From Candidatus Altimarinota bacterium (GTDB lineage: Bacteria; Patescibacteriota; Gracilibacteria; UBA4473): a stretch of 37,849 nucleotides of DNA. The stretch is from assembly GCA_021734525.1 (NCBI GenBank), contig JAIPIW010000008.1:1-37849 (forward strand), written 5' to 3'. Positions within the stretch are counted from its first letter, which is position 1, and every line of letters starts with the position of its first letter. This document shows, one piece after another, positions 1 through 37,849 of the stretch. A program made the position numbers and the translations under genes. The notes beneath the pieces were generated by a model, which was not told the origin of the DNA, did no database searches, and worked only from the letters and a program-made list of their open reading frames with translations.

Positions 1-606
1 GGAATAGACGGGGACCCACACAAGCGGTGGATCGCGTGGTTTAATTCGTTAATAAGCGAGTAACCTTACCCAGGCTTGACATCTCTATCGTACTCTGCAG
101 AAATGCGGAGGTCAGTTCGGCTGGATAGATGACAGGCGCTGCATGGTTGTCGTCAGCTCGTGCCTTGAGGTGTTCGGTTAAGTCCGTGAACGAGCGCAAC
201 CCTCATCATATGTTGTACTTTCATATGAGACTGCCGGCTCAAAGTCGGAGGAAGGTGAGGATGACGTCAAATCAGCATGGCCCTTATGCCTGGGGCTACA
301 CACACGATACAATGGCGAAATACAAACCGAAGCAAAGCAGTAATGTGGAGCAAATCGGATAAAATTCGTCTCAGTTCGGATTGAGGTCTGCAACTCGACC
401 TCATGAAGCCGGAATCGCTAGTAACCGTATATCAGTCATGGTACGGTGAATGTGTTCCTGGGTCTTGTACTCACCGCCCGTCAAGGCATGGGAGCTGGGG
501 GAGCCCGAAGTCTGCTTATTAAAAGTGGCCTAAGGCTAAACCAGTGACTGGGCTTAAGTCGTAACAAGGTATCCGTACGGGAATGTGCGGATGGATTATC
601 GCCTTT
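1..606 (+). rRNA. rrs: 16S ribosomal RNA, 3' part (5' end outside window)
   Basis: The sequence follows bacterial 16S rRNA from about E. coli position 915 to the 3' end: the CACAAGCGGTGGA segment, the GACGTCAAATCAGCATGGCC segment, the CACCGCCCGTC decoding-site strand and GTCGTAACAAGGTA near helix 45. No insertion is seen in this part. Universal segments are altered: GAATAGACGG at 2-11 (usually GAATTGACGG) and GTACTCACC at 467-475 (usually GTACACACC), changes typical of Patescibacteria. Helix 45 (about 571-590) keeps its GGAA loop with compensated stem pairs, so the molecule looks functional. The tail 593-606 aligns to GGATCACCTCCTTA but reads GGATTATCGCCTTT, so the anti-Shine-Dalgarno core is lost. 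The exact 3' end (about 606) is inferred by alignment. Confidence 0.98.
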
Positions 607-720
607 CTAGAGGCAAACGGAGGTAATTCTATTTATAGAAGAAAAACAATGAGTTTTTAATTAAGTTGATTCTCATTGTGTAAATCCTCTGGTCTATGCG
701 TCCGAGATGAAAGAGAACTT
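607..720 (+). other. 16S 3' trailer with processing-type hairpin
   Basis: This stretch holds no ORF, no tRNA and no 23S start. An 8-bp stem is formed by ACAATGAG (646-653) and CTCATTGT (672-679). GCCT (601-604) can also pair with AGGC (611-614) in the precursor. The likely role is pre-16S processing, followed by termination at 721-748. Confidence 0.5.
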
Positions 721-748
721 AAAAACTCCCTATAATTGGGGAGTTTTT
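721..748 (+). terminator. Intrinsic terminator after 16S rRNA
   Basis: A 10-bp perfect stem, AAAAACTCCC (721-730) with GGGAGTTTTT (739-748), has a short AT-rich loop and a built-in T run. It ends the rRNA transcript before any 23S gene, so the rRNA genes appear unlinked here. Confidence 0.85.
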
Positions 749-773
749 GTTAATTAAGATAAGAAATTTCCCT

Positions 774-800
774 TCGACAAAAATAAAGAAAGAGTATAGT
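774..800 (+). promoter_or_regulatory. Putative promoter of the NhaD-like transporter
   Basis: A -35 TCGACA (774-779) and a -10 TATAGT (795-800) are separated by 15 nt. Predicted transcription start is near 807, which lies downstream of the GTG at 799 and argues for translation from the ATG at 823. The spacing is slightly short. Confidence 0.45.
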
Positions 801-822
801 GTCCTACCAAAAATTTTATAGC

Positions 823-2118
823 ATGACGTTTTTAGCCCTCGGAGTATTCATTTCTGCGTTTTTACTCATTATTTTCGAACCATGGGATAAGTCTATTATT
901 GCCCTAGGGGGGGCGATTTTGATGGTTATTTTAGGCGTACTTAGTCCAGAAGAAGCTATTTTAGCAGTGGAGTTTGAAACCATCCTTCTCCTTTTGGGAA
1001 TGATGATGCTGGTTAATATGGCAAGTAAAAGTGGAATTTTATCATGGCTTAATGTTCATATTGCCACCCTTACAAGAGGAAATCCCCTAGCCATTTTCTT
1101 CTTCTTTTCTCTTCTAACAGCTGTCCTTTCTGCTTTTTTAGATAATGTGACTACGGTAATACTCCTTGTTCCCTTAACCATTGAACTTTTGAAGGGAATG
1201 GGAAGAGATCCTAGATTATATATTTTCGCCGAAATTATATTTTCTAATGTTGGTGGAGCATTAACATTGGTGGGAGACCCTCCCAATATAATTATTGGAG
1301 GAGCAACTGGATATTCCTTTTTAGATTTCATTCAAAATCTCTGGGGACCAATTACGGCCTGCATTACTTTCTTATTTCTCTTTTTCTTTTTAAAGAACAA
1401 AAAACAATTTCGTCCTATTGCTGACAACCTTACTAATCTCACTCTGGCAACTCTTTTGATTCAAAAGATTAAGCATAAATTCCTCAAAATACCTCTCCAT
1501 AAAGGATTTATTATTAAAGCAATTATTGTCCTTGTGTGTACCATTACTGGGTTTCTATTACAGGAAATAATTCACCTTCCTGCTTTTATTACCGCCTTTT
1601 CTGGTGCTATCCTATTGGGAATTATTAGTGCCAGTCACATAGACATTCACCATTCTTTTCGTTCTGTAGAATGGGCAACTCTCTTTTTCTTCGCTGGTCT
1701 TTTTATAATGGTCGCAGGGATAGAAAAAACAGGATTACTAGAAACCCTGAGTCATTGGCTTGTTAATACTACTAGCAATATTACCTACCTAGCTCTCCTT
1801 ATCCTCTGGGTCTCGGGGATTGTTTCCATGGTCTTAGATAATATCCCCTTCGTAACAGTAATGATTCCCGTAATCCTAGGAATCCAAACCCAATTCCCAG
1901 AAACCCAAATGGCTACTATCTGGTGGGCTTTGTCCTTAGGGGCTTGTTTAGGAGGAAATGGAACACTCATTGGCGCCTCTGCTAATGTAGTTTCTGCAAA
2001 TCTTGCTCGCAAAGGAGGCTATCCCATTTCTTTTATGCAATATACGAAATTTAGCTTCCCCCTCACTATTTGCATGTTAATAATTTGTAGTGTGTTTATT
2101 TATTTTCACCTTCTTTAG
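823..2118 (+). CDS. ArsB/NhaD-type ion transporter
   Basis: An integral membrane protein of about 431 residues with roughly a dozen hydrophobic segments. It carries the paired signature loops of the ArsB/NhaD (ion transporter) superfamily: SAFLDNVTTVILLVPLT followed by GGALTLVGDPPNIIIG in the first half, and SMVLDNIPFVTVMIPVI followed by GGNGTLIGASANVV in the second half. These re-entrant, pseudo-symmetric motifs are characteristic of Na+/H+ antiporter NhaD, ArsB and the P-protein. Substrate (Na+/H+ exchange or an anion) cannot be decided from sequence alone. A GTG at 799 would add eight residues, but the predicted promoter -10 overlaps it, so I chose the ATG at 823. The next gene follows after 8 nt, suggesting a two-gene operon that ends at the 3052-3074 terminator. 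Confidence 0.9.
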   Translation: MTFLALGVFISAFLLIIFEPWDKSIIALGGAILMVILGVLSPEEAILAVEFETILLLLGMMMLVNMASKSGILSWLNVHIATLTRGNPLAIFFFFSLLTAVLSAFLDNVTTVILLVPLTIELLKGMGRDPRLYIFAEIIFSNVGGALTLVGDPPNIIIGGATGYSFLDFIQNLWGPITACITFLFLFFFLKNKKQFRPIADNLTNLTLATLLIQKIKHKFLKIPLHKGFIIKAIIVLVCTITGFLLQEIIHLPAFITAFSGAILLGIISASHIDIHHSFRSVEWATLFFFAGLFIMVAGIEKTGLLETLSHWLVNTTSNITYLALLILWVSGIVSMVLDNIPFVTVMIPVILGIQTQFPETQMATIWWALSLGACLGGNGTLIGASANVVSANLARKGGYPISFMQYTKFSFPLTICMLIICSVFIYFHLL

Positions 2119-2126
2119 TCATTGCT

Positions 2127-3053
2127 ATGCAAAAAAAAATAGATCTTCTTTCTAAACTACTACTCGAACTAGAAGCCGACTTAGGAACTAGTGATACGAC
2201 ATTATTAGTTTTAGACTCTCTGAAGAAATCTCTACAACATTTCCCCTCTCAAACAAGCAATCTTTTCCATGCCCAATTACAAGAGCTTACTAACGTAGTG
2301 TGTAGTACCACTCCTAAATTCGGTATTCTTAATTTTTATTTTCAGAAAATTATTACTGATTTTGAAAAACTTTCTCCACCGCCAGAAAATCCCAAGGAAT
2401 TTTTAATTCAAGAAATAAAAAATGTCGTTGATCAGATCGAACAAAACAAAAGAAAGCTTTTAGAATATGCAGAAAAAATTGATATTGAAGGAAAAAATAT
2501 CCTTATTCATGATCATAGCCATACTGTTCATGCTGTTCTGCAACATCTAAAAGCCAAGGGGAGAAAATTTAAAATTGTTATTGCTGAACAAGAGCACGAC
2601 AAAACCCAACAAAATATTGAAGTTCTTCATGAAACTGGAATTCCTTTTCAAGTCATACCTGCTTATATGCTTTCCCATGTTCATGAAAACATAGATATGG
2701 CTTTTTTTGGAGCACTGACTTTAAAAAACACCATGGACTTCGTGATGGATCCTGGTTCTCACGGAGTTATTTCCGAACTCCATACAACCAAAATTCCTAT
2801 CTATTGTTTTTTGAAAACCAGTAAATTTAGTTTGTGGAAATCAAAAGAACGAGAAGAAGTCTTTTACCACCGTCACACTAGAACGCACTGCACTAAGAAT
2901 ATTGAATACGAACGTATAAAATATTCGCATGACCGGGTCCCTGCTGAATTTTTTTCCACAATTATTACCAACGAAGGACTTTTTACCCCTAAGCAGCTAC
3001 AAAATCTTTTTAAACATAATTTTCAACTACAAACTGAAAAACTAGAAAAATAA
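2127..3053 (+). CDS. Degenerate eIF2B / ribose-1,5-bisphosphate isomerase-like protein
   Basis: 308 residues. The N-terminal half is helical. Residues about 122-235 resemble the Rossmann-like domain shared by eIF2B alpha/beta/delta, MtnA and archaeal-type ribose-1,5-bisphosphate isomerase: a strand ILIHDHSHTV, then GRKFKIVIAEQ, then GIPFQVIPAYMLSHVHENIDMAFFGA. As I recall the family, isomerases have Cys in a THCHS motif and Asp in GAD; here these positions are Asp129 and Leu197, and the NKIGT segment reads DPGSHG. The fold is probably retained, but classical isomerase chemistry looks unlikely. It may be a regulatory or nucleotide-binding derivative. It sits 8 nt behind the transporter gene and near the PpnN/GuaB1 purine genes. 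Confidence 0.65.
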   Translation: MQKKIDLLSKLLLELEADLGTSDTTLLVLDSLKKSLQHFPSQTSNLFHAQLQELTNVVCSTTPKFGILNFYFQKIITDFEKLSPPPENPKEFLIQEIKNVVDQIEQNKRKLLEYAEKIDIEGKNILIHDHSHTVHAVLQHLKAKGRKFKIVIAEQEHDKTQQNIEVLHETGIPFQVIPAYMLSHVHENIDMAFFGALTLKNTMDFVMDPGSHGVISELHTTKIPIYCFLKTSKFSLWKSKEREEVFYHRHTRTHCTKNIEYERIKYSHDRVPAEFFSTIITNEGLFTPKQLQNLFKHNFQLQTEKLEK

Positions 3054-3074
3054 AAAGCCCACAGAGGGCTTTTT
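3052..3074 (+). terminator. Intrinsic terminator of the transporter operon
   Basis: AAAAAGCCC (3052-3060) pairs with GGGCTTTTT (3066-3074) around a 5-nt loop, followed by GTTTTTG. The stem overlaps the stop codon of the preceding gene. Confidence 0.85.
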
Positions 3075-3291
3075 GTTTTTGTTTTGGCACCAAAATGCCG
3101 TGCTTTTCCGATCGATTTTTCCTCGCAGTGCGAGGGGGGTTTCCTCTTACTTGTCCCACGAGACAAATAACTTGGAATCCCTTTTATCTTTGATTAGGAG
3201 AAAAAGATCCAGAAAAGAACACGCACACTTCAGTTCTTCTTTACTTTATATTTGATCAAAAAAATTGGTCAACAATTTCCCCTCGCACAAC
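3075..3291. other. Intergenic stretch with several small hairpins, no convincing gene
   Basis: About 215 nt between the terminator and the ychF promoter. It contains inverted repeats TTTTGG/CCAAAA (3082-3095), CCTCGC/GCGAGG (3121-3135) and TTGTC/GACAA (3151-3166). A 60-codon ORF here has no family resemblance or start signal. It could hold a small structured RNA, but I recognise no known class (not 6S, SRP, tmRNA or 5S). Confidence 0.35.
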
Positions 3292-3319
3292 TTGTTAATT
3301 TATGTTTAATTTGTAAAAT
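3292..3319 (+). promoter_or_regulatory. ychF promoter, leaderless geometry
   Basis: TTGTTA (3292-3297), a 16-nt spacer and TAAAAT (3314-3319). Only 7 nt separate the -10 from the ATG at 3327, so transcription should start at the initiation codon. Confidence 0.6.
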
Positions 3320-3326
3320 TCAGCCA

Positions 3327-4421
3327 ATGAATCTCAAGATTGGAATCGTGGGAATGCCTAATGTTGGGAAGTCAACGCTCTTTAATGCGTTGACTAAATC
3401 TTCTCAAGCTGTCGCAGAAAATTTTCCTTTCTGTACCATAGATCCTAATATTGGAATTGTGGAAGTTCCAGATGAAAGAATCCACGAACTTGCTAAAATA
3501 GTCAATCCAGAACGAATTGTTCCTTCTGTAGTGGAATTCGTAGATATAGCGGGACTGGTTAAAGGAGCTTCCCAAGGAGAAGGGTTAGGAAATAAATTTC
3601 TCTCTCATATTCGAGAATGTAATGCTATTTGTCATGTCCTCCGAGATTTTCAAGATGATGATATCCACCATGTGGAAGGAGTAGTGGATCCTGCTAGTGA
3701 TTTAGAGGTGATTAAGACCGAATTAATTTTGGCGGATTTAGAAAGTGTCACCAAACAACTAGATTCTGTCAGCAAGAAAGCCCGTTCTGGAGACAAAGAA
3801 GCTAAAATAGAGTTAATAATTCTGGAAAAATTTAAAGTAGCTCTGTCTCAAGAAGAACTAGTTTCTTCTGTAGAACTCAACGAAGAAGAAAAACTACTGT
3901 CTAAAAGATTTCAATTACTGACGATGAAACCCTTTCTTGTTGTTGCCAATGTCTCCGAAGAAGCCTTCGTTGATTTTGATGAAGCAAAATTTAGAGCTAA
4001 AATTAATGCTGATCCCAGTATTCCAATCATTCCGGTCTGTGCCAAAATAGAAGCAGAGCTGGTAGAATTAAAAGAAGCAGAAGCTAAAGAATTTCTTTTA
4101 GAACTTGGTGCTAAACATTCTGGATTAGAAAATCTAGTCCAAAAGAGTTTCGACCTCCTTGGTCTCCAGAGTTTTTTTACTGCTGGACCGAAGGAAGTCA
4201 GAGCTTGGACCACTAAAAAAGGTTGTACTGCCCCCCAAGCTGCCGGAGAAATCCACACTGATTTCCAACGAGGATTTATTAAAGCCGAAACTATTGCCTA
4301 TAAAGACTATATTGCTTGTCACGGAGAAGCTGGTGCCAAGGATTCTGGGAAACTAAGAACTGAAGGCAAAGAGTATGTTGTACAAGACGGGGACGTAATG
4401 CATTTCCGGTTTAACGTCTGA
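3327..4421 (+). CDS. ychF: Ribosome-binding ATPase YchF (Obg family)
   Basis: 364 residues, the normal length for YchF/OLA1, a translation-associated P-loop ATPase that binds the ribosome. G1 is GMPNVGKST at residues 9-17, the segment FPFCTIDPNIGIVEVPDERI is diagnostic of YchF, the G3 region is FVDIAGLVKGASQGEGLGNKFLSHIRE, and the C-terminal TGS-like domain ends TEGKEYVVQDGDVMHFRFNV. An in-frame start at 3252 would add 25 unrelated residues and lies upstream of the predicted promoter, so ATG 3327 is chosen. It ends in TGA, evidence that UGA is a stop here. Confidence 0.97.
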   Translation: MNLKIGIVGMPNVGKSTLFNALTKSSQAVAENFPFCTIDPNIGIVEVPDERIHELAKIVNPERIVPSVVEFVDIAGLVKGASQGEGLGNKFLSHIRECNAICHVLRDFQDDDIHHVEGVVDPASDLEVIKTELILADLESVTKQLDSVSKKARSGDKEAKIELIILEKFKVALSQEELVSSVELNEEEKLLSKRFQLLTMKPFLVVANVSEEAFVDFDEAKFRAKINADPSIPIIPVCAKIEAELVELKEAEAKEFLLELGAKHSGLENLVQKSFDLLGLQSFFTAGPKEVRAWTTKKGCTAPQAAGEIHTDFQRGFIKAETIAYKDYIACHGEAGAKDSGKLRTEGKEYVVQDGDVMHFRFNV

Positions 4422-4426
4422 CATTA

Positions 4427-4454
4427 TTGACAAAATTATCAAAATAGTTAAAAG
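4427..4454 (+). promoter_or_regulatory. Putative promoter of the purine-salvage pair
   Basis: A perfect -35 TTGACA (4427-4432), a 16-nt spacer and a weaker -10 TAAAAG (4449-4454). The predicted leader to the ATG at 4481 is about 20 nt and contains no Shine-Dalgarno sequence. Confidence 0.45.
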
Positions 4455-4480
4455 ATTATGTGAATTTTGATTCCTAAATA

Positions 4481-5806
4481 ATGTCAACTGATATCGAAAT
4501 CCCTATTACAAGTGAAGACCTAGGCTTATCAGAAATTGATAAAAGCACTAGAGCGGATATTGTTACCGGAATTATTCATAATATTAATGGTGTAAGGGAT
4601 GTTGTTTCCACCCTTCTTCAGGGAGAAGAAAAATTTATTGATGATATTGAAGGGTTAAGAAGGGCCTTTTTTGGCATGGTTATGCAAGCCGTTGGCACTA
4701 ATGGAAATCTCAAATTAGTGTGTCAAGATATACCGAAAAAGTCCCTTATTTCGACCGAAGATGGCCCCATAGTTTTAGAAAGACAACGCCTTCAGATTGT
4801 TCATGCTATCAGAGATTTATTTGTTCCTCCTCCTGGAAATCCTCAGGAAACAGTGGCCTATATCCGTGCCATGGTAGAAAGAGCGGGGTTGCTAGATGGT
4901 GACCCAAGGCGAAGAACTTTTGTGTGGGGAGGACATAGAATCCCACCAAAAGAATATGATTACGCAAAATCAATAGGCTATTATGATGCTCTTAGTAATA
5001 AAACTGAATTTATAACCGGTTGTGGCCCAGGAGCTATGAAGGCTCCTTTTAAGGGGGCAATAGTGGCTGATTCCCAACGGAATGTACCCGTGGAAAATAA
5101 GTCCTATATTGGTTTCTCTGAGCCCAAAATCATTGGAACAGAACCCCCACATGGCTTAGTTAATAATTTAGTTATGTTTAGAAACATAGCTGAAAGAATA
5201 ATAGCCTTTATAGGAGCTTCCCAAAGGGGTCGTGCCCACGAAGGAGGAGCTGGTACCTTACACGAAATCTTGACCTTTCTTTCTGTTATAACCCATGAAA
5301 ACAATAGGGATTGTGATTACCCCCTTGACCTTTTAGATCGATCAAAAGATGGACTTTATATGAAGCGACTACAAACCTATTTAAAAAATATTTTCGATGA
5401 TAGTCTTGATCAAAACCTAAAATTTCATTTTGGTACAGATCCAAAAGAATTCGCCGAATACGTTCTAAAAACTAATAAGCCCGAAAAACCTTTGTGGAAT
5501 GATGATTTATATTTTCCCAAGTCAGTCCTTTCTTCTCCAGGGTTCAGTTTTGAAGATATAGAAAAAATTGATCTTTCTGCCAATCAGCCCCCTTCTAATC
5601 TTCTGTATCAGCTAGAAATACTTTTTAATGCCATCATAGAACTAAGTTTTAAAAACCCTAGTATTGTTAAATCTTGGGGAAAAGAACGTCCTCTTTTAAA
5701 CGGAGATCCCAAAATAGTGGAATTAACTGAAGAATTTATCGATTCTCTCTATGCTGAAGACCGAATTGTAATGATTAATAATCAAAAAATTTTCCGTACC
5801 AAATAA
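4481..5806 (+). CDS. ppnN: PpnN-like nucleotide 5'-monophosphate nucleosidase (LOG fold)
   Basis: 441 residues, close to E. coli PpnN/YgdH (about 454). PpnN hydrolyses purine and pyrimidine nucleoside monophosphates to base plus ribose 5-phosphate. The N-terminal regulatory-type domain (about 1-140) precedes a LOG domain: FVWGGHRI (147-154), TGCGPGAMKAPFKGA (179-193), IGFSEPKIIGTEPP (210-223) and the nucleotide-binding EGGAGTLHE (254-262). The usual PGG of LOG proteins reads EGG, but GG-x-GT-x2-E is kept. The C-terminal region (about 310-441) corresponds to the family's third domain. The next gene starts 10 nt after this stop, and joint operation in purine salvage is inferred from that context. 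Confidence 0.88.
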   Translation: MSTDIEIPITSEDLGLSEIDKSTRADIVTGIIHNINGVRDVVSTLLQGEEKFIDDIEGLRRAFFGMVMQAVGTNGNLKLVCQDIPKKSLISTEDGPIVLERQRLQIVHAIRDLFVPPPGNPQETVAYIRAMVERAGLLDGDPRRRTFVWGGHRIPPKEYDYAKSIGYYDALSNKTEFITGCGPGAMKAPFKGAIVADSQRNVPVENKSYIGFSEPKIIGTEPPHGLVNNLVMFRNIAERIIAFIGASQRGRAHEGGAGTLHEILTFLSVITHENNRDCDYPLDLLDRSKDGLYMKRLQTYLKNIFDDSLDQNLKFHFGTDPKEFAEYVLKTNKPEKPLWNDDLYFPKSVLSSPGFSFEDIEKIDLSANQPPSNLLYQLEILFNAIIELSFKNPSIVKSWGKERPLLNGDPKIVELTEEFIDSLYAEDRIVMINNQKIFRTK

Positions 5807-5816
5807 AGTTTAAAAA

Positions 5817-7445
5817 ATGACTAACTTAGAATTTAACCCTGCTTCTCACCCAGAACTATCATACGAAGATGTTTTCCTACTTCCCTATAATTCTTTAGAT
5901 GAAAAATTAAAATTTGTGGCCACGAATAAGGAAAGAAGAACGCTCAACATACTTTTTAAAAAAACTCAAAGCGGAAACTATGATGCCGAAGACAATTATG
6001 GGAATAACCAAGAATATTTTGCTTACCGAGATTGCTTAGCCGCAAAATATGATAACCAATTAGGACTTGTTGGTTCGCGAGATGAAATAGACTTTAGAGC
6101 TTCAGACAAAACCACTCCTATTGTTATTGCCAACATGAATACGGTAGTTGGTCCGAGGATGGCAGAAACTGCAGCATTGATTGGTGTACAAGCCGCCCTC
6201 CCTCAAGATTATCCTAATCCAGAAGAGTTTGTGAAACATCAGCAATCTAGACATCCAGAATACCAAACCCCAGTAATTCTAGATATATCAGCAACAATTG
6301 GAGAACTTAGGGAAGAATTAGATAAATATGATTTTGAAACAGCTATTCTCGTTGAAAGAAATAAATTTCACAGCACCGTTTCTTGGAAAGATATTCCCCA
6401 AAAATATAGAAAAGATTTAGGTAAAGGAATAGCTACTTATGCTTCCTCAAATCCTCTGATTGGATGGGAAGATACTACTCCATCCGAAGCTTTGGAAGCA
6501 ATGCATGAAGAAGGTGAAGAGATTTTACCAATTCTAGATGATAGAGATAATGTTATCGGCTGTATAAGCAAAAAACTAGCTGCTCTTCGTATCCTGGGCT
6601 ATGAGCCATATAAAAGTCTAGATGGAAATGGTTTGGGATCTTTAGTTACTGTCGGAGTTAATAATGGTGTTTTAGCTAAGGTAGAACAACTTATTAAGTT
6701 ACGAGTAAATGGTATCGTGATAGACACCGCTCATTTTGATCGTAACTACGCTAATAACAATCTTATTAGACAAATAAGAAGTCTTATATATGAGTCCCGC
6801 GAAAATATTCAGTTAATTGTGGGAAACGTAGCTACCCAAGAAGGAACTCGGGCAGCTTTATCTTCAGGAGCAGACGTTGTAAAAGTAGGTATTGGCCCCG
6901 GAGCGGCTTGCAGTACTAGAAGGGAAACTGGAGCTGGACGTCCCCAATTCTCTGCCATACTGGAATGTGCTAATGCTGCTGTTGATTTAGGTGGACAAAT
7001 TTGGGCAGACGGTGGGATTAAAAATCCCCGAGATTTGGCTTTAGCTATTGCTGCCGGGGCAGAAAAGGGAATGATGGGCACTTCCCTTCTTCCTACTTGG
7101 GAAAGTGCTGCTCCTCTACAAAGAGATAAAAAGGGTAGGGCTTTTAAAATTCATAGTGGAATGGCTCACTATGAAGCAGCAAAAAATCGTAATGGTAATG
7201 GCGTAAAAAAAAGCATTGAACAAATTGCCAGAGAAACGATTGGGATGAGGTCTGAAGGTGCCCAAGAAAGAATTTATTTACCAGATAAAATTCTTTCTGT
7301 AATGGATATCGTCCGACAATATATTGACGGACTGACTTCTGCTTGTTCTTACTCTGGAGCTTCTAACCTAGAAGAGTTCCGATACTTCTCTCACATTGGC
7401 ATTCAAACTCCATCTGGAAATGCCGAGGGCTTTCCTCAGATTTAA
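5817..7445 (+). CDS. guaB1: GuaB1-type GMP reductase / IMPDH-related protein with CBS domains
   Basis: 542 residues, IMPDH/GMPR superfamily. The TIM barrel begins SYEDVFLLPYNS (15-26) and VIANMNTVVGPRMAETAA (103-120); a CBS-pair region lies at about 152-265; the barrel resumes with IVGNVATQEGTRAALSSGADVVKVGIGPG. The catalytic cysteine is Cys365 in AACSTR. GRPQFSAILEC, WADGGIKNPRDLALAIAAGA and the C-terminal TSACSYSGASNLEEF match the actinobacterial GuaB1 family better than classical GuaB; GuaB1 of mycobacteria has been shown to be a GMP reductase (GMP to IMP, NADPH). About 60 residues (27-99) are inserted near the N-terminus compared with GuaB1. It lies 10 nt after ppnN. Confidence 0.87.
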   Translation: MTNLEFNPASHPELSYEDVFLLPYNSLDEKLKFVATNKERRTLNILFKKTQSGNYDAEDNYGNNQEYFAYRDCLAAKYDNQLGLVGSRDEIDFRASDKTTPIVIANMNTVVGPRMAETAALIGVQAALPQDYPNPEEFVKHQQSRHPEYQTPVILDISATIGELREELDKYDFETAILVERNKFHSTVSWKDIPQKYRKDLGKGIATYASSNPLIGWEDTTPSEALEAMHEEGEEILPILDDRDNVIGCISKKLAALRILGYEPYKSLDGNGLGSLVTVGVNNGVLAKVEQLIKLRVNGIVIDTAHFDRNYANNNLIRQIRSLIYESRENIQLIVGNVATQEGTRAALSSGADVVKVGIGPGAACSTRRETGAGRPQFSAILECANAAVDLGGQIWADGGIKNPRDLALAIAAGAEKGMMGTSLLPTWESAAPLQRDKKGRAFKIHSGMAHYEAAKNRNGNGVKKSIEQIARETIGMRSEGAQERIYLPDKILSVMDIVRQYIDGLTSACSYSGASNLEEFRYFSHIGIQTPSGNAEGFPQI

Positions 7446-7449
7446 TGAA

Positions 7450-8223
7450 TTAGATACTAATTTCTAATTCCACCGGGCAGTGATCCGAACCCATCTGCCC
7501 ATTAAGATATTTAATATCTTTGACAGTTTTCATTAATCCTTCTTCTAAAAAGAAGTAGTCTATCCGCCAACCTATGTTCCTATCTCGAGCTCGGGTAATG
7601 ACATGCCACCAAGAGTAAATTATCTTTTTTGGATATAAATAACGAAAAATATCCATCCAGTTATTTTTTATTACCTTCGTTACCCAAGCTCTTTCTTCTG
7701 GTAAAAACCCAATAGAGTTTTCGTTATCCTTTGGTCGTGCTAAATCTATTTCCTCGTGAGCACAATTAACATCTCCAGCCCAAATAACTTTTCTTCCTTC
7801 TTGTCTTAACTTATTTACATAAAAAAGAAATTTTTCATAGAAAACTAGTTTTTCCTGCCAAGCTTCATCAGATTTTCCTCCGTTAGGAAAATAGATACTA
7901 AAAATAGTCCAATCATCTAAATCTATTCTAGCGACTCTTCCCTCTGTATCTTTATACCCTGGAAATTCTGTAGAAAAGCTTATATTATAATGTAATGATT
8001 TTTTTATCCAAATACCTGTCCCAGCATACCCAGGACGTTCTGCAGCATTATAGAATTGTTCGTAGATATCGTATTTCTTTATTATTGGTCCTAATTTATC
8101 CTCTTGGGCCTTCGTTTCCTGGATTAATAAAACACCTGGATCACAAGTTTTGAGAAGATTTTCTAATTCTCCTTTTTTGTCCACTGCTCTAATTCCGTTT
8201 ACATTCCAAGAAATAATTTTCAT
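7450..8223 (-). CDS. xthA: Exodeoxyribonuclease III family AP endonuclease
   Basis: 257 residues, the normal size for ExoIII/ExoA. It starts MKIISWNVNGIRA, with the metal-binding QETK segment, the catalytic WAGDVNCAHEEIDLARP segment, RIDYFF and the C-terminal GSDHCPVELEI carrying the catalytic Asp-His. It cleaves DNA at abasic sites in base-excision repair. Its ATG overlaps the TGA of trmB (ATGA, 8220-8223), suggesting translation by termination-reinitiation from the trmB promoter. It converges with guaB1, with 4 nt between stops. Confidence 0.96.
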   Translation of the reverse strand: MKIISWNVNGIRAVDKKGELENLLKTCDPGVLLIQETKAQEDKLGPIIKKYDIYEQFYNAAERPGYAGTGIWIKKSLHYNISFSTEFPGYKDTEGRVARIDLDDWTIFSIYFPNGGKSDEAWQEKLVFYEKFLFYVNKLRQEGRKVIWAGDVNCAHEEIDLARPKDNENSIGFLPEERAWVTKVIKNNWMDIFRYLYPKKIIYSWWHVITRARDRNIGWRIDYFFLEEGLMKTVKDIKYLNGQMGSDHCPVELEISI

Positions 8224-8816
8224 TTTTTAAATTTCATTCTAAATATTTCATCTTCTTCTTTTATTTTTGCTTGTTCCCAATCTGTTCTAATCCCAAAAGG
8301 AGGTTCTTTAAAAAATTCTATGTTAGAGAATATAGAATTCTCTACTGTTTCCAAAGTTTCTTCAAAAAGAAACTTCTGATCTGTTTGGAAAACAAATTCT
8401 GTATCTCCCGTGATCCATTTTGCAGATTCTGCTAAAAACTTAGGAGTAATAAATCGCCTTTTTTTGTGTTTCTCTTTGAACCACGGATCTGGAAAATTAA
8501 CATAAACTGTTTCTAGATTTATTCCTTTTTCTACAGAAGGACGAAGAATGGCTGCAAAATTACGTCCGCCATCGCCATCAAAAACAACAACGTTTCCATT
8601 ATTCTCGAATTTCTTCCTTAGTTTCTCTGCTAAAGGAACTCTAATTTCAAAAAGAACGAAGTTTTTATTTGGAAATTTTTCCAATAGTTCTGCTGTAAAT
8701 TCCCCCTTACATGCTCCAACATCCACAATGATGGGATTATTGTTATCAAAACCAGCAAAAGAATATTCTTTGGTGATAGATAGCGGGTTTACGTGGGGAC
8801 GGAGGCGTTTTGGCAT
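8220..8816 (-). CDS. trmB: tRNA (guanine-N7-)-methyltransferase TrmB
   Basis: 198 residues. The SAM motif IVDVGACKGEFTAELLEKFP, the FVLFEIR strand and the family hallmark VYVNFPDPWFKEKHKKRR are present. It forms m7G46 in tRNA. The ORF is open to 8888, but the ATG at 8816 is chosen because a good promoter (TTGTCA-16-TACAAT) ends 7 nt before it, which gives a leaderless message starting at this codon. It is co-transcribed with xthA, overlapping it by 4 nt. Confidence 0.95.
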   Translation of the reverse strand: MPKRLRPHVNPLSITKEYSFAGFDNNNPIIVDVGACKGEFTAELLEKFPNKNFVLFEIRVPLAEKLRKKFENNGNVVVFDGDGGRNFAAILRPSVEKGINLETVYVNFPDPWFKEKHKKRRFITPKFLAESAKWITGDTEFVFQTDQKFLFEETLETVENSIFSNIEFFKEPPFGIRTDWEQAKIKEEDEIFRMKFKK

Positions 8817-8823
8817 CGAAAGA

Positions 8824-8851
8824 ATTGTAGAAGGACAAAAATATTTGACAA
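8824..8851 (-). promoter_or_regulatory. trmB-xthA promoter, leaderless geometry
   Basis: On the minus strand, TTGTCA (8846-8851), a 16-nt spacer and TACAAT (8824-8829), then 7 nt to the trmB ATG. The -35 overlaps the -35 of a divergent plus-strand promoter. Confidence 0.7.
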
Positions 8852-8872
8852 AAAAAACTAGATCTTTATTTT
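8845..8872 (+). promoter_or_regulatory. Divergent promoter sharing its -35 with trmB
   Basis: A perfect TTGACA (8845-8850), a 16-nt spacer and TATTTT (8867-8872). The predicted start is near 8879, 4 nt ahead of a 24-codon ORF. Confidence 0.45.
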
Positions 8873-8882
8873 GCCACCCGAA

Positions 8883-8957
8883 ATGCAAAACACTTCAAAA
8901 ACTTCTTGGTGGCGATTAAACAAGCTAGACCTAAAAGTCGCGGTAAGTATTTTGTAA
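8883..8957 (+). CDS. Possible 24-residue leader peptide or micro-ORF
   Basis: ATG 8883 to TAA 8957 encodes 24 residues including tandem Trp (SWWRLNKLDLK). It lies about 4 nt after a predicted transcription start and 26 nt before an intrinsic terminator, so the whole transcript would be about 125 nt. It may be a leader peptide, a small protein, or simply a short RNA with an incidental ORF. There is no homology evidence. Confidence 0.3.
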   Translation: MQNTSKTSWWRLNKLDLKVAVSIL

Positions 8958-8983
8958 TTCAGAAAAAACCAACAAATGTTTTC

Positions 8984-9007
8984 CCCGGCCTTTAGGTCGG
9001 GTTTTTT
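8984..9007 (+). terminator. Intrinsic terminator of the 8880-9007 transcript
   Basis: CCCGGCC (8984-8990) pairs with GGTCGGG (8995-9001) around a TTTA loop, followed by six T (9002-9007). The orientation fits plus-strand transcription from the promoter at 8845-8872. Confidence 0.85.
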
Positions 9008-9101
9008 AGTAGATGTTGACGTAGAAATACTGTCGCATCTCAGAGTTTCTGTTCTTTATAACATCAGTAAAAAAATCTTTAATCTCAAAAAGGAATCAAT
9101 C

Positions 9102-9311
9102 ATGAATCGTAAATCTTTAGCTGAAAAATTTAATGTAGATCCAAAAATAATTGTGGCTCTACGGAAAAAATTTAAAACTCCCTGGTCATCTTTTATAGAC
9201 ATAGCTGACCAGTGCGAGAATTTCAATCAGTTGCAACAACGAATTGCAAACAGAGTTCCCAGTGCAAACGAAGTTGCCTGCATCCCCAATGGACTATGGA
9301 ACCATGATTAA
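9102..9311 (+). CDS. Hypothetical small protein (69 aa)
   Basis: 69 residues, starting MNRKSLAEKFNVDPKIIVALRKKF, mixed charge, no membrane segment, no family recognised. The N-terminal 25 residues look like a helix-rich, possibly HTH-like segment, but this is weak. The start is set at ATG 9102 because a TATAAC (9057-9062) could serve as -10 upstream. AAGGA eight bases before the ATG is one of the very few SD-like sequences in the window. It is isolated between terminators at 8984-9007 and 9324-9360, so it is probably its own transcription unit. Confidence 0.55.
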   Translation: MNRKSLAEKFNVDPKIIVALRKKFKTPWSSFIDIADQCENFNQLQQRIANRVPSANEVACIPNGLWNHD

Positions 9312-9323
9312 CAGAAACTCTTC

Positions 9324-9360
9324 AACACCCCCTCTCGAAACAATATCAAGAGGGGGTGTT
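9324..9360 (+). terminator. Long perfect hairpin after the 69-aa gene
   Basis: AACACCCCCTCT (9324-9335) pairs perfectly with AGAGGGGGTGTT (9349-9360), a 12-bp GC-rich stem. There is no uninterrupted T run; an AT palindrome follows immediately. It is probably a terminator or 3'-stabilising hairpin. Confidence 0.6.
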
Positions 9361-9374
9361 ATACTATAATATAA
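9359..9374. repeat. Variant copy of the TTATATTATAATATAA palindrome
   Basis: It reads TTATACTATAATATAA, one mismatch from the perfect 16-mer. It follows the 9324-9360 hairpin. Two overlapping TATAAT (9365-9370, 9370-9375) could also act as -10 for glyA. Confidence 0.6.
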
Positions 9375-9438
9375 TATTTTTCAGTTGATTCTTCCCTCTA
9401 AAACACGCACAATCCGAATGTCTTCTCACTCAATAAAA

Positions 9439-10713
9439 ATGACTCACGACCCCTTACCATTCCTACAAAAATTAGACCCTAAAATTTATGAAGCTATTTC
9501 TGGAGAAGAAACTCGCGAAGAAGATGGCCTGGAGTTAATCCCCAGTGAGAACTATGTTTCTCGTGCTGTACGAGAGGCTAATGGTAGTGTCTTAACTAAC
9601 AAGTACTCCGAAGGATACCCCCACAAAAGATATTATGGCGGACAAACCTTTACGGATGTTGTCGAAGAAATTGCTATCGAAAGAATCTGCAAACTCTTTG
9701 GTTGTCAGTTTGCTAATGTCCAACCTCACTCTGGAGCACCAGCCAATGTTGCTACCTACTTTGCCTTATTAGAACCTGGAGATACTATTTTAGGAATGGA
9801 TTTATCACACGGCGGACACCTAACTCATGGTCATCCGGTTACTTACATTACCAAGATATTTAACTTCGTTCGTTACGGAATGAAAAATATCGAGACAGGA
9901 GAAATAGACTACGCAGGACTACGAGAAACTGCCCTAAGAGAAAAACCAAAAATGATTCTGGCTGGTTTTTCTGCCTATTCTCGCGAATTAGATTACCAAA
10001 AATTTGTGGATATTGGTCGAGAGGTGGGGGCTTACGTTGTGGGAGACATGGCCCATATTGCCGGACTAATCGCAGGACGTGCTGTCAAGAATCCTTTTGA
10101 TGCTGGTTTTGATGTCATTCTTTCTACTACTCATAAAACTCTCCGAGGACCAAGAGGGGGAATAATTCTGACCAGAGAAGATGAAGAAATTGCCAAGAAA
10201 GTTAATAAATCTGTTTTCCCTGGCTTTCAAGGAGGACCACACATGCATTCTATTGCCGCCAAAGCAGTAGCTTTTGGCGAAGCTTTACAACCAGAATTCC
10301 AAGAATATGCCAAACAAATAATTAAGAATGCCAAGGCTATGGCCGAAGTCTTCAAACAAAGAAAAGTCAGAATGATTGGTGGAGGAACAGATAATCATTT
10401 AATTCTGGCGGATGTTTTTGGTTCTTTGGGAGTTACTGGAAAAGAAGCTCAAACTGTCCTGGATGAAGTGGGAATCACTCTCAATATGAACATGATTGCC
10501 AACGACCCGAGAAAGCCAATGGACCCATCTGGAATCCGTCTAGGAACTCCAGCCATTACCACTAGAGGATTTAAGGAAAAAGACTGTATAAGGGTAGCAG
10601 AACTCCTTCTGGACACCTTGGAGAACAAGGATGATGAAGATTATAAGAAAAAGGTGCGAGAAGAAATCAGAGACATGTGTCACGCCCACCCTATTCCAGA
10701 AAAACACTTCTAA
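9439..10713 (+). CDS. glyA: Serine hydroxymethyltransferase
   Basis: 424 residues, PLP-dependent fold type I. LELIPSENYVSRAV, TNKYSEGYPHKRYYGG, the SGAPAN segment, GDMAHIAGLIAGR and the PLP-lysine motif STTHKTLRGPRGG are all present. It interconverts serine and glycine with one-carbon transfer to folate. The chosen ATG 9439 gives the usual N-terminus; an ATG at 9418 and a TTG at 9385 are in frame. If the TATAAT at 9370-9375 is the -10, the TTG at 9385 would be almost leaderless, so the start is not settled. It converges with the methyltransferase gene, overlapping by 4 nt. Confidence 0.97.
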   Translation: MTHDPLPFLQKLDPKIYEAISGEETREEDGLELIPSENYVSRAVREANGSVLTNKYSEGYPHKRYYGGQTFTDVVEEIAIERICKLFGCQFANVQPHSGAPANVATYFALLEPGDTILGMDLSHGGHLTHGHPVTYITKIFNFVRYGMKNIETGEIDYAGLRETALREKPKMILAGFSAYSRELDYQKFVDIGREVGAYVVGDMAHIAGLIAGRAVKNPFDAGFDVILSTTHKTLRGPRGGIILTREDEEIAKKVNKSVFPGFQGGPHMHSIAAKAVAFGEALQPEFQEYAKQIIKNAKAMAEVFKQRKVRMIGGGTDNHLILADVFGSLGVTGKEAQTVLDEVGITLNMNMIANDPRKPMDPSGIRLGTPAITTRGFKEKDCIRVAELLLDTLENKDDEDYKKKVREEIRDMCHAHPIPEKHF

Positions 10714-11336
10714 TTTTCTTTCTTTGCTAAAGCAATGTAATTGCGATCTGCAAATAATTCTGCTTGGACAACTTTAAACCCCGCTTTCTTTAGTAGTTTC
10801 TTTAATTCGCTATCTGTTACTTTCCGGTAAGTACGAGGTAATTTTTCTGAACCAAAAGGAATTATCCAATTCTTCCATCTTCCTTTAAGAACATTAGGCC
10901 AAAAAAACTTTTCTGGTAATTTCCAGGTGGTAAGAAAGATAGCTCCCCCCTTCTTCGTCACCCGATGACATTCTTTTAAGAAATTCTGTTGCTCTTTCCT
11001 AGATAACAAGTGATGGAAGGAGGCAATTGCGGTAATAATTTCGAAATTATCATTCCCAAAAGGAAGTTCTTTAGAAAAATCTTTTAGAAAAAAATGATCC
11101 TTAGGAAATTTACCTCGTGCAATACCTAGAAGTTTTTCCGAAATGTCTAAACCAAAATAATTTCCTTCCGGAATAATCCCCTCATCTAAAAATTCTCTCA
11201 GTCTTCCGTTACCACATCCTAAATCTAGCACCCTATCTCCTTTTTTTAAATACGGAAGGAGCAAATCAAATTCCGGCCAAGCATGATTTCTGGTGTGCGA
11301 AAATTGTTCTGCAAATTCGTCGTATTCTGAATTCAT
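10710..11336 (-). CDS. Class I SAM methyltransferase, Trm9/ALKBH8-like
   Basis: 208 residues. The N-terminal YDEFAEQFSHTRNHAWPE resembles the start of Trm9/ALKBH8 tRNA-wobble-uridine methyltransferases. Motif I is VLDLGCGNGRLREF, motif II FGLDISEKLL, and IASFHHL plus VTKKGGAIFLTTW complete the Rossmann core. The C-terminal TDSELKKLLKKAGFKVVQ is also Trm9-like. Target RNA is inferred only from resemblance; a generic small-molecule or lipid methyltransferase is possible. No strong promoter was seen upstream. Confidence 0.75.
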   Translation of the reverse strand: MNSEYDEFAEQFSHTRNHAWPEFDLLLPYLKKGDRVLDLGCGNGRLREFLDEGIIPEGNYFGLDISEKLLGIARGKFPKDHFFLKDFSKELPFGNDNFEIITAIASFHHLLSRKEQQNFLKECHRVTKKGGAIFLTTWKLPEKFFWPNVLKGRWKNWIIPFGSEKLPRTYRKVTDSELKKLLKKAGFKVVQAELFADRNYIALAKKEN

Positions 11337-11382
11337 ATCCTCGGAAAATTACCGAATTATTTTGGTAAAAACAATAATTTCC

Positions 11383-12087
11383 CTACAAAAGATTCTTTTC
11401 TAAAAAAGAAAAATATCCTTTGGGGCCAATAATCACATGGTCTATTACCTTTATTTGATGTAATTCTTGTGTCCCTTTCGCTAAAGCCAATGTCCATTCA
11501 ATGTCTTCTTTACTAGCCTTGTGATTGCCAGCATGATTATGCACAATAATAATCTCTTTGGTACCCAGCCATACTGGCGTTCTTAGAACATCACTGGGCA
11601 ACACTTTAACATTATCTGCCGTGCCCATCGCTACCAACTCGTGAAAGATGCATTTCTTTCTTCTATCCAAAAGAAGAACAAAACACTGTTCTTGTTTAGC
11701 TTTTTGTAGGAATTTAAATTTTTTAAACACCTTACTTGGTTCGGAAACATCGAAAACATCATATTTCCCATGTAGCCTGCGACAAATTTCAGAAATGGCC
11801 ACAATAATTTCGGCATGTCCTTTGTGTGTATTGAAATTTCCTTGGACATCTCTCACCTCTTTCTGTGTGAACAAACCTTTGAATCCAGCTTCGGAAATAA
11901 GACGACGAGAAAGTTGCTGAACGTCTTCAAAGTGTCCTCCACTGTGACGTTCTCCAGTTCGCAGAATAAGAGCTACCAGTTCCCACAAATTTAAAGTCCG
12001 TGCGCCATATTTAGCCAGTCTTTCTCTGGGCTTTTTTTCATCCGGAAGGTTTTTAAATTCGCTTACAAAGGTAAGAGCTCCTTTCAT
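11383..12087 (-). CDS. radC: RadC family JAB/MPN-domain protein
   Basis: 234 residues. The N-terminal helix-hairpin-helix region (PRERLAKYGARTLNLWELVALILRTG) is followed by the JAMM domain: ELVAMGTAD, then VHNHAGNHKASKED, then VIDHVIIGPKGYFSF. The His-x-His...Ser...Asp metal site is intact, but the proline normally found after HNH is Ala. RadC proteins are widespread, often linked to mobile or stress genes, with unproven function. The ATG lies in the sequence TAATG, sharing one base with the stop of the upstream HTH gene, so translational coupling is likely. Confidence 0.9.
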   Translation of the reverse strand: MKGALTFVSEFKNLPDEKKPRERLAKYGARTLNLWELVALILRTGERHSGGHFEDVQQLSRRLISEAGFKGLFTQKEVRDVQGNFNTHKGHAEIIVAISEICRRLHGKYDVFDVSEPSKVFKKFKFLQKAKQEQCFVLLLDRRKKCIFHELVAMGTADNVKVLPSDVLRTPVWLGTKEIIIVHNHAGNHKASKEDIEWTLALAKGTQELHQIKVIDHVIIGPKGYFSFLEKNLL

Positions 12088-12476
12088 TACTTCTTTTTAA
12101 ATTTAGCTACCTGTTGAGCGATAAATTTTTCATCAAACCCAAGTTCCCTAAGTCCTTTCTCTATTTCTTTTGGTGATTTACTCTTTTTAGTTTTAGTTTT
12201 TTCTGACGTCGCTAGTCCTGTTAAAAAAACATCTGTCACATCATCTAAGAAATAAGAAAGTGGCTTATCAAAAAAATGAACCATTTTTACTAAAGCATCA
12301 ATCTTTATCTCTGCTTCTCCATAAAGAAACCTACTGGCTCGTAAAAACTTCTGTTGTGGAGACTCTTTTTTCCCCTTACCAAGAATCTCTCCCAATTTAG
12401 TTTTCTTGATCCCCTGCGTTTCTACTAAATGACAAATTTTAGCTCTGATTTTTTCGCTAGCACGAGAAGTACCCAT
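12087..12476 (-). CDS. HTH (XRE-like) transcriptional regulator
   Basis: 129 residues. The N-terminal half has an HTH-like pattern (KICHLVETQGIKKTKLGEILG...FLRASRFLYGEAEIKIDALVKMVHFFDKPLSYFL), similar to XRE/Cro-type repressors. The C-terminal half has a Lys-rich linker and a short helical segment resembling a C-terminal RuvA/UBA-type helix bundle (LRELGFDEKFIAQQVAKF). The ORF is open upstream to a TTG at 12515; ATG 12476 is preferred. The following radC gene starts within its stop codon. It may regulate its own operon and the divergent 12549 gene. Confidence 0.7.
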   Translation of the reverse strand: MGTSRASEKIRAKICHLVETQGIKKTKLGEILGKGKKESPQQKFLRASRFLYGEAEIKIDALVKMVHFFDKPLSYFLDDVTDVFLTGLATSEKTKTKKSKSPKEIEKGLRELGFDEKFIAQQVAKFKKK

Positions 12477-12548
12477 AATTAAAAAGTTATTTTTAAGTTT
12501 TGTATGGGAAACCAAGATTTAAATCAATATATCGAAAATGAAATATAA

Positions 12549-12884
12549 ATGAAACATTGGGGATTGACTCGCAAAAAGATAGCCCTAAAAATAGGGCACA
12601 TGGAAGACGATAGTTTGTCCCCGAAACTGAAAACAATGTTAAATCGAGCAATAAAAACTGGCTCTTGGGATCTAGCAATTCAATCGGTAGAACTTGATTG
12701 TGAGCTAGTAGAAGCCAAAAAAGATTCTCCCAAGAAAAAAACAGGATTAGCTGCCGAACTTGATCGAATCCTCCGGAGAGTTTGTGTTTTGGATAACAAA
12801 ATCCAAAAAAACTCTGAATTAATTTTTGAAATTTATCGATCTATTTCTGATCTAAAACAAAAAATAGATCCTCAAAACAAATAA
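12549..12884 (+). CDS. Hypothetical coiled-coil protein (111 aa)
   Basis: 111 residues, strongly charged, no signal peptide. The N-terminal part is basic (HWGLTRKKIALKIG), the middle acidic, and the last 40 residues have heptad-like hydrophobic spacing (ELDRILRRVCVLDNKIQKNSE), suggesting a coiled coil. No family recognised. The start ATG sits 15 nt after a possible -10 TATATC (12528-12533), with no SD. The next gene begins 3 nt after its stop, so the two form an operon. It is divergent from the HTH gene. Confidence 0.6.
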   Translation: MKHWGLTRKKIALKIGHMEDDSLSPKLKTMLNRAIKTGSWDLAIQSVELDCELVEAKKDSPKKKTGLAAELDRILRRVCVLDNKIQKNSELIFEIYRSISDLKQKIDPQNK

Positions 12885-12887
12885 AAC

Positions 12888-14111
12888 ATGAATAAAAAGT
12901 TATTTTTCCCGGTATCCATTGCTCTAGTTTTATTCCTATTTTCTCTGTCAGTCAGAGCTGCTTGGCGTGCTGATTGGAATTATCCAGAAGTGGATACCGT
13001 CTATAACCCTTTATCTACCGAGGGTTTTGAAACTATCAGATTCTCTGGAGATTTTTATGATGAACTTTCTTGGGAAGGATTTTTTTATGATCCAAATACT
13101 GAAGAAGTAATTCTCCCCAGTCTTATTGAAGTAAGATTCTTGCAAGAAAACATAGAACCTAAAGTTATTGTGGTTCAAGATCTTTATCCGGAAAATGAAG
13201 AAGATTGGACTATAGCTGAAAACCTTCATATCGATGAAGATGGACTTTCTTATGCTTTTGAAATTTCTATTCCCGCAGATCTTTTTTCTGTGGAAGAAAA
13301 TGGTAACTGGATCCCGCAACTCCATTTTGAGGTTGCCGAACCACTAAACAGGGGCGCCGATTTAGTTTTACCGGATAATAGAACTATTAAAATAGACACC
13401 AGAAGTCCGGAAATACGCTTATTCTATAACAATGACGATCACTCTCTCACAAACCAACCCATTAATGTCTCTATCTCCTGTAATGATGGAGAAGATGGCT
13501 CTGGCTGTTTCCCAAATTCCCTAAATACTATTTCTGTTAAGGGGAATTTTCATGAAGATTTTATGAATGAAAATAGGGGAATTGAAATTTGTGATCAGGT
13601 CAACAATTGCACCGATTTCACTCAGGAAGACAATAAAGTTCAAATTAATTTCTATGACCCTATCGAACCAATCTTCTCAGGAGTAAAACTAAAACATTTA
13701 GAAGGAAATATTGAAATATCTGGTTATGGAGAATCCTTAGCTGCTAATGATGTTTTTACTTTTAGTATTACCAACCCTAGGGATATAACCTCAATTGATC
13801 CCGAAGCCTACCCCAACCTCTTTGATCTTCATGCCTGCGGAGAAGACAATGAAGATAATGCCCTATACTTCCAACAGGAAAAATGCGCCAGCAAAGAAAA
13901 AAGATGTGCTAGAAACGCAATTATTCGTAATTCTATAATAAATCAATATCTAGGAGACCTATGTGAATTTGAACCGTTGCCTGGAGATGATCCAAGACTC
14001 TTCGACAAATGTTCGGAAAGTGGTCATTTCCCTTTGTGCTTTCCATTCAATCTCCACACTAGTGGAGACACTTTGCCATTCACTCTACCATTTATTTTAT
14101 CTGGAGATTAG
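12888..14111 (+). CDS. Secreted acidic protein with Ig-like segments, unknown function
   Basis: 407 residues. It begins with a signal peptide (KK, then a hydrophobic stretch from about 4 to 20, with cleavage likely after VRA). The mature part is acidic and rich in beta-type sequence. A segment around 175-255 (IDTRSPEIRLFYNNDD... ISCNDGEDGSGC) looks like a bacterial Ig-like domain with paired cysteines. A Cys-rich tail (about 320-390) has at least six Cys, suggesting disulfides outside the cell. No enzyme motif is seen. It converges with the metalloprotease, and both stop codons touch the palindrome at 14115-14130. Confidence 0.65.
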   Translation: MNKKLFFPVSIALVLFLFSLSVRAAWRADWNYPEVDTVYNPLSTEGFETIRFSGDFYDELSWEGFFYDPNTEEVILPSLIEVRFLQENIEPKVIVVQDLYPENEEDWTIAENLHIDEDGLSYAFEISIPADLFSVEENGNWIPQLHFEVAEPLNRGADLVLPDNRTIKIDTRSPEIRLFYNNDDHSLTNQPINVSISCNDGEDGSGCFPNSLNTISVKGNFHEDFMNENRGIEICDQVNNCTDFTQEDNKVQINFYDPIEPIFSGVKLKHLEGNIEISGYGESLAANDVFTFSITNPRDITSIDPEAYPNLFDLHACGEDNEDNALYFQQEKCASKEKRCARNAIIRNSIINQYLGDLCEFEPLPGDDPRLFDKCSESGHFPLCFPFNLHTSGDTLPFTLPFILSGD

Positions 14112-14114
14112 TCG

Positions 14115-14130
14115 TTATATTATAATATAA
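14115..14130. repeat. Perfect 16-bp palindrome TTATATTATAATATAA
   Basis: Identical to its own reverse complement. It fills the gap between two convergent genes: 3 nt after the plus-strand TAG and directly against the minus-strand TGA (14131-14133). The same 16-mer recurs at 31679-31694, with near copies at 9359, 23341 and 37710. Confidence 0.85.
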
Positions 14131-15812
14131 TCACCACTTCGGTCTAGCCGGAGGAACCATAAACCTTCTTACTACAAGTGTTACTGTTACTTCTTCTGAT
14201 CTTCCCTCTTCGTTATCTATAACTAAAAAGGTAGGACTGTATTCACCATGGTGATTAAGTCCTGTTTGCCACCTAAAATTAGCTAATCCCTGTCCATTAT
14301 CTTCTAAAAAATCTTGTCCTTCTCCAGGTAGTTCCCCCCTGTCTACAATAATTATTAATAGTTGAGTATTGTTATCCACCTCATCATGAGCAGCAAGAAC
14401 AAACTCAATAACCTCTCCTTCCGTTACGGTAATATTCTCCTCTGGGAATTCTAACCACTGCGGATCATCGTTAACTGGGTTAACAGTAACCAGAAAAGTA
14501 TCTGTTACTTCTTCTTCTCTGTCACTAGCTGTCACCACAACTTCCAAGGGTTCTGTAGTGTAGAAATTATGATCTGGATTAAGGGTCAAAATATTTGTCT
14601 CATTATGAAGGTTCAAATTCAAAACCTCCTCTCCTAAAATTTCAAAAACTAAGGCATCTTCATCCGGGTCCGCAAAAACATCATCCAAATCCACCACTTG
14701 CAGTTCCCCGAAATCTTCATCTATTTCAATATCTGCAATTTCTTCTCTAACGATAGGAGCCCTGTTTTCTTCTTCCTCTTCTGTTACGGGCCAACCATCT
14801 CCATTAGCAGCTAAAATGCGCCAAAAAAATGGACCAGCTTGCCAACTGAAACCGTCTCCCTCCCTCAAGAAGGGTGTCATTAATTCATTAATTCCTCTGT
14901 AATAGCCAGAATGAACGTGGCTGATACTACTTGAGCTCCATTCTTCTGGAGCATGAATTCTTATATTATCTCCCCAAAAAACAGCATCACTGGTTAATAT
15001 TTCCCCTAAGTCCTCTCCCTCTCCATAATTATCTAAAATATAATTACCATCTTCATCGACTAGGAAAGTATCATAAATACTTGGTCTCATAGAAATTCTG
15101 CCTTGGCCGTTATCTTCTACAACTAAACGAGAAAAAAATCCTAGTCCGTGACCAAGTTCGTGAGTCATTACTGCACCAAAATGCACTTGATCATTTCCTT
15201 CGCAATCTTCTTCTAGTCCGTAATACCAAGGAGCGGGAGGTCTTCGCCAAGAATAGGTTATATAAGCATCAAACCCATCATTCATATTTCTATCCGCTAA
15301 ATATTCTGCCAATGGATTGGGATAACTAAGACCATTAAACTGACTATCTATCGTTTCAGTTACTGCCAAAACTCCATCTCCCAAAGAAGCTGCAGAAGCA
15401 ATTACTCTAACACTCATTGTACGATAATCACTATCTTCATCTAAAGAAATTCTCTCGGTAGCTACTTCAAAAGCACGCGAAACAGCTTCTTGTGCTTCTT
15501 CTGATACATTCCCAGCAAATTCTATATTTAGCTCCAAGGGAACTCCATCATCCCTTCTTGGTCCCCGAACCACTCTTCTTATTGGCACAATTACGCCTCT
15601 TCTGATTTGTTCATCTATTTGCTCCTGCGCTCTCCTTGATCTTTCTATGGCTTTTTTTTTTGTTTTTCCGTTATTGGTTTAACAGAATCTACAAAAGTTA
15701 ACGTTTCCTGTTTGGTACTTTTGATAAAATTACTCTTTCCAGTTTTAGCAAAAGAAAGGGGAACTAAAATAATTGTAAGAATAAAAGTGAAAATGATTAT
15801 CAACTTTTTCAT
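14131..15812 (-). CDS. Secreted HExxH metalloprotease with cadherin-like repeats, frameshifted at a poly-A run
   Basis: The continuous ORF (14131-15588, GTG start, 485 residues) has the zinc motif MTHELGHGLGFFS (His143, Glu144, His147) and C-terminal tandem beta-sandwich repeats of cadherin/Ig type (NRAPIVREEIADIEIDEDFG, DPDEDALVFEIL, VNPVNDDPQW). It lacks a signal peptide. Upstream in another frame, ATG 15812 encodes MKKLIIIFTFILTIILVPLS and a short linker that ends at a stop just past a run of ten A (minus strand; plus 15652-15661). Adding one A, or removing two, joins the signal peptide to the protease ORF. So this is one gene with a frameshift: a sequencing error, polymerase slippage or a phase-variable switch. 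Export and cell-surface proteolysis are inferred. Confidence 0.8.
15652..15661 (-). other. Homopolymer (A10 in the sense strand) separating signal peptide and protease frames
   Basis: Ten T on the plus strand. With ten bases, the signal-peptide frame runs into TAG seven bases later. With eleven or eight bases it would continue into the protease frame at AIERSRRAQEQIDEQIRRG. Confidence 0.85.
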
Positions 15813-15909
15813 TTTGTTATATAAATAATATATTTAATATGTATTTATATATCTTTTTATATATACCAAGTCAAGTTTTTATCCAATATTTTTTCTTTGT
15901 TTCTAAAAA
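15813..15909. other. AT-rich divergent spacer between metalloprotease and fusA
   Basis: Alternating TATATA-type sequence with several overlapping -10-like hexamers toward the minus-strand metalloprotease. No single promoter can be picked. No ORF and no RNA gene seen. Confidence 0.4.
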
Positions 15910-15937
15910 TTGACAAATGACATACTATTCGTACAGT
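15910..15937 (+). promoter_or_regulatory. fusA promoter
   Basis: A perfect TTGACA (15910-15915), a 16-nt spacer and TACAGT (15932-15937). The predicted leader is about 20 nt, AT-rich, with no SD before ATG 15963. Confidence 0.65.
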
Positions 15938-15962
15938 AAGCGAGATTTTTTAAATATTAGAA

Positions 15963-18041
15963 ATGGCCGAAAAGAATTATACTCTCGACAAAGTCCGTAA
16001 TATTGGGATTATTGCCCACATTGATGCTGGAAAAACAACCGTGTCAGAAAGGGTTCTCTTCTATACTGGTAAAACTCATAAATTAGGAGAAGTTCACGAA
16101 GGAGAAGCCACCATGGACTGGATGGAACAAGAACAAGAACGTGGTATTACCATTACTAGTGCCGCCACCACTTGTTTCTGGAAAGATTGCCAGATTAACA
16201 TCATTGATACCCCTGGACACGTAGACTTTACGGCCGAGGTAGAGAGATCTCTGCGAGTTTTGGATGGAGCCGTAACTGTTTTTGATGGTGTGGCGGGAGT
16301 AGAACCACAGTCTGAAACTGTGTGGAGGCAGGCAGATAACTATAAAGTTCCTCGTCTTTGTTTTATCAACAAACTCGACCGAACTGGAGCTAGTTTCTGG
16401 CGTTCTTATGATTCTATTACCGAAAGACTTACTAAAAATGCCTTCCCTATCCAATTACCAATTGGTATTGAACAAGGCTTTCAAGGAATTATTGATCTCA
16501 TAGAAATGAAGGCCATTATCCACAAGGATGATATGGGAAAAGATATCGAAATTACTGACATCCCTAATGATGAATTAGATTTAGCTAAAGAATGGCGCGA
16601 TAAGATGTTAGAAGCTGTTGCTACTAGTGACGAAGCCTTAATGGAAAAATATCTCGGAGGAGAAGATCTAACTCCTGATGAAATTAGGGCGGCTATTCGT
16701 CGTGCCACCATTGCCAATGAATTTGTTCCCGTCTTGACCGGAACAGCCCTCAAAAACAAAGGGGTGCAACCAATGCTGGATGCGGTAAATTACTATCTCC
16801 CTTCCCCACTAGATGTCCCAAATACCCCCGGAATTAATCCTACTACGGAAGAATCGGAAACTAGAAAGGCCGATAAATCAGAACCTCTATCCGCTTTAGC
16901 CTTTAAGATTGCCACCGATCCTTTTGTTGGGCGACTTTCTTTTGTACGTGTTTATTCTGGAAAACTAGAATCTGGATCATATGTCTACAATGCTTCTAAT
17001 GAAAAGAAGGAACGAATTGGAAGGCTACTTCTAATGCATGCTAATCACCGCGAAGAAGTTAAGGAAATTTGTGCTGGACACATTGGGGCAGTCGTTGGAC
17101 TCAAAAGCACTAAAACTGGGGAAACTCTTTGTGATGAATCTAAGCCAATCTTACTAGAATCTATTCATTTCCCAGATCCAGTTATTTCTATTTCTGTTGA
17201 ACCAAAAACCAAAGCCGACCAAGAAAAAATGGGATTAGCCTTACAAAAACTAGCTGAAGAGGATCCTACTTTCCAAGTAAAAACCGACGAAGAAACTAAC
17301 CAAACAATAATTTCTGGAATGGGGGAATTACATTTAGACATTATTGTCGACCGAATGAAACGAGAGTTTAAGGTGGAAGCTAATATTGGAGCTCCACAAG
17401 TTGCTTATCGGGAAACAATTCAGTCTGAAGTGAATGCTGAATACCAACACAAGAAACAATCTGGAGGACGAGGACAGTTTGCTCATGTCCTTTGTAAAAT
17501 CCGACCAGGAGAAACTGGAAGTGGCTTTAAATTTATTAATTCTATTAAAGGAGCTTCTATCCCTAATGAATATATTCCAGGATGTGAAAAAGGATTCAAA
17601 GAAGCTGTTACTCGCGGAATTTTAGCTGGATATCCAGTAGTGGATGTTGAAGTAGAACTATACGATGGTTCTTATCATGATGTTGATTCATCAGAGCTAG
17701 CCTTTAAAATTGCTGCTATCCAGGCCTTCAAAGAAGGAGCTATGAAAGCAAATCCGGCTATCTTAGAACCAATAATGAAGGTAGAAGTGGTTAGTCCAGA
17801 AGATTATTTGGGAGACGTCATGGGAGATGTTTCTTCTCGTCGAGGGGTAATTCAAGAAACTGGTAATCGGGGACTGGCCAAATTTATTAAAGCTCGTATT
17901 CCGTTAGCCTCAATGTTTGGTTATGCCACTGATCTTCGTTCTGTAACGCAAGGACGAGCTAATTACACTATGGAATTTGGGGATTACCAAAAAGTACCAA
18001 GAAATGTGGCGGAAACAATTATCTCAGAAAGAAAGGGATAA
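15963..18041 (+). CDS. fusA: Elongation factor G
   Basis: 692 residues, full length. GTPase motifs: G1 [10 protein letters not shown]2 [12 protein letters not shown]3 [10 protein letters not shown]4 NKLDR. Domain II follows ([22 protein letters not shown]), then domains III-V ending with the EF-G C-terminal beta-barrel ([20 protein letters not shown]). It catalyses ribosomal translocation. It is a single-gene unit, not in a str operon with rpsL and rpsG as in most bacteria. It converges with map, with a 1-nt gap. Confidence 0.98.
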
Positions 18042-18042
18042 T

Positions 18043-18792
18043 TTAGGCAAAAATCTCTAAACCATTAACGGTAACAACTCCGCAGTGTTCCCATTGACAA
18101 GCATCTCTTCCATCTACTGTTACCACTGTCCACCCATCAGACAAAGTTTTTACTTTCCCGCTACCACTGGCCACAATTGGTTCTATCGCCAACGTCATAC
18201 CAGCAACCAGTCTCTCTCCTTGTCCTCCTGGTCCGTAATTGAAGAGGTGGGGATCTTCATGCAATTCTCTCCCTAATCCATGTCCTGTATATTCTCGGCA
18301 GATAGAATAACCATTTTTGACTATAACTTTTTCTATTGCTGACCCAATGTCTCCTGTCCTATTCCCAACCTTAGCTGCTCGGCATCCTGCAAGCAAGGCT
18401 TCCCTAACAATATTAGAGAATTCTGCTCTAGCAGGGTTTTTTTCATCTCCCCCGACAATCACAGAAAAAGCAGCATCCGCATGAAAACCATTAAATTTTA
18501 CTCCACAGTCTACCGAAAGCAGATCCCCTTCTTTTATTTTTCGTTCATCTGGAATTCCGTGCACAACTTCCGAATTAAGCATGGTACATAGTGTTCCCGG
18601 GAATCCCTTGTACCCCTTAAAAGATGGTTCTGCCTTAAATTTGCGAATAGTTTTTTCTGCTAAAGCGTCTAGTTCTAATAAACTTATTCCTGCTTTAATT
18701 TGGGCTTTTAATTCTTCTTGGGTGGTACGTAAAATTTCTCCCGCCTTACGCATGATTTCTAACTCTTCTGTATTTTTGATAATAATCTTCAT
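18043..18792 (-). CDS. map: Methionine aminopeptidase, type I
   Basis: 249 residues. The five metal ligands are visible: Asp in LLSVDCG, Asp in HADAAF, His in YTGHGLGRELHEDP, Glu in LAIEPIV and Glu in QWEHCGVVTVNG. There is no N-terminal zinc-finger extension. It removes initiator methionine from nascent proteins. Its ATG overlaps the adk TGA (ATGA, 18789-18792); the adk-map order matches many bacterial genomes, where both sit near secY. Confidence 0.97.
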   Translation of the reverse strand: MKIIIKNTEELEIMRKAGEILRTTQEELKAQIKAGISLLELDALAEKTIRKFKAEPSFKGYKGFPGTLCTMLNSEVVHGIPDERKIKEGDLLSVDCGVKFNGFHADAAFSVIVGGDEKNPARAEFSNIVREALLAGCRAAKVGNRTGDIGSAIEKVIVKNGYSICREYTGHGLGRELHEDPHLFNYGPGGQGERLVAGMTLAIEPIVASGSGKVKTLSDGWTVVTVDGRDACQWEHCGVVTVNGLEIFA

Positions 18793-19352
18793 GAAACAAG
18801 GTTTAGTTTTTCTAAAATTTCTTTGCTCACTTCCTCAATAGGCTGATCTCCATCGACAGTAATTAAACGGTCTTTCCAGGCGTCCAAAAGTGGTTGGGTG
18901 TGAGTATAGAAATTAGCTATTCTTTTTTTCATAACCTCTGGAGTGTCATCTGCTCTATTTTCTATTTCGGCTCTTTTCATCATTCGTTGCATAGACTCTT
19001 TTTCCGAAAGTTTTACTTCTAGTACAGAGAATTTCCGTTCGTGACGATTTAAAAGATCTTCCAAACTAATTCTTTGCGAATCTGATCGCGGAATACCATC
19101 AAAAATAACCGGAGTGTCGTTGGAAACTTTGGACAGAAAGTTTTCGACAATTTCCATAACAATTTCATTGGGAACTAAGTCTCCTCGTTCGGTAATTTCT
19201 TTTACTTTTCTTCCTAATTCTGATTCTTCTTTGGCAATATTTCTTAGTTCTCCACCGGTTTCGAAAATTTGGTAACCAAATTTTTCTGCCAAAATTCTCG
19301 CCTGAGTTCCTTTTCCTGACCCCTGGATCCCAACCAAAATAAGATCGTTCAT
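18789..19352 (-). CDS. adk: Adenylate kinase (short-lid)
   Basis: 187 residues. P-loop GIQGSGKGTQA (residues 8-18), AMP-binding FETGGELR and FDGIPRSDSQR. The LID is short (RAEIENRADDTPEVMKKRI), without the zinc/Cys insertion of long-form kinases. It equilibrates ATP+AMP with 2 ADP. A possible -10 TTTAAC lies 8 nt before the ATG, but it is weak. The stop overlaps map. Confidence 0.95.
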   Translation of the reverse strand: MNDLILVGIQGSGKGTQARILAEKFGYQIFETGGELRNIAKEESELGRKVKEITERGDLVPNEIVMEIVENFLSKVSNDTPVIFDGIPRSDSQRISLEDLLNRHERKFSVLEVKLSEKESMQRMMKRAEIENRADDTPEVMKKRIANFYTHTQPLLDAWKDRLITVDGDQPIEEVSKEILEKLNLVS

Positions 19353-19409
19353 TTTTGTAAGTTAAAAGCTGGTTCCATTGTTAGAAAATTTACTCTTTTT
19401 GCAAGCCTC

Positions 19410-19862
19410 TTATTTTTCTTGTTTGAAAATCTTTTCTAGTTCCGTCTTAAAAGTTTCCATATCTTGGAACTGTCTATAAACCGATGCAAATCTAATAAAG
19501 GCTACTTCATCTATGTCCCTTAGCATCTCTATAACATCTTCGCCAATCTTTCCCGATCGCACTATTTTTTCTTTTCCCCATTTTTCTTCCAGTTCTGATA
19601 TTTTCTCTCGTATCTTTTCAATAGAAATTGGTCGTTTACCACAAGCAGTTAAAATCCCTTTTTCTAATTTTTCACGATCATATGGTTCCATTAACCCGTC
19701 TTTTTTTTCAATCATTAGGTTCGTGGTCTGCATTCTTTCAAAAGTAGTAAACCTAAATTCACATTTCTCACATTCCCGCCTTCTTCTAATTGCTACTCCT
19801 CCATCAGTGACCCGAGAATCAATGACTTTAGAGTTTTCATGGCTACAACTAGGACACTTCAT
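19410..19862 (-). CDS. nrdR: Transcriptional repressor NrdR
   Basis: 150 residues, the standard length. A zinc ribbon, CPSC (3-6) and CEKC (31-34), contains the hallmark DSRVTDGGVAIRRRREC; an ATP-cone domain follows (LMEPYDREKLEKGILTACGKRPIS). It represses ribonucleotide reductase genes in response to dATP/ATP. No nrd gene is in the window, so the target lies elsewhere. It lies between smpB and adk on the same strand. Confidence 0.97.
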   Translation of the reverse strand: MKCPSCSHENSKVIDSRVTDGGVAIRRRRECEKCEFRFTTFERMQTTNLMIEKKDGLMEPYDREKLEKGILTACGKRPISIEKIREKISELEEKWGKEKIVRSGKIGEDVIEMLRDIDEVAFIRFASVYRQFQDMETFKTELEKIFKQEK

Positions 19863-19912
19863 AGGAGAGTTTTAATGTTTAATCCAAAAACTTTCAAATT
19901 ATTTTTTTCTAC

Positions 19913-20350
19913 TCAATGATTTTTTAGGGCTTTTCTAGCTTCCTTGTCCATAGAGCGTTCTTTCAGAACCTGTCTTTTTTCATACTTCTTTCTTCCTTTC
20001 CCGATAATAATCTCACACTTTATATGCCTCTTACTGGTAAAGATTTTAGTGGGCGCCACTGTTCTTCCTTTTTCGTTAAGTTTAGTCTGAATTTTTTCTA
20101 TTTCGTTTTTTTTGAGAAGCAATTTTTTAGGACGATCGCGATCTTGTACACCACTAGCATACGGCCATGGTGGAATTTGGAAGTTCTCCAAAAAAACTTC
20201 TCCATTTATTATCTTTACCCAGGCAGATTTGAGGTTACCATGTTTAGCTCGCAACGACTTTACCTCCCAGCCCTCCAAGTACATTCCAGCTTCAAAGGTG
20301 TCTATAATTTCATAATCAAATTGGAGGCGTTTGTTTTCCAAGAGAATCAT
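19913..20350 (-). CDS. smpB: SsrA-binding protein SmpB
   Basis: 145 residues. The beta-barrel begins MILLENKRLQFDYEIIDTFEAGMYLEGWEVKSLR, with the conserved FLENFQIPPWPYA segment; the basic tail is YEKRQVLKERSMDKEARKALKNH. It delivers tmRNA to stalled ribosomes. The tmRNA gene itself is not in the window. A possible -10 TACGAT is 8 nt before the ATG, compatible with a leaderless message. Confidence 0.97.
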   Translation of the reverse strand: MILLENKRLQFDYEIIDTFEAGMYLEGWEVKSLRAKHGNLKSAWVKIINGEVFLENFQIPPWPYASGVQDRDRPKKLLLKKNEIEKIQTKLNEKGRTVAPTKIFTSKRHIKCEIIIGKGRKKYEKRQVLKERSMDKEARKALKNH

Positions 20351-20395
20351 TCTCTAAAATCGTACCCTAGAGTCCAAACTTTTTAAAGCTATAAC

Positions 20396-22063
20396 CTAAT
20401 TTATTTTCAGGCCATCTCTCATTTTTTTAGCACTTTCAGTTCTTTCTTTTTTGTCTTTTTCTTTTTGCAATATGCTTGCAAAAACTTTGGCATCTCTTTC
20501 TAAGACATCTTCTGAAACATTTTCTCCGTATAAATTCTCCTCGTGCATTTCCCAGGAAAGAAGAATCTTTTGTTCTTCCTCTTTTAATTCTTCTCCAATA
20601 AGCCTCTTTTCCAATATATCTTTGGGAAATCCAGATAAAATATCTAGGGTTTTTTCCGAAACTTTTTCTTTAAAAAATTCCCAATTAGCACTCAAAAATC
20701 CAACAAAACATTCTTCTCTGGTAAAAACCCTTCTTCTTGTTTCGTCTATTCTAGGCTTATCATGTTTTTTCTGGCGAGCAACAAACTTTCTAAATTCTTC
20801 TTCTATAACTGCTTTAGCTCTTTTGGTTTTTTTGGTTAAACGACTTAGTACTTCGTCTCTTTCTATTGGGCGATGTACAAATTGTAAAAAATAAAATACT
20901 GCATCTAGAAATTTCTTTTCTCCCTCAATAGTCTCGTCGAAATATTTGGCAGCAAATCTTTCAAAAAGAAAAAGAATTGCGTTTTGAGCATTTCCTACTG
21001 CCTTTTTTACTCCTTCTGGATCTTTTCTAGATAAATCATCTAAATCTTTTCCTTCCGGAATATCTATGATGAAAGGATTCATCTCCATTTTCAAAACCAT
21101 CTCTACGGCCTTAAGAGTGGCTTTTTTTCCGGCGATATCAGAATCAAAAGCTAAATAAATATTTTTAGTAAGTCTTTTGAGAATTCTTAAGTGTTCATCT
21201 GTTAAGGAAGTGCCACAGGTAGCTACGGTATGAGTAAAGCCAGAAGTATGAGTAGAGATGACATCAAAATTTCCTTCTACTAAAATTACTGCATCTTTTT
21301 CCCTAATTGCCTTTCTCGCTTTATCTAAACCAAAAAGAGTCGCTGATTTATGATAAACCGGATTTTCTGGAGAATTTACATATTTCGCAATGTCTTTTTT
21401 GCCAGACAAATCTCGTCCGGTAAAAGCAATAATCCGGCCATCTTTAGAGTCACTAATTGGAATCATTAGTCTGCCCCAAAAACGATCTCCCATTTTTTTA
21501 GCGCCAAATTCTCGGACAAAAGCTACTCCAGAACTAGTAATATCTTTTTCTGCAAATCCTTGTTCCAAAAGAAATTTATTTAAACCGTCTTTGCTATCTC
21601 CTCCATAACCAAGTTTCCAAACACCAATAACTTCGTCAGAAATTTGTCGTTTTTTTAGATATTCTTTGGCTTCTTTTGAGGCTTCTAGTTGTTTTGTAAA
21701 AAACTCTACTGCTTTATCGTGCAAAGAAAAAATATCTTTCTTTTCTGCTAAAGATGGGCCTTTTTTTTCTCCAAAAGAAGCTGGGATTTCTAATCCAGCC
21801 ATCTCTGCTAGCATTTCTACTGATTCCTGGAAATTCAAATTCTCGATGCGTTCTATAAAAGAAATAGCATCTCCTCCTTCTGAATTTCCAAAGTCATACC
21901 AAAATTGTTTGTCTGGACTCACACAAAAGCTTGCCGTCCTTTCGTTCCTAAAGGGAGAGCGACACATGAAATTCTTTCCCGCTTTCTTTAATTCTGCATA
22001 TTTGCGAACTAGTTCGACTAGGTCGATTCTATTTTTGAGGTCTTCGAGAAATCTATCGGACAT
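20396..22063 (-). CDS. dnaG: DNA primase DnaG with a degenerate zinc finger
   Basis: 555 residues. N-terminal CHC2-type region at about 1-100, RNA-polymerase core with TOPRIM at about 225-340 (VILVEGNFDVIS; LAFDSDIAGKKA), and a helical C-terminal region for helicase contact. The fold of the finger is recognisable (LKKAGKNFM..SPF..ERTASFCVSPDKQF..) but the C-P-F-H and C-F-G-C ligands read SPFR (36-39) and DFGN (57-60), so all four zinc ligands are missing. The catalytic Glu and Asp of TOPRIM are kept. ATG 22063 is chosen; the ORF extends further upstream into the RNase P RNA gene, and an ATG at 22084 is an alternative. It is divergent from rnpB. Confidence 0.93.
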   Translation of the reverse strand: MSDRFLEDLKNRIDLVELVRKYAELKKAGKNFMCRSPFRNERTASFCVSPDKQFWYDFGNSEGGDAISFIERIENLNFQESVEMLAEMAGLEIPASFGEKKGPSLAEKKDIFSLHDKAVEFFTKQLEASKEAKEYLKKRQISDEVIGVWKLGYGGDSKDGLNKFLLEQGFAEKDITSSGVAFVREFGAKKMGDRFWGRLMIPISDSKDGRIIAFTGRDLSGKKDIAKYVNSPENPVYHKSATLFGLDKARKAIREKDAVILVEGNFDVISTHTSGFTHTVATCGTSLTDEHLRILKRLTKNIYLAFDSDIAGKKATLKAVEMVLKMEMNPFIIDIPEGKDLDDLSRKDPEGVKKAVGNAQNAILFLFERFAAKYFDETIEGEKKFLDAVFYFLQFVHRPIERDEVLSRLTKKTKRAKAVIEEEFRKFVARQKKHDKPRIDETRRRVFTREECFVGFLSANWEFFKEKVSEKTLDILSGFPKDILEKRLIGEELKEEEQKILLSWEMHEENLYGENVSEDVLERDAKVFASILQKEKDKKERTESAKKMRDGLKIN

Positions 22064-22106
22064 TTTTCTATTGCTTTTTCTCATTTTTTGTGCAAAAAAG
22101 CAACCG

Positions 22107-22468
22107 CTCTTTTTAAGGTTGTCGCTTCGCAATTGCGAAGAGGAAAGTCCGAGCCGCACGAAAAATATAGAAACATCTCACCGATGATCCTTTGTTTGGT
22201 AACAAACAAGGAGGGAAAGTGGCACAGAAATTATACGTCCTCGTCTGACGAGGCTCCGGTGAAACATTCGAAAGGTGATTCTTTCGGTCTACGTTGTGGT
22301 AACACTACGTAGTGCCAAACCCTTCTAGCGGAGAAGCAGGGGGCCAAATCTTGTCTAGTGGTGTTTTTCCCACGCTGAAACAAAATTTGTCCTGCCGATG
22401 ACAATTAGCAGCAATGCTGGTGATCAGATAAATGACAGCCATAACAAAACTCGGCTTACTAAAAAGGG
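22107..22468 (+). ncRNA. rnpB: RNase P RNA (A-type)
   Basis: The conserved core is present: GAGGAAAGTCCGAGC, ACAGAAATTATACG, GCCAAACCC and AGATAAATGACAGCC..AACAAAACTCGGCTTA. P1 pairs CTCTTTTTA (22107-22115) with TAAAAAGGG (22460-22468); P2 pairs GGTTGTC with GACAGCC; P3 is the CTTCGCAATTGCGAAG hairpin. It is the catalytic RNA of RNase P, which removes tRNA 5' leaders. Boundaries are set from P1. Confidence 0.96.
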
Positions 22469-22480
22469 TATTTTCTTACG

Positions 22481-22504
22481 GTTGGAGCTTTGCAAAGTTC
22501 CAAC
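22481..22504 (+). terminator. Hairpin after RNase P RNA
   Basis: GTTGGA-G-CTTTGCAAAG-T-TCCAAC forms an almost perfect 24-nt inverted repeat, followed only by TTTAAGG. It is probably the rnpB terminator or 3' stabiliser; the weak T run lowers confidence. Confidence 0.5.
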
Positions 22505-22523
22505 TTTAAGGTACAAAAAAAAT

Positions 22524-23351
22524 ATGAAAATTCTGCTCTTAGGAAAAACTGGTTTACTTGGTTCTGAATTTCCAGAAATCCTAGAAAAAGCACAAATAGA
22601 ATTTGTTGCTCCCTCTCACATAGAATTAGATTTACTAGATTTTGCCAAAGTAGATCAATTTTTGGCTGGGAATTTTTTTGATAAAATACTGTACTGTGCC
22701 GCCTATACTGATGTGGACAAAGCAGAAACAGAACGGGGGCTCTGTGAACGCATGAACGTAAAGGCTTTAGAAAACATTCTGACCCATCGTCGCCCCATAA
22801 TTCATTTTTCTACAGATTATGTCTTTAATGCTCCTCCTAATTTTTCTATTCCCGAAGATTATGAAAGAAAAACTCTCAATTTTTACGGTCAAAGTAAGTT
22901 ACAGGCAGAAAAATTATTAGAAACTTCTAATGTTCCTTTTTGGAATGTTCGGCCCTCCTGGCTTTTTGGTAAAAACAAAGAAAATTTTGTTACCAAAATA
23001 CTCAAATTAAGCCAAGAACAAGATGTCTTAAAAATTGTCGGAGACCAAATCGGCCGACCAACTTCCACTAAGGATTTAGCTGAATTTGTTGTCCAAAATT
23101 TCCTACTTAAAACTCAAGAAGTTGGACATTTCCATTTACAAAATTCCGGAAATCCCGTGAGCTGGGCAGAATTTGCTAAATACTTTTTAAAGAAAAAGAA
23201 TTGGGACGGGGAAATCAGAGAAATATCTTCCGATGAGTTAGAAGCCAAAGTTATTCGACCAAAAAACTCTGTTCTCCAAAATACTAAACTACCAGAAAAT
23301 TTAAGAGATTGGCAGGAAGCAGTGGATGAATTCTTAGGTATTATATTATAA
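22524..23351 (+). CDS. RmlD-like dTDP-4-dehydrorhamnose reductase (NAD-dependent epimerase family)
   Basis: 275 residues, extended short-chain dehydrogenase fold. It has an N-terminal dinucleotide motif LLLGKTGLLGSEF, CAAYTDVDKAE, the FSTDYVF segment, the catalytic YGQSK (Tyr-x3-Lys) and NVRPSWLFGKNKENF. The best match is RmlD/RfbD, the last step of dTDP-L-rhamnose synthesis, but rmlABC are absent nearby, so substrate is uncertain. ATG 22524 is chosen: the longer ORF would start inside rnpB. The stop TAA is part of the palindrome at 23341. Confidence 0.85.
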   Translation: MKILLLGKTGLLGSEFPEILEKAQIEFVAPSHIELDLLDFAKVDQFLAGNFFDKILYCAAYTDVDKAETERGLCERMNVKALENILTHRRPIIHFSTDYVFNAPPNFSIPEDYERKTLNFYGQSKLQAEKLLETSNVPFWNVRPSWLFGKNKENFVTKILKLSQEQDVLKIVGDQIGRPTSTKDLAEFVVQNFLLKTQEVGHFHLQNSGNPVSWAEFAKYFLKKKNWDGEIREISSDELEAKVIRPKNSVLQNTKLPENLRDWQEAVDEFLGIIL

Positions 23352-23355
23352 TATA
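23341..23355. repeat. Copy of the stop-associated palindrome (15 of 16 bases)
   Basis: It reads TTATATTATAATATA. It supplies the last codons and the TAA of the rmlD-like gene and lies 10 nt from the convergent ogt stop. Confidence 0.7.
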
Positions 23356-23365
23356 CTTCGCCAAA

Positions 23366-23620
23366 TCACCACCCCTCTTCCCTAAGCAGCGCCTCTTTTT
23401 TCCCTTGCAAACCGTTATACCCCCCTAACGATCCATCTGCTTTAATTACCCGGTGACATGGGATATGAGGATATACATTATGCTTCATAATATTTCCTAC
23501 TGCTCTAGCTGCACGAGGAGATCCTGCCAACTGAGCGACTTCGCTGTAACTTTTTGTTTCCCCCTTAGGAATATTTTGCACCACCAAGAGAACTTTTTCG
23601 GTGAAATTTAATTCTTCCAT
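23366..23620 (-). CDS. ogt: Minimal O6-alkylguanine-DNA alkyltransferase (DNA-binding domain only)
   Basis: 84 residues, the C-terminal domain of Ogt/MGMT alone. The helix-turn-helix region is SYSEVAQLAGSPRAARAVGNIM, with the Asn hinge, then the active-site PCHRV with Cys55 and GSLGGYNG. Alkyltransferase-like proteins of this size usually have Trp in place of the Cys; here the reactive Cys is present, so suicidal repair activity is plausible although the N-terminal domain is missing. A TAAAAT lies 7 nt before the ATG, giving a leaderless message. Confidence 0.92.
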   Translation of the reverse strand: MEELNFTEKVLLVVQNIPKGETKSYSEVAQLAGSPRAARAVGNIMKHNVYPHIPCHRVIKADGSLGGYNGLQGKKEALLREEGW

Positions 23621-23627
23621 TTATTGC

Positions 23628-23633
23628 ATTTTA
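23628..23633 (-). promoter_or_regulatory. ogt -10 element, leaderless geometry
   Basis: On the minus strand, TAAAAT is 7 nt before the ATG at 23620. No clear -35 at the right distance. Confidence 0.45.
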
Positions 23634-23645
23634 CCACTTTTATAC

Positions 23646-23674
23646 TTGGCAAAAAGCTAATTTTTAGCCAAAAT
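23646..23674 (+). promoter_or_regulatory. Promoter of the DUF4012 gene, leaderless geometry
   Basis: TTGGCA (23646-23651), a 17-nt spacer and CAAAAT (23669-23674), then 8 nt to ATG 23683. It is divergent to the ogt promoter within a 62-bp gap. Confidence 0.5.
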
Positions 23675-23682
23675 TCGATCCG

Positions 23683-25314
23683 ATGAAAAGCCCTTGGTGG
23701 AATTCCCTATCCCGTAAGAAAAAAAAACAGACCAAATGGAATTTTTTTTCTTGGAGCAAAGCTCTTCAGAAAGAATCCCCTATAAAACTTTGGGAAATTA
23801 TTGTCTTAATTTTTATCATTTATTTTTTTGTAGTAGCTTGGCCACTTCGTGGTTTCATATCTAATGGTTTTTTGGGGGGGAGAACCCTGGTTCTTTTCAC
23901 CAATGAAGCAGAAGCTCGTCCCTGTGGTGGATTTGTAACCGCCTTCGGCACAGTGAAATTTTTTCCTCTAGAGATGGAATTCAAGAACTCTTATACTCTC
24001 GATGGTCATTTTTTTGGCGCAGCAACTCCTCCTTTGGATCGAGTTTCTGCAACTAAGAATTTCTGGGATTTAGGAACTTCTAGTGATTTGCAAATCTGTA
24101 GCGAAGAATTCCGTACCGCCTATAAAACTGCTACCAACCAAAACATTGATCATGTCCTTCTTTTTGATTTAGCCACCGCCGAAGAAATTTTTGATTTATT
24201 TGGTAAGCTTCCTTTGGGTGGTAAATCTGTTTTTTCCAAAAATATATTTGCCGAGATGTCTCGTGCTGTTGCTAATGTTGATCGGCATGATGAAAAATCG
24301 TTAGCAGAAAGAAAATCTCCCCTGTCTAGGCTTGGAAAATCTCTCATCTGGCGCGCTATTTGGAATCCAACAATTTTACCCAAAGCTACTAAAATATTGG
24401 CACGTAATTCTGAAACCGGACAGATATTTTCCCCAGAAATTTCCCCAGAAATTCGTCCCGAAAGAAACGATTTTGGGGTTGTGGAATGGAATCTTGGCGG
24501 AGGAAAAAGTTCTCGTTTTCTTCACAAGATTTTAAACCTTAGCATCCGAGAAACTGCCCCCGAAAAATGGGGATTTTTTATTGAACTAGAAGTGAATCAC
24601 TTAGGAGATTTTGACGAACCACTATCCCAAACTTGGAAGGGGGGATTTGAAATAATTACTCCTAGAATCTTAAGAACTGAACCTATCTTCATTGAGGCCG
24701 AAATAGAACCGGGAAGAAGTTTCCGGAAAGTTATGATGTTTGAATATCAGGGAGAATTCACCGAGTTCTCTATCTTTCGTCCGCGTGGACAAACTCTTTT
24801 TACGAATGTATCTGTTTCCCTTTTCCCACAAAAATCATTCGCCAAATCAACATTCTCCGTCCATGAAAATGTCGGCTACTTTTTTGGAGAAATTAAACGA
24901 TTTCGTAAGATATTCCGTTGGATAACTCGCCCTGATTTTTCTCCTCCATTTATCACCCTCCACGAAATAATACCTCCCGCCAGTTTAGATTCTATAGAAC
25001 TTGAACCAGAATCTAGGGAGAAATTTAAATCTGCTAATCTTTTTGCAGAAATTCACTTTAATGAAAAGGTAATATTGACTGACAAACTTCTAATTAGTTT
25101 GATAGATAGAAATTTCCATAATAAAGATATATCCGAAAGTGCTGTCCCCTTACACGCTGTTCTTCTCAAAGATAGTCGGACACTGATTATTGGTTTTTCC
25201 CAAGCACAAAAACAACCAGAAGAACGCTTTTATCTAGAAATTTCTGGCGTAAAAGATTGGTATGGCAATGAGATCGAAGGTACAAAAGTCACTCTAATCG
25301 ACAGACAGCCTTAA
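23683..25314 (+). CDS. DUF4012 membrane-anchored extracytoplasmic protein
   Basis: 543 residues. A basic N-terminus (SRKKKKQTKW) precedes one transmembrane helix at about 37-57 (LWEIIVLIFIIYFFVVAWPL). The extracytoplasmic part opens with LFTNEAEARPCGGFVTAFGTVKF, the DUF4012 hallmark (NxAExRPxGGF). The rest is beta-rich, with a C-terminal Ig-like stretch (about 430-540). DUF4012 proteins are common in Patescibacteria and Actinobacteria, often near cell-surface polysaccharide genes; function is unproven. It follows an RmlD-like gene, which fits an envelope role. Confidence 0.85.
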   Translation: MKSPWWNSLSRKKKKQTKWNFFSWSKALQKESPIKLWEIIVLIFIIYFFVVAWPLRGFISNGFLGGRTLVLFTNEAEARPCGGFVTAFGTVKFFPLEMEFKNSYTLDGHFFGAATPPLDRVSATKNFWDLGTSSDLQICSEEFRTAYKTATNQNIDHVLLFDLATAEEIFDLFGKLPLGGKSVFSKNIFAEMSRAVANVDRHDEKSLAERKSPLSRLGKSLIWRAIWNPTILPKATKILARNSETGQIFSPEISPEIRPERNDFGVVEWNLGGGKSSRFLHKILNLSIRETAPEKWGFFIELEVNHLGDFDEPLSQTWKGGFEIITPRILRTEPIFIEAEIEPGRSFRKVMMFEYQGEFTEFSIFRPRGQTLFTNVSVSLFPQKSFAKSTFSVHENVGYFFGEIKRFRKIFRWITRPDFSPPFITLHEIIPPASLDSIELEPESREKFKSANLFAEIHFNEKVILTDKLLISLIDRNFHNKDISESAVPLHAVLLKDSRTLIIGFSQAQKQPEERFYLEISGVKDWYGNEIEGTKVTLIDRQP

Positions 25315-25316
25315 CC

Positions 25317-25346
25317 CTCTTTATTGCATTACAATATAATAAAGAG
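25317..25346. repeat. 9-bp inverted repeat in intergenic region
   Basis: CTCTTTATT (25317-25325) pairs with AATAAAGAG (25338-25346) around a 12-nt loop, right after the DUF4012 stop. There is no T run, so a classical terminator is doubtful. Confidence 0.4.
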
Positions 25347-25356
25347 AAAAATCTCT

Positions 25357-25385
25357 TTGACCCCCTTGAATAATAAACTTAAAAT
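25357..25385 (+). promoter_or_regulatory. Promoter of the FtsL-like gene
   Basis: TTGACC (25357-25362), a 17-nt spacer and TAAAAT (25380-25385). Predicted leader about 26 nt to ATG 25418, with no SD. Confidence 0.55.
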
Positions 25386-25417
25386 TGAGAGGTCTTTTTA
25401 GGCAATCCACACCCCCC

Positions 25418-25744
25418 ATGTTTCCCAATAAAAAAAGAGTTCGCATCTCCTTTTTGGTCGCCAGAACAGAGAAATTCCTGTTTTGTTTGCTTTCGGGGAT
25501 TGCTCTTTGTTTGGCTTGTTCCTACCTCTTTTGGTTAAACAGGGTTGGTATGCAAGGATACGTTTTAACTAAAACTACAGAAAAAAATATGGAACTATCT
25601 AATAGTTTAGAGCAGTTAAATGCTGATATTGCTAAATTTCAAGCCCAAGAATACATCTCCAAAATAAGTGAAAAAAATGCCATGATTGAACGCGGTTGGC
25701 AACGTTTTGTTGTTATCAAAGATGTTTTCACTGCTCAGAAATGA
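25418..25744 (+). CDS. Small bitopic protein, FtsL/DivIC-like
   Basis: 108 residues: a basic cytoplasmic N-terminus (MFPNKKRVRI), one transmembrane helix at about 20-40 (LFCLLSGIALCLACSYLFWL), and an extracytoplasmic coiled coil (TEKNMELSNSLEQLNADIAKFQAQEYI). This topology and size match divisome proteins FtsL/FtsB/DivIC, which have almost no conserved sequence, so the call rests on shape only. A TTG at 25385 would add 11 residues but overlaps the promoter -10. It ends in TGA. Confidence 0.5.
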   Translation: MFPNKKRVRISFLVARTEKFLFCLLSGIALCLACSYLFWLNRVGMQGYVLTKTTEKNMELSNSLEQLNADIAKFQAQEYISKISEKNAMIERGWQRFVVIKDVFTAQK

Positions 25745-25784
25745 ATTTTCCCCATGTTTTAGGTAAAAAATCAAGATAACTTCT

Positions 25785-25813
25785 TTGTCATTTCTTCCTT
25801 AAATATGTAGAAT
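25785..25813 (+). promoter_or_regulatory. clpC promoter
   Basis: TTGTCA (25785-25790), a 17-nt spacer and TAGAAT (25808-25813). Predicted leader about 39 nt, unusually long for this window, A-rich and without SD. No CIRCE repeat seen. Confidence 0.6.
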
Positions 25814-25858
25814 AACTTGAACTTAATTTAAAAATAAACAATTCCTAACAACTAACCA

Positions 25859-28477
25859 ATGTCTCATTTTGATTCTTTTACCCACTTTGCCAAAAACACC
25901 CTTATTTTAGCTCAAGAAGAAATGCGCCGACTAGGAGAGGGACAGGTACAAACTCAACACCTACTCCTTGGTATTTTACGTCAACCGAAATCTATTGGTG
26001 GGTCTATTTTACGAAATTTTGGCGTTACTTATGAAAATGCTTTTCGTATTGCCGAAGACCTAAAAGAAGCTTCTATCCCCCATCCCAATGATTCCGACGG
26101 TAATATCTTCTCTGCTTTCTCCCAAAAGGTAATCGAATTCTCTGCCCAAACTGCTCTTGATTTTGGACACTCTATGGTTGATTCAGAACACATCTTGTAC
26201 GCCCTCCTTCGTCAAAGTGATTGTGGGGCTGTGCAGATACTACAATCCCTCATGGTTAAACCAGACCAGATTATCGAAGACCTAGAAAACTTATTTCGTA
26301 AAACCCAAAATGACCTTTCTTCTGGTCCTACTAATTCCGGTCAGATGTCCCAGATAGAACAATTCCTTAGTGGGCTACATGGAATTTTGGTGGGAATGAG
26401 TGTTAACCCTCAGGATGTAGAAAGTGGTGCTGGTGGACAATTTGGTGCCGCCGACATGGACGGTCCAATGACTGGAAACTCTCAACAAAGGAAATCTCGC
26501 AAGAAGAAAATGGCTCTAGATTATTTCTGTACAGATTTCACAGAAATGGCTGCTAACGGCAAAATAGATAATATTATTGGCCGAGAAAAAGAAATATTAC
26601 GGGTTGTCCAAATTCTTTCCCGTAAAACAAAAAACAATCCTGTTCTCTTGGGAGATCCGGGAGTGGGAAAGACGGCTATTGCCGAAGGTCTTGCCCAAAA
26701 AATTGTCGATGGAGAAGTTCCTGACACCTTAATAGATAAACGAGTATTGTGTTTATCTATGTCCAACCTAGTGGCCGGAACAAAGTACCGCGGAGAATTC
26801 GAAGAGCGTCTCAAAAGAATTTTGGACGAGGCTTCTGAAGCGGAAAATGAAGTGGTACTTTTTATTGATGAATTGCACACTATTATTGGAGCAGGAAGTG
26901 CTGAAGGTTCTTTAGACGCCGCTAATATCTTAAAACCTGCCTTATCTCGTGGAGCAATCCAAATGATTGGCGCTACGACCGTGGAAGAATACCGCAAATA
27001 CGTAGAAAAAGATGCAGCTTTAGCGCGTCGTTTCCAACCAGTGGATGTTCCTGAACCAAGCACGGACGAGGCTATCCAAATCCTAAAAGGACTTGCTTCT
27101 CATTACGAAAAGCATCATGTCGTAAAAATAGAAGATAGTGCTGTTGAGGCCGCAGTAAAATTATCTGCTCGTTATGTCAACGACCGATTTTTACCAGATA
27201 AAGCTTTAGACTTACTGGACGAAGCTTGTGCTTCCAAGTCCGTCGCCGATCGGGAAAATGGCAAAGAAATCCAAGATTTACGAAAGAAGCTTTCTCGTAT
27301 CCAGAAGCAGAAAGAAGAAGCTGTTGTGGCTCAGAATTATGAGAAGGCCAATTTGCTTCATCAGGAAGAACAAAAACTACAACTAGCTATCCAAACGCTA
27401 AAATCCAAAAAGGCATCTGGACGCATTCCTCAAAAAATAGAGGCTTATGATATTGCTAGAATGTTAGAGCAAATGACCGACATCCCTGTATCCGCTTTGT
27501 TGGATTCGGAAGTAAAACATCTCCAAAACTTAGAAAAAATCTTACAAAAGAAAATTATTGGACAGGATAAAGGAGTCTTTGAAATTTCCAAAGCTATCCG
27601 CAGATCACGGGTTGGAATCCAAAACCCTAATCGTCCTTTGGGGGTCTTTATGTTTCTCGGTCCCACCGGAGTTGGAAAGACCGAACTAGTAAAAAAACTA
27701 GCCCAAGAAGTGTATCACGACGAAAAGGCTTTGATAAAAATGGATATGTCAGAATTCTCCTCTGGTCATACTGGATCTAGACTTGTTGGTGCTCCAGCAG
27801 GGTACGTGGGACACGAAGACGGTGGAGAATTAACCGAAAAGGTGAGACGCAAACCTTATTCTATTATTCTCTTTGATGAAATAGAAAAAGCTCATAAGGA
27901 GGTGCACAATATGCTTCTGCAAATTTTTGAAGATGGTCATCTAACAGATGGCAAAGGACGAAAAATTTCTTTTCGCAATACCATTATCATTATGACCTCT
28001 AATGTTGGAGCTTCTCGTTTCCAAAAAACTGCTAATGCTATTGGATTTGCTGATAGTGATAAAGATATGGCTGAACACGAACATGAATTCGAATTAGCTT
28101 CTGATAACGTTATGAAGGATCTTAAACAAGAATTCTCACCAGAATTTATTAATCGTTTAGATTCAGTGGTTGTTTTTCATCCTTTAAATAGAGAATCTAT
28201 CAAGAAGATTTGTCAGCTCCAAATTGATGAATTTCAAGATCGACTAAAGGACAAGAATATCATTCTTAAGTTGGGCGGATCTGTTCTAAATAGCCTAGCC
28301 AAAGAATCCTATCACCCAGAATCTGGGGCCAGACAAGTACGTCGAGTACTAGCGGATAAACTAGAAAATCCCTTAGCCGAAGCTATTCTTAATGGCAAAG
28401 TCAAAGATAATTCTATTCTAAAGGTTTCCTATAACCAACAAGAAAAAATTTGTGAATTTTCTGCAACGAAATCTTAA
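25859..28477 (+). CDS. clpC: ATP-dependent Clp protease ATP-binding subunit ClpC
   Basis: 872 residues. Clp N-domain (1-145, double repeat), a linker, AAA1 with Walker A GDPGVGKT (265-272) and Walker B VVLFIDELH, a short middle segment with a UVR-like helix pair (EEAVVAQNYEKANLLHQEE, about 487-505), and AAA2 with GPTGVGKT (601-608) and IILFDEIEKAH. The loop IGF at 728-730 is the ClpP-docking tripeptide, so it should feed substrates to ClpP (not in the window). The lack of a long ClpB-type middle domain argues against disaggregase ClpB. Single gene with its own promoter. Confidence 0.95.
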   Translation: MSHFDSFTHFAKNTLILAQEEMRRLGEGQVQTQHLLLGILRQPKSIGGSILRNFGVTYENAFRIAEDLKEASIPHPNDSDGNIFSAFSQKVIEFSAQTALDFGHSMVDSEHILYALLRQSDCGAVQILQSLMVKPDQIIEDLENLFRKTQNDLSSGPTNSGQMSQIEQFLSGLHGILVGMSVNPQDVESGAGGQFGAADMDGPMTGNSQQRKSRKKKMALDYFCTDFTEMAANGKIDNIIGREKEILRVVQILSRKTKNNPVLLGDPGVGKTAIAEGLAQKIVDGEVPDTLIDKRVLCLSMSNLVAGTKYRGEFEERLKRILDEASEAENEVVLFIDELHTIIGAGSAEGSLDAANILKPALSRGAIQMIGATTVEEYRKYVEKDAALARRFQPVDVPEPSTDEAIQILKGLASHYEKHHVVKIEDSAVEAAVKLSARYVNDRFLPDKALDLLDEACASKSVADRENGKEIQDLRKKLSRIQKQKEEAVVAQNYEKANLLHQEEQKLQLAIQTLKSKKASGRIPQKIEAYDIARMLEQMTDIPVSALLDSEVKHLQNLEKILQKKIIGQDKGVFEISKAIRRSRVGIQNPNRPLGVFMFLGPTGVGKTELVKKLAQEVYHDEKALIKMDMSEFSSGHTGSRLVGAPAGYVGHEDGGELTEKVRRKPYSIILFDEIEKAHKEVHNMLLQIFEDGHLTDGKGRKISFRNTIIIMTSNVGASRFQKTANAIGFADSDKDMAEHEHEFELASDNVMKDLKQEFSPEFINRLDSVVVFHPLNRESIKKICQLQIDEFQDRLKDKNIILKLGGSVLNSLAKESYHPESGARQVRRVLADKLENPLAEAILNGKVKDNSILKVSYNQQEKICEFSATKS

Positions 28478-28517
28478 GACAAAATTAAGTTTCTAGAAGA
28501 ATTTTCTCTAACTTGTC

Positions 28518-28545
28518 TTGACGACTAGGAAAAAATTTCTATATT
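28518..28545 (+). promoter_or_regulatory. khpB promoter, leaderless geometry
   Basis: TTGACG (28518-28523), a 16-nt spacer and TATATT (28540-28545), 8 nt before ATG 28554. The transcript should start 0-2 nt before the start codon. Confidence 0.7.
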
Positions 28546-28553
28546 CGGCCTAC

Positions 28554-29003
28554 ATGGAGACAATTATTCAAAAGGCCCTCCGACTTTTGCTTGATAAATA
28601 TGGGGCAAATTACGATTGCGTGACTGTTATAGAGGAAAACGGTCATTATCGAGCTAGTATAGAAACTCCGGAATCCGCCAGACTTATTGGTCGCAATGGA
28701 ACAGTTCTCAACGCCCTCCAAATTTTGTTAAAGAACATCTTGTGGCACCAGAACGAAGAGAAGGTGTTTGTTACTATCGATGTCGACGGTTATCGCCAAG
28801 AACAATACGACCGTGTTTATTCTAAGGTTGGCAAAACTATCGACCTCATGAAAGAACGAAATTTATCAGAAATAAAGTTAGAGCCAATGCGCCCTTTCAT
28901 TCGTCGTTTAGTGCATCTCTGGATTGCAGATAATTATCCTGACCTAAGCACCGATTCTGTTGGCGAAGGACGAGATCGGGCCGTGCGAGTTCACTACAAA
29001 TAA
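28554..29003 (+). CDS. khpB: RNA-binding protein KhpB/Jag (KH-R3H)
   Basis: 149 residues. A KH domain with the GxxG-type loop ESARLIGRNGTVLNALQILL is followed by a C-terminal R3H domain (KLEPMRPFIRRLVHLWIADN, DRAVRVHY). The N-terminal Jag domain is absent or very short, making this a compact form. KhpB, with KhpA, binds RNA and influences cell division in Gram-positives. The ORF is open to 28518, but the promoter fixes the start at ATG 28554. Confidence 0.9.
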   Translation: METIIQKALRLLLDKYGANYDCVTVIEENGHYRASIETPESARLIGRNGTVLNALQILLKNILWHQNEEKVFVTIDVDGYRQEQYDRVYSKVGKTIDLMKERNLSEIKLEPMRPFIRRLVHLWIADNYPDLSTDSVGEGRDRAVRVHYK

Positions 29004-29028
29004 CCCTACAAGAGCTTTTGTTTTTGTG

Positions 29029-29034
29029 TACAAT
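29029..29034 (+). promoter_or_regulatory. alaS -10 element
   Basis: TACAAT ends 16 nt before ATG 29051, for a predicted leader of about 10 nt without SD. No convincing -35. Confidence 0.4.
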
Positions 29035-29050
29035 GACTCTGGTTTTTTAA

Positions 29051-30847
29051 ATGAAATATACAACTGACGATCTACGAACCAAATGGCTTGATTTTTGGAA
29101 ATCCAAAAATCATGTAGTTATTCCTAGCGCTGGAGTCATCCCAGACAATGACCCCACTGCTCTTTTCCATAATGCTGGAATGCATCCGCTAGTTCCTTTC
29201 CTAATGGGCGAAAAACATCCCGCTGGGATTAGACTCGCCAATGCCCAAAAATGCATCCGTACCATAGATATTGATGAAGTAGGAGATGATATCCATCTCA
29301 CCTTCTTTGAAATGCTAGGGAATTGGTCATTGGGGGACTACTTCAAAAAAGAACAAATTGCCTGGTCTTTTGAATTCCTCACTAAGATTTTAAAACTTCC
29401 GGTAGAAAAAATCGCTGTTTCTGTTTTTGCGGGTGACGAAAATGCTCCTCGAGATGAAGAATCTGCCGAATTTTGGCAAAAGCAGGGAATAAGAAGAGAA
29501 CGTATTGCTTACTTAGATAAAAAGCATAATTGGTGGGCTAAGGGAGATACAGGCCCCTGTGGTCCAGACACAGAAATGTTCTTTTGGGTTGGAGATGGTA
29601 ATGGTCCAAAAAATTTCCAAGACACTTGTGAAGACCCTCAATGGGTAGAAATTTGGAATGACGTTTTCATGCAGTTCAATAGAAGTCCAGATGGGAAACT
29701 AACCCCCCTCCCGCAAGAGAATATAGATACCGGAATGGGGTTGGAAAGAACTGTCGCCGCTCTTAATGGACTATCTTCTGTCTATGAAACAGACGCTTTT
29801 GCAAGTATATTGCAAAAACTATCAGAACTCTCTGATAACACAGAAAATACTACTTCCAAACGCATTGTAGCAGATCATTTACGCACAGCGGTAGTAATTT
29901 TGGCTGATAAAATTGCTCCTTCTAACTTAGATCAGGGGTATATTTTACGCAGACTTTTGCGGCGAGCCATTCGTCATGGACGTAAAATAGATATCTCTGG
30001 AAGTTTTTGCAAGATTATTGCAAAAGTTGTGATAGAGAAATTAGGCAAAGCTTATCCGGAAATTAAACAGAATGAAGCTTTTATTTTGGAAGAATTAGAA
30101 CGAGAAGAAGTGCAATTTTCTAAGACTTTAGAAAAAGGAGAGAGGGAGTTCTACAGAATGTACACAAAAAAAAGAAATAAAATATTGCATTCAGACCCTT
30201 CCTTTGCTGGGAATCCATTACACATAGATGGGAAGTGGGCTTTTGATTTATATCAAACATACGGCTTCCCAATCGAAATGATCGAAGAATTGGGAAAAGA
30301 GCACGAAATTAATATCGATATCAAAGAGTTTGAAAAAGAGTTTAAAAAACACCAAGCCCTATCAAGGGCAGGTTCTGAAAAGAAATTCAAAGGGGGTTTA
30401 GGGGACCATTCAGAAAGAACTACAGCTTTGCACACTGCTACCCACCTTCTTCATGCGGGACTAAGAAAAGTTCTGGGAGAACATGTGGAGCAACGTGGTT
30501 CTAATATTACCCCAGAAAGATTGCGTTTTGATTTCTCTCATCCAGAAAAAATGACTTCGGAACAAATTAAAGAGGTAGAGGATTTTGTTAATCAGGCTAT
30601 CCAGGCCGATGTTATCATTGAATTTGAAGAAATGTCTGTAGATGATGCCAAATCTAAAAACGCTATTGGTCTTTTTGAACACAAATACGGCGATAAAGTG
30701 AAAGTTTACTCTATGGGAGAATTCTCCAAGGAGATTTGCGGCGGACCACACGTGGGAAACACTGGAAAGTTGGGGAAATTCAAAATCAAAAAAGAAGAAG
30801 CTTCTTCCCGAGGGGTAAGGAGAATAAAGGCGGTTATAGAGAACTAA
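29051..30847 (+). CDS. alaS: Alanyl-tRNA synthetase, short form without C-Ala
   Basis: 598 residues against about 875 in E. coli. The class II catalytic domain starts TTDDLRTKWLDFWKSKNH and has the AlaRS ARLANAQKCIRTIDIDEVG-type motif and the GMGLERTVA motif; a tRNA-recognition helical domain follows, then an editing domain with HTATHLLH and CGGPHVGNTG (the Zn-binding His/His/Cys/His set). The protein ends just after the editing domain, so the C-Ala dimerisation and tRNA-elbow domain is missing. This is a true stop, not a frameshift: the pyrF stop overlaps it by 4 nt in convergent orientation. Confidence 0.96.
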   Translation: MKYTTDDLRTKWLDFWKSKNHVVIPSAGVIPDNDPTALFHNAGMHPLVPFLMGEKHPAGIRLANAQKCIRTIDIDEVGDDIHLTFFEMLGNWSLGDYFKKEQIAWSFEFLTKILKLPVEKIAVSVFAGDENAPRDEESAEFWQKQGIRRERIAYLDKKHNWWAKGDTGPCGPDTEMFFWVGDGNGPKNFQDTCEDPQWVEIWNDVFMQFNRSPDGKLTPLPQENIDTGMGLERTVAALNGLSSVYETDAFASILQKLSELSDNTENTTSKRIVADHLRTAVVILADKIAPSNLDQGYILRRLLRRAIRHGRKIDISGSFCKIIAKVVIEKLGKAYPEIKQNEAFILEELEREEVQFSKTLEKGEREFYRMYTKKRNKILHSDPSFAGNPLHIDGKWAFDLYQTYGFPIEMIEELGKEHEINIDIKEFEKEFKKHQALSRAGSEKKFKGGLGDHSERTTALHTATHLLHAGLRKVLGEHVEQRGSNITPERLRFDFSHPEKMTSEQIKEVEDFVNQAIQADVIIEFEEMSVDDAKSKNAIGLFEHKYGDKVKVYSMGEFSKEICGGPHVGNTGKLGKFKIKKEEASSRGVRRIKAVIEN

Positions 30848-31674
30848 GTTTTTTGCAAATCAAACATCTTCTGCATTTCTTTCCTGGCTGCATCACAGAA
30901 GTCTTTTCCGTTACTTGCGTAAAGCACGGACCTAGAAACAGGGATTAAAACACCAATTCCGTTTCTTCTGACATTTAATACTTCTTCTAAAGAACCTCCT
31001 TGTGCCCCAACCCCAGGACAAAGAAACCAAGCATGGGGCATTTCTTCCCTAAAGAATCCCAACATTTTTTCTGGCACCGTTGCGCCAATTACTGCCCCTA
31101 CAGAGGAAAACTGATTTTGCGGAGATTGGGTGGTTATATTCCACTCTTCTATTTTTTCGGCAATCCGCAAAGAAATTTCCGCCTTTCCGCCTTGGAATTC
31201 TTGGGAGGACGGGTTGGAAGTTCTAACTAGAACAAAAAGCCCGCGATCATTCTTCTCACACTTATCTATAAAGGGCTGCATACCATCTGTTCCCAGAAGT
31301 GGATTTACAGTAATAGAATCACAACCCAAGGGACCATCCTCTAAGTAAGCTTTGGCATATGCTTCTGCTGTAGAACCAATATCATTTCTTTTGCCATCAA
31401 CAATAGTGATGAGATTTTTCTCTTTAGCTATTTTGAGAAGGTTTTCTACCGCTTTAATTCCAGCAGATCCAAAAACTTCAAAATAGGCCATCTGTATTTT
31501 TACTCCGCAAATCAAATCATGGGTAGCTTCCAAAATCGCTTCGCAAAATTCTTGTGCCCCTTTAGCGTCTTTAGAAAACTGGGCTGGGAATTTGTCTGGA
31601 TTGGGATCCAGTCCAAGGATTAAACAAGAATTCTTTTCTTTTACGACCGCCTCCAATTTTTCCGAGAAATTCAT
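30844..31674 (-). CDS. pyrF: Orotidine 5'-phosphate decarboxylase (type 2)
   Basis: 276 residues, typical of the longer PyrF subgroup. LILGLDPNPDKFP at the N-terminus, the catalytic Asp-Lys-x-x-Asp in VDGKRNDIGSTA, ITVNPLLGTDGM, and the phosphate-binding region GVLIPVSRSVLYAS. It makes UMP from OMP. No other pyr gene is in the window. Its only promoter candidate is the TATAAT inside the palindrome at 31679-31694, ending 8 nt before ATG. Confidence 0.96.
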   Translation of the reverse strand: MNFSEKLEAVVKEKNSCLILGLDPNPDKFPAQFSKDAKGAQEFCEAILEATHDLICGVKIQMAYFEVFGSAGIKAVENLLKIAKEKNLITIVDGKRNDIGSTAEAYAKAYLEDGPLGCDSITVNPLLGTDGMQPFIDKCEKNDRGLFVLVRTSNPSSQEFQGGKAEISLRIAEKIEEWNITTQSPQNQFSSVGAVIGATVPEKMLGFFREEMPHAWFLCPGVGAQGGSLEEVLNVRRNGIGVLIPVSRSVLYASNGKDFCDAARKEMQKMFDLQKT

Positions 31675-31678
31675 GTTG

Positions 31679-31694
31679 TTATATTATAATATAA
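31679..31694. repeat. Perfect 16-bp palindrome, second copy; doubles as possible pyrF -10
   Basis: TTATATTATAATATAA, identical to the copy at 14115-14130. It lies 5 nt after the stop of the VirD4-like gene and 4 nt before the pyrF ATG (minus strand). TATAAT (31683-31688) read on the minus strand is 8 nt before the pyrF ATG; no good -35 is seen. Confidence 0.8.
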
Positions 31695-31699
31695 TGATG

Positions 31700-34201
31700 T
31701 TATTTTTTCTGCTCTTTTTCTTTTTTAGGTTCTGCTTTTTTTTCTACTTTCTTGTCTCCAGTATCTTTTTGAGTTTTTCTTTTTTCTTCTTCTGGCCTTG
31801 CCCAACGATTAATCTTGTCTTCTACTTCCTTTCTAGATTTAGCATATCTTTGTCTGGAGAATTTTTTAATCTTCTCAAACCTAACATCTGGATCTTCCTC
31901 ATCTATAATTTTAGGAGGAGGAAGTGTTTTCCCAGAAAAAACTGGGGAGGTTAGTCCATCCACCATAATACGGTTATACACACAGTATTTTGGTAGAGAA
32001 GCTAAATCTATTGGTTCTATTCTTTCTTCGTCAAATTGTTCTGCAAAAACTTTGGCATCATCTATTCCAATCTGAAAAGAGATAAGACTACCAACGTTTC
32101 CAAATACCGCGGCCTGCACCTCTTCTGACATCTGGGCTACGTACTGGTTAGCCATAGTCAGGTTCAGATGATATTTTCTCGCCTCAGATAAGATCGTAGC
32201 AAAGGAATCTGTCGCAAAATTTTGGAACTCATCTACGTAAAGGTAAAAATCTTTTCGTTGTTTTTCCGGAACATCTGCTCGACTCATGGCATCTAATTGA
32301 AACTTGGTAATAAGTAGTGAACCAAGCATCGAAGAGTTGTCTTCCCCAATTTTTCCCTTAGAAAGATTGAAGATTACAATCTTCCCAGTATCCATAGCAA
32401 ACCGTAAGTCTAAGGTTGATTTTGGTTGCCCAACAATGTTTCTTATTACCGGCGTAGATAAAAACTGTCCTACTTTGTTTTGGATTGGTCCCACTGCCTC
32501 TGCCAGTCTCTGAGGAGCTAGGGCTGTGAACTCTGTCCGCCAAAAACTTAAGACCATCGGGTCTGTTACATAATGCAGAACCTTCTCCCGATAAACTTTG
32601 TCTACCAGCATCCGTGCGATTCCGAGCATTGTTGTATCCGGAGCTTCTACTAACGCTAAAACTGTGTTCCGTAAAAAGTGCTCTAGTCGCGGTCCCCAAG
32701 AATCTATGTGTAATTTCTTAATTACTCCCACCAGTCCTGAAGCAATAAGGGCCCGTTGTTCTGCATTTTTTCCCTCTAGCATATTGAAAGCTACAGGAAA
32801 GTCTTTGTCGGAGGGATCAAAAAGAACAACATCATTAGTTCTGTTTTTAGGAACAAAACGCATAACCGCTTCTGCCAGATCTCCGTGCGGGTCCACCACC
32901 GCTACCCCTTTCCCGTCTTTAATATCCGAAAAAATCATGTTCTCTAACAAGGTAGATTTTCCCATTCCTGTCTTCCCAATAATGTAAACATGTCTTCTGC
33001 GGTCATCTATCTTAATACCATATTTAGAATCCTGATCACGGAAATTTGTTTCCCCAATCAAGGTTACATCTTTTTCTTTCTCGTCTGGAAGATCTGCCGG
33101 TGGTTCTAATTTTTGAGACATTACCCACTGAATTCTGGAGCTTGTTACCGTTACTGTTGGTAAATGAAACATTGTTGCCAACTCTTCCTGGGAAAGGGCA
33201 AATTGATTATTGGTATTTCTAGAAACTGCATCGTGAAAAACTCGGGAATGTTCCCCCCGTTGTAGTTTAGAGATCTTGAAGTGATTCATTTGGGGCATGG
33301 AGAATTGCTGAAATGTTCCCGCAATTTCCCGAATTTTAGCCTCCGCATGTAAATCATCCTCATCAGTGTGAATATAAATTGCCCTAATGTTGGTCGCAAA
33401 ATTAAGACGAGTTATTTTATCGTATGAAGCAGAAAAAACCGTTTCCCTGTCATGTCTACCAGAGGTTTGTTCTTCCCGATCCAAATCTCTTCCGTCATCA
33501 TTATCAGAGAAATTATCTGGCATAGTTAGTTTTCTTAATCCTCCCCAATTAAAAAGAATTAATATTGATCCCCAAATAGGCATTCTTAATATTCTGACAT
33601 ATTTCTTGGGGTGTAATCTGGCCCACTGATAAAATTTGCGAAACCATCTCCATTGCCAAGGGCCTGGTTTAAAAAACCTTCTGAGCGTTGGTTGTGCCAC
33701 CTCATTCCATTCTGGATCAATGGGTGCCACCACAAATTGTATTATGGCTGCATCATCTTTGTGGTTCAATTGTGAAAGAGCTCCAGTTATGGGTCCTATT
33801 GGATCTTCTAGAACCCTACTTGTACGATCTTCGAATTGGGGGTGTCTCTTAAAAGGAAATGCCCAAGGTTCTGAAGGGGCAAGTTCTGCCGTCAAAACTT
33901 TTTTGTTGGCGATTAATTTTTTAGTGAAAAACTCTGGAACTGTTTCTATCTCTACTTCTGGGTATTGAGCATAGAACTGAGAAGAAATTAAGGTTCTGAG
34001 ATGAGAAGGAACGGCGGCATAAAAATATATTCTTCCTTCGCTTCGAACGATTTCAAAACTCACTGCTTCATGTCCTGTTTTCTTGGCCGATTTAGTTAAA
34101 AGTCCGTGCAGACTCGCTAAAATTTGTTCAAAGGCAATTGGGCCTCTTTCGTTAAGCTTGGGTACCGACATTCTTAAAATAGTGTTTGTGGCTTTTTTCA
34201 T
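31700..34201 (-). CDS. VirD4/TraD-like (HerA superfamily) DNA-transfer ATPase
   Basis: 833 residues from ATG 34201 (a TTG at 34219 and an ATG at 34171 are alternatives). The N-terminal 350 residues are of a type common in Patescibacteria, with one weak hydrophobic segment at about 206-222. The ATPase follows: Walker A GKTGMGKST (about 409-417), the VVDPHGDLAEAV strand, and Walker B YLYVDEFQNFATDSF with the ANQYVAQM sensor. The tail is a Lys/Glu-rich helix. These proteins resemble type IV secretion coupling proteins; CPR genomes often carry one, with pili, and DNA uptake has been suggested. No other T4SS gene is here. Confidence 0.85.
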   Translation of the reverse strand: MKKATNTILRMSVPKLNERGPIAFEQILASLHGLLTKSAKKTGHEAVSFEIVRSEGRIYFYAAVPSHLRTLISSQFYAQYPEVEIETVPEFFTKKLIANKKVLTAELAPSEPWAFPFKRHPQFEDRTSRVLEDPIGPITGALSQLNHKDDAAIIQFVVAPIDPEWNEVAQPTLRRFFKPGPWQWRWFRKFYQWARLHPKKYVRILRMPIWGSILILFNWGGLRKLTMPDNFSDNDDGRDLDREEQTSGRHDRETVFSASYDKITRLNFATNIRAIYIHTDEDDLHAEAKIREIAGTFQQFSMPQMNHFKISKLQRGEHSRVFHDAVSRNTNNQFALSQEELATMFHLPTVTVTSSRIQWVMSQKLEPPADLPDEKEKDVTLIGETNFRDQDSKYGIKIDDRRRHVYIIGKTGMGKSTLLENMIFSDIKDGKGVAVVDPHGDLAEAVMRFVPKNRTNDVVLFDPSDKDFPVAFNMLEGKNAEQRALIASGLVGVIKKLHIDSWGPRLEHFLRNTVLALVEAPDTTMLGIARMLVDKVYREKVLHYVTDPMVLSFWRTEFTALAPQRLAEAVGPIQNKVGQFLSTPVIRNIVGQPKSTLDLRFAMDTGKIVIFNLSKGKIGEDNSSMLGSLLITKFQLDAMSRADVPEKQRKDFYLYVDEFQNFATDSFATILSEARKYHLNLTMANQYVAQMSEEVQAAVFGNVGSLISFQIGIDDAKVFAEQFDEERIEPIDLASLPKYCVYNRIMVDGLTSPVFSGKTLPPPKIIDEEDPDVRFEKIKKFSRQRYAKSRKEVEDKINRWARPEEEKRKTQKDTGDKKVEKKAEPKKEKEQKK

Positions 34202-34283
34202 GCGTTTTTCTTCGGACAAATTTTTCCAGATTTTAGAGAAAAAAGCAACGCTGTCGTTACTCTCTTCTGAAAAATTAATTATT

Positions 34284-34358
34284 TGGTTGCGGGGACAGGA
34301 TTCGAACCTGTGACCTCCGGGTTATGAGCCCGGCGAGCTACCGCTGCTCCACCCCGCG
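34284..34358 (-). tRNA. Initiator tRNA-fMet (CAT)
   Basis: 75 nt with encoded CCA. The acceptor CGCGGGG pairs with CCCCGCA, leaving the C1-A72 mismatch; three G-C pairs (GGG/CCC) flank the anticodon loop CTCATAA (anticodon at 34324-34326). Both traits mark the initiator rather than elongator tRNA. The T-loop TTCGAAT is canonical. Confidence 0.97.
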
Positions 34359-34363
34359 GTATT

Positions 34364-34453
34364 TGGTGCACGAGAGAGGACTTGAACCTCCACGAGAAAA
34401 AATTTCTCACAAGCCCCTCAAGCTTGCGCGTCTACCAATTCCGCCACTCGTGC
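34364..34453 (-). tRNA. tRNA-Leu (GAG)
   Basis: 90 nt, type II with a long variable arm (TGAGAAATTTTTTCTCG) and encoded CCA. The anticodon loop TTGAGGG gives GAG (34417-34419). It is followed after 5 nt by tRNA-fMet on the same strand. Confidence 0.96.
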
Positions 34454-34497
34454 GTCGTCGCGGATTGCGACACATAAATTCTAAAAAGAACGGGCCG

Positions 34498-34525
34498 ATT
34501 CTAGTGTGGAAGAATGGTTTGTCAA
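34498..34525 (-). promoter_or_regulatory. tRNA operon promoter
   Basis: On the minus strand, a perfect TTGACA (34520-34525), a 16-nt spacer and TAGAAT (34498-34503). It sits directly behind the psd stop and should drive tRNA-Leu, tRNA-fMet and possibly the VirD4-like gene. Confidence 0.75.
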
Positions 34526-34527
34526 CT

Positions 34528-35160
34528 CTAGAAAGCTTTTGTTTGCCATTTTCCAATCACGCTCTCCCCATCTATAACAACATCTCCTTCTTTTACTAAA
34601 ATCTCTACTTCTTCTGGTAGAACAATAGAAACCTGGCTCCCTAATTTTATAAGCCCAATAACTTCTCCTGTTTTTACTTTTTGTCCTGTTTCTAAAAAAT
34701 CCTCAATACGTCTAGCCATCATCCCTGCTATTTGAATTACTTTATATCGCAATCCGTTTTCTGTTTTAAACAACAAGACATTGTGTTCGTTTTCCCAAGT
34801 CGCCCTGGGATTGGAAACAGCATTGAGAAATTTCCCTTCTTCATGTTTTTTAGAAATCAGAGTGCTTGCTATTGGGGCCCTCTGATAATGAACATTGTGT
34901 AGGTTCATAGAAATAGAAACTAGTGCTCCCCTTTCTCCAACATCTCCAGTGAAAACTTCTAACGCTTTATTTTTATCTTTTTCTATTGCTAGTTGCTCTT
35001 TGTCCCAATGAATAATATTTACTACTTTTCCATTAGCCGGACTCACAAAAACATTCTCTTCTAGCGGGATATTTCTTTCTGGTAAACGCAAAAAATAAAA
35101 TTTGTATCCTCCTCCGAGAAGAAATGCTAAAACAACTAAGATAAAGAGAAATTCTTTCAT
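34528..35160 (-). CDS. psd: Phosphatidylserine decarboxylase-family proenzyme
   Basis: 210 residues. An N-terminal membrane helix (about 3-20) precedes VFVSPANGKVVNI, MNLHNVHYQRAP, NEHNVLLFKTENGLRYKVIQIAGMMARRI and the self-cleavage site KLGSQVSIVLPEE, where the Gly-Ser bond would give the pyruvoyl chain. It matches the short archaetidylserine/PSD-like branch. It would make phosphatidylethanolamine or a related lipid; no phosphatidylserine synthase is seen nearby. Its ATG overlaps the gpmI TGA (ATGA, 35157-35160). Confidence 0.88.
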   Translation of the reverse strand: MKEFLFILVVLAFLLGGGYKFYFLRLPERNIPLEENVFVSPANGKVVNIIHWDKEQLAIEKDKNKALEVFTGDVGERGALVSISMNLHNVHYQRAPIASTLISKKHEEGKFLNAVSNPRATWENEHNVLLFKTENGLRYKVIQIAGMMARRIEDFLETGQKVKTGEVIGLIKLGSQVSIVLPEEVEILVKEGDVVIDGESVIGKWQTKAF

Positions 35161-36665
35161 TTTATTAAGCTCTTCCCTGTCATTTCTTTAGGGATTTTTA
35201 TTCCAGCAAGTTCACAAAGGGTTGGCGCAATGTCATATAAGAATCCTTTTGGCTTAAGCTTTTTGGTTTCTGGATTTTTAGTAATCCAGACACAAGGAAC
35301 TGGGTTTTTGGTATGAGAAGCAGATTCTTCTCCATTGGGATAAATCATCTCGTCTGCATTACCATGATCTGCGGTAAGAATTATTTCATAATCTGCCTTT
35401 AGTGCCACAGGAATTATTTTTTTTATACACTCGTCCAAGACCCTTACTCCCTTTTCAGCCGCTTCTAAGTTCCCGGAATGCCCCACTAAATCTGCATTAG
35501 CAAAGTTTTGTACGATTAAAGAAAACTTTTTTTTCTTAATCTCTGTAATTACCTTTTTGGTTTGTTCTCTGGCCGACATCGCCGGCTTTGTGGCATAGGT
35601 AGCACATTTAGGGGAGGGAACCATAATCCTCTCTTCTCCCTTAAATTCTTCTTTTCTTTGTCCAGAAAAATAAAAAGTTACGTGATTGAATTTTTCTGTC
35701 TCAGAAATTCGTAATTGTTTTAATCCTAACTTAGAAAAAACTTCTCCCAATGTGTTTTTCGGAGATTTTTCTCCCTTCTCTGAGAAAATCATTTTTGTTC
35801 CTGTCCCATATTTTCCAAAAACTCCTATGTTTTCTGTTTTTAGTATTACTTCTCTTGGAAAATGTTTGAATTTTTCGGCAGTCAAAGCTTCTACAATTTC
35901 CCTCATCCGATCTACCCGAAAATTGAAACAGATTAAGATGTCATCTTCTCTTATTTGCCCTTCTTCCTTACAAAGTATGGGCGGGAAATAATAATCTGAT
36001 TTGTCTGTTTCTTTGTAGAATTTCTTTAGTTCTTTCTGCCAATCTTTTCCGCCAGTAGTTTTTTTATCTGTTAAAACTCGGTAGTGTTTTTCCTCTCTGT
36101 CCCAATTCTGATCTCGATCCATCCCAAAAAACCTTCCTCCTACGGTTGCTATTATTCCTGCCTTTTGTTCTTCTATCTGAACTAAAAATTCTTTAGCCGT
36201 GCGCTCCCCCACATCTCTCCCGTCCAATACGGCATGAATATATATCTCTGGAATTCCGTATTTTTTGGCCATCTTCTGCAAGCCAAATAAATGGGGGAGA
36301 AAACTATGAATTCCTCCGTCTGAAGCCAAACCGTAAAAATGGATTCGCCCTTTCTTTTTGGCTTTTTCGAAAAGTTCTGTGAGTTTGGAGTTTTTAAAGA
36401 ATGCTCCAGATTCAATTTTGTCGTTAATTTTGGTAAGCAAATGCTTAATAACCCGCCCAGAACCAATGGTTATGTGCCCCACTTCAGATCCTCCTGTTTG
36501 AAATTCTGGCAGTCCCACTGATTTCCCATAGGTTTTTAACTGTGCCATTGGGTATTTCTCCAATATTTCATTGAGGAATGGTTTCTGAGCTTGAAAAACA
36601 GCATCTCCCCGATCATGCTTCCCAAACCCAAATCCGTCTAAAATGATTAAATAAACTTTTTTCAT
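35157..36665 (-). CDS. gpmI: Cofactor-independent phosphoglycerate mutase
   Basis: 502 residues. LIILDGFGFG (metal-binding Asp), the phosphoserine motif GGSEVGHITIGSGR (usually GNSEVGH), IHAVLDGRDVGERTA, HSGNLEAAEKGV and LTADHGNADEMI with metal ligands at the C-terminus. It interconverts 3- and 2-phosphoglycerate with Mn2+. An in-frame GTG lies one codon upstream; ATG 36665 is chosen because TAGAAT ends 7 nt before it. It is transcribed with psd and is divergent from the pilin-like gene, 30 bp apart. Confidence 0.96.
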   Translation of the reverse strand: MKKVYLIILDGFGFGKHDRGDAVFQAQKPFLNEILEKYPMAQLKTYGKSVGLPEFQTGGSEVGHITIGSGRVIKHLLTKINDKIESGAFFKNSKLTELFEKAKKKGRIHFYGLASDGGIHSFLPHLFGLQKMAKKYGIPEIYIHAVLDGRDVGERTAKEFLVQIEEQKAGIIATVGGRFFGMDRDQNWDREEKHYRVLTDKKTTGGKDWQKELKKFYKETDKSDYYFPPILCKEEGQIREDDILICFNFRVDRMREIVEALTAEKFKHFPREVILKTENIGVFGKYGTGTKMIFSEKGEKSPKNTLGEVFSKLGLKQLRISETEKFNHVTFYFSGQRKEEFKGEERIMVPSPKCATYATKPAMSAREQTKKVITEIKKKKFSLIVQNFANADLVGHSGNLEAAEKGVRVLDECIKKIIPVALKADYEIILTADHGNADEMIYPNGEESASHTKNPVPCVWITKNPETKKLKPKGFLYDIAPTLCELAGIKIPKEMTGKSLIK

Positions 36666-36672
36666 CACTTGA

Positions 36673-36687
36673 ATTCTAGGTTAAAAT
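36673..36687. promoter_or_regulatory. Back-to-back -10 elements of gpmI and the pilus gene
   Basis: Minus-strand TAGAAT (36673-36678) is 7 nt before the gpmI ATG. Plus-strand TAAAAT (36682-36687) is 8 nt before ATG 36696. The -35 of each promoter would lie in the opposite coding region; both -35s are weak. Confidence 0.55.
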
Positions 36688-36695
36688 GAATTTTG

Positions 36696-37709
36696 ATGAA
36701 ACGAAAAAATTCCGGCGTGTCTCTAATTGTAGTTCTTGGAATTTCTTTTGCGGTTCTTGGGGTTGCTATGGCAACTCTCTCTTCCGTTTCTAAGGGATTG
36801 GAACAGGGAACGGCCATAGAAAGGTCTAATCAGATTTTTTTTGCTACTGAGTCCGGCATTGAGGCGGCATTATTTCATCATAATGCGCGCGGACAAGGTG
36901 TCCATTTCCCCGATGATGTCGAAATTGCTGGCGAATTCCCACAACGCATTTCTTTACCAGCTTCATCTGCTACTGTTGCCTGGGAAATTGCCGGTCGTGA
37001 CGAAACTATTGACACTCTCCTGAAAGAAAATCAACCCATTCAAATTCCTTTTTTCTGGGACAATTCTACTAACCCAACGGAAGCCCCTCCCCTTGATATG
37101 AATGGTAATTTTGACCCTACCCATGACAATGCCGGCGAACTAAACCTTAATGCTGGCTTCTCCTTAACTTTCAACACCTCCAATGCAAAAATCCCCCGTC
37201 CTTTTGACTTTGGGAATGCCGATAATGAAGTTCTGCTGGACTGGTCCGTCTCCCGCAAATTAGACGACGGAGGCTTTGAAACCTTCTTGCCAGACAAGGG
37301 GGCCGGAGGGGTTTGTGACCCTGCCTCCGCCTTTATTTGTGAGGACGAATTTTTAGTTGGGGATGAATTCGCCTTTGACGTTCCCGCAAATATAAACGGA
37401 AAAATTTCTCCCGGTTTAACCGATATCACCCTAGCCGGCTTCTTAGATTATGACATTGCTAGCCTTTTTAAGCTGTCTTTCCGCCCACTTCTTTCTTTTT
37501 CTCACGAGGGAGATCCTGAAACCGAAGACGATGATGCCAACATCCCCGGAATTCCTTTTGTTTTTGATCCGGCTGAAAATGCTGAAGTCCCATTGCCTTA
37601 TTACACTATTACTTCTGCAGTCTCCATTGGTGATTTTTCTCGTACCATTAGCGTGGAGATAGCAGAAAAAACTGGCATTGGTGGCTTTGATTACGTAATC
37701 TTTGACTAG
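36696..37709 (+). CDS. PilX-like type IV pilus / pseudopilin-like protein
   Basis: 337 residues. A short basic leader (MKRKNSG) is followed by a hydrophobic helix VSLIVVLGISFAVLGVAMATLS and then SKGLEQGTAIERSNQIFFATESGIEAAL, the pattern of PilX-type minor pilins. The likely prepilin cleavage is after Gly7, although the usual Glu at +5 is missing. The large C-terminal part is acidic, beta-rich and unrecognised, with one Cys pair (VCDPASAFICEDE). It would be anchored in the membrane or fibre with its domain outside. Confidence 0.75.
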   Translation: MKRKNSGVSLIVVLGISFAVLGVAMATLSSVSKGLEQGTAIERSNQIFFATESGIEAALFHHNARGQGVHFPDDVEIAGEFPQRISLPASSATVAWEIAGRDETIDTLLKENQPIQIPFFWDNSTNPTEAPPLDMNGNFDPTHDNAGELNLNAGFSLTFNTSNAKIPRPFDFGNADNEVLLDWSVSRKLDDGGFETFLPDKGAGGVCDPASAFICEDEFLVGDEFAFDVPANINGKISPGLTDITLAGFLDYDIASLFKLSFRPLLSFSHEGDPETEDDDANIPGIPFVFDPAENAEVPLPYYTITSAVSIGDFSRTISVEIAEKTGIGGFDYVIFD

Positions 37710-37725
37710 TTATATTATAGTAAAC
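37710..37725. repeat. Diverged copy of the stop-associated palindrome
   Basis: TTATATTATAGTAA begins at the base after the TAG of the pilus gene (37707-37709). The right half is diverged. The terminator follows at 37729. Confidence 0.5.
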
Positions 37726-37728
37726 AAT

Positions 37729-37757
37729 CCCCGGGCTAAAGCCCGGGGCATTTTTTT
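37729..37757 (+). terminator. Strong intrinsic terminator
   Basis: CCCCGGGC (37729-37736) and GCCCGGGG (37741-37748), an 8-bp GC stem with a TAAA loop, followed by CATTTTTTT. Confidence 0.9.
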
Positions 37758-37780
37758 ACACAGGCGGCACAATTTGGATC

Positions 37781-37849
37781 TTAATTTTCTTCTCCCTGCT
37801 TTTCTATATATTCCTTCATAACCTCTTCGTGGAGCACTCCAACTGTTTC
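37781..37849 (-). CDS. C-terminus of an unidentified protein (partial)
   Basis: The minus strand is open from the window edge to TAA at 37781-37783, giving the last 22 residues (ETVGVLHEEVMKEYIEKQGE + EN). This is too little to identify. It converges with the pilus gene, and the terminator lies between them. Confidence 0.5.
   Translation of the reverse strand, partial: ETVGVLHEEVMKEYIEKQGEEN

Follow-up and report, generated by a model that had tools for sequence, protein, structure and literature searches.

The window (the whole stretch of 37,849 nucleotides analysed here) encodes a DnaG primase in which all four zinc ligands of the N-terminal CHC2 domain are replaced by other residues, and the observations as a whole are probably best explained by a working replicative DnaG whose zinc-ribbon domain no longer binds zinc. 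The initial annotation had treated this as one odd protein; the zincless state is instead the rule for the whole order to which the source organism belongs, and it recurs elsewhere in the phylum Patescibacteria.

The dnaG gene (20396..22063, minus strand) encodes a DNA primase of 555 amino acids which matches the DnaG equivalog model TIGR01391 with 378.7 bits (cut-off 283.6) over profile positions 2-412 of 414. Its N-terminal part matches the CHC2 zinc ribbon family PF01807 with 96.6 bits against a Pfam cut-off of 24.9, and the domain so delineated (residues 1-94; 21782..22063, minus) lacks the metal site in alignments with the Aquifex DnaG chain 2au3 and among 20 genomes of the order. The RNA polymerase (TOPRIM) domain at residues 104-405 (20849..21754, minus) was delineated by PF08275, PF13155, conserved columns and Foldseek, and its catalytic motifs, EGNFD (Glu263, Asp267) and FDSD (Asp307, Asp309), contribute four acidic residues that are invariant in a 19-row alignment. 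The best Foldseek matches of the predicted catalytic part are solved DnaG polymerase domains (TMt up to 0.85). Residues 406-555 (20399..20848, minus) form an all-helical C-terminal region, with helices predicted by AlphaFold2 mostly at pLDDT ~80-90; a Pfam search with this region gave no match, and from its position, which is that of the helicase-binding domain, we infer that it binds the helicase. An upstream extension of the frame is possible, to a GTG at 22159; in relatives, DnaG begins at the position equivalent to the Met at 22063, from which residues are numbered here. Judged by descent and architecture, the window protein is a DnaG, and by descent it also belongs to the CHC2 domain family, though it lacks the metal-binding feature of that family.

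Inspection of the four ligand positions codon by codon on the minus strand showed that ligand 1 (Cys) is replaced by Ser36 (TCT, 21956..21958), ligand 2 (His) by Arg39 (AGG, 21947..21949), ligand 3 (Cys) by Asp57 (GAC, 21893..21895) and ligand 4 (Cys) by Asn60 (AAT, 21884..21886). The minus-strand DNA reads TCT CCC TTT AGG from 21958 to 21947 (Ser36 to Arg39) and GAC TTT GGA AAT from 21895 to 21884 (Asp57 to Asn60), and the four residues align without gaps with the C, H, C and C of 2au3. These readings bear out the initial annotation, according to which all four ligands are replaced (S, R, D, N), the CHC2 fold motif is otherwise retained, as are the TOPRIM catalytic residues, and Cys34 and Cys47 do not take the place of the lost ligands. 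The last point is decided by comparison within the order, where both cysteines vary (position 34 can be Gly or Thr and position 47 can be Ser or Phe) and so cannot be substitute ligands. The codons at positions 36, 39, 57 and 60 lie 1, 3, 2 and 2 bases, respectively, from the closest codon for Cys or His; thus, a single error cannot explain the ligand loss.

Alignment of DnaG across the lineage, as proposed in the initial annotation, revealed Ser36, Arg39 and Asp57 in all 20 genomes of the order, which span 15 genera; the named relatives are Candidatus Gracilibacteria and Patescibacteria bins, and the frames contain no stops. Position 60 varies (N/S/T/A/V/L), so that the pattern common to the order is S-R-D-x. 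Tyr56 (21896..21898, minus), adjoining the position of ligand 3, is present in 20 of 20 genomes, as are the acidic residues Asp57, Glu41, Glu62 and Asp65 near the site. Among these genomes Ser36 is written in six different codons, Arg39 in all six Arg codons and Asp57 in both Asp codons, a diversity which argues that these residues are held by selection and are not merely recently inherited. Close relatives with intact ligands, or a second normal dnaG, had been named as observations that would speak against a genuine loss. Relatives with intact ligands occur outside the order only. A second dnaG was not found in the source assembly (934,600 bases, 43 contigs, 89.85% complete), which yields a single PF01807 match, and the other members of the family have dnaG in one place each, except for one gene split across two contigs.

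Outside the order, the 30 DnaGs with the best scores among the remaining families of the class all carry C-H-C-C. To survey the phylum, a sample of 380 genomes was searched with a profile of the zinc domain of the order and scanned with a DNA pattern for C-P-F-H...C-F-x-C; a DnaG model search was run in the 72 pattern-negative genomes outside the order. The DNA pattern for C-H-C-C is blind to spacing variants and to the CPFPGH of family f14 (families, genomes and loci are given by our own codes), and therefore all pattern-negative phylum genomes with a readable domain were inspected. Among the DnaGs read in this way, 12 have an unusual but complete C-H-C-C site (CFGxC, CYGC, CPIH, CPLH) and 38 lack the site; the remaining pattern-negative genomes have no readable domain. 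Altogether, the zinc site is absent from at least 41 of the 358 readable DnaGs in the Patescibacteria sample (~11%; 358 = 305 + 12 + 41, and the 41 are the 38 plus three sampled members of the order of the window), a lower bound because a pattern match may belong to another CHC2 protein of the same genome. Approximately 89% of the readable sampled Patescibacteria thus retain the DnaG zinc ligands. The class sample yielded six further zincless DnaGs, in families f10, f17, f22, f24 and f28, a count that leaves out some pattern-negative genomes (e.g., G030, G121, G143, G170 and most of f14). Zincless DnaGs bear 19 family codes in all.

Several DnaGs depart from the canonical spacing with their ligands intact: those of L110-L117 and L120, from several families, have CFGxC for CFGC, with one additional residue in the second knuckle, and those of family f14 (L164-L167) have a widened first knuckle, CPFPGH for CPFH. 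Family f90, which appeared as C-H-C-A, was rejected as an alignment artefact, its sequences being CFGxC with one extra residue and all four ligands. One genome, G397 (family f53), encodes two different DnaGs (L125 and L179), neither with a zinc site. In some Gracilibacteria, TGA is read as glycine; in-frame TGA codons occur in the DnaG frames of the class families f10, f14, f22 and f24, and none occurs in dnaG of the order of the window. The profile search found no DnaG in some phylum genomes rated 100% complete (e.g., G217, G262, G279 and G466), which points to assembly gaps or else to a primase that is absent or very divergent. From a search of phage and plasmid records, the three phage matches read are ordinary C-H-C-C proteins.

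The ligands are lost as a set: the rows read show either a complete C-H-C-C or the loss of at least three ligands. With residue frequencies weighted by family over 60 family-by-state groups, position 36 is Cys in 100% of the DnaGs with zinc ligands and Ser in 100% of those without. Position 39 is invariably His when the ligands are present (100%) and is distributed among Thr (38%), Lys (24%), Arg (13%), Ser (8%), Gly (7%) and Asn (5%) in zincless proteins. Position 57 shifts from 100% Cys to Asp (66%) or Cys (34%), and position 60 from 100% Cys to Ser (61%) or Thr (35%); in addition, Gly at position 59 is replaced by Ser in most zincless DnaGs. Residues P37, F38, E41, S45, F46, F58, G63 and G64 are common to zinc-bearing and zincless DnaGs. 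Three types can be told apart: S-R-D-x, found in the order of the window, f158 and one member of f36; S-x-D-S, in f37 and its allies and part of f10; and S-x-C-T, in f53, f152, f17, f22, f24, f28 and another member of f36. The motif SPFT...WHDFSS, which we take to be that of Saccharibacteria DnaG, fits the f37 group, although we do not claim identity between the two.

To keep the zinc region from biasing the topology, the phylogenetic tree was built from the catalytic domain only (residues 104-405). The tree requires 10 changes of state whether it is built from 141 rows or, under a careful search, from 76; in the 76-row tree the 5-95% bootstrap range is 10-10, and strongly supported branches force at least 5 changes. 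A single zincless clade is rejected, the best constrained tree being worse by 517.8 log units (AU p 3e-91). The order of the window forms one clade (support 100/100). The f158 DnaG (S-P-F-R...D-F-G-S) groups with f130 inside the f37 group (100/95), and accordingly its likeness to the order of the window is convergent. In f36 and in f10, zincless and zinc-bearing DnaGs share one well supported clade each. The tree cannot separate loss from regain, and we read the changes as losses, regain of four exact ligands being unlikely. On this sequence comparison, the zincless DnaG arose in at least five, and probably about ten, lineages of the phylum.

Recurrence of the loss inside one phylum fits the idea that scarce zinc is the cause, such that bacteria with small genomes shed zinc from essential proteins. 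Zinc-free ribosomal proteins occur in many bacteria and in some are tied to zinc limitation (PMC5912738, PMC3087516), and this cause would be compatible with a zinc-free working primase. Nevertheless, it appears rather unlikely to us, given that about nine-tenths of the readable sampled genomes keep the DnaG ligands and that the window itself, in which other zinc proteins were looked for, encodes NrdR with an intact zinc ribbon (19410-19862, minus; PF22811, 71.8 bits; Cys3, Cys6, Cys31 and Cys34). The NrdR gene is the second gene downstream of the zincless dnaG, after smpB, and its ribbon indicates that zinc ribbons as such have not been abandoned in this genome. Among the other genes of the window, alanyl-tRNA synthetase (29051-30847, plus) has only 598 residues, and its match to the Pfam catalytic family, which ends at profile position 436 of 552, precedes the SAD domain; two plus-strand frames, 12888-14111 (407 residues) and 36693-37709 (338 residues), have no Pfam match at the threshold used.

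How the ribbon might hold together in the absence of zinc is suggested by the replacements themselves. In the mechanism we propose, the ribbon would fold metal-free, a polar network in the former metal pocket keeping its two knuckles in place. In the order of the window, this network would comprise Ser36, Arg39 and Asp57, with a salt bridge between Arg39 and Asp57 and Ser36 nearby; in other zincless lineages, it would comprise Ser36 with either Asp57-Ser60 or Cys57-Thr60. The salt bridge is plausible: Arg39 and Asp57 carry opposite charges at ligand positions and are conserved as a pair in all 20 genomes of the order, their proximity is argued by homology from the fact that the replaced ligands bound the same ion, and the freedom of position 60 to vary fits its lying outside the contact. 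AlphaFold2 was run on the full protein with 8 sequences and on residues 1-100 with 9 sequences; the zinc region came out at pLDDT ~27-48 in these runs, and because of these low values we claim no Arg39-Asp57 distance, whereas the catalytic and C-terminal parts were modelled fairly well. In other zincless DnaGs, position 39 is occupied by Thr, Ser or Gly, and position 57 is Cys in some. Given that Arg39 is absent from most other zincless lineages, the salt bridge is not a general device, and we infer that any such device must have Ser36 at its centre, together with Asp57-Ser60 or Cys57-Thr60.

The same pocket could in principle bind a metal through other residues, e.g., a hard metal through Asp57 together with Glu41, Glu62 or Asp65. 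The invariance of all four acids in the order is in line with such a site, as is the rank of Asp57 as the commonest replacement across the phylum (two-thirds of the family groups). However, Glu41 and Asp65 are equally conserved in zinc-bearing DnaGs and so probably serve other purposes, most zincless lineages have Gln or Lys at position 62, one-third of the zincless groups have Cys rather than Asp at 57, and Cys34 and Cys47 vary within the order, all of which makes another metal site improbable.

A domain deprived of its metal might also be a relic, vanishing or kept as a spacer, with the catalytic domain priming alone at low template specificity. The core need not be inert in such a case: the polymerase domain of T7 primase without its zinc domain still makes dinucleotides, in a template-free manner (PMC6163395). 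Yet a functionless domain would drift faster, and this one does not. The zinc domain has 33 invariant columns among the 20 genomes of the order, it retains Ser36, Arg39 and Asp57 across all their synonymous codons, and it outconserves the catalytic domain to the same extent as in zinc-bearing families, the ratio of pairwise identities in the zinc and catalytic domains being 1.23 in the family of the window and 1.28 in zincless f37, compared with 1.13-1.57 in zinc-bearing families. This normal ratio is the strongest sequence evidence that the ribbon is functional without metal, and the relic explanation is accordingly very improbable. The genomic context points the same way as regards the role of the protein: DnaG is the sole one found, no primase of the Prim-Pol type was detected among the 20 family genomes, and DnaB helicase, the partner of primase, is present in 18 of the 20. 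The window DnaG is therefore most likely the replicative primase, and primer synthesis in these bacteria is most likely independent of DnaG zinc.

Sequencing or assembly error, a pseudogene or a second normal dnaG elsewhere has a negligible chance of being the explanation: although an assembly in 43 contigs at 89.85% completeness could in principle miss a gene, the error reading is refuted by the same pattern in all relatives of the order (20/20 genomes, 13 of them at least 90% complete), in open frames without stops and with a single DnaG per genome.

Under the proposed mechanism, the zincless domain would still contact the template and pass it to the TOPRIM polymerase domain, so that priming would continue without zinc in the primase. 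Because model primases require the zinc domain for template recognition (T7 work, as cited in PMC6163395), the zincless version may behave somehow differently from them. In the Clostridium difficile primase, Lys70, which adjoins ligand 3 and is His in most other primases, helps to set the initiation trinucleotide (PMC5204125). In our own reading of the alignment, Lys70 corresponds to position 56 of the window DnaG, which in the rest of the phylum is usually His or Tyr. The presence of Tyr56 at a position that affects the choice of trinucleotide makes a changed preference possible in the order of the window. The fuller scenario, that Patescibacteria evolved zinc-independent primases several times via a few convergent routes, S-x-D-S/T, S-R-D-x and S-x-C-T, with the ribbon still recognising the template and both the initiation trinucleotide and the primer length changed, is put forward tentatively and is less likely than not.

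The window protein resembles bacterial DnaGs (TIGR01391; structures 2AU3, 1D0Q, 1DD9 and 5GUJ) in domain order, zinc-ribbon motif, TOPRIM residues, single gene and the presence of DnaB, and differs from them in having S, R, D and N for the four ligands and Tyr56 in place of His or Lys. The closest precedent is zinc-free ribosomal protein S4, whose C-(II) form has the motif EXXE...RXXXXS, with a salt bridge proposed in place of zinc (PMC3087516); the S4 case falls within the broader 'two C or not two C' pattern that this article cites from Makarova and others. As in the zinc-free (C-) ribosomal proteins, and above all S4 C-(II), an essential conserved protein has lost all its structural zinc ligands and acquired charged replacements. 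In contrast to S4, the forms of which have partly spread by horizontal transfer and coexist in some genomes, DnaG in the order of the window is single copy, and its ligands look to have been replaced in place on separate occasions. The Twinkle protein of metazoans and T7 primase deprived of its zinc domain are likewise DnaG-type TOPRIM proteins without a working zinc site, and these have lost either priming or template recognition (PMC3610141, PMC10557236, PMC6163395), whereas the window DnaG is the only primase found and its domain is under full constraint. For TtDnaG2 and Aquifex DnaG, unusual initiation specificity or primer length has been ascribed to where the zinc domain is positioned (PMC5634424); neither is described as lacking ligands, and Aquifex DnaG is C-H-C-C in our alignment. 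A literature search, mostly outside subscription journals, found no report of a zincless DnaG, in Patescibacteria or elsewhere.

If our explanation holds, an essential replication enzyme can lose its structural zinc in place, a behavior previously known mainly for ribosomal proteins. Annotation that relies on the CHC2 motif, or drug targeting of the zinc domain, would not fit about one in nine of the sampled Patescibacteria. Natural metal-less DnaGs with the domain under full selection would make the role of the metal separable from that of the fold, and several independent zincless cases are available for comparison. Should the tentative scenario of altered initiation also be true, the rules of primer initiation in the zincless lineages would differ from those in E. 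coli or Bacillus.
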